In this document: positions 1 through 64,000 of the stretch, piece by piece
How positions within the stretch are numbered: position 1 is the first letter of the stretch
Layout: each line of letters starts with the position of its first letter
Made by a program: the position numbers and the translations under genes
NCBI GenBank assembly: GCA_031264185.1
Contig: JAISEL010000087.1
Location: 1 to 64,000 of the forward strand
From: Deltaproteobacteria bacterium
GTDB taxonomy: Bacteria; Desulfobacterota; Desulfarculia; Adiutricales; Adiutricaceae
Direction of reading: 5' to 3'
Length of the DNA: 64,000 bases
The notes under the pieces: model-generated
Database searches by the model: none
Seen by the model: the letters and a program-made list of their open reading frames with translations, nothing else
What the model was told of the DNA's origin: nothing

Positions 1-1
1 C

Positions 2-160
2 AAGCTAATAAGACATATTGACAATATTAAATGCTTCTTTAACGCTGATGATGAAGTATTTATAAAGGAAGTTTTAGCTTCACAGAACGAAATTTTTAAA
101 TCATTTAATATAACACCACCTAATACTGAAAATTTACTTGAATTAGTAAAATTATTGTGA
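2..160 (+). CDS. 3' end of an unrecognised protein (partial)
   Basis: An open frame enters from the left edge and stops at TGA 158-160, giving 52 C-terminal residues ending in ENLLELVKLL. It is AT-rich, lysine- and asparagine-rich and looks helical. The visible piece has no motif I can name and does not match the C-terminus of the AAA-ATPase family found elsewhere in the window. The next bases decay into an AT-rich gap and an insertion-sequence relic, so the gene sits at the edge of an accessory patch. It could be the tail of a longer accessory protein or a pseudogene end. Confidence 0.45.
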   Translation, partial: KLIRHIDNIKCFFNADDEVFIKEVLASQNEIFKSFNITPPNTENLLELVKLL

Positions 161-492
161 TTAATATCCGAATATCATCGGGTAAAAAATGAGCGGGATT
201 TCAGGTTATATTTATTTAAACTTTTTTTAGACTTAATCGCATCAAATTTGTGCATAGCAGCATAGTTAGTCCAGAGATAAAAATAATCAGGCCATGACCA
301 TCATAATCAGGTGATGTCGGTTTTTAGTTGATATATGGCTAACAAACTAGTAGTACCCTTAATTTAGGGGGCGGATAGTGATACCGGCGGCCATGGCTGG
401 GCGTGGCAGGAACATATATTGTTTTTCTTTTTTTATTATCAAAAATTTTACTTGAGTTTGAATGCGGCCGTATAAAATTATAAAAAATATAT
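161..492. other. AT-rich gap, no gene seen
   Basis: No supported coding frame. The only structure is a short imperfect direct repeat (AATCAGG...CATCATAATCAGGTGATG) near 285-320. It separates the partial gene at the left edge from the transposase relic. Confidence 0.4.
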
Positions 493-1559
493 TTAATTAT
501 GAGAATGCTGTAATACCGTTTCTACTACAGGTTTTGAACTAATCCTCTCAGAGTTTCGTGCCGTGGTAATATTTATAGCCATTCTTGCGTTTAAAAACTT
601 AGTTGATTTTGCAAATTTAGGTGATTTACAAGTTAAATAGTCATCCAAATTGCGCACTAATTCAAATTGTATATTTCTATGTAAGCAATATTTATTTCTT
701 ATTTGGAGAATTGGCAAAAATTGAATCAATATTTTTAGGATCGCCAAAGACAACTTTAGTCTCCATTTTAAAATTTTACTTTCTTTACGTGTCTTATGTA
801 CTGTGGCATACATTAAATACGGGTCTAATGCAACTAAAGGATTCTTGGGTCTGCCTCGCTTTCCAGTCAATGGAACTGGAACAACAGTATGAAATCTTTC
901 AGAAAAGCCGTGGCGTAATGAGTCAGCTCATCCGAGACGAATAGAGGCATAGTTGTTTGCAATCCTGCCAGCTATGTCATTAACAAAACTAGTGGCGGCC
1001 CCAATCAAATAACTTATTATCAAGCTGGAGGGAGTGTCAATCGCGGTCCACAAATCCAGACTCTCCCGAGTTTTAATTCTTCTTCAGTGTTTTCTTCCGT
1101 AAAAACCTTCGGAGTCTGAGTCGTCTTAAGAAGATTCATCTCTTTCTTTTTTTTTACAAAAGACCAAAGTTCGTCCAGGCACCTCCGGTCAGCGGCAGAG
1201 ATCTTAGCAGCCCATCAAGAACCTTGGCGCAATGAACCCCGATTCGAGGAATGACATAGTTTACCGGCCGTGTCCTTATCCATCATGTTCAGCAATCTTG
1301 CCGCAGCGCGGACACCGACTCCCTCGGCAGCGTGGTGAATGATGCTTTGTATCGTTTCCGCTGGAAGGTGAACTCCATAGATAGAAAGCTGTCCCGAGCC
1401 GCCGCAAATCGTTTTCCGCAGATGCGGCAATACAGAAGAGGCCGCTGTTCTTTGCCATAAGCGCCAGGACCGCTATGCTGCCCTGTTGTTTGAGCCCGAA
1501 TTTTTAGCATTCGCTTCGGACAAGAGAATCCCGTCCGGATTGATGTCAAATTCAGCCAT
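493..1559 (-). pseudogene. IS1-like transposase, heavily frameshifted relic
   Basis: On the minus strand a start at 1559 reads MAEFDINPDG, and a neighbouring frame gives LYCRICGKRF, the second half of the InsA-type zinc-ribbon. The segment around 1215-1430 carries the helix-turn-helix part (HHAAEGVGVRAAARLL). The segment around 493-870 carries TGKRGRPK and HKTRKESKI, then, after a frame change, KMETKVVFGDPKNI, and finally YLTCKSPKFAKSTKFLNAR, the conserved C-terminal IS1 signature. These blocks are colinear with the better-preserved copy at 55.8-56.9 kb but lie in at least three frames with internal stops, so no functional protein can be made. The C-terminal 80 bp is duplicated at 25.7 kb. 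Confidence 0.8.
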
Positions 1560-1634
1560 AACCGACCCCAAGACCAACTGATGGGCTACTATAACCGAGA
1601 ACTCTATGTCAATTAAAACCCGACATCAACCAAT

Positions 1635-1735
1635 TTTGACGGCCTCGCAAAAAGTCCGTTTTTAGAAAAATGTATTTATATCTACTTGATATCGTTATAT
1701 TTTTAAACTCGACTTCCAGAAAAAAGGTTTTTTGT
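1635..1735 (+). repeat. Miniature repeat family 2, copy 1 (right end lost)
   Basis: Begins TTTGACGGCCTCGCAAAAAG and runs through TTAGAAAAATGTATTTATA and ACTCGACTTCCAGAAAAAA. It matches copies at 2090-2206 (inverted) and 19628-19739 but breaks off before the right terminal repeat. A detached end, GATGCCTTCGCAAA, follows at 1741, suggesting a second, mostly deleted copy. Confidence 0.65.
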
Positions 1736-2089
1736 ATTCTGATGCCTTCGCAAACTGCCATGAGGCCAGTGCTTCACCCCCGAGTCATGAATCAGGCCAT
1801 TGGCAACGAACGACTCGGCACACCAACATACGGTTGGGTTGGTAAAAAATGCCAAAAATATAACATGTTGTCTGAGTCACGGTGAAAAATAATAATGAAA
1901 TAGTGAAAAATAATAATGAAATTATTAATAATAAAATAAATTTTTTGATAAATTTATAATTATTTACAGTTATTAATATATTATAAATGATATATTAGAC
2001 CTTTATTATGACAAATACCATATAAAACAAATATTTGATACTGCTAAAAACATGGCAATCTATTGCCATTACGTGCTCATTCTAAAGAA

Positions 2090-2206
2090 GATGCCTTCGC
2101 AAAAACCACTTTTTTCCAGAAGTTGAGTTAAACAATATAATGATATCACATAGTTATAAATGCACTTTTCTAAAAAAGAAAAGAGACTTTTTGCGAGGCC
2201 GTCAAA
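2090..2206 (-). repeat. Miniature repeat family 2, copy 2 (complete)
   Basis: A 117-bp element starting GATGCCTTCGCAAAAA and ending TTTTTGCGAGGCCGTCAAA. The two ends form an imperfect terminal inverted repeat (GAtGCCTtCGCAAAAA against GACGGCCTCGCAAAAA). It is inverted relative to copy 1 and copy 3. It has no coding capacity, so it looks like a non-autonomous MITE-type element. Confidence 0.7.
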
Positions 2207-2765
2207 GAAGCTCTTTAAGGGGATCTATTATTATCTTTTTTGTCAACTATAGTTCATATGCTTATAAACAACAGATTAGCAAAATCGAAAGAGTGCATTC
2301 CTGGCACTTTTCATAATTTGTCAAGATTGCATGTTAAAGTGTTAAAGTAATCCAGAAGGCGTTAAAGTAATTCAGGCACATCTTCCTTCGCATTGCAAAA
2401 TAATTAAAACCCTGGGGCTTGAGTTGCCATTCATTGTGCAGTCATGTCTTCGGAAAAAGCTAAAACCCTGAAGTCTGAGATAAAACGAAACAAACTAAAG
2501 GTCGCCCTTAAAGGCAGTGTCGCTGCAAACACAAATTTTAAGATAACTTGCAAAATTTGTTTGACCATTGGTAAATAAGAAAACAGACATCTAAGGCAGC
2601 AAAAAATATAATACAAACTAACAGATGCATTTCATCATATAGTTAATATAATTTATTGTCTATTAATTTAACATATTCTGATTAAAATAATTAAGTAGAT
2701 ATAATTATGATAAAAATAATAAAAAAGCAGGTGCAGCGCCAAAAATTCAGGGACTTACGGTTAAA
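2207..2765. other. Non-coding gap with short tandem motif
   Basis: AT-rich sequence with no supported gene. Around 2331-2380 GTTAAAGTAATYCAG occurs twice in near-tandem, next to a shorter GTTAAAGTG. Short open frames on both strands lack ribosome-binding sites and recognisable motifs. Confidence 0.4.
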
Positions 2766-2767
2766 CA

Positions 2768-2790
2768 ATAAAACCGCCCTAAGGCGGCCT
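2768..2790 (-). terminator. Rho-independent terminator of the tolB operon
   Basis: Read on the minus strand, CCGCC-TTAG-GGCGG forms a five-pair GC stem with a four-base loop, followed at once by TTTTATTG. It lies about 30 bases beyond the tolB stop codon, where the end of the envelope operon is expected. Confidence 0.8.
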
Positions 2791-2819
2791 TATTGGACTG
2801 AAAAAGTCTGTGTGAATAT

Positions 2820-4148
2820 CTACTGCAACGGCGGCATAGTCGGGCTCCAGGACGGCAGAGTCTGATTGCCCGGCAGCAAAGCGGACAGGGTCTGCTGACG
2901 GTCACCGTTGGCGGCCATTATATAAAGCTGCTCCCTGCCTCCTCTGGTGCTGGAAAAAACAATCATCCTGCCGTCAGGCGAAAAACTGGGATGAAGATTG
3001 CGTCCCTGACCACTTGTCAGTTGCCTGTAGCCGGACCCATCTGGATTAATGACCGCTATGTCCCGCTCTCCGATCACGTAGGCAATCTTATCGCCCTTGG
3101 GGGACCAGGCCGGATCAGTGCTTTTGCCTCCGGGCGAAAGCCGAATTCCGGGACTGCCCATGGAAGGGGCCACATAAATACCTGGCGCTCCGCCCTGGTC
3201 GGAGACATAAGCCATACGTCCGTCCGGGGCAAAAGTAGGCGATATCTCAATACCGCCGCCTCTGGTAACCACCCGGGGAGTACGGCCCTCAAAGACAGCA
3301 ATGTTGGTGCTCGTCCGGCCGGACAGTCCGGCCACTACGGCCCCGGAGGGCGAAAAAGCCGGAGCGATGACCGGTTCGCCGCTATAGATGACCCGGCCGT
3401 TGACTAAAAGCTCCCATTTTTTGCCGTTGCGGTGGATCCAGGCCGTCTTGTCGCCCGGTCCCAAAGTCGGCTGAGAAGAAGGGCCGCCTCGGTAACCGGC
3501 CAGAGAAGTAGCCTCATCGCTGCCCAATTCGGTCAGCATGACCGATTTTTCCTGCCGGGAACCGGAGACGTAAATAATTTTAGAGCCAAAGACACCCGGC
3601 ACCCCGGTGATGGCCAGAATAACTTCGTTGGTGAACCGGTTGATCATGGCCCGGCCGTCTTTGACGTTGCCGGAAAGCCTTTTGGCCAGCATTTGCTGGC
3701 CGGAGGAAACATTAAAAAGCCTTAACTCCAAAGTGAGTCTGGAACCGGAAATATCGGCTGCGCCTTTAATAACGAAGTGAGCCCCGACCTGAGCCCACGG
3801 ACCGTATTCAATGGGCGGTCCTTCGGATAATCCGGCCCTGGCGTTAGGCTCAATTGAGGCTCTGGGATCGACTAGCCTGAATAAACCGGTCATGTCCAGA
3901 TTGGTTGTTAAGCGGCGATTTAAGTTAGGGGCCTCGCCTCCGGCTCGCTCCAGACCTCTGGAGGCCAGAAAATCGGCCACCACAATATTGAACAGGTTCA
4001 TGGTTCCGCTTAGATCAACCGGAATAACCACACTTGGATTTTGATATTCCAGACCCTGCCCGCTCTGGGCCTTGATTTCATTGGCCGCGAATATGCTTAT
4101 GGCCAAAATACCCGCAGCCAAAGCTAAAAACGTAAGTTTAAATTTCAT
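2820..4148 (-). CDS. tolB: Tol-Pal system beta-propeller protein TolB
   Basis: Periplasmic protein of the Tol-Pal complex, which links the outer membrane lipoprotein Pal to the inner-membrane TolQRA machine during envelope constriction. The 442-residue product has a signal peptide at about 1-27 (LTFLALAAGILAISIFA, cleavage near KAQ). An N-terminal TolB domain follows at about 35-170, then a C-terminal six-bladed propeller carrying repeats such as SPTFAPDGRMAYVSDQGG, DPAWSPKGDKIAYV and HPSFSPDGRMIVFSSTRGG. Length fits the family. A GAGG ribosome-binding site precedes ATG 4148. It lies 58 bases after bamA as last gene of the operon; no tolQRA or pal is in the window. Confidence 0.95.
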   Translation of the reverse strand: MKFKLTFLALAAGILAISIFAANEIKAQSGQGLEYQNPSVVIPVDLSGTMNLFNIVVADFLASRGLERAGGEAPNLNRRLTTNLDMTGLFRLVDPRASIEPNARAGLSEGPPIEYGPWAQVGAHFVIKGAADISGSRLTLELRLFNVSSGQQMLAKRLSGNVKDGRAMINRFTNEVILAITGVPGVFGSKIIYVSGSRQEKSVMLTELGSDEATSLAGYRGGPSSQPTLGPGDKTAWIHRNGKKWELLVNGRVIYSGEPVIAPAFSPSGAVVAGLSGRTSTNIAVFEGRTPRVVTRGGGIEISPTFAPDGRMAYVSDQGGAPGIYVAPSMGSPGIRLSPGGKSTDPAWSPKGDKIAYVIGERDIAVINPDGSGYRQLTSGQGRNLHPSFSPDGRMIVFSSTRGGREQLYIMAANGDRQQTLSALLPGNQTLPSWSPTMPPLQ

Positions 4149-4206
4149 CTGTATAATTCCTCAAAAAACAGGCTCTCCGCAATAAAAACTTGACTCAGGC
4201 CAAAGA

Positions 4207-6876
4207 CTAGAACATAGCTCCCATGGTAAATTCCCACCGGCCGGCCGCCTCACCCGGGTCGGGATCAAGAGCCCGGCCGTACTCAATACGCAAAGGACCC
4301 ATGGGAGAAAGGTACCTCAGGCCCCCTCCGTAACTGCGCTTTAAGTTGGAGAAACTGTAGTTTTCGTCTTTGGACCAGACATTGCCCATATCGTAGAAGG
4401 CCACTCCGAATAAACCGGAATCTTTTATTAAAGGAAAAGTCAGTTCAAAGTTCATGACCATCATCTTTTCGCCGCCGATATTCTCTTTGGTCTGAGGATC
4501 TTTAGGCGAAACCGTGTACCAGTCGTAACCGCGAATGGAGTTAATGCCGCCCAGCATATACTTTTCATAAACAGGCAGACCGTCGCGTTTGCTTTCTTTG
4601 GCGTAACCGGCCTCAATGTGGCCCATAACAGCCATACCGTCCATAATAGGCACCGGCAGCCAGTGAGCATATTCCACCTCGTAGCGGTTAAAGCTGGTAT
4701 CGCCGCCCAATAAGCCGGTGGCAATAGTATAACCGATCCTGGCCGTCGAGCCGGAGGTGGGTTGGAAAAAGTGGTTACGGGTATCCCGGCGCAGAGCCAC
4801 GGTAAAAGTACTGTTGACCGAATTGCCGAGCATTGATCGTAAATAAGCCGACGAGGAGATACCGACGTCGCTGATTTCCACCTGTTCCCACGAGTAGGTG
4901 CCGGTTAAATAAAATCTCTCAAAGACCGGATAGCCGGCCCTGACGGCCGCGCCTTTGGAATCTTTGCGGTAGTAATCGTAGTTATTGTAGTACTTGAAAA
5001 GATCCAGACCCATCATGAGAGGTTTGTCGCCCACCCAGGGATCGGTAAATGAGAAATTAAAGTAGTTGGATTCGCTGCCGATGTTAGCTTCAACAGCCAC
5101 CCGCCGACCGTAGCCGAAAAGGTTGTCCTGAGTCAGACGGATCGTGCCGAAGATACTGTTGTAGTTACTGTAACCGGCGCCAATCTGAAACGAGCCGGTC
5201 GGTCTTTCTTTGACTTCCACCCGCAGATTCATCATGTCGTCTTTGTCCGAGGGGCTGGGCACTAAGTTGATGTCCTCGAAAAAGGAACTGCGCATGAGAT
5301 TGCTCTGGCTGTCCTTAAGTTTGGTGTTGCTGGTCAGATCGCCTTCGGAAAATTCCAGATGGCGCCTGATTACTTTGTCTCTGGTTTTGTCGTTACCGAC
5401 AATGGTAATCCGGTCATAGTAAACCAGGTTTTTAGGCATGACGCTTAAAGCCACGCCTAAGACATTTTTTTCGTCAGGTTCGCCGAAGACGGCGTCCACT
5501 TCGTTATGGGCATAACCCTTGTCGGCATAGTAGTTTTTTACCCGGTTGATGTCTTCCTGAAGCATTTCCCGGTTAAACCACTTCTCTTTCCTTAATTCCA
5601 CCAGCTTCATGATCTCTTTGGGATCGTCGTCTTCCAGCAGATCGCCGGTCAGAGTAACTTCGCCCACCTGGAAACGGGCCCCCTCATTGATAGGGAAAGT
5701 GACTACAAAGCCGTCCGAACCTTCCTGGGATTCAATATTCGGTTCCCCGACTCTGGCCAGTAAAAAGCCGTTATTGTGGTAGAACTGGGTCAGGGTCTGG
5801 GCGTCGTTGGCCAGTTTGTCACGGTCCAGTTTACCGGAGCCGGTCAGCCAGGAAGTTAAAAAGAAGCGGTTTTTGCTGCTGATCTGGCGTTTTAAAGTCC
5901 AGTTGGAGAAAAAGTCATTACCCTCAAACTTAATTGTCCGGATAAAAAGTTTGCCGCCCTCAATAATCTGAAAGACCAGTTTAGCCTTGCCTTCGTCGCC
6001 TGGCTGAAGATCGTACGTCACCTGGGCCATGGGATAGCCTTTATCGGAGTAGAACTTCTGAATATTGGAGACTGCCGTGGCTAACCGGTCGTCGGTGGCC
6101 AGATCTAAAACTTTCAGGCCGACTATTTCCTCTAAATCTTCGGCGTCGAACTTGGAATTGCCCTGATAAGTAATAGAGCCTATCTGGGGTCTTTCGGTGA
6201 CCACGAACGTAACCGCCTTTCCGCCGGGCACATCGCTGACTGTCACGGAGACATCCTCAAAATAGCCCATAGAGTGCAGACGGCGGATATCCGAGGCCGC
6301 TTTGTTTTCGTTATAAGTTCCGCCTTTCCTGATTCTTAAGGAATTCAAGATAGCCTCGTTTTCCACCAGACCGCTGCCGGTTATGGCCACCGAAACTACC
6401 CTGGCCCCGCCGCCGAATAGATGGTCGGTGACCATCAAAACAAGACGTTCCGCCGTCTGGGGCAGGTTTTCCGAAGCGGCCGAAGAGACGCTCATGCGCT
6501 GTGAGCCCTGCAATCCTGCAGTCAGAGGCTGAAGCTGACCTGTCAGGGTAAAGGAGGTCCCCGAACGAGTCAGGCTGGGCCAGAAAAGGAAATCCGCTCC
6601 CAATTGCTTGGCCTGGGCCGTCACGGCGCTTTCACCCTGGCTCAAGGTTTGAGCCCCCATAGCCAGAGGTTGAAATCCCTGGGCCTGAAAAGACGAAACC
6701 GTCAGCTCCAGAAGCCCCCGGCTGATGTTAGAAAGCTGTTCCAGTTGGGTTCCGGTCACCCCGACCACCTGGTAAGGAGCCACGGCGATCTTCTGTCCGG
6801 TCTGTCCCCAAGCCTGGACCGACAATAGCAGCGTCAGACAGCCGGCTACCAGGAGGACAAGCGGTTTATTGGGCAT
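4207..6876 (-). CDS. bamA: Outer membrane protein assembly factor BamA
   Basis: Essential Omp85 protein that folds beta-barrels into the outer membrane. The 889-residue product has a signal peptide (1-24). An extra domain follows at about 28-150 (KIAVAPYQVVG, LGADFLFWPSLTRSGTSFTL), resembling TolB-N or lipoprotein-type alpha/beta folds. Five POTRA repeats then run from ARVVSVAITG at residue 159 to about 565, and a 16-strand barrel from about 570. The barrel contains the conserved SIRGYDW (VRGF/Y-box) and ends in FTMGAMF, with a terminal Phe as in the beta-signal. Canonical enterobacterial BamA is about 800 residues without the extra domain. It lies between lolD and tolB. Confidence 0.95.
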   Translation of the reverse strand: MPNKPLVLLVAGCLTLLLSVQAWGQTGQKIAVAPYQVVGVTGTQLEQLSNISRGLLELTVSSFQAQGFQPLAMGAQTLSQGESAVTAQAKQLGADFLFWPSLTRSGTSFTLTGQLQPLTAGLQGSQRMSVSSAASENLPQTAERLVLMVTDHLFGGGARVVSVAITGSGLVENEAILNSLRIRKGGTYNENKAASDIRRLHSMGYFEDVSVTVSDVPGGKAVTFVVTERPQIGSITYQGNSKFDAEDLEEIVGLKVLDLATDDRLATAVSNIQKFYSDKGYPMAQVTYDLQPGDEGKAKLVFQIIEGGKLFIRTIKFEGNDFFSNWTLKRQISSKNRFFLTSWLTGSGKLDRDKLANDAQTLTQFYHNNGFLLARVGEPNIESQEGSDGFVVTFPINEGARFQVGEVTLTGDLLEDDDPKEIMKLVELRKEKWFNREMLQEDINRVKNYYADKGYAHNEVDAVFGEPDEKNVLGVALSVMPKNLVYYDRITIVGNDKTRDKVIRRHLEFSEGDLTSNTKLKDSQSNLMRSSFFEDINLVPSPSDKDDMMNLRVEVKERPTGSFQIGAGYSNYNSIFGTIRLTQDNLFGYGRRVAVEANIGSESNYFNFSFTDPWVGDKPLMMGLDLFKYYNNYDYYRKDSKGAAVRAGYPVFERFYLTGTYSWEQVEISDVGISSSAYLRSMLGNSVNSTFTVALRRDTRNHFFQPTSGSTARIGYTIATGLLGGDTSFNRYEVEYAHWLPVPIMDGMAVMGHIEAGYAKESKRDGLPVYEKYMLGGINSIRGYDWYTVSPKDPQTKENIGGEKMMVMNFELTFPLIKDSGLFGVAFYDMGNVWSKDENYSFSNLKRSYGGGLRYLSPMGPLRIEYGRALDPDPGEAAGRWEFTMGAMF

Positions 6877-7018
6877 TTTATTTTCTCCAGGTCCAGATAA
6901 TGACTAATCAAACAGATATATAGTCTTAAAGGGTATTTGTAAAGACTTTTTTCCTAAAACTGATTTTCTAATTCTACTTTTTAATACAAACTTTTCCGTC
7001 AGTCAACCCAAAAAAGCC

Positions 7019-7744
7019 TCAGCCCGACCAGGGCCTTAGCTGTCCGTCAAAAAGTTCCAGCCGCCTTTTCATCTGCCGGGCTAAATCGGCGTTGTGGGTG
7101 ACGACCACAGTGCTCATTTTCCTTTCAGTCACCAACTGACTGATGAGATCATTAACCAGAGCCGCATTCTGGGCGTCTAAATTGCCGGTCGGTTCATCGG
7201 CCAGTAATATTTTTGGCGACATAACCAAAGCCCGGGCCAGCGCCACTCTTTGCTGCTCCCCGCCGGACAGAGCTCCGGGCCGGTGTTTCTGTCTGGAGCC
7301 CAAGCCGACTCTCAAAAGAAGCGGTTCGGCCAGCTCCCCTGCCTCCCTGGACGTCATCCCGGCCAGAAGAGCCGGCATGGAAACATTTTCCAAAGCGTCA
7401 AACTCGGGCAGTAAATGATGGTACTGAAAAACAAACCCCACTTCTTTGGCCCGCCAGTGGGCCAGAGCGGCTTCGTTTAATTTGAAAATATCCCGGCCTC
7501 TGGACAGGACCCGGCCGCCGGTCGGCTTATCCAGACCGCCCAGTAAATACAAAAGCGTTGATTTACCGGAACCCGAAGCCCCTAATATAGCCAGAGACTG
7601 ACCTTCTTCCACGGTTAAATTAAGACCGTTCAGGATAGTCAGAACTTCCCCGCCCCCGGAAAAACTTTTCTTCAAGTCTTTAGCCGCCAGACAAGGTTCA
7701 TTAGCCTCAGCCGGGGAAACCGGGACCGTGAGCCTTTTATTCAT
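7019..7744 (-). CDS. lolD: Lipoprotein-releasing ABC transporter ATPase LolD
   Basis: ATPase that powers extraction of lipoproteins from the inner membrane to the LolA carrier. Its 241 residues show Walker A GASGSGKST, the Q-loop FVFQYHHLLPEFDALENV, the signature LSGGEQQRVALARAL, Walker B ILLADEPTGNLD and the H-loop VVVTHN. The Q-loop spacing and the LPEF motif are typical of LolD and MacB-type ATPases. The start codon overlaps the end of the lolC-type permease gene by 8 bases, so the two are translationally coupled, as expected for subunits of one complex. Confidence 0.95.
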   Translation of the reverse strand: MNKRLTVPVSPAEANEPCLAAKDLKKSFSGGGEVLTILNGLNLTVEEGQSLAILGASGSGKSTLLYLLGGLDKPTGGRVLSRGRDIFKLNEAALAHWRAKEVGFVFQYHHLLPEFDALENVSMPALLAGMTSREAGELAEPLLLRVGLGSRQKHRPGALSGGEQQRVALARALVMSPKILLADEPTGNLDAQNAALVNDLISQLVTERKMSTVVVTHNADLARQMKRRLELFDGQLRPWSG

Positions 7745-9158
7745 AACGGATCGCCTCCACGGGATCGAAACCGGCCGCCTGCTTGGCCGGATAGACTGTG
7801 GCCAGATAACTTATGAGCATGGAGACCACAGTGATAGCCGCCACCTGAGGCCATCTCAGCTCCACCGGCAGGGTGTTTGTCAGGTAGATCTCCGGGGGCA
7901 GAGAAATAAATTCATAGCGTTCCAGAATTAAGCACAGGCTGACCCCGACAATGAGGCCGCCTAAGGTGCCCACTGCGCCGACTAACAGGCCCTGGAGAGT
8001 GAAAATCTTGCGGATCTGCCGGGAAGTGGCCCCCATGGCCTTTAATATGGCAATGTCGCGGGTCTTTTCCGTGACCATCATGATGAGAGTTGAGGCGATA
8101 TTAAAGGCCGCCACCAGAATTATCAGGGTCAGACAGACAAACATGGCCGCCTGTTCCAGCTTCAAGGCTGAAAAAAGGCTTAAATTCATCTGCATCCAGT
8201 CCCGGCCCCAATAATCGGGGCCTAAAACATCAATAATGGCCTGATGTATCCGGTCGGCCCGGTAAATATCATCCACCTTAACTTCGATAAACGAGACTTC
8301 GCCCGGTTTGAGGCCCAGAATACTTTGGGCTTCGTCTATGGTCGTAAAGGCCAGTTTGGAGTCATAGTCGTAATAATTGGCCTGAAAAGTCCCGGCAACT
8401 TTAAAAAAACGGGTCAGAGGCGACCTCTGGCCAATGGGCGTAACTCGTCCGAAAGGCGAGATAACCCGGACCGGCGACAGAACCCCGACCCCTAAAATAT
8501 AACCCAGTTCCCGGCCGACAAGAATGGGCCGCTCAGGTTCTTCCTCTTCGCCCCCGGCCTGGGTTTCGGATTCCAGGCCTGCTTCTGAGGACAGCAAGCC
8601 TTCGGATAGCCCCTCAGAACTTCCGGCAGCCTCAGGTCCGGCCTGGGGTCCGACTTCCGGCGGATCTTCAGGCAGATACTCTTCTTCAGCCTCGTCTTCC
8701 CCAAAACTGGGGTAAGGAGTCTTCATGGGCCTCTGGGTCAGATTGGCTACACCTTCTGGCGACATATTTAATGGATCAAAAAAGCCGCCGGACACAGAAG
8801 CCGCCGGATCCAAGCCGATTAAAACGATGCCGCTGGCCCCGGAACCGCCCGAGACCATGACCTGACCCTGAATAAAAGGCAAAGCTGAACGCACTCCGGG
8901 CACAGTTTTAATGGCTCTGGTCACCTCTTCCCAGTCAGTTATATTGGCCCCTGACCTGTAGACAGAAACATGGGCCGAAAGACCTAAGAGCTTATTTTTC
9001 AAATTCGTCTCAAAACCGTCCAAAACAGCCAGGACAACAATTAAAGCCGCCACCCCCAGACCTACGCCGCCGACGGCCAGAACCGAGATCAGGGAGACCA
9101 GGCTGTTGCGCCTCTTGGCTTTTAAAAACCTGACCGCGATGGATTGTTCAATGCCCAC
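7737..9158 (-). CDS. lolC: Lipoprotein-releasing permease LolC/LolE
   Basis: Inner-membrane permease of the Lol complex; only one permease gene is present, so it may act as a homodimer. The 473 residues show the LolCE layout: an N-terminal cytoplasmic start (SIAVRFLKAKRRNSLVSLIS), a first membrane helix at about 20-47, a large periplasmic domain, and three C-terminal helices containing MMVTEKTRDIAILKAMGAT and PAKQAAGFDPVEAIRYE. Unusually, about 60 residues within the periplasmic domain (148-211) are a low-complexity Glu/Pro/Gly/Ser stretch (GEDEAEEEYLPEDPPEVG onward). The gene starts 11 bases downstream of lysS. Confidence 0.93.
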   Translation of the reverse strand: MGIEQSIAVRFLKAKRRNSLVSLISVLAVGGVGLGVAALIVVLAVLDGFETNLKNKLLGLSAHVSVYRSGANITDWEEVTRAIKTVPGVRSALPFIQGQVMVSGGSGASGIVLIGLDPAASVSGGFFDPLNMSPEGVANLTQRPMKTPYPSFGEDEAEEEYLPEDPPEVGPQAGPEAAGSSEGLSEGLLSSEAGLESETQAGGEEEEPERPILVGRELGYILGVGVLSPVRVISPFGRVTPIGQRSPLTRFFKVAGTFQANYYDYDSKLAFTTIDEAQSILGLKPGEVSFIEVKVDDIYRADRIHQAIIDVLGPDYWGRDWMQMNLSLFSALKLEQAAMFVCLTLIILVAAFNIASTLIMMVTEKTRDIAILKAMGATSRQIRKIFTLQGLLVGAVGTLGGLIVGVSLCLILERYEFISLPPEIYLTNTLPVELRWPQVAAITVVSMLISYLATVYPAKQAAGFDPVEAIRYE

Positions 9159-9169
9159 AAAACGGCCTG

Positions 9170-10711
9170 TTACTTTTCCGGCCGCATGTGAGGAAAAAGA
9201 ATCACATCCCGGATACTGGGGGCATCGGTTAAAAGCATGACTAAGCGGTCCACTCCCAATCCTTCCCCGGCTGCCGGCGGCATCCCGTACATCAGGGCCC
9301 GGATGTAATCTTCGTCCAGATACATGCCTTCCTCATCACCCGCTTCCCGTTCGGCGACCTGGGCTAAGAACCTCTTTCTCTGGTCTGTGGGGTCATTTAA
9401 CTCGGAAAAACCATTGGCTATCTCCCGACCGGAAATAAAAAGCTCAAACCGATCCGTCAGTTCCGGTTCACTGTCCGAACGCCGGGCCAGGGGACTAATG
9501 TCGGCCGGGTAATGGGTGATAAACGTCGGGCTCATAAGTTTCGGTTCCACAACTAAATCAAACATCTTAGCCAGAACTTTGCCCAAAGGATCTCTGGCGT
9601 TCCGGTCGCCGCCCAAGGAAGCCAAATAATCCAAAGCCTTGTCTTTATTGGCTAAAATTGCCTGGGGCACTCCTCCGACAGTCTCTAGGCTTTCGCGGAA
9701 CCTCAAACGCTGCCAGGGACTTTTCAGAGAAATGTCCTTTTCCTGATAAACTATCTCCGTGGAACCTAAAATCTCCAGAGCGGCCCCGGATATCATCTCT
9801 TCAGTTAAGTCCATGAGATCGGTGAAGACAGCGTAACTTTGGTAAAACTCCAGCATGGTAAATTCCGGATTATGCTGGACCGACAGACCCTCGTTGCGGA
9901 AATTACGGTTAAGTTCAAAGACCCGGCCCAAACCGCCAACCAAAAGACGCTTGAGATACAGTTCCGGAGCTATACGCAAATACAGGGTGCGTTCTAAAGT
10001 ATTGTGAAATGTTTCAAATGGTCTGGCTGTAGCTCCTCCGGGGATGGGATGCATCATGGGAGTTTCCACTTCCAGATAGTCTCTGGCTTCTAAAAAGCGC
10101 CTCAAATAGGAAACTGTTTTGGAGCGGACCTGAAATATCCGGCGTGAGGCCTCATTCATAATCAGATCGACATACCGGCGCCGGTATTTCAGTTCCACAC
10201 TCATTTCGTGGTACTTTTCCGGCAGAGGCCACAGGCCTTTGGTAACCAGTTCCAGATCCTCAATTAAGACGGTCAGTTCTCCGGTCCGGGTTTTAAATAA
10301 AGTCCCCGCAATTCCCACCAGATCGCCTATATCCAGCTGTTTGGCCAGTTCAAAGCACTCCGGGGTGACCCGGTCTTTTTTTAAATACACCTGAATCTTG
10401 CCGGTGGGATCAGCCAGGTCGTAAAAAGTGGATTTACCGTAATCCCTTCTGGCCATAAGACGTCCGGCCAGAACTTTCCGGTCGCCTACCCGCTCCAGAT
10501 CTTCCGAGGTTTTATCCCCCAGCTCCAGACGGATCTCCGAGATCTGATCCCGGGGCCTGAAAGTATTGGGGTAAATTGGCTGACCGGACTCAGCCAGACG
10601 GGCAGCTTTCTGAAAGCGGGCCGCTATGACCGGACTGGACTCGTCGGCCAGCTCAGACTGATGAAAATTCTCCTGCTCGCCACCCTGCTCGTTACTCAAA
10701 TCCGCCTCCAA
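9170..10711 (-). CDS. lysS: Lysyl-tRNA synthetase, class II
   Basis: Charges tRNA-Lys in the cytoplasm. The 513-residue product has an N-terminal anticodon-binding OB domain (RLMARRDYGKSTFYDLADP). The class II catalytic core shows motif 2, FRNEGLSVQHNPEFTMLEFY, and motif 3, GLGVDRLVMLLTDAPSIRDV. The first 30 residues are an acidic, poorly conserved extension. The start at 10711 follows the Hpt-domain gene by 53 bases, and the stop nearly abuts lolC. The lysS-lolC-lolD-bamA order recurs in deltaproteobacteria (family knowledge, not checked here). Confidence 0.96.
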   Translation of the reverse strand: MEADLSNEQGGEQENFHQSELADESSPVIAARFQKAARLAESGQPIYPNTFRPRDQISEIRLELGDKTSEDLERVGDRKVLAGRLMARRDYGKSTFYDLADPTGKIQVYLKKDRVTPECFELAKQLDIGDLVGIAGTLFKTRTGELTVLIEDLELVTKGLWPLPEKYHEMSVELKYRRRYVDLIMNEASRRIFQVRSKTVSYLRRFLEARDYLEVETPMMHPIPGGATARPFETFHNTLERTLYLRIAPELYLKRLLVGGLGRVFELNRNFRNEGLSVQHNPEFTMLEFYQSYAVFTDLMDLTEEMISGAALEILGSTEIVYQEKDISLKSPWQRLRFRESLETVGGVPQAILANKDKALDYLASLGGDRNARDPLGKVLAKMFDLVVEPKLMSPTFITHYPADISPLARRSDSEPELTDRFELFISGREIANGFSELNDPTDQRKRFLAQVAEREAGDEEGMYLDEDYIRALMYGMPPAAGEGLGVDRLVMLLTDAPSIRDVILFPHMRPEK

Positions 10712-10764
10712 ACATGTCCACCTATACTGACCAAAAAAATACAGACCGGGCCTGCAGCCGAAAA

Positions 10765-11130
10765 TCAGGCGATCCAGCTTTTCAAAACAGCGTTTAGCTT
10801 TTCCAGATTAGTTTCCAGGTCAGCCAGAGCCTCGTCGACACCGTCGAGATTTTTCTCCCGCCCCATGAACTCCAGCTTTTTGGCCGCCTCATAGGGAGGC
10901 CCGTCGGAGAAATAGCCCATCATACCTTTGATGGTATGGGCTTCGGCCATGATGACATCAACCGTCCTTCCGGAAACCGCTTCTTTCAATTTGGCAAAGC
11001 GGGTCCGGACGTTTTCCAGAAAAGTGGAGATACTGTCGACCAGAAGCTCCTCATCATCCATGAAAGTTTCCAGGACTTTCTCCTTACTAAAAGCCAAAGA
11101 ACCCACGTCAATACCTCCGTCAAACGGCAC
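10765..11130 (-). CDS. Stand-alone Hpt (histidine phosphotransfer) protein
   Basis: A 121-residue all-helical protein with the phospho-acceptor motif AEAHTIKGMMGYF at about residues 66-78 (family pattern HxxKG, the His receiving phosphate). It is probably a relay between a hybrid histidine kinase and a response regulator; neither is in the window, so its pathway is unknown. It is first in the block leading into lysS. No strong promoter could be picked out in the 220 bases upstream, which are AT-rich and non-coding up to hemA. Confidence 0.8.
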   Translation of the reverse strand: MPFDGGIDVGSLAFSKEKVLETFMDDEELLVDSISTFLENVRTRFAKLKEAVSGRTVDVIMAEAHTIKGMMGYFSDGPPYEAAKKLEFMGREKNLDGVDEALADLETNLEKLNAVLKSWIA

Positions 11131-11355
11131 CCAACCGGGCTTAGAACCCGACAGAAAAAGAAAAGAACCGGAAATCGCCAGCTGGCCCCGGCCAAAAAAA
11201 TTAAAAGAACCGGCTTAAAACATTAGAGCAGATTTAAATTTCGCTCGGAAAATTATACCCTCAAAAGTACATTTTGTGAATAAAAAAAGCCATACCCCAA
11301 AATATGCCCTATATTATTAACTGCCAATAATTTAGAATCTATTTATTATTGTAAA

Positions 11356-12624
11356 TTACTCATCTAATCCAAAAATCCGCCGGACCATATCCAAATTATA
11401 GTCAGCCCGGCCGTGCCGGTGGCAGGACTTGGTAAAAGCCAGCGGATTATGGAGGATGCGCCGGACTAAAGCCCGGCTCATAGCCTCCACAGCCAGACCC
11501 TGTTCCTGGTTAAATCCGTGCTTAAAAAGCGTCTTGTCAACTTCCGTTTTTCTGGCTTCCTCGGCCAGCCTGGTCAGGGCTACAATAGTCGGGCGGGTGT
11601 ATAAGCTGGATAGCCACAAATTAAATTTCTGGATTTCTTCGTCAATGATGCTTTCGACTTTAATAACTTCTTTCTGCCGGGAGATCTGGTTTTTTTCCAC
11701 TTGGACGGCTATTTCATCAATGTTTTTTAAATTTATTCCGGAAAGTTCCGCTGCGTTTTCTTCTATGTTTCTGGGCAGTCCTAAGTCAAAAAGATACATG
11801 TTTAAAGGTCTTTTGAGACCTGAAAGAAGAGAGGCGGTTATAACCGGCTCCTGAGCGCCGACGGCCGAAAATACAACCTCGCTCCGGCTCAGGACTCCAT
11901 TTAATTCCGGCCAGGGGCAAGCCGTCCCGCCGTGTTTTTTGGCCAGTTCCTCAGCTCCGGCCAGAGTCCTGCTCATAACCGTCAGGCACTTAAAACCCGA
12001 GCCTTCCAAATGAGCGCAGGTTAAAGCGGCCATCTCACCGGCCCCCAAGACCAGCACACTTTGGCCTCCTAACCCGCCTGGGATAGTCTTGGCCGCTTCT
12101 ACCGCAGCCGAAGCAACCGAGACCTGACCAACGGCCAGATCCGTTTCCGTGCGGGCTCTTTTGGCGGTCCGAAAACTTTTGTGGAAAAGCTTTCCCACGA
12201 CCGGCCCGACAGTCCGGTTTTTCAGAGCCTCCCGAAAGCTGTCCTTAACCTGACCTAAAATCTGGGGTTCGCCTAGGATCTGGGAATCCAGTCCCGAAGC
12301 CACCCGGAACAGATACCTGACAGCGTCTGTATTTAAATGAAAATGAAAATACTTAGCCAGCTCATAGGCCGAAATTCCGCTCTGTCCGGCCAGTTCCGAG
12401 GCAATAGCCTCTCTGGCTTTTTCCGGCGGTCCGGCCGTGACTCCGACAATTTCCAACCGGTTGCAGGTGGACAGGATTAAGGCTTCACTTAAGACACCAC
12501 CGGTGAAGTAATGATAGAGTCCTGAACCTGAAAGATTAATTAAGGCCAGTTTTTCTCTGACCTCTACAGGAGTCTCCCAATGGCCGGCTCCCAGAATAAA
12601 TATCTCCATAGCCTTTTTCGGCAC
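11356..12624 (-). CDS. hemA: Glutamyl-tRNA reductase
   Basis: First step of C5-pathway tetrapyrrole synthesis: NADPH reduction of Glu-tRNA to glutamate-1-semialdehyde. The 422 residues include the catalytic-cysteine motif STCNRLEIVG, the conserved ILGEPQILGQVKDSFR, the Rossmann motif VLVLGAGEMAALTC and the C-terminal dimerisation helices (AMSRALVRRILHNPL). The start was left at 12624 (MPKKAMEIFILGAGHWETP); a start at MEIFILGAG is also possible. It follows the precorrin-2 dehydrogenase gene by 17 bases, forming a heme/siroheme pair typical of deltaproteobacteria. Confidence 0.95.
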   Translation of the reverse strand: MPKKAMEIFILGAGHWETPVEVREKLALINLSGSGLYHYFTGGVLSEALILSTCNRLEIVGVTAGPPEKAREAIASELAGQSGISAYELAKYFHFHLNTDAVRYLFRVASGLDSQILGEPQILGQVKDSFREALKNRTVGPVVGKLFHKSFRTAKRARTETDLAVGQVSVASAAVEAAKTIPGGLGGQSVLVLGAGEMAALTCAHLEGSGFKCLTVMSRTLAGAEELAKKHGGTACPWPELNGVLSRSEVVFSAVGAQEPVITASLLSGLKRPLNMYLFDLGLPRNIEENAAELSGINLKNIDEIAVQVEKNQISRQKEVIKVESIIDEEIQKFNLWLSSLYTRPTIVALTRLAEEARKTEVDKTLFKHGFNQEQGLAVEAMSRALVRRILHNPLAFTKSCHRHGRADYNLDMVRRIFGLDE

Positions 12625-12641
12625 CTTATGCCAGTCGCTCC

Positions 12642-13295
12642 TTAGATGGGGAAATCATCCGGCAACCGTAAAGGAGATACGAGACGGGCCACTGTCTGTC
12701 TTAATAAATCCTTATCCCCGTCCCGAAGCAATGCTAAAAGAGCCGGATTTTCGGCCAGATTCTTAAACATTTCCCGCCTCTTGGCTTCACCGAGCCCCGA
12801 TTCCAATATTAAAGGCCGCAGGGCACCCATGAGGAAACAAAAAGCTCCGTAACCCCGGTACTCTGACCTTAAATCCCCGGCGACTTTGGCCGCTAAGGCC
12901 GGGGAAGTGCCGCCGGTAGAAACAGTCAGCCGGAAAGGACCTTCGTTAATCACAGCAGGCAGATAAAAATTAGTCTCCGGGCCCGGATTGGCCGAGTTAA
13001 GCCACAGGCCTTTTTTCTTAGCCAGATCAATTACCGGGCAGGCCGCCTCATCCTGAGGCGCGGAAAGAAAAACAAAGGGGGCTTCGTCCAAAAACTCTTC
13101 TTTAAAAACTTTCTCCAGCCTGATAAGCCCCTCGGCCGCCAGCTCCAAAAGCCATGGGGCAGGATCTGGTTCCACCACCCTGACCCTGGCTCCGGCTGAA
13201 AGCAAATTGGCCAGTTTGCGGCGGCCAACTTTCCCGGCGCCGATTAAAAGAGCCGATCGCCCTTCAAAGTTCAGGGAAACTGATAAAAGGCGCAC
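12642..13295 (-). CDS. Precorrin-2 dehydrogenase (Met8p/SirC/CysG N-terminal type)
   Basis: NAD-dependent oxidation of precorrin-2 to sirohydrochlorin in siroheme synthesis. The 217-residue protein opens with MRLLSVSLNFEGRSALLIGAG, a Rossmann fold (GAGKVGRRKLANLLSAGARV). It contains NSANPGPETNFYLPAVINEG and STGGTSPALAAKVAGDLR, the family's TSGxSP-type block. A short helical C-terminal domain follows, without the SUMT methyltransferase part, so this is the stand-alone form. Upstream of hemA in the same short operon. Confidence 0.9.
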   Translation of the reverse strand: MRLLSVSLNFEGRSALLIGAGKVGRRKLANLLSAGARVRVVEPDPAPWLLELAAEGLIRLEKVFKEEFLDEAPFVFLSAPQDEAACPVIDLAKKKGLWLNSANPGPETNFYLPAVINEGPFRLTVSTGGTSPALAAKVAGDLRSEYRGYGAFCFLMGALRPLILESGLGEAKRREMFKNLAENPALLALLRDGDKDLLRQTVARLVSPLRLPDDFPI

Positions 13296-13931
13296 AGGAC
13301 TAAATCCTTGGCCTATCTGCAGCCCGGCGGCTGGGAATTTCCATTAATCCGACCTTTGAAGAATGACTGGGCCAAAAGGCTGCCGGTTAACAGTACGGCC
13401 CGGCCATTTTTTATCCGGCCTGGGCCGCAAAATTTATATTAGATTTAAAGGCTTGTTATCTGAGGACCCTAAAAGTTAGCTTATATAATACCGGAACATG
13501 TTAACAAAAGGCCCAATGTATGTCAAATACCGGTTCTGGAGGCCGGTTCGGCCGGGGAGGCGCCGGATCTTGACAGGAGAAAAAAATAAAATATAATAAT
13601 AAAAAAAAGTTTTCGTCATGTTAAACTTTTTTTGGTTATGACAACTTTCTGTTGGTGATGAGTTGGGCCTTTGTGAATAGGTCCATATTTTTTGCTCAAG
13701 GATGAAAAGAGACGAAAACACGTTTTAAAGTAACAATTAATGACGTTAAGCTGATTTAAACCAGTAATTTTACCTTTTTATTCTGTTCCCTTTTCCGCTG
13801 TTCTGGATTAAAATAGCTAAAACGGATATGAAACCCGGTTTTTGGCTGTTTCCTCCCCAGTTAAACCTGGGAATTGGCCAAGCCAGAGTACTGTGTCTGG
13901 CCGGTCATTTTAGGGTTGAGATTTTTTCAAC
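13296..13931. other. Intergenic gap upstream of tRNA-Ser
   Basis: No convincing gene. A GC-rich imperfect inverted repeat lies at about 13395-13428 (GGCCCGGCC ... GGCCTGGGCC) with no trailing T-run. An AT-rich open frame near 13.5-13.7 kb has no motif or ribosome-binding site. Confidence 0.4.
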
Positions 13932-13960
13932 TTGATTTACTTAGCTTAAAAAGCTATAAC
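13932..13960 (+). promoter_or_regulatory. Sigma70-like promoter for tRNA-Ser(TGA)
   Basis: TTGATT and TATAAC are separated by 17 bases. Predicted initiation near 13967 is about 35 bases before the tRNA, a plausible short 5' leader. Confidence 0.6.
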
Positions 13961-14001
13961 ATCTGCTCTCTCTAAACCTTAAGGAGGTTTTTTTTAATTT
14001 T

Positions 14002-14089
14002 GGAAGCGTGGCCGAGCGGTTTAAGGCGCTGGTCTTGAAAATCAGTGATGGGCAACCATCCGTGAGTTCGAATCTCACCGCTTCCGCCA
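14002..14089 (+). tRNA. tRNA-Ser (anticodon TGA)
   Basis: Class II tRNA with acceptor arms GGAAGCG and CGCTTCC, D-arm GCCGAGCGGTTTAAGGC, anticodon stem CTGGT/ATCAG with loop CTTGAAA (anticodon TGA), a long variable arm and T-arm GTGAGTTCGAATCTCAC. The CCA end is encoded (14087-14089). It reads UCA and related serine codons. Confidence 0.96.
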
Positions 14090-14170
14090 AGTTACCAGTT
14101 CCGGCCTTAAGGCTTTCGGTTTTGGGCTATAAACCAAAAGCTCTAATGCCATGAGATCCGAGGTCAAGCC

Positions 14171-14659
14171 ATGAGACAAGCTCCAATAATTGTCTTGACC
14201 CCTGAGGAAAAAGCCAAACTGGATTACCTTCTCCGTAGCCCAAAGACCCCTCGGAAGCTTCTGGATCGAGCCAAAATAGTTAATTTGGCTTCTTCTGGGG
14301 AAAATAACGAGACAATTGCCCAACAATTAGGCTTTTCCGAAGCCCGGGTGGGCAAATGGAGGTTGCGCTTTGCCCTGGATCGCTTTTCAGGCATTGAATC
14401 AGACGCACCCCGAAGCGGTCGACCGTCCACTGTACGCAATACTCTAATGCAGCAGGTTATAGAAAAGACCATGTCCGAACCGCCGCCCAATCACCGGAAA
14501 ACCTGGAGTACCAGACTTTTGGCTCAAGTTCTGGGGATAAGTCACACCAGTGTCCATAGGCTCTGGCAACACTATAATCTGACACCAGTTGACGAAGAGC
14601 CCGCAGTTCCGAAAAGATCCGGCCAACTGGCGAAAAAGACTGAACATCTGGGAAAATGA
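14171..14659 (+). pseudogene. Truncated IS630-type transposase (HTH part only)
   Basis: The 162-residue frame shows the paired helix-turn-helix region of IS630/Tc1-like transposases: LTPEEKAKLDYLLRSP, RAKIVNLASSGENNETIAQQLGFS, VGKWRLRF, SGRPS and WSTRLLAQVLGISHTSVHRLW. The frame ends soon after, at PKRSGQLAKKTEHLGK, and no DDE catalytic domain is found in any frame before the next tRNA. Full family members are roughly 340 residues. Either a 3' deletion left this stub, or a DNA-binding module survives alone. It sits between two tRNA-Ser genes. Confidence 0.7.
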
Positions 14660-14800
14660 ATCTTATCTCGGGCATATTGATTAATGTCACTGGGTATGAT
14701 ATAAGGTGGGCTCTGTTCTCTGAAAAACGGCGGCTGATTGCTTGGGCTTTTAGTATCCCGTCTTTTTGATGGCTTATTTTGTAGAGTTATGGTTTGGCAG

Positions 14801-14893
14801 GGAAAGGTGACCGAGTGGCTTAAGGTGCTCGCCTGCTAAGCGAGTGTAGGGTTTAAACCCCTACCGAGGGTTCAAATCCCTCCCTTTCCGCCA
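14801..14893 (+). tRNA. tRNA-Ser (anticodon GCT)
   Basis: Class II tRNA with acceptor GGAAAGG/CCTTTCC, anticodon stem CTCGC/GCGAG and loop CTGCTAA (anticodon GCT). It has a long variable arm (TGTAGGGTTTAAACCCCTAC), a T-loop containing GGTTCAAATCC, and an encoded CCA. It reads AGC/AGU serine codons. Confidence 0.96.
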
Positions 14894-15646
14894 GATGTAT
14901 TTACTCTATATGCCTATGCCTGTTGGGTTCCAGTAAGCCTGAAAGTCCGTCAATCACCCAGCCTGAAGCAGTAAGCTTGTAAGAGTTCTGGACTGACCCG
15001 GAAAAGCAGTAACCAGTCCACTTAGTTTTCCGTATATTTAGATCTGGATGTTCTGCGACAAAGATCGCGAATCCGTGAAGGCCAAAAAATTTATGGCCCT
15101 TTCATTTTAAATCCTGCTCTATAAATTGACATTGCCGTTAAAACCTGTCTGCTAATTAAATAACCCATCTTTTTTAATTATTTCGTAATAAAGTCCGGAC
15201 CGGTCTAAAATCAAAACTCTAAGGGCCGGAGCCAAAAGACATTTGGTCGTAATTTTTTGCGGATTTTAGCGGAAAAAGATTTTAAGCATAGATAATTAAA
15301 CAGGAAATCACCCTTGAATCTTCCAGTTCAGCCGCCTTTTAGGCCTTTTCCCAGATGTACCCAGGCCAATCTCCAGCCCTAAGTTAATTTCCAACTGGAA
15401 AGCATCCGGACTTCAGCTCACTGAATCAGACGGCCCGACCGAGCCGAGGCTTTTATCAGTTTTGTGCAGTCCGCCCGTTGATTAAACTGCAGGGGCGGCC
15501 AGCCAGGCATCCGACCTATTTTCCGTCCCGGCAGCCCTTAAAAAAATACTCCACGGGACAAAACCAGCGGCAGCCTCAGGAGCCTTAAGTCCAAGGGACA
15601 TAAAATATTAATTTAAAACTCAGCCTGCCGCTACTTTCAGCAAATA

Positions 15647-15708
15647 CAAAAGCCGGGGTATCTTTCGGCAGATTAAACCTGGCCCAACCGGTTCCGGCTT
15701 TTGTTTTA
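15647..15708 (+). terminator. Strong hairpin with T-run (terminator-like)
   Basis: CAAAAGCCGG pairs perfectly with CCGGCTTTTG across a 37-base loop, followed by TTTTAG. There is no coding gene upstream on this strand after the tRNA-Ser at 14.8-14.9 kb. It either ends a long tRNA read-through transcript or an unannotated RNA. Confidence 0.5.
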
Positions 15709-16247
15709 GAAATATCTTATGAACTCAGTCAGCCTGTCGGCGGTTTCCCAGGATGAGGCTGTATTGATATTTGAAACTTGCGGTCAGAACCGCCCTGAAA
15801 CAGGACAACAGACGAAACTTTACTGGGCTGAAAAAAAACATGGTTTTATTTTCTAACAACCGTGGTCTTTTAAACCCAGATCTTTAAACCTATTATTCTT
15901 TTTAAAGGCCATCGCAGTTTTAGCGTCCCCTGTCTAATGTAAGGGGGGAAGGCTTTTAAAAATAAGACTATCCGTAAGCTTTAATTTTCGGACTTAAGTT
16001 TTTCTCCAGGGCCTTTTGACAATTGCCCGAAATCCACAACCTTTACGGACTTTTGGCCATTCAAAGGCAATAAGCAGCTGCAGAAGACAGCCGCCGACAA
16101 TTGGCCTCCAATCCATTTGCCGGAACTGTTAGGCCCAAATTCTCTAAAGTCTCCGAAAAGTCTCAAGATTAAGCCGTAATCTATGAGCCGAATATAAAAC
16201 CTCTTAAGGAGCCTTACATTCTTTCTCCCGGCCGTTTATTCAACCGA

Positions 16248-16267
16248 GTAACTATATATATAGTTAC
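16248..16267. repeat. Perfect 20-bp palindrome
   Basis: GTAACTATATATATAGTTAC is fully self-complementary. A related string, TATATATTATATAGTTACAAA, lies at 16430-16451. Both are followed by TTACAAA then a C-rich stretch, so they may be a small repeat family or a binding site. Confidence 0.6.
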
Positions 16268-16514
16268 AAATCCGGCCGGCTGAAAAACCCAGGGACCATT
16301 GGGCCGGAAAAAATCCAGAACCCATTTCGGCCGTTCGCTGTGCCAAGAAGGCCGGACTGCCTTGGTCGGCTATGTATATATTATAGTTGACAGACTGCCA
16401 GGCCTGACCTTTCCCAGGTGGTTCCGTCCATATATATTATATAGTTACAAACCGAAAAGGACCATAAAATATAATCCGTCCGCATTTCCACCTGTCCTTT
16501 TGGTTTAGGGCGAA

Positions 16515-16543
16515 TAAAAAAGGCCGACAGAGCCGGCCTTTTG
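16515..16543 (-). terminator. Terminator of metK (bidirectional in form)
   Basis: On the minus strand AAAAGGCCG and CGGCCTTTTT form a nine-pair stem with a short loop (GCTCTGT), followed by TATTC. It begins about 20 bases beyond the metK stop codon. Confidence 0.85.
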
Positions 16544-16562
16544 TACTAATGTTCTCAGCAGG

Positions 16563-17762
16563 TCATTTAACCGTAAATTCTATAATCGGAGGCGAACCTT
16601 TCAGGCCGACCGCATCCCGAAGCTTTTCGGCTACGTCCGTGGCCTCCCAGGTGAACTCTTTTTCCTGGCGCCCAAAATGGCCGTAACTGGCCGTCTTTTC
16701 GTAGATGGGTCTTTTTAGTTTCAGGATCTCAATCATGGAGGCTGGCTTAAAGGACATAACCCGGCGCAGTGCCTGAGAGATTATATGCTCCGGAACCCGG
16801 CCGGTTCCCTGAGTGGAAACCATCAATGAAACTGGTTCAGCCACCCCAATGGAGTAAGCCAACTGCACCTCGCACCGATCGGCCAGACCGGCCGCTACCA
16901 CGTTTTTGGCCGCATAGCGAGCCATATAACAGGCACTGCGATCCACCTTAGAGGGATCCTTACCGGAGAAGCAGCCGCCTCCGTGGCGGCCCCAACCGCC
17001 GTAAGTATCTACAATGATCTTCCGGCCGGTCAGACCGCAGTCACCCATCGGACCGCCTATGACAAACCGGCCGGTGGTATTTATATGAAGCTTAGTATCT
17101 GCGTCCAGAAGATTGGCCGGGATGACTTTCTTGATTACTTCTTCAATCAGAGCCTGCTTTAAAGCATCACTGGAAACCTCAGGTGAGTGCTGGGCCGCGA
17201 GAACCACCGAATCAATTCTTTTCGGCAGTCCTTCAATGTATTCTACCGTGACCTGAGATTTGCCGTCAGGACGCAGGAAGTTCAACAGGCCGTTGTGCCG
17301 GACCTGAGCCAGTCTGGCCGTAAGGCGATGGGCCAGAAAGATCGGCAAAGGCATAAAGGCCTCGGTTTCAGTGGTGGCATAACCGAACATCAAGCCCTGG
17401 TCCCCAGCGCCCTGTTCCTTATCCTGTCCTGAGTCAACCCCTATAGCGATATCCTGGGATTGCTTGCCGATAGTATTGATAACCGCGCAGGTCTTCCAGT
17501 CAAACCCCATGGCGGAGTCGTTATAGCCTATCTTTTTAATGGTTTCCCGAACCACTTCAGTTAAATCAACCCAGCAGTTAGTCGTGATTTCCCCGGCTAT
17601 CAGGGCTAATCCTGTGGTCACTAATGTTTCACAAGCGACTCTGCCCTGAGGATCGTTTAAGATAATAGCATCCAGGACCGCATCAGAAATCTGATCGGCT
17701 ACCTTGTCAGGGTGTCCCTCGGTAACTGACTCAGAAGAAAAAAGAAATGTTTCTTGACTCAT
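16563..17762 (-). CDS. metK: S-adenosylmethionine synthetase
   Basis: Makes S-adenosylmethionine from methionine and ATP. The start at 17762 gives 399 residues ([12 protein letters not shown]). It is chosen over an upstream in-frame ATG at 17780 because that longer reading would place the ribosome-binding site AAAGGAG inside the coding region, 8 bases before 17762. Motifs include [29 protein letters not shown] and [16 protein letters not shown]. The monocistronic unit has its own promoter and terminator. I looked for a SAM riboswitch in the short leader and found no recognisable one. Confidence 0.96.
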
Positions 17763-17805
17763 TAAACAGGCTCCTTTCATATTGGCCCGATTAAGACCTC
17801 AATCT

Positions 17806-17833
17806 ATTCTATCATATAATCTAATTAAGTCAA
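17806..17833 (-). promoter_or_regulatory. metK promoter
   Basis: On the minus strand TTGACT and TAGAAT are 16 bases apart, a near-consensus sigma70 promoter about 45 bases upstream of the metK start. The -35 box lies inside the inner arm of a long inverted repeat. Confidence 0.7.
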
Positions 17834-17875
17834 GTTTTAATTCCTTTGGAGACAGAATCTAATTAAACTTGACTT
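17827..17875. promoter_or_regulatory. Inverted repeat overlapping the metK -35 box
   Basis: AAGTCAAGTTTTAATT and AATTAAACTTGACTT are inverted copies differing by one base deletion, separated by about 18 bases. The inner copy includes the -35 hexamer. It could be an operator for a dimeric regulator, or two facing -35-like elements. Confidence 0.5.
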
Positions 17876-18679
17876 CATAGCCTAAAGGCTCCGGACCTTA
17901 AAAACTCCCGCCCCCAAGCCTCCCGGCTAGGAATTTTAATGGATTTTTCTGCCAATCTGTTTGATTAAAATCCATTGGCTGCCCAGACCGGGCCCGAAAA
18001 ATTTGTCCGCTGATTTTGAGCAGCCCTTGCAAACGATGCGGCTACGGAAGAACCTTTTTTCAAAACGTCTCGGGCTTTTGGCAGTCGTTAGCCTGACAAA
18101 CATATTTATAAACCACCCTTACCTGACAAACTTATTCCAGATTCTGGGTATCCTATGGCTTACCGCGTCTGTAACCGCCTTTAGGAGACTTCATAGTCAA
18201 TTATTCAAAACCCTTTCTTAGTGCAATATTGACGCCGGAACCCGGAAAAATGGACATATTCTAGCCCAAAACGTGGCTCCCTCGACAATTGAACTGCTTT
18301 TTTCCTGTTTTATCCCTTAACCCGGCCAGAGTCGGTTCTCCAAAACTCATATATTATCAGCCGATTTGTGGGAAAAGAGATTTTTAAAGGCTCAGGATTG
18401 ATTTTTATATGACAGGCCAAAAAAAAAATAAAAATATTTTGCTTTTTGCCTTCAAAAAGTATTGACAGCCATAAAAATGTTGATTAATATTGGATCGTTC
18501 ATTGATTGTCTTTTAATTCATTAGCCTCAAGTCAGTCTGGTGTAGTAAAGCCACCTTTCAATCGGCGGCGGATGGATTTCTAAATCAAGGTTAAATTTTT
18601 ACCAACGCGCCGCAAAACTCCGACTTTCATGCCGCGAGTATAAAGCGCAATCAGATTGGAGTTGAGGTTTCTGTTCAGC
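17876..18679. other. Intergenic gap between metK and the TnpB relic
   Basis: No gene supported. Open frames near 17961-18221 have no motif. Apart from the promoter-like pair at 18462-18490, only scattered T-rich runs are visible. The part from about 18540 may be earlier, unreadable TnpB or IS605-type sequence. Confidence 0.4.
18462..18490 (+). promoter_or_regulatory. Near-consensus sigma70 promoter
   Basis: TTGACA, 17 bases, TAATAT. It lies about 555 bases upstream of the HU gene and just before the TnpB relic. It may drive HU with a long leader, or be left from the transposon or an RNA gene. Confidence 0.45.
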
Positions 18680-18790
18680 GAGTTAAACGTTTTGGCGGCC
18701 GGGCAGACCGTCGTTACTGCCTGCGGAGGATTAGACGTTAGTCAGCCGATGAAGCAGGAACCCACTGAGGAGCCCAGAAACGATCGATAA
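18680..18790 (+). pseudogene. TnpB (IS200/IS605 family) C-terminal relic
   Basis: A 36-residue frame, ELNVLAAGQTVVTACGG followed by a tail with MKQEPTEEP and a stop at 18788-18790. It matches the common end of TnpB proteins, where '(N)AALNVLAAG..V.ACGG' precedes a tail ending in VKQEP. Everything upstream is unreadable, so only the 3' end of the gene survives. Classification rests on this short motif plus the typical right-end hairpin immediately downstream. Confidence 0.65.
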
Positions 18791-18842
18791 TGGTTCAAGC
18801 TCTGTGAGAATACCCTGACTTTAGGCGGGGAAGGATGTCAAC
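18791..18842 (+). mobile_element. IS200/IS605-type right end (omega-RNA-like 3' region)
   Basis: Directly after the TnpB stop comes GAGAATACCCTGACTTTAGG then CGGGGAAGGATGTCAAC. IS605-type right ends commonly carry GAGAATC-CCCGCC-TTTA-GGCGGGG-AGGATGTCAA; here the left arm of the hairpin has mutated (CCCTGAC). The element end is therefore near 18842. Confidence 0.55.
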
Positions 18843-19043
18843 CGTCAGCCAGCAGTAAATTGGAATTCAGACCTGGTTAGGGAAATTAATGGATAATTTG
18901 AAAAGCTTCTTTGCTAATGTCCTTGATCTCAGAACTCAGAACGGGATGCTCATCTTTCTGTTTTTTTCCAGTTCCTGTGGGCTTTAGACCATGTTGCTCT
19001 GTATTAGGGCTAACATTTTTTCTCTCGTAAGGAGGATATCTGA

Positions 19044-19316
19044 ATGAAGAAGACCGAACTAATCGCCAAGTTGGCCGAAGAATCCGGCATCACCCATGCG
19101 GCTACCAAATCCGTGATCGACGGACTGGTCAGTACTATACTGAAGACCGTCAAGAAGGAAAAGCGTTTCGCTTTCTCCGGCCTCGGCGTTTTTCATCTGG
19201 TCCGGCGTTCCAAAAGAACCTGCCGTAACCCACAGACCGGTGAACAGGTCAAAGTCAAGGCCCACAACGCCCTGACATTCAAGCCTTCCAAATCAGTCAA
19301 AGAAAACTTCGCCTGA
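19044..19316 (+). CDS. HU-family DNA-binding protein
   Basis: Small basic histone-like protein that bends DNA as a dimer. The 90 residues fit the family: an N-terminal helical body (MKKTELIAKLAEESGITHAA), then FSGLGVFHLVRRSKRTCRNP and QTGEQVKVKAHNALTFKPSK. In the arm, the usual GRNP reads CRNP, a mild deviation. A strong ribosome-binding site (AAGGAGG) sits 8 bases before ATG. The gene is alone between large non-coding stretches and has its own terminator. Confidence 0.93.
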   Translation: MKKTELIAKLAEESGITHAATKSVIDGLVSTILKTVKKEKRFAFSGLGVFHLVRRSKRTCRNPQTGEQVKVKAHNALTFKPSKSVKENFA

Positions 19317-19381
19317 TATCCTTTCACTCCTGCCTTAGGTTGGCCGGAAATATCTTCCGTGCCGAGCCGACCGACTTTTGG

Positions 19382-19426
19382 AGCCGAACGCTTTCCTGCT
19401 TAGGAAGTAATCGGCTCTTTGATTTT
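19382..19426 (+). terminator. Terminator of the HU gene
   Basis: AGCCGA pairs with TCGGCT around an inner stem CTTTCC/GGAAG, followed by CTTTGATTTT, starting about 65 bases after the HU stop. Confidence 0.65.
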
Positions 19427-20924
19427 AAAATCAGCCTTGGAACCCAGAGTTTTTTATATTCAATTTTTAATCAGGCCAAGGCCGCCTGTGGCCGGAACCG
19501 CAACGTATAGCCTAAGCCGCTTGTATAATTATTGTTTTTTGTTGTCTTTGATATTAAACTTTATTACTATAAATTTAACTAGGAAAACAGTTTATAATAA
19601 AGCTTAAAAGTTTGCCCGTCCGAATCTGACGGCCTAGCAAAAAATCAGTTTTTTAGAAAAGTGCATTTATAACTATTTAATATAATTACCTTTTTTGAAC
19701 TCGACTTCCGGAAAAATAATTTTTTGCGAAGGCATCAAATCTCAATTCTCCAGCCATTTTCAAAAAGCAAATTTAATTATCCCTAATGACCCATGCCATT
19801 TATGAACATTATTTAAATAAACCGTTAATTTTCAGGGCTACCCGTTTTGGAACAGCTCCGGCCGGAGGCCGGTAAACTGTATGAACTTCTGAAAGCCGAA
19901 GACCTTCAGATCCAAAAGATATCTATGCCCCGCCCAGAAATGAAGACTAAAAGGCGGTCTTTTTATGAAGGTACCGAAATACCTGACATCCATGGATTGG
20001 GGTACAGAGGGAACCGGCCTATAGGCGGCCTGATCCGGAAATGTATATTCCCAGCCCATGACGCCCAGAAGGAGAGCGATCCGGTCAAAAAACGGGACCA
20101 CCGTACATGGTCAAGCTACGGCCAATCCTGGCGTCGTTGATCGGTCTTTTGATACTGATGGTTCTGATAATTCCGTTTAAAATAGTCCCCAGAATACGGC
20201 TTAGCCTGTCACGGAGCAAAAACGCTAAAGCCGGACAATCTTTCATTACGCGCCAAAAGCTATCATAAGAGTACCCGTGGCGGAAACCTTGACAACTTGC
20301 TGCGTACGGGAGTCAGGCTGTTGGCCTTCAGCTCCGGCAGTTTTTAAGCGGAAACCGATTGACGGCTCTTGCTTTTTTGAAGTCCGGCTGTATAAGCTGT
20401 CCATGGAGAGTACTGTTGCCTAAAACAGCTTGTCTCTCCCCGGAAGGCCGAAGATTTCGCCAGGCTGCAGTGACCGCTTTCACAGGCTTGCCGTAAAACC
20501 TCGCATTTTAGAACTTGAGCCGGTTTCAGCTGGCCCAGGCCATAAGATCCGTTTTCCTGGCCCCGTTATCCGGGAGCGGCCCAGCAGCTCAAAAATCAGG
20601 CGCCTCAGGCTATACTGAAGCCGTCTGACCTAATCTTATTGCGCCGGATATCTAAATAAAAGCTGTTTCAGGCAACCTGGGGAGTGGAGGGTACTTCGAT
20701 TAACTATCCGGCTGTGACCGCCGTTTAGACGTCCCGTGATTTCAGGAGCAAGAAGCGAAAATACGGACAGCCCTATTGTTAGGCCCGACCCGGTTTGAAT
20801 TAAAAAAGAGCTGTTATTTCGTGTTTATCAGGATACGTCCCGGGCTGGAACTATGAAGCATGTTTTGGGGATTTATTAACAGCAATGCAGGTCGACCTGG
20901 TAAAAAACAAAGAACCAAAATTTA
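19427..20924. other. Long gene-poor gap
   Basis: Holds miniature repeat copy 3 (19628-19739) and otherwise nothing firm. Overlapping frames on both strands near 19.84-20.14 kb and one at 20.43-20.62 kb have coding-like GC content but no motif or ribosome-binding site. This is probably eroded former coding DNA. Confidence 0.4.
19628..19739 (+). repeat. Miniature repeat family 2, copy 3 (complete)
   Basis: 112 bp beginning GACGGCCTAGCAAAAAATCA and ending TTTTTTGCGAAGGCATCAAA. The ends are imperfect inverted repeats. The interior (TTTAGAAAAGTGCATTTATA, TTTGAACTCGACTTCCGGAA) matches copies 1 and 2 near the left edge of the window. Confidence 0.7.
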
Positions 20925-21620
20925 TCACATAACTCCTGCAGCTTTTTTGGCCGCAATCTCGGCAAACAATGCCCGGTAGTTCTGAATGATCATATCCCGG
21001 TCAATAATGGCAGGACCGTGACCGCACAGGACCATTTCCACGCCTCCCAGATCTCTTAGCCTGGAGACGCTTTTGTACATGGCCCCCGGATTTCCGCCGT
21101 ACAGGTTAATGGCCCCGATGGTGCCAGGAAAATACAGATCCCCGGTCAATAAAAGTTTGCCTTTAGGCCACAATATAGAGATGCTGCCCGGACTGTGGCC
21201 CGGAGTCAGGAAGATTTTCAGTTCCAGACCGCTGGCTGTTAAAGTGCCTTCTTCCTGCAGCTCAAAAATCACTTCTGGTCCGGGAAATTGATGATTGGCG
21301 AAAAATACTTTGGCCGAGTCCTTCATAAACTCATATTCAATTCTGGAGATAATCAGACGGGAGCCAAACTTCTCGGCTAAATCAGGAGCCGCTTCCAGGT
21401 GATCAGGATGGGAGTGGGTCAAGATTATGTATTCTACATCCACCGGATTAAGGCCGTCGGAAGCCATCCGTTCCATGAGGTCAGACAGGCGATCTTTTAT
21501 ACCGGGGTCAATTAAAACCAGCTTGCGGCCTTTTAAAACAACAGTATTGGCACAGATCTCCTTAGAGAAATCCAACCCAGCCGGACTGGGATAGAAAAAA
21601 ACATCATCCGAAAGTTGCAT
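20925..21620 (-). CDS. Metallo-beta-lactamase-fold hydrolase
   Basis: 231-residue MBL-superfamily protein. It carries the zinc-ligand motif THSHPDH (residues 68-74), then a His in TPGHSPGSIS, the Asp in LLLTGDLYFPG and a final His in CGHGP. The fold includes glyoxalase II-like and other hydrolases; nothing here fixes the substrate. The start at 21620 gives MQLSDDVFFYPSP. It is a single gene flanked by non-coding DNA. Confidence 0.88.
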   Translation of the reverse strand: MQLSDDVFFYPSPAGLDFSKEICANTVVLKGRKLVLIDPGIKDRLSDLMERMASDGLNPVDVEYIILTHSHPDHLEAAPDLAEKFGSRLIISRIEYEFMKDSAKVFFANHQFPGPEVIFELQEEGTLTASGLELKIFLTPGHSPGSISILWPKGKLLLTGDLYFPGTIGAINLYGGNPGAMYKSVSRLRDLGGVEMVLCGHGPAIIDRDMIIQNYRALFAEIAAKKAAGVM

Positions 21621-22195
21621 AAAACTAACCTTAATTGATCCGTCACCGGACCGAGCAGGTCGGGCTCAAAATAAACATTCAGCCGCCAATCCGGATTGAT
21701 CCGGCCCTGCCTGCAGCTCCTGACCTGTCTTTTGTCAGCCAGAAAAAACTAATACTGTGGCCTTGTGACCTCCCGGACACCCTGCCCGAAAAACCCCAAC
21801 CGCAACCCTTTGGATTTATAAACCAAAGTCAGTTAATATTATATCTTTATTTCTGACCCCTGGCAACCGAAATCACTATAGTTTTCTATGAAATATACCG
21901 AACCAAAAGCATAATTTCGTCCTCCGCCTTTCTCCGGTCAAAAAGACCGCCGAGGCCCAAAAGCCATAAGCCCGATCGGTTCGGTCTTTGGACAAAAAAA
22001 CTGACAGAGCTAAAGGCGCTTTGGAGCCGAAAGCTTCTAAGTCCGGCTGTCCGCTTCTTTGTCTATTTGTCGGTCGAGGGCAGATATGCTAAAATTTTTT
22101 ATATTTTTTAATTTTGGTATACTTACTTTTTCTAAGGCCTCTACGGGCTTATTTAGGCCACTATTCCCACGGCCCTTGGCCATCTGGAGAAGAAA
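21621..22195. other. Intergenic gap before nadK
   Basis: No gene or clear terminator seen. The sequence becomes AT-rich at 22090-22125 (TTTTTTATATTTTTTAATTT), a possible promoter region for nadK without a clear -35 box. Confidence 0.4.
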
Positions 22196-23038
22196 GTGCC
22201 GGATTTGGTCATTGTTCACAAAAACGATCACTTAGCCTCGGTTCTGGCCGACCAGACTCAGGCTAAACTTTCGGGAGCCTTTCGAATCTTTCGGGAAATC
22301 TCCAATTTTGAGGGCCAAAGGGAAATTCCGCCGCCTGAGTTTAAGCCCCAACTGGTCATATCTTTCGGTGGGGACGGAACCCTCCTGTACTCTTCAAGAG
22401 CCTGGGGACTGGACGGCACACCCATTTTAGGGGTCAATCTAGGCAGCTTAGGCTTTTTGGCCGAAGTGGAACCCATCTGGTTTAATGAACTTTTGGAAAA
22501 AGCTCTGGCCGGTCAGGCCAAAATAGATGTCCGTCAGGCTCTGGACATTGCGGTTTTTCGGGACGGCCAGGGTATCGCCCAATGTACGGTCTTCAATGAC
22601 GCAGTAATAAACAAAGGCGCTCTGTCACGGATTATGAACCTAAAACTGAGTCTGGCCGGTTCGGCTTACTGGAACTTCCGGGCCGACGGTCTGATCTTAG
22701 CCACCCCGACCGGTTCCACTGCCTATAATCTCTCAGCCGGAGGCCCCGTGGTCCACCACAGTCTGCCAGTGGTCATAGTTACCCCCATCTGTCCTTTCAC
22801 TCTTTCCAGCCGGTCGATGATCCTGCCTTTGGATTTGGAGCTGGACGTCTCAATTGAGGCCAACGCCTCCGATACCCATCTGACCGGCGATGGCCAGGTC
22901 TGCTTTCCTCTTACACCCGGAGATCTTATTAAAGTCACCCGCTCCCAAGCCACCCTCCGCCTTATTCAAAACCCCCACCGCCAGTATTTTGACGCTTTAA
23001 GGGTCAAACTGGGCTTTTTCCAGGACGAAAGGGCTTAG
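22196..23038 (+). CDS. nadK: NAD kinase
   Basis: Phosphorylates NAD to NADP. The 280 residues, from a GTG start preceded by GGAGAAGAAA, carry the NAD-kinase signature SFGGDGTLLYSSR, then NLGSLGFLAE and the second conserved block ATPTGSTAYNLSAGGPVVHH with SSRSMILP. Length is normal for the family. It stands alone, and downstream sequence decays into the AAA-ATPase graveyard. Confidence 0.94.
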   Translation: MPDLVIVHKNDHLASVLADQTQAKLSGAFRIFREISNFEGQREIPPPEFKPQLVISFGGDGTLLYSSRAWGLDGTPILGVNLGSLGFLAEVEPIWFNELLEKALAGQAKIDVRQALDIAVFRDGQGIAQCTVFNDAVINKGALSRIMNLKLSLAGSAYWNFRADGLILATPTGSTAYNLSAGGPVVHHSLPVVIVTPICPFTLSSRSMILPLDLELDVSIEANASDTHLTGDGQVCFPLTPGDLIKVTRSQATLRLIQNPHRQYFDALRVKLGFFQDERA

Positions 23039-23364
23039 TTTCATAACGAAAATACCATAGTACTTAACTTGATCTTCGATGTCTGAACGTGTGACATAAA
23101 AGGGTAACAGTTATTGTAGGGTGCTGTCACAGTAATTATGAATTATTGTTAATATAGTTTTAATCCATGGCCAACAGGTCAGTCTGTGATTTTTTTATAT
23201 TTTAAACCACTTTAAATCAATTTGCTTTCGGAAAGAAACGGGTCCGCTGTTTCAAAGCCGATGTTTAAAAAATTTCCTTGCGCCGGAGAATGTTATAATC
23301 TGAGTGAAAAAGCCAGTGGAAACTTTCGATTCAACAAACATGTGGCGTTAGTTCAGGAGATTGT
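23039..23364. other. Gap between nadK and the AAA-ATPase graveyard
   Basis: No gene seen. AT-rich with no clear terminator after nadK. Confidence 0.35.
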
Positions 23365-24460
23365 ATGACAGAGTTGGTTTACTGGCGATTTGCCTTTTGG
23401 GACAATAATTGAAAATGATCGGTTATACGTCGACAAGACCGGCTACACCTTCAAAATGGTTACGGAGGCAAATTACTGATTCCGCTCCTGTCCCCGACGG
23501 TTCGGTTAAACTTTCTTTCTGACACTATGGAGGCATTGTTCCTGGGCAATAAAGAACTATTTAAAGGGCTAAAAAAGAGTTTTTTAGATACGAATTTATC
23601 AAATATCATGTTGTAAGATTAGTAATTACATATTCTAGTTTCAAAAATAACTTAAAAATCTGACTAAATAATAATAAATACAAAATAGAAAATTATTGCT
23701 AAAGAGAATACTTTTAGCGGGATCGTTTTGAAATTTTTTTAAGACCTCTCTACGACGAAATAGTGACGGCGTTTCTTGAAATCTTGAAAATGATGAAATG
23801 GCGGCGACCAACATCAAGATTCTTCGCGGCTTTCACGGATCTCTTTAAAAAGCCTCAAGTACATACTCTTTGTCTTCTTTATAACAGCTTGACCATATAC
23901 GCCTTTACAGCCACGGATTCCGGACCCAACAGTTTTCCTGTCTCTCTAAAACCTGAATTCGCCGACATCTGCGGGTTTACCTCCTCAAAATTTGAAGAAT
24001 TTTTCAGGGACATGATGAGCGAAACACTTCACAGTATTTTGGAAAAAAGCAGATGGAGTCCGGCGCAATGGGACACCGTCACTCACCGTAATCTAAAGAA
24101 AAAAACATGGACTGGTACGATGGCTACAATTAGGCTGGAGCCGGAAAAAGTTTTAAACCTTTATTCCATTGCCAATTTCTTCATAAATAGAGATTTCACT
24201 TCCTATTGGCCTGAATCCGGAACTATTTCCCTTCTGAGGTCCGTCTTCCGGAAAAAAACCGAGAGTTTTATTGATTTCAATATTAAAAAATTCAGCCGAA
24301 GACCTCAAAAGAACTGATATCATAACCCCATCCCTGCTCCCGCTCCTGTTCAATAGCAGTTATCTGACTATTGGACAGAAACCAATCGGTTCCGCTGACA
24401 ATGATGGCTATAAAGTATGTCTTTGATACTCCGCAATAAAGAAGTCAGCTGTAAATATTA
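23365..24460 (+). pseudogene. AAA-ATPase-like/PD-(D/E)XK family gene, relic (i)
   Basis: Homologous to the intact gene at 44.5-46.1 kb (AAA-ATPase_like plus nuclease domain family). Readable blocks in order are IIENDRLYVDKTGYTFKMVTEANY with a stop, a broken RPRRFGKS-type P-loop region (FRSCPRRFG), FADICGFTSSKFEEFF, a degraded YDGYSWDG region, LNLYSIANFFINRDFTSYWPESG and LLFNSSYLTI. The blocks lie in different frames with stops, and about 200 bases between 23.57 and 23.76 kb are AT-rich and unreadable. The relic is cut off by miniature element A at 24461. Confidence 0.75.
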
Positions 24461-24632
24461 CCCCGGTGGATAATTATGATAAAAGAATTTATCCTTTGTT
24501 TATTCAGTCTTTAGTATATTCAAAAATTATGCAATTTCTATAGTCTATTTGCAGTATGGCTAAAAAATTATTATACCGTGATCATCTGTAAATAATAAGG
24601 AATATTTGATCTATCATAATTATCCACCGGGT
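24461..24632 (+). repeat. Miniature element family 1, copy A
   Basis: About 172 bp bounded by CCCCGGTGGATAATTATGAT and ATCATAATTATCCACCGGG, an almost perfect terminal inverted repeat. The interior has no coding capacity. It is an inverted near-copy of element B at 25.24-25.41 kb. TTA/TAA flank both ends and could be a short target duplication. Confidence 0.8.
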
Positions 24633-25237
24633 TAATATATCCCGGCGAAGGAACTGTAAAGTGAAAAAAGGGCTATAGGCCCGTGGCCGGCCGTCAAAAC
24701 AAAAGCCGTCGTAATAGGCCCGCATCCGGTCCAATAAAGCCTGCGTGCTTAAGTTAAGCTTTTTGGCGGCCGCTCTATATGGGCTTTACAAACTGACTTC
24801 AGTTCATCATGAGTGTACCCGCACATGGCCCCGTATTCCGAATCAGTCGAAATATCTGTCAGGTTACCGAGAGCCGAAAACATACCCGTACGCGAAAATT
24901 TGCTGATGCCGGTGATAAAGACGAAAGAGATATTTTCTTCAGCCTGTTTCAACTTAGTGTAGTAATTGCGCATTGTCTCGCGAATTTTTTCCGCCTCGTC
25001 CGGTTTTTTTGAAAAGCCAGCAACGGATAGTCGTACTCGCCTATGAGTACGGCCACCCGGCATTTGGCCCTAACTGCGAGTTGATTGATAAGTTTGCGCA
25101 GAATTTCGCCTGGTGGCAGGTCAGAAGATATTTCCACACCAAGACTATCGGCAATTTCAGCGGTCAGGCGGGCCAAAGACAGTTCGGCCTAATCAACTCC
25201 CTTGCTCGTGGCCACTCCGCTCAGATCCAGCTTATTA

Positions 25238-25412
25238 ACCCGGCGGATAATTATGATAGATCAAATATTCCTCATTATTTATATATGATCACGGTATAAT
25301 AATTTTTTAACCATACTACAAATAGACTATAAAAACTGCATAATTTTTTGAGTGTGCTAAAGACTGAAGAAACAAAGGATAAACTCTTTTATCATAATTA
25401 CCCGCCGGGGTA
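25238..25412 (-). repeat. Miniature element family 1, copy B
   Basis: Inverted relative to copy A and about the same length, ending ATCATAATTACCCGCCGGGG. Shared interior strings include GATCACGGTATAATAATTTT and AAAGACTGAAGAAACAAAGG in this orientation. Copies A and B flank a 0.6-kb piece of relic (ii). Confidence 0.8.
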
Positions 25413-25413
25413 A

Positions 25414-25606
25414 TACCCCGGCGGGTAATTATGATATTACTCCGGCGGATAATTTTGACCATGATAAAATTAAATACGCGAGAGTCAAGGTGAGACCGAA
25501 GAATAAATAGATTCTCATAATTATCCGCCAGGATAATACAAACAAATCATCATAAGGTAAAATCAATGAAGAAAGATATTATCGTAATTATCCGCCGGGG
25601 TAATAA
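25414..25606. repeat. Miniature element family 1, copies C and D plus an orphan end
   Basis: An orphan end (TACCCCGGCGGGTAATTATG, 25414-25435) is followed by a ~95-bp element C, bounded by CCGGCGGATAATTTTGA and TCTCATAATTATCCGCC. A partial element D (25531-25606) shares TACAAACAAATCA and ATAAGGTAAAATCAAT with the copy at 44.34 kb. The cluster is tandem and probably formed by repeated insertion at the same place. Confidence 0.75.
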
Positions 25607-25718
25607 TAAGCCGTTTTGTCCACGTAAAGGCTCCCGCGACAGATTATTTTTTCGAAGTTCTGAAGACCGATAGGCAGAGTTTTCAATTGGTCTCCCATAA
25701 ATTCCTCCATAAAAACAG

Positions 25719-25802
25719 ATATTACCACGGTACGAAACTCTAAGAGAATTAGCTCAAAACCTGTAATTGAAACGGTACTACAGCATTCTCAGAATTAAAT
25801 GC
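25719..25802 (+). mobile_element. IS1-like transposase 3'-end fragment
   Basis: Encodes NITTVRNSKRISSKPVIETV and LQHSQN then a stop. This is about 90% identical to the last codons of the relic at 493-570 (NITTARNSERISSKPVVETV). Only this tail is present, so it is a solitary insertion-sequence end. Confidence 0.65.
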
Positions 25803-25959
25803 AGAGGTAATATTTAAAAATTATTGGTTCGAAACTGGGGCTTCGCAATATCTGGCCCGATACATCAAGGGCAAAAGCCTGACGGTGTAGGAGTTCCGGT
25901 GTCTGCCGGTCACCCGGAATTTTGCTGACAGCCCGGGTGAACTCGCTCAGGCCTCTCCG

Positions 25960-26560
25960 GAGAGCTTTCTTTATCAATCCGGCTGCCTAAGTCTGCGGCC
26001 GGGCAGATCCCCGGACGATTTCACCCTGGATTATCCAAACCGCGAAGTCCTCGAATCCATGTCCTGACTTTTAATGAGCAGATTTTTCGGCTACGAGGGG
26101 ACGACGGTGGAGGTCAAAGAGAGTTTGCTGGCGGCCCGGGCGAAGGCGACGCCCCCGGCGTGATCCGGGAATTCAACGAAATTCCGGCCTCAATTACCTT
26201 TGACGAGTACGATGCGGCCGATAAGAGGACTAAGCGGCGCCTCAGGGGATTGGATTTCGGCGAATTGCTTTATAGCTCTTCCTTTTATACGTTTCTCCGG
26301 GGGGCCGGTCTGGACGCCAAGGCCGAAGTTCACGGTCTCACCGCAGCCGGTCTGATCTGGCGGGTACCTATTTGGGCCGGGTCTGGGTGATGGAACTTAA
26401 AATATCCGGCAAGGACGACGTGACACTCCTTTGGCCCGGAAAGCTTTTGACCGGATACTGGAGAATGGGTGCGCCAACCAGTACAGCCAGCCGCATCTTC
26501 TAGGGATCGTCATAAGCGATAAAGAAGAGCCGTCACGGCCTGGAAATGCGGAGTGAAGGA
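25960..26560 (+). pseudogene. AAA-ATPase-like/PD-(D/E)XK family gene, relic (iii), C-terminal part
   Basis: Plus-strand relic with FLYQSGCLSL, DDFTLDYPNREVLES and a stop, ASITFDEYDAADKRT, LLYSSSFYTFLRGAGLDAKA and EVHG. After a frame change it shows GRVWVMELKISGKDD, the PD-(D/E)XK core (E-L-K). Composition is GC-rich, unlike the intact paralogue at 44.5 kb, so it derives from a different member of the family. The N-terminal ATPase part is absent. Confidence 0.7.
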
Positions 26561-27559
26561 GGATTGACCTTTGGAGCCATCCGCCTCTTTTAGTCTTGGG
26601 CCAGTCTTTTGCTTCCGGCTTGGAGGAACCGTTTATAGGCAGTCACTGTAACGAAATCTTAAAAAACTTACTTCGAGGCATCATTGGGATATTTGAAAAT
26701 AGATGCTGCTCGTTTTGGTATTAGCGTCTGGCGGGAGGCAATTTGGTTTTTTAAGATTTAGATCGGCAGAGATCAATTATTTCATCATATTGAAAATAAA
26801 TGCTGATCTCGTAATCTCATAACATATGGATACCTTCATCTGTCTCATATTGTTCCGAAATTGATTCTATTGGTTCTCAGGGGAGCAGAAGAGCTTGTAT
26901 CTTTTTCTTGACATCTCGACTTTTGGGTAATGCCTATGCAGAGCGGACATAGATTCTCGCCTCCAAGCAGGAGCCTCCGCCGAATTTTCAGATAATTACG
27001 CCAAAATATCCTTATTAGAGTTTAATTAATGCCAATAATTCTTATTTACTTATATTTAAGTTTATTTATGCCACTATAGCAAATATAATTATTTTGTTAT
27101 AAGCATAAAATTATAAATAATAGAAATTTTTCTAAATGTATTTCAGTTAGATTATGTGCCTATAGTCTGATTATTTATAGTTAATTTATATATTTTTAAA
27201 TGGTAATATATAATTATTTTACTTTATTAGAATTATTTTTAACATAATAATTTAAACTAATAGTTACTAATTTTGTTAAACAATATATGTTTTACTAATT
27301 TAATACAAAATAAGCAGTTTAATTAAATAAAAATAGCTATTTAATAATAGCACGCTATTTAGGGCCCGTACACTAAATAATTGTTTGCCTGCAAAATAAA
27401 AGAATTTTCCTGTTGAAATTACAAGGAAAATGAAAAGGCACTTGAAATAATTTGTAAAGCCGGACTATGAATATTTAAGATTTTGGTTGAGGTTTTTTAG
27501 GAGAGGCCGGCCGCCGGTTACTGCTGCCGAAAGCTTATGATCAGGTTTAAAGTCTTTAA
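26561..27559. other. Gap with an AT-rich block
   Basis: No gene supported. From about 26990 to 27360 the sequence is extremely AT-rich (runs such as TTATTTATAGTTAATTTATATA), resembling the tract at 57.2-58.6 kb. No terminator for the flagellar gene is evident. Confidence 0.4.
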
Positions 27560-27946
27560 CTAAACCTTTACATTTATGATCGTTCCCAGCATATCATTGA
27601 CTGCGGACACCGGTTTTGTATTAGCCTGATAGGCCCGGCTGTGAAGGATCAGGCCGATCATTTCCAGAGCCACATCTGTATTGGAAGTCTCCAGAAATCC
27701 CTGAACAACTCCCCGGCCCCGGCCCTCGGGCAGGCCTTCGACCGGGCGCAGAGCCCCAGGGGGGCTCTCCATTTTCTGGACCGCAGCCCCCACTCCGCTG
27801 TAGCGGGGTCTTTCGGCATATGTTGTCCGGCTGGTCTTAAACCCGTCCGTAGCCGCATTGGCCAGATTATTGGCTATGACCTGAGTTCCGAGGCCGAAAG
27901 CGTTCAGGGCCGTTACTGACGGATACATGGCACTTATTAGGGACAT
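27560..27946 (-). CDS. Short flagellar basal-body rod family protein
   Basis: 128-residue protein with the N-terminal rod/hook signature VTALNAFGLGTQVIANNLANAATDGFKTSR and a C-terminal motif, GLILHSRAYQANTKPVSAVNDML, matching the FlgC/FlgG-type ends that pair as a coiled coil. It is shorter than typical FlgC (roughly 135-150 residues) and has a Pro/Gly-rich middle. Ribosome-binding site AAGGAGATACT precedes ATG 27946. It is divergent from csrA-fliW, consistent with a flagellar neighbourhood, but no other rod gene is in the window. Confidence 0.8.
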   Translation of the reverse strand: MSLISAMYPSVTALNAFGLGTQVIANNLANAATDGFKTSRTTYAERPRYSGVGAAVQKMESPPGALRPVEGLPEGRGRGVVQGFLETSNTDVALEMIGLILHSRAYQANTKPVSAVNDMLGTIINVKV

Positions 27947-28232
27947 AGTATCTCCTTAAACAACGCACCTTACCGATATGTTTCAGTATAGCAGAAAAAA
28001 TATGGCCGGCAAGAGTATTTCTTAAAATAATATTAAATTTTCATATTTCCCCTATAAATTTGTTATCTTCAGGTTTGCTTAACTAGCTATTTTAGGTTTT
28101 TCTAAAGCTTCTTATCCACAGTAAGAGCCTAAATCAGTCGGCCGCTTGTTTTAAGCTACCAAAGCGTGTAATATTCTAAAAATTGTTCCCGGACCTTTTT
28201 TGGTTGTCCGGGAGAAAAAGGTCAATCCATAG

Positions 28233-28487
28233 GTGCTGATTTTAACCCGCAAAATAGGCGAAACTGTTACCATAGGCGACAGTATTAAGGTTCAGGTGGT
28301 GGAAGTCAAAGGCCACCAGGTCCGCCTGGGGATCAGTGCGCCCATGGAGTGGGCCGTTCACCGCGAGGAAGTTTTCTTAAGAATCCAGGAGCAGAATATC
28401 AGGTCCAGGGCTACGGCTACCTCTGATCTGGAAAAAGCGGCCCGCCTTTGGGAGGCCATTCCGGACAATCTAAAACCCAAGGTTTAG
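28233..28487 (+). CDS. csrA: Carbon storage regulator CsrA
   Basis: RNA-binding translational regulator, a homodimer that binds GGA motifs in mRNA leaders. The 84-residue product begins [20 protein letters not shown] from a GTG start. It contains the conserved [19 protein letters not shown], including the R44-type arginine block (AVHREE), and has a C-terminal tail longer than the 61 residues of the Escherichia protein. fliW follows 23 bases downstream, and FliW is the known protein antagonist of CsrA. Confidence 0.95.
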
Positions 28488-28510
28488 CCTTTTGGGCGCA
28501 CATTTTATCT

Positions 28511-28936
28511 ATGATAAAAATCTCAACTGACAGATTTGGCGACATGGAATTTTCCGAGGAATCGGTTCTGCACGTGGTCGGCGGCATAATCGGGTTTCCC
28601 GAGCTGCACGGCTATGTGCTAATCCAAAGGCCCAATGATGCCCCCTTTTATTGGCTGCAATCAATAGACGATCCAACTTTGGCACTGGTGCTATTGGACC
28701 CTTTAATCTTCAAACCCGACTACCGTCCGGCGCTCCCTGAAGGGCTCAGGAACGAACTCATGGCTGAGTCTAACGAGATAACCCTGTTTTCCATTGTCAC
28801 CATTCCCCAGGGTCGGCCGCAGGAAATGACAGCCAATCTTTTAGGCCCACTGGCAGTCTGCCCGGCCAGCCATCGGGCTCGGCAACTGGTATTAGATGAC
28901 CGGCTCTACACCCATCGGCACCCAATCCTCAGCTGA
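28511..28936 (+). CDS. fliW: Flagellar assembly factor FliW
   Basis: Binds CsrA and relieves its repression of flagellin; also binds flagellin. The 141 residues begin MIKISTDRFGDMEF. This start is preferred to an upstream one at 28448 because the family begins here and the longer reading would overlap csrA. Motifs include IIGFPELHGYVLIQRPND, PFYWLQSIDDPTLALVLLDP and a C-terminal NLLGPLAVCPASHRARQLVL. Its 3' end overlaps xerC by 41 bases, which implies coupled expression with the recombinase. Confidence 0.92.
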   Translation: MIKISTDRFGDMEFSEESVLHVVGGIIGFPELHGYVLIQRPNDAPFYWLQSIDDPTLALVLLDPLIFKPDYRPALPEGLRNELMAESNEITLFSIVTIPQGRPQEMTANLLGPLAVCPASHRARQLVLDDRLYTHRHPILS

Positions 28937-29885
28937 AACGGAATCGGAGCCTTTGGATTCGGCTCTGTTTTCCGAAAACCGGCTGCTTCTGGATAAATAT
29001 CTTGCCTATTTGGACGGCACCAGGGGACGATCGGAACATACCCTTCGGGCTTACGGTTCTGATCTGTTAAGATTCGGTCAGTTCTTAGGCCAAAAATCAT
29101 TTTTAACCGTTCAGCCCGCCCATGTCCGGGCTTTTACTTTTGCACTTAGAGCCACCAGGGACAATGCTTCCATTGCCAGAACACTGTCGGCGTTAAAAGG
29201 CTTTTATTCCTATTTAACCTACCTGGATTTAATCAAAACCAATCCGGTGTCAGCCGTTAAAAGCCCCAAACTGCCCCAGAAGAAACCCATATTTTTAACG
29301 CCCCGGGAAATTATGGACTTACTGGACAATAGTTTAGAAGATGTTCCCACTGGGGATATTAAAGCCCAGAACACAAAAAAAAGAGATCAGGCTGTGTTGG
29401 AGCTTCTTTACTCATCAGGTCTCAGGGTCGGCGAACTGGTGGCCTTAAATATAGGCGACCTGGATTTATCAAGACGCCAGGTTCAGATTCTGAAAGGCAA
29501 AGGCGGTAAGGGGCGAATAGTCCCTATGGGCGTTCCGGCCGCTCTGGCTCTTAAATACTGGCTCAAAATCAGGGGCATATTTCCGGAATCCGGAGCTGCT
29601 GCCGGACAGAAAGCCCTTTTTCTAGGCTGCGAGGGGGGCCGGCTGGATGCCAGGGAAGTCAGAAGGATTCTGGATAAAAGGCTAACTTTGGCCGGTCTGG
29701 ACATGACCTATCATCCCCACAGCCTACGCCACAGTTTTGCGACCCATTTGCTGGGCAGCGGAGCGGATTTAAAGGCCATTCAGGAGATGCTGGGCCATAA
29801 GAGTCTGGAAGCCACCCAGCGTTACACCCATTTGGATCTTGAGGCTTTAAAAAAGGCCTATCAGGCTCATCCTAGAGCCAATTAG
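28896..29885 (+). CDS. xerC: Site-specific tyrosine recombinase XerC
   Basis: Resolves chromosome dimers at dif with XerD. The 329 residues have an N-terminal SAM-like DNA-binding domain (about 28-130) and a catalytic domain with Arg in SSGLRVGEL, Lys in KGKGGKGR, HSLRHSFATHLL (His-x-x-Arg) and LGHKSLEATQRYTHL (His and nucleophile Tyr). The first ~25 residues are a non-conserved extension overlapping fliW, so a later start is possible. Upstream of hslV-hslU, a conserved order. Confidence 0.93.
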   Translation: MTGSTPIGTQSSAETESEPLDSALFSENRLLLDKYLAYLDGTRGRSEHTLRAYGSDLLRFGQFLGQKSFLTVQPAHVRAFTFALRATRDNASIARTLSALKGFYSYLTYLDLIKTNPVSAVKSPKLPQKKPIFLTPREIMDLLDNSLEDVPTGDIKAQNTKKRDQAVLELLYSSGLRVGELVALNIGDLDLSRRQVQILKGKGGKGRIVPMGVPAALALKYWLKIRGIFPESGAAAGQKALFLGCEGGRLDAREVRRILDKRLTLAGLDMTYHPHSLRHSFATHLLGSGADLKAIQEMLGHKSLEATQRYTHLDLEALKKAYQAHPRAN

Positions 29886-29979
29886 ACTAGCCCAATAAGA
29901 TAGCGCCGGGACGGATTTTAGTACTAATCCGGTTAGTGCTTAGTTAATTTATTCGGTAATTTTTCAGGAGATAAAGTCC

Positions 29980-30543
29980 ATGGAACAGTTTAGAGGCACC
30001 ACCATAGTTATGGTAAGGCATAACGGGGAGGTGGCCGTAGCCGGCGACGGTCAGGTCACTTTAGGCAACACTGTCCTGAAAGGCACAGCCCGCAAAGTCA
30101 GGCGCCTCCATCATGACAAGATCATCTGCGGGTTTGCCGGGGCTACGGCCGACGCCTTAACTATTCTGGAGAGGTTTGAAGATCAGCTCTCGAAATACTC
30201 CGGCCAGCTGACACGGGCCGCAGTGGAACTGGCCAAAGACTGGCGCACCGACCGCAGCCTAAGGCGTCTTGAGGCCCTGCTTCTGGCCGCCGACAGCCAA
30301 GTCAGCCTTTTAATTACCGGCTCCGGCGATGTGCTGGAGCCCGACGATCAAGTTCTGGCTATCGGCTCCGGGGGAACTTATGCCTTAGCCGCCGCCAGGG
30401 CCATGATTCAGGTGGCTCCGGACCGGTCGGCTCCTTATATTGCCGAAGAGAGCTTGAAAATCGCCGGCCAAATCTGTATTTTTACCAATCACAATATCCT
30501 GGTGGAAGTTTTAAAAACCACTCAGTCTGACCAGAAGGCCTAA
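29980..30543 (+). CDS. hslV: ATP-dependent protease subunit HslV
   Basis: Proteasome-like peptidase that assembles with HslU. The 187 residues carry a six-residue propeptide (MEQFRG) before [20 protein letters not shown]; the first Thr is the expected N-terminal nucleophile after processing. Also visible are [17 protein letters not shown] and [22 protein letters not shown] ribosome-binding site precedes ATG. Confidence 0.95.
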
Positions 30544-30581
30544 AATCTCAGCCTTTAATGAGAAACCGGAAGACAAACTAC

Positions 30582-31985
30582 ATGAGCAAAGATTCCAAAA
30601 CCGAGTTAACCAAACACACCGAGTCTCTTTCTCTGACTCCAAAACAAATCGTAACCGAACTCGATCGCTACATCATCGGCCAGGGCCAGGCCAAAAGAGC
30701 CGTGGCCATAGCCCTGAGAAACCGCTGGCGCCGACTGATGGTGCCGGAGGAATTCCGCGACGAGATCGCGCCTAAAAACATCATCATGATCGGGCCCACC
30801 GGAGTAGGCAAAACGGAAATCGCCCGACGTCTGGCTAAACTGACCCGTTCGCCTTTTATTAAGGTGGAAGCTTCCAAATATACGGAAGTGGGTTATGTTG
30901 GCCGGGATGTGGAGTCCATGATCCGGGAGCTGATGGATCTGGCCGTAACCATGGTTCAGGCTGAGGAAAAAGAGCGCCTGGCCGCCAAGGCCGCTGAAAT
31001 GGCAGAAGAAAGGATCTTAGATCTGCTCTTGCCTGGCTTTAAAAACGGTGATTTGCTTTTTGGTCAGGAAGAGGAGTCCGACCCGCCGGCCAAAAGGACA
31101 ATGTCTCAGACCCGCTTAAAACTTCGGAAGATGCTCCGGGACGGAAAACTGGACAATCGCATGGTTGACCTGGAAGTGGAGCAATCCACCAACCCCCCCA
31201 TTGCCCGGATCTTTACCAACATTGGCTTAGACGAGATGGAAAAAAACCTGAACGACGCTATGAGTCAGATTTTTCCCAAAAAAAGCCATCGCCGGCGGGT
31301 CAAAGTCAAAGAGGCCCAGACTGTCCTGACCCAGGAAGAGGCCTCAAGACTGGTGGACATGGAAAAAGTTGTCCAGGATGCCCGGGCCAGAGTCGAGCAG
31401 TACGGCCTTATATTCATTGATGAAATTGACAAAGTGGCCGGACCGAGCCATAAAAACGGTCCCGATATCAGTCGGGAAGGAGTTCAGAGAGACTTGCTGC
31501 CTTTAGTCGAGGGCTCCTCGGTACCGACTAAACACGGACCGGTCAAAACAGATCACATCCTGTTCATCGCCGCCGGAGCTTTCCATGTCTCCAAACCCAG
31601 TGACCTCATTCCCGAGCTTCAGGGCCGATTTCCCATCAGGGTGGAACTGACTTCTTTATCCAAAGAAGACTTCATCCGCATCCTGACTGAACCACAGAAC
31701 GCTCTGACTATCCAGTACAAAAAGCTCCTGGCCACGGAGAATATTGAACTGGATTTTACCTCCGAGGCGGTGGAAGAACTGGCGGCTATGGCCTTCCGGG
31801 TCAATGAAAAGCAGGAAAATATCGGAGCCAGGCGTCTGTCTACTATTATGGAGAGTTTACTGGACAATATCTCCTTTGATGCGCCGGAAATTTCTCCGGC
31901 CAAATTTACCATTACGGCCGAATATGTCCGGGAACGTCTGGCCGACATGGTCGAAAATACTGATCTGACCAGGTATATTTTATAA
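30582..31985 (+). CDS. hslU: ATP-dependent protease ATPase subunit HslU
   Basis: AAA+ unfoldase of the HslUV protease. The start at 30582 ([10 protein letters not shown], 467 residues) is preferred because GGAAG lies 9 bases upstream; an in-frame ATG at 30558 has no ribosome-binding site. Motifs are [20 protein letters not shown], Walker A GPTGVGKT, the I-domain insertion, Walker [12 protein letters not shown], sensor and arginine-finger region [12 protein letters not shown], and C-terminal [13 protein letters not shown] and the final TDLTRYIL tail that docks into HslV. Confidence 0.95.
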
Positions 31986-32002
31986 GAACGCTTCCCCAAT
32001 CT

Positions 32003-32028
32003 CCCCTAAGCTGAAGCAGGGGGCTTTT
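32003..32028 (+). terminator. Possible terminator of xerC-hslV-hslU
   Basis: CCCCT and AGGGG form a five-pair stem with a 10-base loop, followed by GCTTTTAA, 18 bases after the hslU stop. Modest stem and short T-run. Confidence 0.45.
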
Positions 32029-32032
32029 AATA

Positions 32033-32175
32033 GCCCTGGACTGACCAGGGGAAACGGCAATCAGTCCTCTCCGTTTTCCGCAGGTTAAGACCGGCGGCCT
32101 CAGGCTTCAAAAGCTCCGGCCTTTGAAGCCTGAGGCTCAAGACAAGCCAGGGGCAGGTTTGAGACTGACCGGGAC
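32033..32175. repeat. Intergenic repeat R1, copy a
   Basis: Starts GCCCTGGACTGACCAGGG (hairpin CCCTGG/CCAGGG), then CGTTTTCCGCAGGTTAAG and GCAGGTTTGAGACTGACC. The same blocks in the same order occur at 34592-34735 upstream of argD, at lower overall identity. Confidence 0.6.
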
Positions 32176-32990
32176 TCTGCGCTGACATGAAATTCCTGCA
32201 GGCGGCCTGACATTGCCCGTCGTTTTCAGCCTGCGGATATTTATTAAAAGATTCGTATTTTAGGTTTTCTGACATGATACATCGGCCGCTTCTGGTTCTG
32301 TGTTCTGATAAACACGCTTATGTCTTTTTCTTGGGCTCTGCCCTGAAAGCCATCGGCAAAGGGCGGATCGGGATCTCAAAATTTTTTTAATACGGAAGCC
32401 GGAGCTTATGGATAAGACTCTTCAAAAGGCCTAAGCCTCTCCAGGATGGGGAGGCGGGCAACGTGACCTATCAGACGGAGTTCAATCTTCTGCAGAAGAC
32501 CGGGCTTCCTATTTTTGCGGTCCGGGCCGGCCAAATTCAACAGGTCAAGATCCAGTATCCTGTAGACTTTAGGTCCCGAAGGCCGTCCGCGCTGGTAAGG
32601 TATTCGGTGTTGTTGTCCGGAAAAGACGCCTCTAGTTTCGCCTGCCGGTGGGCGGGGGTCCCTGTTAACCAGGTTCACAAGTTACGGCTGACCCGGAAGA
32701 TGCAAGCCGAAGACCTAAAGAGTATTTGGGTGCCAAACAGGAGACCAGATCTGAGCTGCTGCACTGAAAAGCCGGCCGGAGGCAATCCTGACTTTCGGTT
32801 CATTTAACGGGCCGGAGACCGCCGCTGCCCAAGAATATGACCGCCTGTTTCAGAGAGCAGACGGACACTCCGCTTCTGACAGTCATGAAATGTATCCGGA
32901 GACACCCCGATTTCACCTCTCCTCATGAAAGCCATTTAATTCACTGCGGAAATTTGACGCTGCAGTGGGGCTTTCGTAGGAATTTAAACT

Positions 32991-33051
32991 AACTTAAGGA
33001 GGCGGCGTTTTTCCCGGCCTTTCGGCCGGCGGTTCTGCGCCTGAAATTCAG
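32991..33051 (+). promoter_or_regulatory. argB leader, homologous to argD leader
   Basis: AACTTAAGGAGGCGGCGTTT, then a perfect hairpin CCGGCC-TTTC-GGCCGG (33014-33029), then GGTTCTGCGCC before ATG 33052. AAGGAGG lies 49 bases upstream of the start, too far for ordinary ribosome binding unless the hairpin brings it close. argD has the same arrangement with the same spacing, which argues for a shared control element. Confidence 0.65.
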
Positions 33052-33975
33052 ATGACATGCGCCAATGACCACAAAAACAGGGGACCCGGCCGGGGCCAGT
33101 CCCCGGTCTCCGATGAACTTTGGGCCTCAATCCTAATGGAAGCCCTGCCTTATATCCGGGCTTATCAGGGGGCCACAGTAGTTATCAAATACGGCGGCCA
33201 CGCCATGGTCGAACCTTCTTTGCAGAAAGCCCTGGCTCAGGACGTGGCCCTCCTTAAATTTGTGGGCATTAATCCGGTCGTGGTTCACGGCGGCGGCCCT
33301 CAGATAAACGATCTTCTGGCCCGTCTGAACCTGGAGTCGAAGTTTGTGGCCGGTCACCGCTACACAGACGAACAGACCCTGGAAGTCGTCCGTATGGTTT
33401 TAGGCGGTCATATCGGAAAAGACATAGCCGGCCGTCTGACTTTAGCCGGAGCCAAAGCTCTGGCTTTAACCGGTCAGGACGGCTTTTTAATCAAAGCCGA
33501 AAAGAAGAAAGTCCGGCCGACCGAATCAGCCGAGCCCGTGGACATCGGCCTCGTGGGCGAACCGGTTGAGGTCGATAATTATCTTTTAAAGCATCTGATA
33601 GGAGGCGGGATAATTCCGGTCATCTCGCCGGTCGGAGTCGACAGTTCCGGCCAGAGTTACAATATTAATGCCGATACGGCCGCCGCCGCCGTGGCTGTGG
33701 CTTTAAAAGCAGCCCGGTTAATACTCCTGACCGATGTGCCCGGGGTTTTAGACGGGGAGCAAAAACTCGTCACCCGTTTAACCGAAAAAGACATCCGGGC
33801 TCTGGAGACAAAAGGGGCCATCTCCGGCGGGATGCTGCCCAAACTTTCCTCATGCCTGATGGCTCTGGCCGGCGGCTGCCGGGGAGCGGCCATCATCGAC
33901 GGACGGGTTCACCACGCCGTTCTGCTGGAACTTTTAACCGACCGGGGCTACGGCACGGAAGTGGCCCCTGACTAA
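33052..33975 (+). CDS. argB: Acetylglutamate kinase
   Basis: Second step of arginine synthesis: phosphorylates N-acetylglutamate. The 307 residues contain the nucleotide- and substrate-binding motifs VVIKYGGHAMVEP, VVVHGGGPQINDLL, the conserved IPVISPVGVDSSGQSYNINAD and LILLTDVPGVL, then the C-terminal SGGMLPKLSSCLMA. The first 20 residues (TCANDHKNRGPGRGQSP) are not conserved. ATG 33052 is supported by the leader shared with argD, whose start aligns at the same place (ATGAC in both). Confidence 0.95.
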   Translation: MTCANDHKNRGPGRGQSPVSDELWASILMEALPYIRAYQGATVVIKYGGHAMVEPSLQKALAQDVALLKFVGINPVVVHGGGPQINDLLARLNLESKFVAGHRYTDEQTLEVVRMVLGGHIGKDIAGRLTLAGAKALALTGQDGFLIKAEKKKVRPTESAEPVDIGLVGEPVEVDNYLLKHLIGGGIIPVISPVGVDSSGQSYNINADTAAAAVAVALKAARLILLTDVPGVLDGEQKLVTRLTEKDIRALETKGAISGGMLPKLSSCLMALAGGCRGAAIIDGRVHHAVLLELLTDRGYGTEVAPD

Positions 33976-34339
33976 CCGGCCAGGGTAAAAGTTCTGGGCA
34001 ACTTAAATTCGGTCAGCCGAGCCGCTATAAAGAGCCATGTTCAGCAGTTTTCCGGCCTTTTTAAAACTCTGTGATATAATATTTAAAAACACTCTCCCGG
34101 AGCCAAAAATACTCTCTGGGCTGTGAAAAACTGTTCAGAGCCGGCCATAGGTATTAAGCACTGTAAAACTCCTTGACCTTAGGGCCGTGGATAAGAGAGA
34201 TAAGACGCTTTTCAAAAACCCGGGGCTGAATTCAAAGGTCTTAAAGTCGGCATGAAAATAAGGCCGCTCTGATCGGCGCCTTAAACATTTCGGCGACCGG
34301 GCAGGCCGCAGTTTCACCTAATTAGTGAAAACGAACTAA
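33976..34339. other. Gap after argB
   Basis: No gene seen. A short minus-strand frame at 34.14-34.32 kb has no motif. The gap runs into an AAA-ATPase/nuclease 3' fragment. Confidence 0.35.
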
Positions 34340-34550
34340 GACGTCCGGGCAGTTATGAACTGAAATATTCTCACGATCCGGCTCGAAAGGCTGCGGCCGC
34401 CCTTGATTCGTTGGCCGAAGAGGCCCTGCAAACAATCAAAGATAAAGAATATGACAAGCAGTACAAGCAAACCGGTCAGAAAGTGGCCGATATCGGCGCG
34501 GGCGTTTTTCTTAAAGGCAAGGTGAAGGCTATATTTGAAGAACTAAAAGA
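34340..34550 (+). pseudogene. PD-(D/E)XK 3' fragment of the AAA-ATPase family, relic (iv)
   Basis: Encodes DVRAV, a frameshift, then ELKYSHDPARKAAAALDSL, AEEALQTIKDKEYDKQYKQT and GQKVADIGAGVFLKGKVKAI, then FEE. It is colinear with the last ~65 residues of the intact 547-residue protein (ELKYSHDPARKAETRLKWL). The family stop after AIFE has been lost, so the frame runs on into repeat R1b. Confidence 0.75.
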
Positions 34551-34591
34551 ACCGATAAGCCTTTCTCCCGGTCAATCACCCCCAGGCCTGA

Positions 34592-34735
34592 GCCCTGGAT
34601 TGTTCAGGGCAAGCGGCAGACGGTCCGCTGCGTTTTCCGCAGGTTTAAACCCGTGACGGGAGGCTTCACAGGATCCGCCCTCTGGAAGTCTTCGGCTGCA
34701 GGCAAGCCGCGAGCAGGCTTGAGACCAGCCTGGAC
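34592..34735. repeat. Intergenic repeat R1, copy b
   Basis: Starts GCCCTGGATTGTTCAGGG, then GCGTTTTCCGCAGGTTTAAA and GAGCAGGCTTGAGACCAGCC, the same block order as copy a. Downstream, two small hairpins (GACCC-GGA-GGGTC and ACCC-GTA-AGGGT, about 34768-34804) precede the argD leader. Confidence 0.6.
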
Positions 34736-34807
34736 CTGAGTCAGAAGAAAAGCATTTAAGATGGCAGCGACCCGGAGGGTCCTGTTTTCACCCGTAAGGG
34801 TATTTAA

Positions 34808-34866
34808 CATAAGGAGGCGGCGTTCCTCCCCAGTCTTTCAGCCGGGGTTTCTGCGCCGATGTGCGG
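34808..34866 (+). promoter_or_regulatory. argD leader, homologous to argB leader
   Basis: CATAAGGAGGCGGCGTTCCT, then CCCAGTCTTTCAGCCGGGG and TTTCTGCGCC before ATG 34867. AAGGAGG ends exactly 49 bases before the ATG, as in argB. GGAGG can pair with the downstream CCTCC across CGGCGTT, which would hide it. Confidence 0.65.
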
Positions 34867-36066
34867 ATGACTTTATCAATAAAAGAATTAATGCTCTTAG
34901 CCGAAAAACACCTGCTCGGAAACGTCACCCGGATCCCTTTGAATTTAGTCAAAGGGGAAGGCACAAAAGTCTGGGACTCGGAAGGCCGGCAGTATTATGA
35001 CTTCATCGCCGGAATTGCCACCTGCGCTTTTGGCCACTGCCCGGATTTTATGGCCGAAACCATTCATAATCAGGCTAAGACTTTAATCCATGTCTCGAAC
35101 CTTTTTTACAACGAGCCTCTGGTCCTGTTGGCCGAATTTCTGACCCGCGCCTCCGGCCTGTCTAAGGCTTTCTTCTGCAACTCCGGGGCCGAAGCCAATG
35201 AAGGGGCCATCAAAATGGCCAGAAAATACGCCTTTGATAAGCGCGGTCCGGGGCACCACGTCATAATCTCTGCTCTTAATTCTTTCCACGGCCGGACCAT
35301 GGGGGCTATCTCGGCCACCGGACAGACCAGGTTTCATAAGGGTTTTGAACCCATGCTGCCGGACTTCAAGTTTGTGCCTTTCGGGGATATTTCAGCTCTG
35401 ACAGAGGCGGCCGACGACAGCGTCTGCGCCGTATTGCTTGAGCCTATCCAGGGAGAAGGAGGAGTCTGTCCGCCGCCGGCCGGTTATTTTAAAGCCGTCC
35501 GGGAGCTTTGCCAAAAGAAAGGCATCCTATTAATCCTGGATGAAATCCAGACCGGTTTAGCCAGAACCGGCCGGGATTTTGCCTTCCGGCATTTTGATAT
35601 TGCGCCGGACATCATGACTCTGGGCAAAGCTTTAGGCTCGGGCTATCCGGTGGGCGCGTTACTTTCGGCTGAGGAGCCGTCCGGGGCTTTATCGCCCGGC
35701 ACCCATTCCACGACTGTCGGCGGGGCTCCTCTGGCCATGGCCGTCAGTCTGGAGCTGGCTAAAAAACTTTTGGACCCGGCTTTCATTGCCCAGGTGGCCA
35801 CAACAGGGGACTATTTTAAAAGCCGCTTTAATGACCTGAAAGCCAAAATGCCCGGGGATATTAAAGAGGTCCGGGGCTTAGGCCTCATGCTGGGGGTTGT
35901 CTTAGCCCGTCCGGCCGGTCCGGTCACCGAAACTCTCAGGGACCTGGGTTTTCTGGTCAATGCGGCCGGAGCGGAAGTCCTGCGGTTTGTGCCGCCCCTG
36001 ACCGTTTCCGCTTCTGAGATTGATCTTTTGATTGAAGCTTTACAAAAGGCTCTTGAGAAGAAATAA
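34867..36066 (+). CDS. argD: Acetylornithine aminotransferase
   Basis: PLP enzyme converting N-acetylglutamate semialdehyde to N-acetylornithine. The ATG 34867 start (399 residues, MTLSIKELMLLAEKHLLGN) is chosen because it aligns with the argB start in the shared leader; a GTG two codons upstream is the alternative. Motifs include FCNSGAEANEGAIKMAR, SFHGRTMGAISATGQ, EPIQGEGGVCPP, the LILDEIQTGLARTG Asp that binds the PLP nitrogen, and the Schiff-base lysine in MTLGKALGSGYPVGA. argF follows 32 bases later. Confidence 0.95.
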   Translation: MTLSIKELMLLAEKHLLGNVTRIPLNLVKGEGTKVWDSEGRQYYDFIAGIATCAFGHCPDFMAETIHNQAKTLIHVSNLFYNEPLVLLAEFLTRASGLSKAFFCNSGAEANEGAIKMARKYAFDKRGPGHHVIISALNSFHGRTMGAISATGQTRFHKGFEPMLPDFKFVPFGDISALTEAADDSVCAVLLEPIQGEGGVCPPPAGYFKAVRELCQKKGILLILDEIQTGLARTGRDFAFRHFDIAPDIMTLGKALGSGYPVGALLSAEEPSGALSPGTHSTTVGGAPLAMAVSLELAKKLLDPAFIAQVATTGDYFKSRFNDLKAKMPGDIKEVRGLGLMLGVVLARPAGPVTETLRDLGFLVNAAGAEVLRFVPPLTVSASEIDLLIEALQKALEKK

Positions 36067-36098
36067 TATAACCAAACTGACTTAAATCGGAAAACGCT

Positions 36099-37022
36099 AT
36101 GAGACACTATATTACTTTCAAGGATCTGACCGGGGCCGAGTATAAGGTCTTATTCAAACGGGCCAAAGAGCTTAAAATCGCCCGACGCCAGGGGCATTAT
36201 CTCTGTCATCACTTAAACGGACGCTCGGTGGGTATGGTCTTCAACAAAAACTCCACCCGGACGCGGGTCAGCTTTGAGTGCGCCATAAATGAGCTGGGCG
36301 GGCATCCGGTCGTTTTAAGTTCCGGCGAAAGTCAGATCTCCCGGGGCGAAACTCCTTCCCATACGGCCCGGGTCCTGTCCAGGTACCTGGCCGGTCTGGT
36401 CATCCGGACTTATGAGGAAAAAGAGCTGACCGATCTGGCAGAGTTCTCGACAGTTCCTATAATTAACGGCCTGACGGACGAACAGCACCCCTGCCAGGTA
36501 GCCACGGACATTTTTACTTTAACTGAAACCCTGAGCCCGGAGGAAAAGCTGGAAGATCAGATCGTCTCCTGGATCGGTGATGGGCACAACATGGCCAATA
36601 CCTGGATTGAAGCGGCCTGTGTGCTGGGCTTCGGCCTTCATTTAGCCTGCCCGCCTGGTTATGAGCCGGATAAAAACATCAGCAGCAGGGCTCAGAGTAT
36701 AAACAAAAAAATTAAGTTTTTTAAAACTCCGGCCGAAGCCGTACCCGGAACCAGAGCCGTCAACACCGATGTTTTTTCCTCCATGGGCCAGGAAAAAGAG
36801 ACAGCTCAGAGACTCATTGATTTCAAAGACTATAAAGTCACCTCGGAATTAATGAAATTAGCCTTGCCTGAGGCTATCTTCATGCACTGTCTGCCGGCTC
36901 ATGTGGGGGAAGAAGTAACCCAGGACGTGATTGAAAGTCCCGCTTCTTTAGTTTTTGAGGAAGCGGAAAACCGCCTCCACGTACAAAAAGCCCTCCTGGA
37001 ATTTTTGATCCCCAAACTCTGA
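36099..37022 (+). CDS. argF: Ornithine carbamoyltransferase
   Basis: Forms citrulline from ornithine and carbamoyl phosphate. The 307 residues show the carbamoyl-phosphate motif NSTRTRVSFE, then LTDEQHPCQVATD, the ornithine-side WIGDGHNMANTWIEAA and the catalytic HCLPAHVGEEV. Cotranscribed with argD and probably nadB (51-base gap). Confidence 0.95.
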   Translation: MRHYITFKDLTGAEYKVLFKRAKELKIARRQGHYLCHHLNGRSVGMVFNKNSTRTRVSFECAINELGGHPVVLSSGESQISRGETPSHTARVLSRYLAGLVIRTYEEKELTDLAEFSTVPIINGLTDEQHPCQVATDIFTLTETLSPEEKLEDQIVSWIGDGHNMANTWIEAACVLGFGLHLACPPGYEPDKNISSRAQSINKKIKFFKTPAEAVPGTRAVNTDVFSSMGQEKETAQRLIDFKDYKVTSELMKLALPEAIFMHCLPAHVGEEVTQDVIESPASLVFEEAENRLHVQKALLEFLIPKL

Positions 37023-37073
37023 CCAAAGGGGGCTTCCGGGTCTTTTCACCTTCATATACGGAGGTAGGGGCCA

Positions 37074-38699
37074 ATGATTATCAAGTTTGACTATTTAGTC
37101 ATAGGTTCCGGCATTGCCGGACTAAGTTTTGCCCTTAAAGCGGCCCATCACGGTACGGTCGGCATTGTGGCCAAAAAAGGGATCACCGACACCAATACTA
37201 ACCTGGCACAGGGCGGTATTGCTGCAGTCATGGCCCCGGACGATCTTTTGGAATACCACATTAAAGATACTCTTGAGTCCGGCGGCGGCTTATCCCGCCT
37301 GGAAACAGTTCAGGCCGTGGTCGAAGCCGGACCACGGATGATTATGGAACTGAAAGATCTGGGTATTCCTTTCACCGCCCAAATCGATCATCCCGACAGG
37401 CCGGAATTGGGCCGGGAAGGCGGCCACAGTCACCGCCGCATTATCCACGCCAAAGACATGACTGGCCAGACTGTTCAAAAAGTCCTGGCCGAAAGAGCGT
37501 TGGAACACCCCAATATCCAGGTTTTTGACCATTATCTGGCTTTGGATCTCTTGCCAGAGAAGGATTTGAGCGGTCAGATGAGAGTCACCGGAGCCTGGGT
37601 CTTAGATATTCTTAAGGGAGATGTAGCGGCCATGACCGCCAAAGTCGTTATCATGGCCACCGGGGGCTCGGGAAAAGTCTATCTCTACACCACCAATCCC
37701 GACGGGGCTTCCGGCGACGGTCTGGCCATGGGCTGGCGGGCCGGAGCGGAGGTGGCTAACCTGGAGTTTGTCCAGTTCCATCCGACCTGTCTTTTTCATC
37801 CCCAACTACATAATTTTTTAATCTCCGAAGCGGTCCGGGGCGAAGGCGGCCGGCTCATTAACACCGAAGGAGCGCCCATCATGAAAAATCATCCCCAGGG
37901 CGATCTGGCCTGCCGGGATGTGGTGGCTCTGGCCATTGATTCGGAGATGAAGAGATCCGGAGCCGACAATGTCTTTTTGGACATTACTCATCGGCCGGCC
38001 GAATTTATCAAAGACCGTTTCCCTAAAATCTACTCCACCTGTCTGTCCCTGGGTCTGGACATTACCCGGCAGCCCATTCCGGTCGTGCCGGCGGCCCATT
38101 ACCAGTGCGGCGGACTGCTGGTTGATTTAGACGGCCGGACGACACGCCCCGGACTTTACGCCATCGGCGAAGTGGCGGCCACCGGACTGCACGGGGCTAA
38201 CCGATTAGCTTCTAACAGTTTACTGGAAGCTTTAGTGATGGCCGATCGGGCTTTTAAAGCTGCGGTCAATGAAGTTAAGACCACCTCCCATCCGGCTTTA
38301 AAAGAACCGGTCAACCCCTGGCCCAGCGGCAAGTTAGGCCACGCGCCGGCTGAGGCGGTTTTGATTACCCAGTCCTGGGATGAAATCCGGCGCTTTATGT
38401 GGAATTACGTCGGCATTGTCCGTTCCGACCAGAGACTGCACATGGCCGCCAAGCGTCTTGCTCTGGTCAAAAGCGAGATTGATGATTTTTTCCGGAACTT
38501 TGAGGTGGACGCCGACTTGGTGGAAGTGAGAAACATTGCCGCCGTGGCCGATCTCATTATCAGGTCAGCCACCTTACGGCGGGAATCGAGGGGTCTGCAT
38601 TTTTCTCTGTCCTGGCCTGAGCAGGATGATGTTAACTTTAAAAAAGACACTGTCCTCCGCAATCCCGAACCGAGCCTTTTTCCGGGATTAAAAGCCTGA
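37074..38699 (+). CDS. nadB: L-aspartate oxidase
   Basis: FAD enzyme oxidising aspartate to iminoaspartate, the first step of NAD synthesis. The 541 residues show the FAD-binding YLVIGSGIAGLSFALKAA, TNLAQGGIAAVM, the substrate-loop GREGGHSHRRIIHAKDMTG, ATGGSGKVYLYTTNPDGASG, EFVQFHPTCLF and GANRLASNSLLEALV. A GGAGG ribosome-binding site precedes ATG. nadA and nadC are not in the window. NadK at 22 kb acts downstream in the same cofactor pathway. Confidence 0.95.
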   Translation: MIIKFDYLVIGSGIAGLSFALKAAHHGTVGIVAKKGITDTNTNLAQGGIAAVMAPDDLLEYHIKDTLESGGGLSRLETVQAVVEAGPRMIMELKDLGIPFTAQIDHPDRPELGREGGHSHRRIIHAKDMTGQTVQKVLAERALEHPNIQVFDHYLALDLLPEKDLSGQMRVTGAWVLDILKGDVAAMTAKVVIMATGGSGKVYLYTTNPDGASGDGLAMGWRAGAEVANLEFVQFHPTCLFHPQLHNFLISEAVRGEGGRLINTEGAPIMKNHPQGDLACRDVVALAIDSEMKRSGADNVFLDITHRPAEFIKDRFPKIYSTCLSLGLDITRQPIPVVPAAHYQCGGLLVDLDGRTTRPGLYAIGEVAATGLHGANRLASNSLLEALVMADRAFKAAVNEVKTTSHPALKEPVNPWPSGKLGHAPAEAVLITQSWDEIRRFMWNYVGIVRSDQRLHMAAKRLALVKSEIDDFFRNFEVDADLVEVRNIAAVADLIIRSATLRRESRGLHFSLSWPEQDDVNFKKDTVLRNPEPSLFPGLKA

Positions 38700-38701
38700 A
38701 T

Positions 38702-40825
38702 ATGCGTCTGGGCTCTAAACTGACCAAATTATTGGGGGGCATTGCGGCCGGCCTGATAGCCTTGTCCTACGGCTTCTGGTCCCACAACCAAAACCGGAAG
38801 GCTCAGGAACAAGAGTTTTTAAGCTTAATCGACCAACTGACTGTCTACATCCGGGCCGAGGAAAATTTCCCCGGCCCTCCACCTATACTCCTTTTGCCGC
38901 CAAAAACGCCTTTAAGTCAGACTTTAATTAACGGAGCCTCAGCCTACAATAAGAAAAATTACCCCGAAGCCATAAAAAGCTTTGAGAGTCTGGAATTGAG
39001 CCGTCCCGATCTTCCGGCCCTATGTTCTTTGACCGCAGCTGCCCATTTAAGGGAAAGAAATTATTCTCTGGCAGCCCAGAAATACCGAAAAGCTTTAATC
39101 CGCAAGCCGGACGGCCGGACCGAAGAGCTTTCTGCGGCCCGGGATGCGGCCGGTTTGAGTCTGACTTTATTTCAGTTGAGTGATTTTTCGTTTTCTTACC
39201 AGAATGCTTTGAAAGCATATGACTTAAGAAAAAAATATCTGGGCCCCGTAAGCCGGGAAACGGTCTCAGCCGCCAACATTCTGGCCTCAGCCCTCATGGC
39301 CATTAAAGACAATTCCCAAGCCGGGAGACTTTTAAAAGAGTCCATCCTGGGGGCCTTAAACCACGGCCTCAAAAAAGACGATCCAATCATAGTTGACGGA
39401 CTGCACTTACTGGCCCTGGCCTACTCCTTAGACGGCCGCCTGGATGAGCTGACGGATTTAGGCGAACTGGCCGCTTTAGCTTCACCTGCCCCCGATTTGC
39501 CGGCCGCAGCCGAGCCCCAAAACGTTCCGGCCAAGGCCCCGGCGGCCGGCAACCTTTCCCAGGGCGCAGCCGCAGTTCTTAAGGACCAAGCGCCCGCCCC
39601 CCTGCCCCTGGATTACGCCATAGGTTTTTCTCTGTGGGAGGAACTTAAAACGCACAGCCCCATGTCCCCGATTCTGGGAGACTTGACTGAGGCTTTAATC
39701 AGTCAAAGAAACGGGCAAAAGACGCCGGGAGAAAAACCGACGCCCATGGCGCCTCCAGATATAAACGATCCGGTCAGGTATATAACTCTCTGCCTGGAAC
39801 TGGCTCAAAATTTCGCCCAAGACGAAAAACCGGCCGAGGCTCTGGAAATTCTCCAAAAACTGACCGTCTGGGTACCGGATACGGCCCTGATCCGGGAGAT
39901 AAAAATCCGTCAGGCTCAGCTTTTGGGGATTTTGGGCCGCTGGGCCGAATGCGAGGCGGTTTTAAGGGACAACTTGGCGAGCCAGTCTGATAAAGTCGGC
40001 CGGCCAGATCCTTTGGACATCTCTTTGGCCGTCAACCAGACTATTTTCTTAGCCGAGGCCATCTTAAAGCAGGGCCGGATTATTGAGGAGGCGGAACTGG
40101 AACTGGTGGCCGTGCAGACTAAACTGGCCAAAAAAGTGCCCCGGCGGGAACTGGAAACTTATCCGGCTGTGGCCAGACTTTACCTCCGGTTATCTGTTCT
40201 TCTGAAAAACCGGGGCCGACAGAAAGACAGCCAGAACTACCTGCGGCTGGCCCAGAGAGTTTTGAGAAACGCCGAAAAAGCTTTTCCGGAAAAAGATGCG
40301 GAAATAGCTTATTTAAAAAGTCAGATCCCACAAGGCCGGACCGGGAAATCCCAGCCCCAGAAACCGGAAACCCCGAGCGGTCCGGAGCCGCTTTCTAAGA
40401 CCGAACCGACCCCCGAAGCTCTGCGGCTGGAGCTTTCGGCTTATAAATTTTTAGCCCGCCTGCCGGAATTTGAAGAGCGCATTATCCCAGTTATAAGTAA
40501 TCTTACGGCCCAGACGGACCTGACTACTTACCGCCGGTACTTAAGTCTGTGGCTTAAATATTTGGAAGAACGGAATGATATTACGGCCTTAGTGGCTGAA
40601 CTGGATCGTCTTATTGAAAACCCTCTGGGCCAGACTGATACAGAACAGGGCCGTTTTACCATCGCCGCCCTGAACTATAAAGCCCGGCTGCTGGCCAAAG
40701 AAGGGCAAAAAACCGAAGCGGCCGAGGTTTACGGTCTGATGCTTGATACTCCCGAGTTAAAGAGCTTACTTAATGACAGCCAGATAATGGACCTGCAAAA
40801 CGCGATCTCTTCCTTGAAAAACTAG
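38702..40825 (+). CDS. Membrane-anchored tetratricopeptide protein
   Basis: 707 residues starting two bases after the nadB stop. An N-terminal hydrophobic segment (LLGGIAAGLIALSYGFW, about 8-26) anchors or exports it. TPR-like helical pairs follow, for example ALCSLTAAAHLRERNYSLAA-QKYRKALIRKP and the regions at about 330-420 and 600-700. A Pro/Ala-rich linker occupies about 255-300 and a second low-complexity linker about 540-570. TPR scaffolds mediate protein contacts; the partner is unknown. No signal for lipidation is seen. Confidence 0.8.
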   Translation: MRLGSKLTKLLGGIAAGLIALSYGFWSHNQNRKAQEQEFLSLIDQLTVYIRAEENFPGPPPILLLPPKTPLSQTLINGASAYNKKNYPEAIKSFESLELSRPDLPALCSLTAAAHLRERNYSLAAQKYRKALIRKPDGRTEELSAARDAAGLSLTLFQLSDFSFSYQNALKAYDLRKKYLGPVSRETVSAANILASALMAIKDNSQAGRLLKESILGALNHGLKKDDPIIVDGLHLLALAYSLDGRLDELTDLGELAALASPAPDLPAAAEPQNVPAKAPAAGNLSQGAAAVLKDQAPAPLPLDYAIGFSLWEELKTHSPMSPILGDLTEALISQRNGQKTPGEKPTPMAPPDINDPVRYITLCLELAQNFAQDEKPAEALEILQKLTVWVPDTALIREIKIRQAQLLGILGRWAECEAVLRDNLASQSDKVGRPDPLDISLAVNQTIFLAEAILKQGRIIEEAELELVAVQTKLAKKVPRRELETYPAVARLYLRLSVLLKNRGRQKDSQNYLRLAQRVLRNAEKAFPEKDAEIAYLKSQIPQGRTGKSQPQKPETPSGPEPLSKTEPTPEALRLELSAYKFLARLPEFEERIIPVISNLTAQTDLTTYRRYLSLWLKYLEERNDITALVAELDRLIENPLGQTDTEQGRFTIAALNYKARLLAKEGQKTEAAEVYGLMLDTPELKSLLNDSQIMDLQNAISSLKN

Positions 40826-40855
40826 ATTTACCGGATAAATACTTAAAACGTCTGC

Positions 40856-41503
40856 CTAACCCCGCCCGGCCCCTCCGGCCACAGCCCAGAGATATAAAGA
40901 GGCCACTGACCCGTGGGGGGAATAAAGTTGCCTGTATTCTTCAAAAACCGGCCGGGCTATATAACTTTCAATATGACCTTCCTGAGTCTTAAGTCCGTGG
41001 ACAATTTTAAGCCCTTTACGGACAGCTAAATCGTCGTAGCTGAAAATATCAGGCCTTTTTAAGGAAAAGATCAGCAGCATCTCCGCAGTCCAGACCCCCA
41101 GACCCGGCAGCTTTATAAGACTTGTTATGACCTCGCTGTCAGGCATCTTCTTTAGGGCCTGAAGACTGACATCCCCTCTAAAAATCCTCTCGGCGGCTTC
41201 TTTAATGTAACCGGCCTTTTTAAAGGTAAGACCGCAGGCCTGGATGTCATTCAGGCCAATTTTGGTGACGTTTTCCGGGGTAACCTGGCCTGACAGCTCT
41301 AAAAACCTGGCCCAAACCGTCTTATGGGCTTTGGCAGATATCTGCTGGCCGATAACGGCGTTAATTAAAGCCGAAAACAAATCAGGGTCAATCTGACGCT
41401 TTATCTTCCCTATCCGGTCAATATAAGCCCCCAGCCGAGGGTCCCGGGCCTTCAGGTAATCTGTCTCTTTTCGGCTGTATCTGAAATAAGGCACCGTAAA
41501 CAC
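40856..41503 (-). CDS. HhH-GPD DNA glycosylase (3-methyladenine type)
   Basis: Base-excision repair glycosylase of the AlkA/MagIII class. The 215 residues contain LFSALINAVIGQQISAKAH and the helix-hairpin-helix KLPGLGVWTAEMLLIFSL, followed by RPDIFSYDDLAVRKGL. The Asp in the FSYDDLAV region is the expected catalytic residue. AlkA's N-terminal domain is absent, as in shorter bacterial homologues. The gene is convergent with the TPR gene and 21 bases downstream of the DUF1848 gene. Confidence 0.88.
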   Translation of the reverse strand: MFTVPYFRYSRKETDYLKARDPRLGAYIDRIGKIKRQIDPDLFSALINAVIGQQISAKAHKTVWARFLELSGQVTPENVTKIGLNDIQACGLTFKKAGYIKEAAERIFRGDVSLQALKKMPDSEVITSLIKLPGLGVWTAEMLLIFSLKRPDIFSYDDLAVRKGLKIVHGLKTQEGHIESYIARPVFEEYRQLYSPHGSVASLYLWAVAGGAGRG

Positions 41504-41524
41504 CTCGTCATTGGGGCAGTCAAG

Positions 41525-42430
41525 TTAGAGCAGAATTCTTAAAGACTTGAACTCTTTGGCAACTATCTGATCATCCGGCCGGGGAAAGCCGGACAGGGAC
41601 GGAGCCTCATTATCCTGATCGTCCGTTCTGACAGATGGATTCTTCCGGGTCGTGGCGTAACAGTAAGAACACAGATGGGAACAGGTATTGTAGGCCCCGA
41701 TATCCAGGCTTTCAATACAGCCGCAGTCGGCTCTCTGGCCAGGATCTTTGGAAGCCGCAATTTTATAGCCCAAAATGGACTCAATCTTGGTGCGGTCAAT
41801 ACATGAGGCGTGCTCTATACCGTAAGGCGAAAGATCTATTTTTTCGGCGCAGGTATAGACAGGCATTTTATATTCCGCTCCAATCCGGCCAAAACCCTGA
41901 GCCAGACAAAGTTTCTGCTCTTCTGTTCCGCCTGAAAAAGCCCGGACATGGCGGTACTGATCAACAAAGCTGATGATGACCCGTTCGGTACTTCCGGCCA
42001 GGGCCGAAACAAAACGGGCAAAATTATCCAGATGATAACCTACGGAATAATTGGAACTGACAATAATAGGATCATAGCGAAAGTCGACCCGCCGGGGACC
42101 CAGCCGCCGGCTTAAGCTGATAAAAGCGGTCAGAAGGTCTTCCTTAGGCTGGAGACTGGGCTCCAAATCCCGGTCATAGGGGGTTAACGTAAATTCAAAA
42201 TAGTACTTATAGCCCAGATCATCAATCCGGTCTAAATAGCCGGTCAAAGGCCCCGGATTTTTTGTCCAGAAGACCAGGCAGTCTACTTTTTTGGGATCTA
42301 ATGTCAGCTTCATAAACCGGCGGCTGTTTCGCGGGTAAGGAACCAGGACATAGCCCTCCTCCAGGCGGTTACAGAGCCACTTTGGATACAGGGCTGGAAT
42401 ATCAGTCCGGCGGCTGGCGCTTATTATCAT
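41525..42430 (-). CDS. DUF1848 family protein (radical-SAM-like)
   Basis: The start at 42430 (MIISASRRTDIPALYPKWL) is preferred to an upstream ATG at 42487, since the family begins with this ISASRRTDIP motif. The 301-residue protein contains VFWTKNPGPL, YYFEFTLTPYDRDLEP, RRVDFRYDPI and a C-terminal cysteine cluster, ADCGCIESLDIGAYNTC and SHLCSYCYA. CxxxCxxC is the pattern of a radical-SAM 4Fe-4S site, here near the C-terminus. The function of DUF1848 is not established. Confidence 0.85.
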   Translation of the reverse strand: MIISASRRTDIPALYPKWLCNRLEEGYVLVPYPRNSRRFMKLTLDPKKVDCLVFWTKNPGPLTGYLDRIDDLGYKYYFEFTLTPYDRDLEPSLQPKEDLLTAFISLSRRLGPRRVDFRYDPIIVSSNYSVGYHLDNFARFVSALAGSTERVIISFVDQYRHVRAFSGGTEEQKLCLAQGFGRIGAEYKMPVYTCAEKIDLSPYGIEHASCIDRTKIESILGYKIAASKDPGQRADCGCIESLDIGAYNTCSHLCSYCYATTRKNPSVRTDDQDNEAPSLSGFPRPDDQIVAKEFKSLRILL

Positions 42431-42760
42431 ACTGAACCGGCCATGAGTTTTTTGATCGTCCGGACGCCCGGCTGACCGTCGGATCAAACTGAGGCGCCTT
42501 TATCCATCAATTTAGAAGTTACTAAGTCATTGAAATCGCTTATAAAATTCTTACACCGTCCAAGTTCGGCGCCAGTAAATTTAAATTCTTTAGCTATGAA
42601 GCCTGCCTCCACAGCCGCCATTATAGATCACTAAAATCTTGAAAGGAAATTAGAATAATTTAAGACAAAACACACCGTCCATAACAATTTTTGAATCCGA
42701 ACAATCTTAAACAGACCCAGCTTTCAGTGTCGGCTAATTTGCTGGTTAAAGTCGCCTCCG

Positions 42761-43030
42761 TTAGACGTAAAACCGGAAGGCACCGGTTCCGGCGGATATC
42801 TGGGCATATTGGTGAGAATGAACACAGATGTCAGGGTGGTTATAGAACTTAAATACTCTCACGATCCGGCCAGAAAAGCTGAAACGAGGCTAAAATGGCT
42901 GGCTAAGGAGGCTCTTAAAACGATCAAAGAAAAAGAGTACGATAAACAGTATCGGCAGGTCGGCAAGAAAGCAGTCAATATCGGAGTCGGCGTTTTCATG
43001 AATGGTCAAGTGCAGGCTGTATTTGAATAG
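42761..43030 (+). pseudogene. PD-(D/E)XK 3' fragment of the AAA-ATPase family, relic (v)
   Basis: Encodes LDVKPEGTGSGGYLGILVRM, DVRVVIELKYSHDPARKAE and continues to QVQAVFE with the family stop. The DNA is close to 88% identical by eye to the last 265 bases of the intact gene 3 kb downstream. It is an intact-reading 3' end without the ATPase part, left after recombination or deletion between paralogues. Confidence 0.8.
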
Positions 43031-43876
43031 AATTATAACCCTTTAATTCCTGCATCCTATAAAAGCCGGGATAACAGGTGAATACTTTGGGATTTATTGT
43101 AGTTTCTGTTTGTTTTTCTATCCTTGCGGATAATTACAGAAGTATCCGTTCGCGGCAGTAGAGCCTTCTGTGGGAGAGACTGACAAGAGTATACGGGACA
43201 AGCCTCTTGATACACCCAGAAGCGGGATCAAATATCTATGGGCGTATCCAACCCTCCACCATATAGGTATATCCATAATTTGGTCTTTTGGAAGCTTGCC
43301 TGTCAGCCGTCAAGCTGCAAGTCTTAAGACTTTCTTCCCTAAATCATTGGCCAGGGATCTTCCAAAACCACCTGCAGGCGCCTTCAACCCCTATAAGCCG
43401 AGAAAGCCTGCCCTCAAGGACTCACTCATTCCGGGAGCCGTCAGCCGCCGGCAGAGTGTAAAATGCCCCCGCAGCCGGGTTAAGCCACATTAATGTTTTT
43501 ACATCAAAAAAAGCAACGTATAGTGTCTATATAGTATCTAATAATTTAACTTTAGTCATATGTTATTATATAATTATTAGATGATAGCAATGAATAAATG
43601 CTTAAATATTACTTATATTCATGCCCTTACCGCCCAAAAGTAGGTAAAATATCTTTGGTCATATACATTGCCTGCAGAACAAAGCCCAGCGGTAAGTTTC
43701 TTCCTCAGTCATTTTTTCTCGAAATACTAGCTGCAAGAAGGCCAGAGGTAAGGGAGAAACTACCCAGGACTATAAAAGCAAAGTTAGATTGGACAATTAT
43801 TCACCTAAAAAACGTCCTGAGTTCGAAAAGGAGGGAAATGAGTATTGATTATTAATATTTCCCTCTAACAAAATAT
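43031..43876. other. Gap upstream of the intact AAA-ATPase gene
   Basis: No recognised gene. Two plus-strand frames (43170-43493 and 43598-43855) have no motif; the second ends RREMSIDY and has no clear ribosome-binding site. Probably eroded accessory DNA. Confidence 0.35.
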
Positions 43877-43905
43877 TTGACAAAGACCGCAAAATAAAGT
43901 ATAAT
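43877..43905 (+). promoter_or_regulatory. Perfect-consensus sigma70 promoter, orphan copy
   Basis: TTGACA, 17 bases, TATAAT. No gene follows in the expected place. The surrounding ~90 bases resemble the promoter region 400 bases downstream, in front of the intact AAA-ATPase gene. Confidence 0.65.
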
Positions 43906-44278
43906 AGTTAATGTATTCAGTTTAAGATTTTCAAACGTTAACTAACTAAAAAACAAGAAAGAGAACTATTCAATCCCAGAAAATGCCAGCCATCGGGTGT
44001 TGGGACGGGCGCAAACGATGCGCGGCGCTCCGAAAAATCAAGGTTTATATCCATCCAAGGCCGCTTGGCCTGAACTGGCAGGCATTCTCTGACTGCTGAG
44101 ACATGTCCTTGAGAGCTATTTCGAAAATAGACTCCAGACCACATAAATTTGGTCTGATTGGACCTGTTTTCCTGTAACCTGAGCCCTAAGCACTAAGCCC
44201 AAAAAAGTTGAAAAATGAACGTATAACGTATGAGGTAAATTATCAGTTGTCTATTTTTATTTTCCTCCAATAAAATAT

Positions 44279-44308
44279 TTGACATAGGCTGATGCAATAA
44301 AGTATTTT
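44279..44308 (+). promoter_or_regulatory. Probable promoter of the intact AAA-ATPase gene
   Basis: TTGACA, 18 bases, TATTTT, in a sequence duplicated from the orphan promoter (shared AAAATATTTGACA and GCAATAAAGTAT / GCAAAATAAAGTAT). A miniature element lies between this promoter and the start codon. Confidence 0.55.
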
Positions 44309-44340
44309 ATTTATTTGGAGTAAAATTTTAAACCGTTACT

Positions 44341-44432
44341 ATTACCTCGGCGGATTATTATGATAATCTATTTCTTTATTGATTTTACCTTATGGTGATT
44401 TGTTTGTATCAAAATTATCCGCCGGGGTAATA
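44341..44432 (-). repeat. Miniature element family 1, copy E, in the AAA-ATPase leader
   Basis: About 92 bp with ends ACCTCGGCGGATTATTATGA and AAAATTATCCGCCGGGGT. The interior matches copy D at 25.5 kb in inverse orientation (ATTGATTTTACCTTATGGTG). It interrupts a leader whose uninterrupted form, GTTAACTAACTAAAAAACAA, is kept at 43.94 kb. Confidence 0.8.
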
Positions 44433-44481
44433 ACTAAAAAATAGTAAAGAGAGACTAAAACAATAACTCGGAGTGCTCTCC

Positions 44482-46125
44482 ATGAAGAAAATCCCGTCCA
44501 GAACGCAAACATTTAAGGAACTCATTGAAAAGGGGTATATTTATGTCGACAAGACCGACTTGCTGCCCCCGCTTATTGAAAGAAAAGCCGTATTTCTCTC
44601 CCGCCCGAGAAGATTCGGTAAATCTCTCCTTCTAAGCACTTTTAAATCGCTCCTGGAAGGCGAAGTTGAACTGTTTAAAGGCTTAAAAATAATGGACCAG
44701 GGCTTTGAATTCAAAAAATATCCGGTCATCCGCCTTGATATGTCCATGACTTCCAGAACTCCTGACATCACAACAAAAAGTCTCCTCCAAAAGTTGGCCA
44801 ATGTCGCTGAAAGCTTTGGATTAAAGCTGATACAGGCCGAGCCGGGAGAGACGTTTGTTAAACTGGTCATAGACATCAACAGGCAGTGCGGCCAAAAGGT
44901 GGTCGTTTTGGTTGATGAATATGACTATCCCGTGAATCATAATATTGATGATTCCTCTCTGATGATGGCCAACAGTAAAATTCTAAGTGATTTTTACGTC
45001 TCTTTCAAGAGCATTGATTCATTGCTTGAATTTGTGTTCGTGACCGGGGTGACGCGCTACGCCATGATGGGCTTGTCGGCCGGACTCAACAATCTCTACG
45101 ACATCAGTTTAAATTCCCAATACGCCGCTATTTGCGGATTTACACTGGAAGAACTGGATATCAATTTCCGGGAGCACTATAAATCGCTACTTGAAAAACA
45201 GGATGCTCAAGATTTTCCCCCGCTCATTGATGATGCCATCGATTTGCTGAAGGATACAATTTTGAGTTGGTACGACGGTTATTCGTGGGACGGAATAACC
45301 AATGTCCTCAATCCTTTTTCAATTATCAATTTATTTGACAATGGCGAATTTAAACCATACTGGGAGCTTTCATCACCTTCCGTCAATTTTATTACCAACC
45401 TGGTCAAAGATAAACCCTGGGATTTCACCAAAGACAAAATGTCCGGCTATGAAGAAAGCCAGTTCACTAACTCCCTGCCGGGAGTTCCAGTCAACCCAGT
45501 CCTTTTTATGTTTCAAACCGGTTACCTGACCATTGATAAAATTACAACTGCTAAAATTAAAACTGTCTTTAATGGCAAAAAGATTAATACAAATAAAAAG
45601 TTATATTCATTTAAGACACCTAATACTGAATTGGAAACGACTTTTGTCGTATCATTAAATGAAGTTTTATTTAATAATTTGGTAAAAAATAAGAATGAAG
45701 AATCAATAAAGTTTAAAGCGGCCATTAGTTCCAAAAATCCACATGAGCTGACAAATATTATAGGGTCGATTTTTTCAGCAGTACCTTCCGATCTGCACAC
45801 GGAAAAGGAATCATTTTATCATAGTTTGCTGGCAACTTATCTCCTTGGCTTGGGTTTAGACGCAAAATCGGAAGACTCCGGTTCCGGCGGATATCTGGAC
45901 ATCCTGGTGAGGATTAAACCAGATGTCAGAGTGGTCATAGAACTAAAATACTCTCACGATCCGGCCAGAAAAGCTGAAACGAGACTGAAATGGCTGGCCA
46001 AAGAAGCCCTTAAAACAATCAAAGAAAAAGAATATGATAAACAGTATCGGCAAACCGACAAGAAAGTGGTCAATATCGGGGTCGGCGTTTACATGAAAGG
46101 TCTAGTTAAGGCTATATTTGAATAG
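44482..46125 (+). CDS. AAA-ATPase-like protein with C-terminal PD-(D/E)XK nuclease domain
   Basis: The only intact member of a family present here in six pieces. ATG 44482 (547 residues, MKKIPSRTQTFKELIEK) has GGAG 8 bases upstream; a GTG at 44473 is less likely. The N-terminal ATPase_like domain shows YIYVDKTDLL, the P-loop RPRRFGKSLL (about 41-50), Walker B VVVLVDEYDYPV (about 142-153), FVFVTGVTRYAMMG and YAAICGFTLEEL. The C-terminal domain shows GGYLDILVRI and VVIELKYS, the D...E-x-K nuclease core. Members are often multicopy in anaerobe and symbiont genomes; proposed roles are nuclease or mobile and defence functions, not established. Codons near 45530-45790 are markedly more AT-rich than the rest. 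Confidence 0.85.
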   Translation: MKKIPSRTQTFKELIEKGYIYVDKTDLLPPLIERKAVFLSRPRRFGKSLLLSTFKSLLEGEVELFKGLKIMDQGFEFKKYPVIRLDMSMTSRTPDITTKSLLQKLANVAESFGLKLIQAEPGETFVKLVIDINRQCGQKVVVLVDEYDYPVNHNIDDSSLMMANSKILSDFYVSFKSIDSLLEFVFVTGVTRYAMMGLSAGLNNLYDISLNSQYAAICGFTLEELDINFREHYKSLLEKQDAQDFPPLIDDAIDLLKDTILSWYDGYSWDGITNVLNPFSIINLFDNGEFKPYWELSSPSVNFITNLVKDKPWDFTKDKMSGYEESQFTNSLPGVPVNPVLFMFQTGYLTIDKITTAKIKTVFNGKKINTNKKLYSFKTPNTELETTFVVSLNEVLFNNLVKNKNEESIKFKAAISSKNPHELTNIIGSIFSAVPSDLHTEKESFYHSLLATYLLGLGLDAKSEDSGSGGYLDILVRIKPDVRVVIELKYSHDPARKAETRLKWLAKEALKTIKEKEYDKQYRQTDKKVVNIGVGVYMKGLVKAIFE

Positions 46126-46541
46126 CAATAAAACCGATAATCCTCTAGCCATCTAAAAACCGATTAAAAAAGGACTAATACTCTGGGATTCAAGACAATT
46201 AATTACAAAAATTTATTATTGTTCCACGGTGCAAGAGTACATTTTTATGAAACTTATTCTCGTTCTTGGTTTACAGCACGCAGACTTCAAAAATACTGAT
46301 GAATTAGAGCTTTTTCTACCCAAATAGGTTTTACTTGACGGACTGCCCAGAGCAAAATCTGGCTGTTGGCGACTGTCATGTTTACACTTGGACAGCATCT
46401 CAGGGTGCTGCCTCACAAAAATCATCCATTCAATGGAAAAAACGGGCCCCATGATCACCATGTATGACTTTATGTACCTGCTGAAAAGCAATTGACCATT
46501 AGTAAACCTCTCAAGATTATATTTCAGCTATTGCCATTCAA
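46126..46541. other. Gap between the AAA-ATPase gene and the IS1634 copy
   Basis: No supported gene. A 91-residue minus-strand frame (46216-46491) has no recognisable motif and no ribosome-binding site. Confidence 0.35.
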
Positions 46542-48507
46542 CCTAAAATCCCGGACTTTTTTAACCTACATTCATGCATAAACTGGAATAACACTTAATT
46601 ACAAAGAAGAATTGGAGATTTGCAGGTGGCGATTCTAGGTTAAAAAATTTCAACCTACAAATCGAAAAGATGGCAAATATTTATTTCTGCGGTTCGGTAA
46701 ATGCTCACATTTCTATAAAATAGCTGGATTTTCGAAAATAGCTGGATTTTCGGCAAATTTAGGACTACAAATTTTTATAAAATATAAAAATACCAAAATA
46801 GCTGTTTTAGGTGTTGACAATCAATTCTTAAGTCTGATAACCTAGATTACCTTACTAAAGAGGTAATCATGCCAAATCTCTCTATCCAGCATTTAGGAAA
46901 ATACACGTATATTTTATGAATCTAAGTCATTCAGGGACAATTTTGGCAGCCCCCGGAATAAAAAAAAGATCCGAATTGGTAAACTCGACCTGATTACAAG
47001 TGAACCAATTTACACTAAAGAATATATTAAGAGCCACCATGAACTTAAAGAAATAAATCATACCAATACAGACAGTGGCTACAAAATTAGTGATATCATT
47101 TTTAAGACATTAGAAAATGTTTTAGATTATGGGTTATTCTGGTTTTTTCAAAATTTAGCCGAAAAGACTGGATTATTGAACATCATTCAAGAGTCTTTCC
47201 CTTTTATTTGGCAAGAAATATTTACTTTAGCCTGCTATATGGTTACCTCAGATAAAGCCTTTCATGTACTGTGATGATTGGATTGACGAAAATTATTGGC
47301 TTGATATCGGAGGGATGTCGTCTCAGCGGATTAGTGATCTTCTGTCTGAATTTGGTGATGCGGAAAGGGCCGGGTTCTATAAAAGATGTGCAAGCATATT
47401 ACAGAAAGAGAGAGCCTCGCCTTGGATATCACTTCAATTTATTCATACTCAATAAATATGGAAGAATGCGAATGGGGGCCACAATTGAGACAAAAAAGCT
47501 GCCTCAGATCAACTTATGTATGCTTTTCGGTGAAAAGTCAAGGCTGCCAGTTTATCAAACCAGCTATTGTGGAAGTTTAGGCGATGTTACTACACTTGAA
47601 GCAACTTTGATGGAGTTCAAAGCTATGGCAGGGAAGAAAGAAATCTCATTAGTTATGGACAAAGGTTTTTATAGCAAAAAAATGTTAATACGCTATTAAA
47701 AAATAATGTAAAATTTATTGCAAGTGTTCCTTTTTCTAATTATTTTGCATGTGAAATTGTCATAAACGAAGCTGACACTGTCGACAGCTTATCAAATGTC
47801 ATTCTCACTAGCGATTATCCGGTCAGAGGTGTGGAAAGAGTATTGAGCTGGGATAAGGGTTCTGAAAATCTACATATTTTTGCATTTTTTGACCCTGTTA
47901 AGGCACTAAAGAATAGAAATTCTCTCTGCCTAAAAATTACAACTTTGAAATCAGTCGCAGAGATTGACCCCTATAACAAAGACTATAGAGAATCAATTGA
48001 ACAATATTTTATTGTGAAAAAGTCTAACAAACTTAAATCAGGATATTCCGTAAAGCTGCGCGAAGATGTTCTGGAAACGGAACTGAAACACGCTGGATAG
48101 TTCGTACTTATAAGCGACAATATTAAAAATGCACAGACAGCTTTTGATATTTATAGATTGAAAGATGTTGTCGAAAAAGGCTTTTGGAAGAATAAAAACA
48201 GCCTTGGTCTGGAAAGATTACGGGTGCACAGTGATATCCGCGCTCATAATAAAGAATTTATTGCTTTTATTGAACTTATTTTGTCTTCTTTTGTCCATAA
48301 AACCATGAAGGACAATGATTTGTATCAGACGATGACATTCGATAAACTTTTCTTAACGCTTGCTAAAAATAAATCATCAAAAGTGAATGGTATTCAATAT
48401 AATTGGCTCATTAACAAAACAACAAAAAGAAATTTTTAAAGTGTTCGGTATCCCATTACAATGCAAAATTTTTAAGCTGCAGGTTAAAATTTCTCCTCAA
48501 ATTTAAG
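46542..48507 (+). mobile_element. IS1634-family element, full-size copy (inactive)
   Basis: The left end, CCTAAAATCCCGGACTTTTT, and the right end, GGTTAAAATTTCTCCTCAAA then TTTAAG, form a decayed inverted repeat. The better-preserved right end of the 55.4-kb derivative (TTTCCGGGAATTTAGG) makes the repeat clear. Outside these ends CATTCAA / TTGAATG is also inverted, so the true boundary may be 46535-48514. An 18-bp tandem duplication (AAAATAGCTGGATTTTCG twice) lies at 46717-46752. It encloses one broken transposase gene. Confidence 0.75.
46869..48439 (+). pseudogene. IS1634-family transposase, broken
   Basis: ATG 46869 starts MPNLSIQHLGKYTYIL then a stop. The rest reads through in pieces: FRDNFGSPRNKKKIRIGKLD, FQNLAEKTGLLNIIQ, LDITSIYSYS with the first catalytic Asp, VYQTSYCGSLGDVTTLEATL, SLVMDKGFYSKKML with the second Asp, and VVEKGFWKNKNSLGLERLRV with the Glu. 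The frame ends in WLINKTTKRNF. At least three frame breaks and two in-frame stops are visible, so the protein is not made, though all three DDE blocks remain readable. Confidence 0.85.
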
Positions 48508-48996
48508 ATTGAATGCATTCTAATTACTGCTGGTGGAGATGGTTAAACTAGACATAGACTAAATTTATGGAATTAAGAATTTCAACAGCCCGCTAATGAA
48601 TCAATTGTCCCAGTCAAGGCATGCCATTTTCCGCCTGGAACAAGCAAGCGGAATCATATAGGGCATTAATTATCTTCTTTTTTTCAAATTGGAAATGTCT
48701 GACCCTATGCAATTATGATGATAATACTGTAAATCTTATTAACAATACTTATGCCTCAAAAGGCCAGAAAATCATTGAACGGTCAGATCGAAAAAATATG
48801 AATAACGCACCAAAATCACGAAGGAACAAATTAAATCCATAAGAATAAAACGCAACATATTTCATAGTTAATGGAACTATAACAGCAGAAATAAAAGATC
48901 ATTTATTCCCAGCGCATAACTATCATAACTGACATATGGTGTCGGCTTGAGAGCTTAGGCGCAATAAAATCGGTATGTTATATATGGAGAAATGAT
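48508..48996. other. Gap upstream of the giant helicase gene
   Basis: No recognised gene. A 73-residue frame (48621-48842) has no motif. It should contain the helicase promoter, but no clear -35/-10 pair was found. Confidence 0.35.
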
Positions 48997-51900
48997 ATGA
49001 CTGAATTACCAACCATACCAGAAGAATCAAACTCTGGTGTTTCAATAGAAGCCGTTGCGACTTCACGTACGTCATTCGCTTTAATTCAAAACTCCATCCC
49101 GGTAATAAATTACATCGAAGTCACCAATAACGGCTCGATTCACCTTGAAAATGCTAAAGTCAACATTTCATCCGCCCCCGAATTCTTCAAGGCCCGTGAA
49201 TATATATTACCTCCAATAGAACCTGACGAAACATACCGTCTGGACGAAATTGACCTCAGCTACGACCACTCACACTTATCGCATCTTAATGAAGCGGAAA
49301 AAGGCCTGCTCAGGATCGAAATTCTTGAGGACGATAAACTTTTAGCCGAATCAGAATCCGACATTGAACTTTTAGCTAGAAATCAGTGGGGAGGCTTGGC
49401 GGAATGCCAGGAAAGCGTCACTGCCTTTGTTCTCCCTAATGACCCAGCTGTGGAACGTCTTTTAGGTCATACAATGACCCGGCTTCGGCAAATAGAAGCG
49501 GACGCTGGTTTCGATGGTTACAGCCGCGGCAAAAAGGCAGTATGGACTCAGCTGACGGCGTTATGGCAAGCCATAATTGATCAGGCGCTGGGTTATATTT
49601 TGCCGCCGGCCAGCTTTGAACAACAGGGGCGGAAAGTGCGCACTCCTTCCCAGATCACGGAAACTCACCTGGGAACCTGCTTGGATATCAGTCTTCTATT
49701 TGCAGCCTGCCTTGAGCAATGCGGCCTGCATCCTCTCCTGATATTTACTAATGGGCATGCCTTCACCGGCTGTTGGCTGTCTCCGTCAAATTTCACCACG
49801 ACCGCCGTAGATGATATCACCGCCATACGCAAGCGGCTGCACCTTAGGGAAATTGTCGTTTTCGAAACTTCCCTGGTAACTAAGCAAGAAGCGCCGGTCA
49901 GTTTTTCTCAAGCTTGTGAACGCGGGGAAAATAATGTCCGCGAAGGAATGGAGTCCAAATTTGAATGCGCGATTGATATCGTCCGGGCCAGAATGCAACG
50001 ATGGCGTCCGTTGACTTCGGTTGAAGCCGTCACATCGCCGCTGACTCCGCCAGACACGAACGGATACGACACTCCCCCATTTGCGCTGGAAGTGCCGCCG
50101 GATCTGGAAAATGAAATAGCACCGCCCCATCAGCCAACTGAATTTACACCCAAAACCAAAGTCGATCTCTGGCAGAGGAAGTTGCTTGATCTTTCATTAC
50201 GCAACAGCCTCCTGAACTTCCGTTCCGCCAAGCGTTATGTTGAAATAGTTGCCCCTAACCCTGAGGTATTGGAGGATAAGCTGGCTGCCGGCGAAAAATT
50301 CCGTCTGGTATCCGCCGCTCCACTTCTGGGCAATGATCCTCGGGACGCCAAACTCCACGAAGCCCGTCACCAGGAAGATATATTGCCTAAACTGGCGTTG
50401 GAACTGGCTGGCAAGCAATCGCTTCTGGTTGATCTGGCCGAAAGTGAAATGAAGGCGCGGCTTTTGACTTTATATCGTGAAGCCCGCTCGGCCATTGAAG
50501 AAGGAGGTGCCAACATCCTTTACCTGGTCTTCGGCTTTCTCTCCTGGCGGAGGGACAAGCGGGAGAAACCCTGTCGGGCTCCGCTTATACTGATTCCGGC
50601 CCGCCTGGAACGCCGGAGCATATTGAGCGGCTTCACCTTGTCGCTCGACGGTGATGAGCCCAAGTTCAATCTGACCTTGCTTGAGATGCTGCGCCAGGAT
50701 TTCGCTTTTACGGCCCTGGATAACCTGGCCAAAGAACTCCCGACTGATCAATCCGGCCTGGATATTGACGGCATTTGGCGGCAAGTTCAAGCGGCCATTG
50801 TCAAAGAGCCCGGATGGGAAGTATCCCGCAGCGTTTCCCTCGGCCTGTTCTCATTCGCGAAATATCTGATGTGGAAAGACCTGGCTGACCACACGGACAT
50901 CATAAAACAAAACCCGGTGGTCAATCATCTTTTGGGCTCGCAAGAACAAAACCCTGACGGCGAAGGTCCGCCCTTTCTGGAGCTGAATGAACTTGACACT
51001 AAGCTGGCCCCACAGAACGTCTATTGCCCTCTTCTGGCCGATTCTTCGCAACTGGCGGCTATCATCAGTGCGGCCCAAGGCAAAGATTTTGTCCTCAAGG
51101 GGCCTCCCGGTACAGGCAAAAGCCAGACCATCGCGAATATGATTGCCCAATGTCTGGCGGAAAACAAAACAATTCTTTTTGTTGCGGAAAAAACTGCGGC
51201 TTTGAACGTGGTCTACCGTCGCCTGAAAGCCATCGGCCTGGAAGAATTTTGTCTGGAGCTGCACTCCAATAAAGCCAACAAGCCTCAAGTTTTGGCCAAA
51301 CTTCAAAGAGCGGCGACGTCTGTTCCTGACACATCGGATGAAGATTGGGTCTATCATGCCTCTCGCCTGGCGTCTGCCAGGGATAAATTAAACCAATATG
51401 TACGAGAGTTGCATACAGTCCACCCAAACGGTCTGACGCTATATCAGGCTCTGGGGGAGATAATTAAGAACAGCCAGATACCCCATATAAAGTGTACGTG
51501 GCCTTCGCCGCAGCAGCATGATCGCCAGAAGTATGCCGACTTGTTTGAAGCGGCCCAAAAACTTGAAGACCTCGCTCCACTGATTCAAGAACTACGCTCT
51601 GGAGCTGTAGGCCTCATCGCCTGGGAGACGTGGACGCCTCTTTGGGAAGAAGAGCTGACAGCCGCCGCCGAGGCATTGCGTGATCAATGCCTCTCCCTCT
51701 CAAAAAACGAAATGGAGGCCGGCAACGCCAGCGGCCTGCCCCTGATCGGGACACACGGCGATGCTCTGACGGCCTGGATGAAGCTGACTGAACTCCTGCC
51801 TGAGTCCTTTGGGCATGATTGGAAATTCACCACTTGGCATGGCCTGGACGAAGCCTCGAGCCCTCTAAACGAAGCTGTGGCCGCCATCGAAGACTATAAT

Positions 51901-54900
51901 TCGGCTTGGACGCGACTGACCGGTGTATTGGATGAGGGCCGGGAAAACACCTTTTCGGAAACCCGTCTGTTGAAAAATCTGGCTCGACTGGCGGATTGCT
52001 TTGAAGCCCTGGCGGCAAGTCAACTGCGCCTCACTGAAATACGCTGTCAAAACATCAAACTGGACGCCGGTCAGGCAATTGTTGAACTGATTCGGGAGAC
52101 CCTACTCAACCCCGCCGCCTTAGTCAGCGCCTGGCAGGCCGCTTCGTTTCCCGGGACACTGAAAGGATTTCAAAAATCTCTTGATGAAACAGAACAGATT
52201 TTAGCCGAAACTGAACGACTCTCAAGCGAATACGAACAGGCCAGGCAGGCCTTATCAGCTTCTTACGATGAAGCCAAGTCATTCGAATTGAATCTTGCTG
52301 ACCTGGAAACAACCTGGGAAAAGGGGCAAAAAAGCTGGTGGCTTAAAAAATATTTTTTGAAGCGGCATGTAATTAAAAGCCTGCAGGGTGTTTGCAATGC
52401 CAAAGCCGCGCTTGATTGTTCCGGTGATTTGAAGTGTCTGAAAGCAATGCGGACCGCCAAAAACCGCCTTGAAGAAATCAAGGCTTCAGAGCCAGCCGTG
52501 AGTACGGACCGTCCCGGGCCATGGTCCGGTTTCGCGGCCAAACGCGAAAACCTCAAGCAACGGATGCTTTATGCCCGGCAGATTCAAGCGGCCCTCAGTC
52601 CTCTGCCCGAAATGACTGAAACATTACATGCCGCCGCTGTTGAACTGAAATCAGCAGATGATTTCGGCCGGCGATTGCGCTCGTACCTGAGACTGACAGA
52701 CCAAAACCAATCTCGGCTGGTCTCCCTGCACGACTCCTTGTCCAGCTTACTGTCCAACGGCAGCACTATTTTGACTCCTGGAGGTCGAGCTGTTCAAGCC
52801 CTGACAGCATGGCGTGTGACCGCCCAGGAATACCGCTTACGCCTGAAGGCGTTAACAGACCTGCTCCATACAGAAAAAGACTGGTCCACAATGGCGTTGA
52901 CCGAAATTTCGGATATTTGCTCTGCACTCGTTGACTCCAGGTCACGCTTTAATCCCTGGTGCGCGTGGTTACGGGCTTCCCGTTCGGCCGACAGCTTGGG
53001 ATTGAAAAATCTGCGGGAGGCCCTGCTCGAAGGCCTCATAGCTCCGGGCCAGACCGCCGCAGCCCTGCGCGTAAACTACGCTCGCTGGTGGGCGCCAAGA
53101 ATGGTGGACGCTTCGGAAACCCTTTGCGCTTTTACCTCGCGAGTCCACGAACGAACCATCAGCGATTTTAGAGCGCTTGATGACCGCCTATGTACAATGG
53201 CCGGACACCAAATCGTCCGCACTTTGCGCTCAGGCCAGGCCATGTACCGCAAAGAGCCAACCGAATGGCGAATCCTGGAGAGGGAATCTAAGAAGAAGAA
53301 GCGGCATATGCCCATCAGGCAACTGGTAAACAGCTTGCCGACCCTGCTACCTAAATTGACGCCCTGCCTCCTGATGAGCCCTCTTTCGATCGCCCAGTAT
53401 CTGGAGGCCGGACGGACGGTTTTTGATTTGGTCATCTTTGATGAAGCCTCGCAGATCCCGGTATGGGACGCTATCGGGGCTATGGCCAGGGGCAAAAGAG
53501 TGGTGGTGGTGGGTGACCAAAAGCAGCTGCCGCCCACCGCTTTTTTCCAAAAAGCCGATGACGAAGATCAGGACGACGACGCCATGCTGGAAATGGATCT
53601 CGAAAGTATTCTGGATGAGTGCCTGGGGATCGGCTTGCCGTGCCTTTCTTTGCAGTGGCATTATCGCAGTCGGCACGAAAGTTTGATTGCTTTCTCCAAT
53701 CATCGTTACTATGACGGGCGCCTGGTTACCTTTCCTTCACCAGACACCGAGGACCGGGCCGTAACGTTTCATTTTGCCGGAGGGGTTTACGGGCGAAGCG
53801 GCTCCCGTACCAACCCTATCGAAGCCAGAGACTTAGTTGCCGATTTGACGGCCAGATTAAGTTCATCGGAATTCCGAAAAGCCGACCACCCGACCATTGG
53901 CGTGGTTACGTTCAATAGTCAGCAACAAACACTCATTGAAGATTTGCTGGATGAAGAACGCCGCGAAGATCCGTCGCTGGATCGTTTTTTTGACGAAAGC
54001 CTCGCCGAACCGGTCATGGTCAAAAATCTTGAAAATATCCAGGGCGACGAACGCGACATTATGTATTTTTCTGTTGGCTTTGCCCCAGATGCGGCGGGCC
54101 ATATGTCCCTTAATTTTGGGGCCTTGAATAAAGATGGTGGCCAACGGCGGCTCAACGTGGCCATCACCAGAGCCAGGGCAGCCCTGAAGGTCTTCTGTTC
54201 TTTTTATCCCGAAAAAATTCTGCTCAGCAAAACCCATGCCAAAGGAGTCCGTGACCTGCGCCTCTTCCTTGAATATGCTCAAAACGGCAGTCGAGCCATG
54301 AATTTCGCCCATAAGGGCTCGGTCGGGGATTTTGAATCGCCTTTTGAAGAGGCTGTGGCCAAAGCCTTGGCTGATAAAGGTTGGGAAATTCACCCGCAGA
54401 TAGGTGTCTCTGAATTCCGTATTGATTTGGGCGTGGTGGATCCAGATGAACACGGCCGCTACCTTGCTGGGGTGGAATGCGACGGCGCAACCTATCACCG
54501 TCATGCTACAGCCAGGGATCGCGACCGGCTTCGCGAAAATGTACTGCGTGGGCTGGGCTGGGAGATTATCCGCATATGGTCGACAGACTGGTGGATAGAC
54601 GCAGCCGCTGCCACTGAAAAACTGCATTCCAAACTGCAAGCAGTTTTGGAGCAAATGCGTGAGCGACACAGACGAAAAGACGTTCGCTCTGACGATGACG
54701 AGCCGACCCTGCCTGATACGGCGGCAGTTATGGCCGCCGTGAAGAATCCGCCGGACAGCCAACCGGTGACCGAAGTTACGCAGCCCGAAAACGGAAGCAC
54801 TCTGGAACGGGAACGAATTCGTTTTTTCGTTCGCACCTTGGTGGCGGAACATTCCCCCATCCACGTCAATGCTTTGTGCCGGGCAGTGGCCAGGCAACTG

Positions 54901-55239
54901 GGTTTAGGTCGGGCTGGAAGCAAAATAAGGAACGTGATTTTGCAAGTTGCCGAAGAAATGTTTGAGCAATCCACCGAAGAAGTCGGCGATTTCTTCTGGA
55001 ACGAAGGGGAGTCTCCTGGTACTTGCAACACTTTTAAACCACGAAGCAAAGACGGCCCCTGCCAGGTGGTTGAAATTGCCATGCCGGAACTGGTCGCTCT
55101 GGCTCGTTTGGTTAAAAATACCAGTAAGGGCGACCCCATAGCCCAAATGGCTCGCAAGCTAAGACTTTCAAGGCTTCATGCCAGCACCAGAGCGAGACTG
55201 GAAAAAGCCTGGACCACTTGCTGGGGCACGTTGTTTTGA
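48997..55239 (+). CDS. Giant DUF4011-type superfamily 1 helicase with Vsr-like nuclease domain
   Basis: 2080 residues, no frame break. GGAG 7 bases before ATG 48997 supports the start. Layout: a beta-rich N-terminus (about 15-125); a transglutaminase-like domain with Cys228 (HLGTCLDISLLFAACLEQ) and His254 (NGHAFTGCWL); a DUF4011 region from 388 (KVDLWQRKLLDLSLRNSLLN). SF1 helicase motifs: Walker A GPPGTGKSQT at 702, DEASQIP at 1482, GDQKQLPPTAF at 1506, WHYRSRHESLIAFSN near 1556, NIQGDERDIMYFSVGF near 1680 and LNVAITRARAALKVF near 1718. A 1575-type/Vsr-like endonuclease domain spans about 1778-1868 (FRIDLGVVDP, GVECDGATYH, RDRLRENVLRGLGW). A DUF3320-like C-terminus runs from about 1950 (ERIRFFVRTLVAEHSPIHVN). 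Helicases of this build occur in defence-rich islands; a role in nucleic-acid defence is inference. Confidence 0.9.
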   Translation: MTELPTIPEESNSGVSIEAVATSRTSFALIQNSIPVINYIEVTNNGSIHLENAKVNISSAPEFFKAREYILPPIEPDETYRLDEIDLSYDHSHLSHLNEAEKGLLRIEILEDDKLLAESESDIELLARNQWGGLAECQESVTAFVLPNDPAVERLLGHTMTRLRQIEADAGFDGYSRGKKAVWTQLTALWQAIIDQALGYILPPASFEQQGRKVRTPSQITETHLGTCLDISLLFAACLEQCGLHPLLIFTNGHAFTGCWLSPSNFTTTAVDDITAIRKRLHLREIVVFETSLVTKQEAPVSFSQACERGENNVREGMESKFECAIDIVRARMQRWRPLTSVEAVTSPLTPPDTNGYDTPPFALEVPPDLENEIAPPHQPTEFTPKTKVDLWQRKLLDLSLRNSLLNFRSAKRYVEIVAPNPEVLEDKLAAGEKFRLVSAAPLLGNDPRDAKLHEARHQEDILPKLALELAGKQSLLVDLAESEMKARLLTLYREARSAIEEGGANILYLVFGFLSWRRDKREKPCRAPLILIPARLERRSILSGFTLSLDGDEPKFNLTLLEMLRQDFAFTALDNLAKELPTDQSGLDIDGIWRQVQAAIVKEPGWEVSRSVSLGLFSFAKYLMWKDLADHTDIIKQNPVVNHLLGSQEQNPDGEGPPFLELNELDTKLAPQNVYCPLLADSSQLAAIISAAQGKDFVLKGPPGTGKSQTIANMIAQCLAENKTILFVAEKTAALNVVYRRLKAIGLEEFCLELHSNKANKPQVLAKLQRAATSVPDTSDEDWVYHASRLASARDKLNQYVRELHTVHPNGLTLYQALGEIIKNSQIPHIKCTWPSPQQHDRQKYADLFEAAQKLEDLAPLIQELRSGAVGLIAWETWTPLWEEELTAAAEALRDQCLSLSKNEMEAGNASGLPLIGTHGDALTAWMKLTELLPESFGHDWKFTTWHGLDEASSPLNEAVAAIEDYNSAWTRLTGVLDEGRENTFSETRLLKNLARLADCFEALAASQLRLTEIRCQNIKLDAGQAIVELIRETLLNPAALVSAWQAASFPGTLKGFQKSLDETEQILAETERLSSEYEQARQALSASYDEAKSFELNLADLETTWEKGQKSWWLKKYFLKRHVIKSLQGVCNAKAALDCSGDLKCLKAMRTAKNRLEEIKASEPAVSTDRPGPWSGFAAKRENLKQRMLYARQIQAALSPLPEMTETLHAAAVELKSADDFGRRLRSYLRLTDQNQSRLVSLHDSLSSLLSNGSTILTPGGRAVQALTAWRVTAQEYRLRLKALTDLLHTEKDWSTMALTEISDICSALVDSRSRFNPWCAWLRASRSADSLGLKNLREALLEGLIAPGQTAAALRVNYARWWAPRMVDASETLCAFTSRVHERTISDFRALDDRLCTMAGHQIVRTLRSGQAMYRKEPTEWRILERESKKKKRHMPIRQLVNSLPTLLPKLTPCLLMSPLSIAQYLEAGRTVFDLVIFDEASQIPVWDAIGAMARGKRVVVVGDQKQLPPTAFFQKADDEDQDDDAMLEMDLESILDECLGIGLPCLSLQWHYRSRHESLIAFSNHRYYDGRLVTFPSPDTEDRAVTFHFAGGVYGRSGSRTNPIEARDLVADLTARLSSSEFRKADHPTIGVVTFNSQQQTLIEDLLDEERREDPSLDRFFDESLAEPVMVKNLENIQGDERDIMYFSVGFAPDAAGHMSLNFGALNKDGGQRRLNVAITRARAALKVFCSFYPEKILLSKTHAKGVRDLRLFLEYAQNGSRAMNFAHKGSVGDFESPFEEAVAKALADKGWEIHPQIGVSEFRIDLGVVDPDEHGRYLAGVECDGATYHRHATARDRDRLRENVLRGLGWEIIRIWSTDWWIDAAAATEKLHSKLQAVLEQMRERHRRKDVRSDDDEPTLPDTAAVMAAVKNPPDSQPVTEVTQPENGSTLERERIRFFVRTLVAEHSPIHVNALCRAVARQLGLGRAGSKIRNVILQVAEEMFEQSTEEVGDFFWNEGESPGTCNTFKPRSKDGPCQVVEIAMPELVALARLVKNTSKGDPIAQMARKLRLSRLHASTRARLEKAWTTCWGTLF

Positions 55240-55372
55240 GGCAGGCGACATCAGAAACTGGCCAAAGCTTGATGTTCTAGGCCGCTCTTCTTCACTTTAA
55301 AATATAAATTATCATGAGTGCGAGTGACAGCATGACCATCTGTCATTTTTTGACTTCAGTCGGCGTTTACCT
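55240..55372. other. Short spacer after the helicase gene
   Basis: No gene or clear terminator seen between the helicase stop and the deletion-derivative element. Confidence 0.35.
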
Positions 55373-55696
55373 CCTAAAATCATGGACTTTTTTAACCTAC
55401 TTTTATGCATAAGCTGGAATAAAACATAAATACAAAAGAGAATTGATGGCCAACAAATGACGTTTTGCAGGTTAAAAAATTTTAACCTGCAAACCTAAAA
55501 CATGGCATTAATTTCTTCGGTTAGGCAAATACACATGTTTCTATGAAAATAGCCGGAGGAAGGTTCGGGATTATTGGATTCAATATATTTTGGCCATTAA
55601 CAAAACAGCAAAAAAAATTTTGATTCAAAGTGTTTTGTAAACCACTGCCGCACAAAATTTTTAAGCTGTGGGTTAAAAATTTTCCGGGAATTTAGG
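55373..55696 (+). mobile_element. Internal-deletion derivative of the IS1634-family element (324 bp)
   Basis: The left part (CCTAAAATCATGGACTTTTT, ATGCATAAGCTGGAATAA, AGGTTAAAAAATTTTAACCT-like core) matches the first ~180 bp of the full copy at 46.54 kb. The right part (CCATTAACAAAACAGCAAAA, ACAAAATTTTTAAGCTG, GGTTAAAAATTTTCCGGGAA) matches its last ~90 bp. The transposase gene is missing. The ends form a good inverted repeat of about 26 bp with a few mismatches. Same orientation as the full copy. Confidence 0.8.
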
Positions 55697-55742
55697 ATTC
55701 AAAGTAAGGCAATAATACATTTGATGATACTAAACTCAGGTT

Positions 55743-55763
55743 ATTACTCCGGCGGATAATTTT
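55743..55763. repeat. Miniature element family 1, solitary end (copy F)
   Basis: ATTACTCCGGCGGATAATTT is identical to the left end of copy C at 25.44 kb and then stops exactly where the IS1-like element begins, so that element may have inserted into or beside a miniature element. Confidence 0.6.
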
Positions 55764-56965
55764 GGTAATGGGTAAGTTTAGTTGACAAAAAATTTTCTCA
55801 GAGTTATAATGCTCCCTAGATTTGATATCCGTCCGGGAGTTTACCTATGGTTTGATGCGAACAGGCCTCTTGCCCGAACAAGGATTGTGTGGATTTTGGG
55901 AAAATTGGCGGAGATAACATCGCTTATCGTGGTAAGTATGGAAAGAATAATGGTAAAAATCTGCTTTATTGCCGTACCTGCGGAAAGCGTTTTGCCGCAA
56001 CCCGGAACTCTCCATTGTTTGGGGCTCACCTTTCGCCGGATCAGGTCTTTCAGATTGTTCGCCATGCCGCCGAAGGCGTAAGTGTCAGAGCCTCAGCCCG
56101 TCTCCTCGGTATCAGCAAAGCCGCTGTAAACCTAGTCATCCTCAAAGCAGGCGACCACTGCCAAAAGGTCTTTCGTGCCTTAATGTCTTCGTTTCAGCTC
56201 ACGGAAGTCCAGCTTGATGAGTTGCGGACGTTCGTGAAAAAAACGGCTGCTGACGAAAAAGAACTCGAACAGGGGTTCGGAGAAGCCTGGATCTGGACAG
56301 CCATAGACACTCCAACCCGGCTGATCGTCAATTTCAAGGTTGGAAGACATTACTTGGTGGATGTGGATGCCCGTGAGATGATTCAGAAAGTCCACAGGTC
56401 CCTGGCCGGAGACAAACCTCTTTTCGTAAGCGATGAACTTCAACACTGCGCTTCTGTACTTGAGGAAGAGTTTTCTCACGAGGAACCAATCCCGAGGACA
56501 GGCAAACGTGGCCGCCCAGCCAGACCTAAAACGGTGATTGATGATGACCTGATTTACGACACAGTTAAGAAGACAAGAAATAAGGGCCATATCGTCAAGG
56601 TTGAGCGCAGTGTCGTTTTCGGGACTGAGACTGGTTTTCAGGAGAGGCTTGTGGATCCTCCAAGCAATACCATCAATACAGCCTACGTTGAGCGCAGTAA
56701 TCCCGCCTGGCGCCTCTGGGATGTCCATTTGACTCGTAAGCCGGTGACATTCGCAAAAGCTCGTAAGTGGTTGGAGGCCTAATTATCGATCTGTATATAC
56801 TGGTGCAATTTTGTCAGAGTCCATAGTTCCCTGAAGGTAGTTACTTGGGAAACCGTTCAGAATAGGACGCCAGCCAGCAATGGCCGCTGGAATTACCGAT
56901 CGACCTTGGACAAAAGCGGAGCTTTTAAGAACGTTTTGGCTTGTCAATTAAACTTACCCATTACC
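55764..56965 (+). mobile_element. IS1-like insertion sequence, 1.2 kb
   Basis: Left end GGTAATGGGTAAGTTTAG (55764-55788) and right end TAAACTTACCCATTACC (56941-56965) are 25-bp inverted repeats with one mismatch. They bracket a single transposase gene. No target duplication is apparent. The good terminal repeats suggest a fairly recent insertion even though the gene is frameshifted. Confidence 0.85.
55809..56941 (+). pseudogene. IS1-like transposase, three frameshifts
   Basis: The start at 55809 reads LPRFDIRPGVYLWF, then must shift to reach EQASCPNKDCVDFG and LLYCRTCGKRFAATRNSP, a four-cysteine InsA-type zinc ribbon. A 297-residue uninterrupted stretch (55889-56779) carries the HTH (AEGVSVRASARLLGIS) and catalytic blocks WIWTAIDTPTRLIV, LFVSDELQHCAS and NTAYVERSNPAWRL. 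It stops at RKWLEA, while another frame continues CNFVRVHSSLKV and a third, AMAAGITDRPWTKAELLRT, the family's usual C-terminus. The zinc finger is thus disconnected and the C-terminus lost. Confidence 0.85.
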
Positions 56966-58956
56966 GTCTTTTTCATAAGCGTATTTTTTGCCGACTCTTG
57001 ACCTACTTGACCTACTTCCGGCTCTCTGCCTTTGATGTCAATATTTTTCAGCTTTTTTGCGTCAATACTCCCCCGATATATCTGGCAACTTCCTGGCGGG
57101 TGGAGATGGGTGGCAATTCACTGTACCGTCTTGATATCAATACGTCCCTATGATTCATCTTATCATCCTTTTTCATATTTATTTTTATATTAATTAAAAA
57201 ATTTATTTTTAGAAAAACAAAGACTATCTAAAAAATCTCAGACATTCATTGGAATCAAGCCAAGATTAATTTTCAGATATTTAAATATCAATTTTTTAAT
57301 AGATAAAGATAATCAAAAAGTTGAAAAGTAATATCTAAGGATTTAATATAAAATAAAAAATTATTTTTATAATAAAATGAAATACCATAAATTAAAATAT
57401 CGAGAAAAACTAAATTATTATCTATAATACTATATTTTATTTTTATATGTTCCCGTTTATCAAAAAAAAAAGATCTTTGTCAATTATTCGAATATGTCCA
57501 AGAAATTTATATGGAGTCCAAACCTTAAAAAATTAAATCAGTTTTATAAATACTTATTTAATAATCTAATTCTTTAATATTATTATATTTTTTATTTAAT
57601 AAATTTTTTATCGACACTAAATTATTATATTTATCAATATCAATTAATTTATCATCGCTAATATTTTCAATTATTTTAAAAAAATCATATAAAGAATTTT
57701 ATACAAAATTAGAAACATATATTACATTATACTTTGTTAACTTATTTATTGCATTAGTAATATTAAATATGTAAATATTATTTTTCTTATTATTAAAGAT
57801 TAACTGTAACCATTTTTGTAATATTAGAAGTCTGTACGAATTTAGTAAAAACCTAAATGCACTATAATTAGAGTTTAACGACACAATATCAGAAATAATA
57901 TAGATATTTTTCATCAAATTTATAAAATTAAGTGCATATTGAGGAAACATATACAAATATAATTTTGTAAAAGCTCGGCTATCTTCATTTATAATTATTT
58001 TTTTAAAATTAAATTTTATAAACCTAAATAAGACTGTATATGTAATAATAGATTTATTAGTTATCATAATAAATCTTCAATGATAACTATTTGTACATAT
58101 TAAAAAACAAAAAAACATAAATAATATCAAATAGATGCTATATATATTTATATAATTAATAATAGAAGGTAAAATATTATTATTTACTAATAACATATAA
58201 CTAACAATAACAGTCCAAGGAAATATATAAATGAAAAGATCAGAAATTGTCATATAACCACAAAAAATTTGAGCAAAAACTGTGCATATATACTCGTTGC
58301 TATTTACTTTATAGGTAGAATTTGATTTTTTTGTATTAAATATGTTAAATTTCTTGATAATAATTGTTTGTAAAGAAAATATCTTTTGATATCAGTATGT
58401 TTTAAATTATTCCACAATTTCAATAATTAGTCATTATTTAATTGATCAAAATTTAATTTATTTAAATTATTTATATTTTTAAACATATAACTATTCTTAG
58501 ATAATTTAATTAACGTTTTATTTATATATTAATATATTTAAATATAATTAACACTCTAAAAAACAACTTTTATAGTTTATTTAATCTTAAAATTCATAAA
58601 TATCTTTTCTAATTGGGTTGGAATAGACCAAAAATCCTCTGTCAAGCGAGGTTGATGGCTCCGAAAAAAATCCCAACACAGAAATGAGCAGTTCTGGTGT
58701 GCCAAAAATTAATCTTTGACTTTTTTAAATTATTTCTTCTGTTCAACGTAAAATAGACTGTTTTTTCTTGATAAAAGGATATTCAAATCTTATAATAGAA
58801 CCTGAAATTAATATTTACCAACTAATTCTGATTGATTCAATAATAATTACTTCCAATAGCATAAATAATTCAGCTATATTCACTCCTTGGGACTTGTTAT
58901 AGGGAGAGAATCTAAGCATTCTTAATTCCTCATGGGCGCCTTTTTTCAGGGATAAC
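56966..58956. other. Extremely AT-rich tract
   Basis: From about 57165 to 58610 composition is strikingly AT-rich (long runs such as TTTATAATAAAATGAAATACCA), unlike the rest of the window. The only long frame, 122 residues on the minus strand at 57699-58067, consists almost wholly of Ile, Asn, Lys, Phe, Leu and Tyr with no motif. No gene is claimed. It could be a foreign insert, fully decayed coding DNA or a structural locus. Confidence 0.55.
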
Positions 58957-59602
58957 GTGCTGCCAATACTCCAAATTGAGAAATTGACCCCTCTTTACTG
59001 TAAGACCAATGGCCGTCCGACCAAAGATTTAGACACTTTGTGCGGATTAGCCGTCCTACAACAACATTTTGACTTGTCCGGCATCGAAGTCTGCAGGGCT
59101 CTTAGTTTTGACTTAATGTTTCAAACGGCCCTGAAAACATCACATGACAGGACCAGCTGTATCTCACCCCTCACCCTGTCTGTGGGATTTCCGGCACAAG
59201 CTGACAGATCTTAACCTGGACTCAGATATTTTTGCCTCTGCCACTTACGAGATACTCAAATGCACCGACATCTCTTTGGAAAAACAACGGCTGGATTCGG
59301 TTCATATATTTTCCAATGAGTTGGTATGTAAATTGTAGTGCAACTAACGGCAGCATTGAAGCAGAGTTTGATGCTGCCATATGTAATAAATGTCCTTTTT
59401 GCTCCGGGTGTCCGGTTGTCACCAGCGGAGAACAAGCCAGACTCAACTGCACACCCAAGAAACTAAGGCTTTCAGAACGTAAAGCTTTAAAGAAAACAGA
59501 GGGTTTCAAAAATATATATTTAATGCGTTCAGGCATTGAGGGCCGCCAACAGTTATTTGGATCGAACGACCAGGATAAAACACTAGCGATATCGTGGCTT
59601 TA
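58957..59602 (+). pseudogene. IS1182-family transposase relic
   Basis: N-terminal block LPILQIEKLTPLYCKTNGRP, TKDLDTLCGLAVLQQHFDLS and VCRALSFDLMFQTAL. After a frame change, CLWDFRHKLTDLNLDSDIF and LDSVHIFSNEL. After an internal deletion, the C-terminal cysteine-rich ICNKCPFCSGCPV and KKTEGFKNIYLMRSGIEGRQ. The middle of the DDE domain is gone. Order and motifs are those of IS1182/IS5-like transposases. Confidence 0.75.
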
Positions 59603-59603
59603 G

Positions 59604-60330
59604 AGCCTTGCATTTTTCAATAATTTTTAAAGCATTAGGAGCTAATATAGTTAGAATCACGTGCTATCGCTTAGATCGCAATAATATACCATAATTATAT
59701 ATAAATTGCGCTCTATTCTCGTTAAAAAAATTGATCTGACAGAATCGACAGACCGTTTTCAAAATTTTTACAGGCCTGAACCCGATTTTTTGGGCTGTAG
59801 CCAGTCTCCACCTTCTTTTTCCGGGGAGGCCCTTCATTTTTTAAAGGGGAGTTTTTCGAGGCCATCCTCTTTAAGAAGGTCTATAAGGAACTGCAAGACG
59901 TTCATATAACTTATTACTACAAAAAAAATTATCCTGTGTCAATAAAAATAAATAGATGCTATATTTATAGTCCCGTTAAGCAAAATATTCCTGATCGATA
60001 TGTTGTATGTAAATTAATACAAGTATACAATAAAATACTATTCATTGATTAATTTTTGATATTAATATATATGATAAATATAGATAGATTTAATAAGTAA
60101 TTTTTTTGCAAACGCCAGTTCTGAAGATTATTGAGGTTGTATTGAGAAGATTTAAGAAAAATTTTAAGCGCATCGATCTTAGCTATAAATGGACCCCCTG
60201 CAGTGGCTCATCGGCCAAAATTAGAATTGCTGATCAAAAAGAGGGGATTTAACCTGACTTAACTTGAAACCTCAGGCTCGTTTTTGGTCTTCCCCAGTCC
60301 CAGTCTCACGGATACTGGGGAAGCATAAGT
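59604..60330. other. Gap before the SPFH gene
   Basis: No supported gene. A 67-residue plus-strand frame (59706-59909) has no motif. AT-rich at 59.9-60.1 kb. An inverted repeat (60289-60323) lies next to the end of the minus-strand operon. Confidence 0.4.
60289..60323. repeat. Ten-pair perfect inverted repeat at the end of the SPFH operon
   Basis: CTTCCCCAGT and ACTGGGGAAG with a 15-base loop, 8 bases beyond the stop of the SPFH gene. There is no T-run on either strand, so it is not a classical intrinsic terminator; it may stabilise the 3' end of the transcript. Confidence 0.5.
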
Positions 60331-61302
60331 TCAGCTTTTTTTGGACTCCGCCCGGCCGGCTTTAAGGACTTCCTTGCCCACAGCCACCATGGAGGCCAGA
60401 TCGACCACATTGCTGGGAATGATCATGGAGTTGGTGCCCTTGGCCAGACGGCCAAACTCGGCTATATAAGCCTCGGCTATACGCAGAGAGACAGCATCCT
60501 CGCCGCCGCCTTCCTGGATGGCCCGGCCGACCTGCTTTAAGGCCTCGGAAGTGGCCTCGGCCACCAGAAGGATCTCCTGAGCCCGGCCCTGGGCTTCGTT
60601 TATGCGGCGCTGTTTTTCACCTTCGGAAATATTAATGAGCTGCTGCCGTTCACCTTCGGCTATGTTTATTTTAGCCTGCTTGTCACCCTCGGCCCGGTTG
60701 ATCTTAGCCATCTTGTCACCCTCGGACTCGGCGATGAGGGCTCTTTTTTCCCGTTCGGCTCTCATCTGCTTTTCCATGGCATCTTTAATGGACTGAGGCG
60801 GAGTGATGTTTTTGACTTCATAGCGGTTGACCTTCACTCCCCAGGGAGCTGAAGCCTTATCAACGGCGTTGATGATCTCCGCGTTGATGGTCTCCCGTTC
60901 CTCAAACGTCCGGTCCAGTTCCAATTTGCCGATGACGCTCCTCATTGTGGTCTGGGACATCTGGACAGCGGCATTGTGATAATTATTGACCCCGTAGCTG
61001 GCGTTCCGGGGATCCATGACCGTCATATACAAAACACCGTCCACCTCAACTGAGATATTGTCGCGGGTAATGCAGATCTGGGGCGGCACGTCAATGACCT
61101 GCTCTTTCAAGGTATGACGGTAGGCGACCTTATCAATGAAAGGCACCAGAAGATGAAATCCGGACAGTAAAGTTCCGGCGTACTTGCCCAGCCGCTCCAC
61201 GACGTAGGCCTCGTTCTGGGGCACGACCCGGACATAATTGACAAAAAGAAAAATGGCGAAAATGGCCAGCCCGATGATCACAAACAGAAATACTCCGCTC
61301 AT
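60331..61302 (-). CDS. qmcA: SPFH/band 7 (stomatin-like, QmcA-type) membrane protein
   Basis: 323-residue protein with an N-terminal membrane helix (VFLFVIIGLAIFAIFLFV) followed by an SPFH domain: RVVPQNEAYVVERLGKYAGT, PFIDKVAYRHTLKEQVIDVP, QICITRDNISVEVDGVLYM and RSVIGKLELDRTFEERETIN. A long charged coiled coil follows, with repeated IAEGERQ, ISEGEKQ and RAEGDKQ units (about 190-240), and then GTNSMIIPSNV. Such proteins form oligomeric microdomains with NfeD partners; an nfeD-type gene lies just upstream. Cellular role unknown. Confidence 0.9.
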   Translation of the reverse strand: MSGVFLFVIIGLAIFAIFLFVNYVRVVPQNEAYVVERLGKYAGTLLSGFHLLVPFIDKVAYRHTLKEQVIDVPPQICITRDNISVEVDGVLYMTVMDPRNASYGVNNYHNAAVQMSQTTMRSVIGKLELDRTFEERETINAEIINAVDKASAPWGVKVNRYEVKNITPPQSIKDAMEKQMRAEREKRALIAESEGDKMAKINRAEGDKQAKINIAEGERQQLINISEGEKQRRINEAQGRAQEILLVAEATSEALKQVGRAIQEGGGEDAVSLRIAEAYIAEFGRLAKGTNSMIIPSNVVDLASMVAVGKEVLKAGRAESKKS

Positions 61303-61449
61303 ACTTGTTAGCTCGCTCCCTTATTAATAATTTTCCCACTGTCTGAAATTTAGCAGGTTTGGCTGTTTCTGTCTTGAACTTAGAGATCATGAAAATGGCT
61401 CCGCGCCGGAGTGACCTCAAGTTCAGGGAAAAAGGACATTTTTTAAGCC

Positions 61450-61914
61450 TCAGAGCTTTTCCACCCAGATGGTCAGACCGGTCAGCTCAACGACCCTGGC
61501 CCTCTGGCCGGCACTGATGGCCACGGAACTCTGGGCTGTCCAGTTTGTGCCGTTCAGCTCCACCAGGCCCGGATGCTCGGGAGTGATGTCTTTGATGACT
61601 TCCACAGTCTGGCCTAAAAATTTCTCAGCCACCATGGGTTCGCTTAAGCTGTCTGTAGGTCCGTCTTTGCGCATGCGCTTAAACAGGTCCGCCACATGCC
61701 GCCTCAATAAGAACAGGAAGACGACCGAAGAGACAATGAAGATAAGAAACTGGAAAGATGAGCCCAGGTTCGGCATAGTAAAAGTCAGAGCCATGACCAG
61801 CCAGGCGCCCAGTCCGAAAAACACGAAAACAATGCCCGGAGTCAGGACTTCCATCACCAGGAAGATAAACCCGACCACGAACCAAAACAGCGGATAGCTG
61901 CCGAATAATGTCAT
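61450..61914 (-). CDS. NfeD-family membrane protein (YbbJ type)
   Basis: 154 residues: two or three hydrophobic segments in the first 75 residues (FWFVVGFIFLVMEVLTPGIV, FQFLIFIVSSVVFLFLL), then a small OB-fold domain (LGQTVEVIKDITPEHPGLVE, WTAQSSVAISAGQRARVVEL). This is the short NfeD form without the serine protease domain, normally partnered with an SPFH protein. That partner is the next gene, 147 bases downstream on the same strand. Confidence 0.9.
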   Translation of the reverse strand: MTLFGSYPLFWFVVGFIFLVMEVLTPGIVFVFFGLGAWLVMALTFTMPNLGSSFQFLIFIVSSVVFLFLLRRHVADLFKRMRKDGPTDSLSEPMVAEKFLGQTVEVIKDITPEHPGLVELNGTNWTAQSSVAISAGQRARVVELTGLTIWVEKL

Positions 61915-61941
61915 ACATATCCCCCCGAGCCCTGAAAATAT

Positions 61942-63426
61942 CTACCTGAACGTTCGGCCGGTTCCGTCCAGAAGAGGCTGATAATAGGAGAGCAGAGCCC
62001 GGCGGATAATTTCCTGACTGTCCACCGCCGCCCGTCCGTCATTGGCCACGACCGCCGCCAGAGCCAGAGGCCAGGCCGGAGCGCCGGAACCGGGTTCAGG
62101 CCAGTAGGAATAGGCCACAAACCACTCAACCCTCAGGCCTTCCTCATCATTGATAGTCCCGCTTTTGCCGCCGATGACCAGACCGGAAAGCAGCGGATGC
62201 TTTTCAGCATCGCTGAAATGACGCCGGCCTGTCCCTAGGGCAACCGCCGCCTGCATAAGCTCTGACAGCTGGGCCGCTGTGTCCTGACTTATGACCCGGC
62301 CCAGTGATCTGGGCTGGGATTTATAATAAACATTATTGTCCCGGTCAAAAACTTCCGTCAACACTGTGGGCTCATATAAAATTCCTCCGGAGATAACGGC
62401 CGAGGCCAGCATGGCTCCGTGGAGAGGAGTGGTTTTGGTGACCCGGTTAAAGCCTGAGGCCAATTCGGCCATATGGAACAGATCTTCTCCGTTGCCTAAG
62501 GCGAAATTGGAAACAGCCACCGGCATTTCAAAATCAATGGGCTGGTTAAAGTAAAACCGGCGGGCAAAATTGTCCAGCTCGTCCGGGCCTAAGGTATAAG
62601 CGCCCAGCTTCCCGAAAACCGTATTGATGCTTTCGGCGAAACCCTCCCGCAAAGTAGTCCGGTGCAGGCCCTCGTCCGGCCTTTTTATGACATTGCCTTT
62701 ATATAAGGTATGTTTGCCTCCGTCGTAGAGGACTTCCGAATCAGCCTGCAAATCGGCTTTCTCAACCGCCGCAGCGGCTGTAATGATCTTAAATAAGCTG
62801 GCGGCCGGAAAAGATTCGGCCAGAGCCGAATTTGTCTCCCCTCCGTCCCGGCGGTAATCGGCCAGGGCCAGAACCTGCCCGTCAAAGGGATTCATGACCA
62901 CCAAAGCCGCTCTTTTGGCCTGAGTCTTTTTCAGCCATTTAAGACTATGGGTCTGAAGCTGGGGGTCTAAAGTGGTCTCGGCAAACAGTATCCGGCCGCT
63001 TTCCCCGCTGATCTCCAAAAAACGGGGATCGTCTAAATCCAAAGGCCGTGGGCCTATAAGTCCGGCTAAGTCCTTTTTATCCAAAAGCTCTTCGCTTTCG
63101 GGATTATCCGTCCCGACATCCGGCCGGGCTATTTCCACCAGCGGAGCCTGGGTTTTAGTTTCCGCCAGACGAATGTTTAAATCACGGACCGCCCCGAACG
63201 AAAGACCCAGGGCCAGTACGGCTAAAGAGGCCGCAATGAGCCACGGCCGGACGACCCAGACTTTTTTATCCGGATTTACGTCCCCTGATTCTAAAAGCTC
63301 CAGAAGGTCCGGTTCAATAAAACCGCAGTTATCTGAAACAATTTCGCGGGCGATATCATTTACCCCAAAAATGGGCCGGGGCCTCTGTTCTGCCGGCCAC
63401 AAAAAGTTCAGGTCAGACATGATCAC
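61942..63426 (-). CDS. Penicillin-binding transpeptidase-domain protein
   Basis: Cell-wall crosslinking enzyme of the serine acyltransferase fold, or a relative. The 494 residues have a cytoplasmic N-terminus of about 60 residues, one membrane helix (61-80, WLIAASLAVLALGLSFG) and a periplasmic transpeptidase domain. Active-site motifs are SLFK (210-213), SIN (266-268) and KSGT (421-424), the S-x-x-K, S-x-N and K-S/T-G set. There is no PBP dimerisation domain of normal size and no glycosyltransferase domain, so it resembles a small class B-like protein. It lies 43 bases downstream of serS. Confidence 0.85.
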   Translation of the reverse strand: MIMSDLNFLWPAEQRPRPIFGVNDIAREIVSDNCGFIEPDLLELLESGDVNPDKKVWVVRPWLIAASLAVLALGLSFGAVRDLNIRLAETKTQAPLVEIARPDVGTDNPESEELLDKKDLAGLIGPRPLDLDDPRFLEISGESGRILFAETTLDPQLQTHSLKWLKKTQAKRAALVVMNPFDGQVLALADYRRDGGETNSALAESFPAASLFKIITAAAAVEKADLQADSEVLYDGGKHTLYKGNVIKRPDEGLHRTTLREGFAESINTVFGKLGAYTLGPDELDNFARRFYFNQPIDFEMPVAVSNFALGNGEDLFHMAELASGFNRVTKTTPLHGAMLASAVISGGILYEPTVLTEVFDRDNNVYYKSQPRSLGRVISQDTAAQLSELMQAAVALGTGRRHFSDAEKHPLLSGLVIGGKSGTINDEEGLRVEWFVAYSYWPEPGSGAPAWPLALAAVVANDGRAAVDSQEIIRRALLSYYQPLLDGTGRTFR

Positions 63427-63469
63427 CCCTGTCTTAAACTAATCAGATAAAACCTATTTTCCAACTTTT

Positions 63470-64000
<531 letters not shown>

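Follow-up and report, generated by a model that had tools for sequence, protein, structure and literature searches.

A probable IS1634/MITE hybrid composite transposon around a putative anti-phage helicase-nuclease gene in a deltaproteobacterial genome

We propose that a 9.2-kb block (positions 46542-55696) of the window, the 64,000-nucleotide stretch of deltaproteobacterial DNA analysed here, is a hybrid IS/MITE composite transposon, a reading that its sequence makes probable rather than proven. According to this model, a long IS1634-family element would contribute its left terminal repeat as the left end of the unit, and a MITE from the same group its right terminal repeat as the right end (Table 1). 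An IS1634-type transposase, acting in trans or supplied by the long copy before its decay, would have cut at these two outermost ends, and the whole block with its ProA-type gene would have inserted at ATTCAA, thereby duplicating the target. What is directly established is the presence of both elements with their ends, the 6-bp repeat outside them, the unequal decay of the ends and the family to which the cargo gene belongs; that the block transposed jointly, and where its transposase came from, we infer from these. If the block did move as one unit, a dead end and a miniature end would have been enough to move a 6.2-kb gene, and the MITE-bounded composites would come to include the IS1634 family and an anti-phage system of one gene. 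We give about even chances to the broader claim that such a hybrid moved a whole one-gene anti-phage system with a transposase acting in trans, and that this MITE family is a vehicle for defence genes in the lineage.

Table 1. Coordinates of the proposed composite unit, its flanks and the surrounding island (window positions)
Feature	Position	Strand	Description and basis
Long IS1634-family element, decayed	46542-48507	+	1,966 bp; alignments, end comparison, NCBIfam model
IS1634 transposase remains	46909-48440	+	Three frames with stops
ProA-type anti-phage helicase-nuclease (putative), intact	48997-55239	+	2,080 aa; Pfam, NCBIfam, PADLOC
MITE of the same IS1634-type group	55373-55696	+	324 bp; genome search, end comparison
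Outer flank on the left, ATTCAA (putative target duplication of the entire block)	46536-46541		Exact match to 55697-55702
Outer flank on the right, ATTCAA (putative target duplication of the entire block)	55697-55702		Exact match to 46536-46541
Flank at the inner (right) end of the long copy, ATTGAA	48508-48513		5/6 to ATTCAA
Flank at the inner (left) end of the mini, TTACCT	55367-55372		2/6 to ATTCAA
Accessory island (17.8 kb) between the DUF1848 and Band_7 genes	42488-60330		Neighbour genes adjacent in three congeners

The first-pass annotation of this DNA had described two related elements in the same orientation, the shorter one 324 bp long, with essentially only a helicase-nuclease gene between them, and all of this was borne out. 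The long and short copies align over 187-189 bp on the left (77% identity, E 4e-37) and over 120-125 bp on the right (76% identity, E 7e-22). They enclose 489 bp, the single cargo gene and a further 133 bp. Since their identity is only 77%, the two elements must be old, which counts against the composite.

The transposase of the long copy is broken, as its alignment to an intact relative runs through three frames and several stops, and the unit is therefore now inert in cis. Against the NCBIfam IS1634 transposase model (NF033559), the remaining fragment scores 41.9 bits, which is below the whole-protein cut-off of 100 bits, as expected for a fragment, and intact relatives from related genomes reach 154 and 195 bits. 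The window fragment matches the family model below threshold and its intact relatives above it, and the related elements found here share CCT-type inverted ends and mostly 6-7-bp duplications, the window copy differing from the family in being a pseudogene. Fragments of long-type elements are also present on two other contigs of the same genome (C113 and C41). Among 59 related genomes, DNA-level matches to the long element were limited to short conserved stretches of the transposase. A search for relatives of the long element on plasmids gave none. An intact 551-aa IS1634-type frame is encoded elsewhere in the same genome (contig C108) and could be a candidate trans-acting transposase for the ends of the unit.

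On the other hand, the short copy did not prove to be the long copy's own deletion derivative, as had been claimed at first pass: we rejected a direct derivation from the window long copy because the mini is 77% identical to it, compared with 84-91% to solitary minis. The genome (4.4 Mb, 166 contigs) contains four more complete short copies, located on C107 (two copies), C133 and C85, and a partial one. The window mini is 89% identical to the solitary copy at C107:65530, 84% to those at C107:115707 and C133:20658, and 88-91% to both halves of the copy at C85:6826. The complete short copies all have an identical internal junction, which points to a single ancestral deletion that was later amplified, and by these comparisons the window mini belongs to a MITE family that is older. 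Three of the four complete solitary minis, whose ends read CCTAAA...TTTAGG, are flanked by target duplications of their own (AATAAA, GTACTAA and CTTCAT). At C133:20658-21522 (L187), about 450 bp separate a solitary MITE, for which no target duplication is recognisable, from an oppositely oriented truncated MITE.

The composite reading is carried mainly by the flanks. A look for target duplications at the outer ends of the block had been suggested at first pass, and the two outermost flanks indeed form an exact 6-bp direct repeat (ATTCAA/ATTCAA, 6/6). Around the mini alone there is no duplication (TTACCT/ATTCAA, 2/6), and the two inner flanks, ATTGAA and TTACCT, match at 1/6 positions. The flanks of the long copy (ATTCAA/ATTGAA) match at 5/6 positions, a possible duplication of its own. 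The composite geometry suggested at first pass is hence upheld by the exact outer repeat and by the mini lacking its own duplication, and is weakened by the near duplication around the long copy. As a reference, we collected 17 family members from this and related genomes, of which 13 have exact 5-7-bp duplications, two a 5/6 match and two none. When left and right flanks of different members were paired, the 272 pairs included 2 exact matches and 21 matches at 5/6 positions; the chance of an exact match between A/T-ended 6-mers of the island is about 0.2-0.3%.

The ends themselves have decayed unevenly. Compared with the consensus of the solitary MITEs, the two outer ends (left of the long copy, right of the mini) have 0/20 mismatches each, while the inner ends have 6/20 (right of the long copy) and 2/20 (left of the mini). 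The eight ends of the complete solitary copies show 0-2 mismatches, a range that includes the value of 2/20 and excludes that of 6/20.

The main competing explanation is that the two elements inserted independently into a decaying accessory island, that the outer match is coincidental and that the gene came by another route. The long IS would then have duplicated ATTCAA, with one copy later mutated to ATTGAA, and the MITE would have lost its left duplication. We consider this scenario unlikely, yet it deserves serious attention, since the long copy's own 5/6 match is just what an independent insertion followed by one mutation would leave and counts against the composite, and since both a 5/6 duplication and the lack of any duplication do occur in the family (2/17 each). 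Furthermore, the island holds several other mobile-element remnants, and solitary copies of the elements, which had been named beforehand as evidence that would speak against the composite, were found in part: solitary minis with their own duplications lie elsewhere in the genome and thus move alone. However, two independent insertions would need an exact 6-bp coincidence (2/272 unrelated pairs) together with two decayed duplications, and they leave unexplained the decay of the inner right end alongside two intact outer ends. Counted roughly, joint insertion calls for a single coincidence of 8%, and two separate insertions for one of 0.7% as well as for the two decayed duplications. The likelihood ratio would then be about two orders of magnitude in favour of joint insertion, with no discount yet made for the low prior, the small samples and the post-hoc choice of the comparison.

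In another scenario, a circular molecule with the gene and a single copy of the element would have recombined homologously with a resident element already flanked by the ATTCAA duplication. This would also yield an identical outer repeat and has been proposed for MITESen1-bounded structures (PMC13367494), but here it is very improbable, given that the copies are only 77% identical, that their divergence profiles bear no crossover signature and that the inner flanks ATTGAA/TTACCT, on this view the opposite flanks of a single insertion, match at 1/6 positions.

Returning to the composite transposon, the uninterrupted target site predicted from the outer flanks would read TATTGCC-ATTCAA-AGTAAGGCAATA, and these flanks, once joined, give a perfect inverted repeat of 7 bp on either side of the target (TATTGCC-ATTCAAAGTAA-GGCAATA). 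An inverted repeat of this kind was seen in 1 of 156 cross-joins and in 2.2% of random contiguous sites, which is a weak and post hoc hint that the outer flanks may once have been contiguous. A preference of the element family as a whole for hairpin-loop targets was not significant (P 0.11).

The cargo is a protein of known and widespread architecture, putatively anti-phage on the basis of its family model. It scores 2067.8 bits over residues 26-2058 against the NCBIfam model 'anti-phage protein ProA' (NF058533, cut-off 1500), and its best PADLOC model is PDC-S37. With 868.1 bits against Hhe (NF042953), it stays under the cut-off of 2000. Pfam recognises DUF4011, an SF1 helicase, an MTES_1575 nuclease and DUF3320. 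The N-terminus, encoded at window positions 48997-50160, seems to combine a beta-sandwich with a region resembling a transglutaminase, in which the near-invariant Cys228, His254 and Asp272/273 are kept in 75-76 of the 78 aligned sequences. The Pfam match of this region to a transglutaminase-like family is weak (E 0.12), and the model of the N-terminus (pLDDT 90.5), when searched with Foldseek, matched mostly beta-sandwich structures at low TM-scores, and these do not settle the catalytic domain.

An architecture of transglutaminase, SF1 helicase, Vsr nuclease and wHTH has already been described (PMC3710099), and that of the cargo is therefore not new. Compared with these giant ProA-type proteins (NF058533; PMC3710099), the cargo has an identical domain order and differs in that the HEPN domain is not matched and that the closest relative aligned is about 51% identical. 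Relatives are common on chromosomes and plasmids, and a search of viral contigs gave five distant ones, 39-40% identical. In the collection of papers searched, there was nothing relevant on ProA as the name of an anti-phage protein or on DUF4011 together with DUF3320. The G+C content of the gene (0.53) and its GC3 (0.55) are similar to those of host genes, so that composition gives no sign of recent import, a point against the composite. Likewise, the gene is single-copy and the unit occurs once in its own genome, with no second location found, and no IS1634 element was detected near other ProA-like loci among the 90 loci searched.

In three congeners (L177, L178 and L180), the Band_7 gene adjoins the DUF1848 gene, roughly 90-155 bp away. 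The same two genes are 17.8 kb apart in the window, which places the helicase gene and both elements within an accessory island, about half of which is the block itself. The comparison with related genomes suggested at first pass hence gave a partial answer: the three congeners do show the site without the gene, but there the whole island is absent, not just the block, and none of them offers a clean empty site of the 9.2-kb unit. The left flank (46126-46541) had no match among 39 related genomes, and no tRNA was found at the island edge.

As far as known systems are concerned, the closest precedent for the window unit is the TIME-COMPs, composite transposon-like structures bounded by MITEs with Tn3-type ends, some of them bounded by an integron mobilization unit, whose outer direct repeats are taken as direct evidence of transposition (PMC13367494). 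MITE-bounded composites have been documented for Tn3-type ends and antibiotic resistance genes (PMC13367494). The window unit resembles them in having non-autonomous ends around a cargo gene, outer direct repeats and the need for a transposase in trans. It differs in that its ends belong to the IS1634 family, with a full IS that has decayed on one side and a MITE on the other, in that its cargo is a putative anti-phage gene and in that it is known from one location and from sequence alone. With classical IS-bounded composite transposons it shares two same-family elements in direct orientation around a gene and an exact outer repeat; unlike in these, neither end encodes a working transposase and one of them is a 324-bp MITE. 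The type of event is a known one; the pair of ends is unusual.

Other features of the island were also recorded. An AAA-ATPase-like/PDDEXK_9 gene lies at 44473-46125, and its 3' end recurs 1.5 kb upstream as an isolated stump (42761-43040; 86% identity over 280 bp). Directly beside the mini, an IS1-like element with ends GGTAATGGGTAAGTTTA occupies 55765-56966 and has apparently inserted into a copy of an abundant palindromic repeat; its transposase gene (55889-56782) encodes 297 aa and scores 51.9 bits against the NCBIfam IS1 model, under the cut-off. The stretch 57000-58600 is very A+T-rich, with about 17-22% G+C compared with about 50-55% in the genes of the genome, and holds no convincing gene. 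The palindromic, MITE-like repeat CCGGCGGATAATTWTG is present in the window at 25240-25609, 44336-44435 and 55739-55764. Allowing 1 mismatch, it was found 143 times in forward and 141 times in reverse orientation across the 4.4-Mb genome, against 0 and 0 for the control. Several contigs end within this repeat, and the IS1634 remnant on C113 is interrupted by one of its copies (L188:6930-7125).
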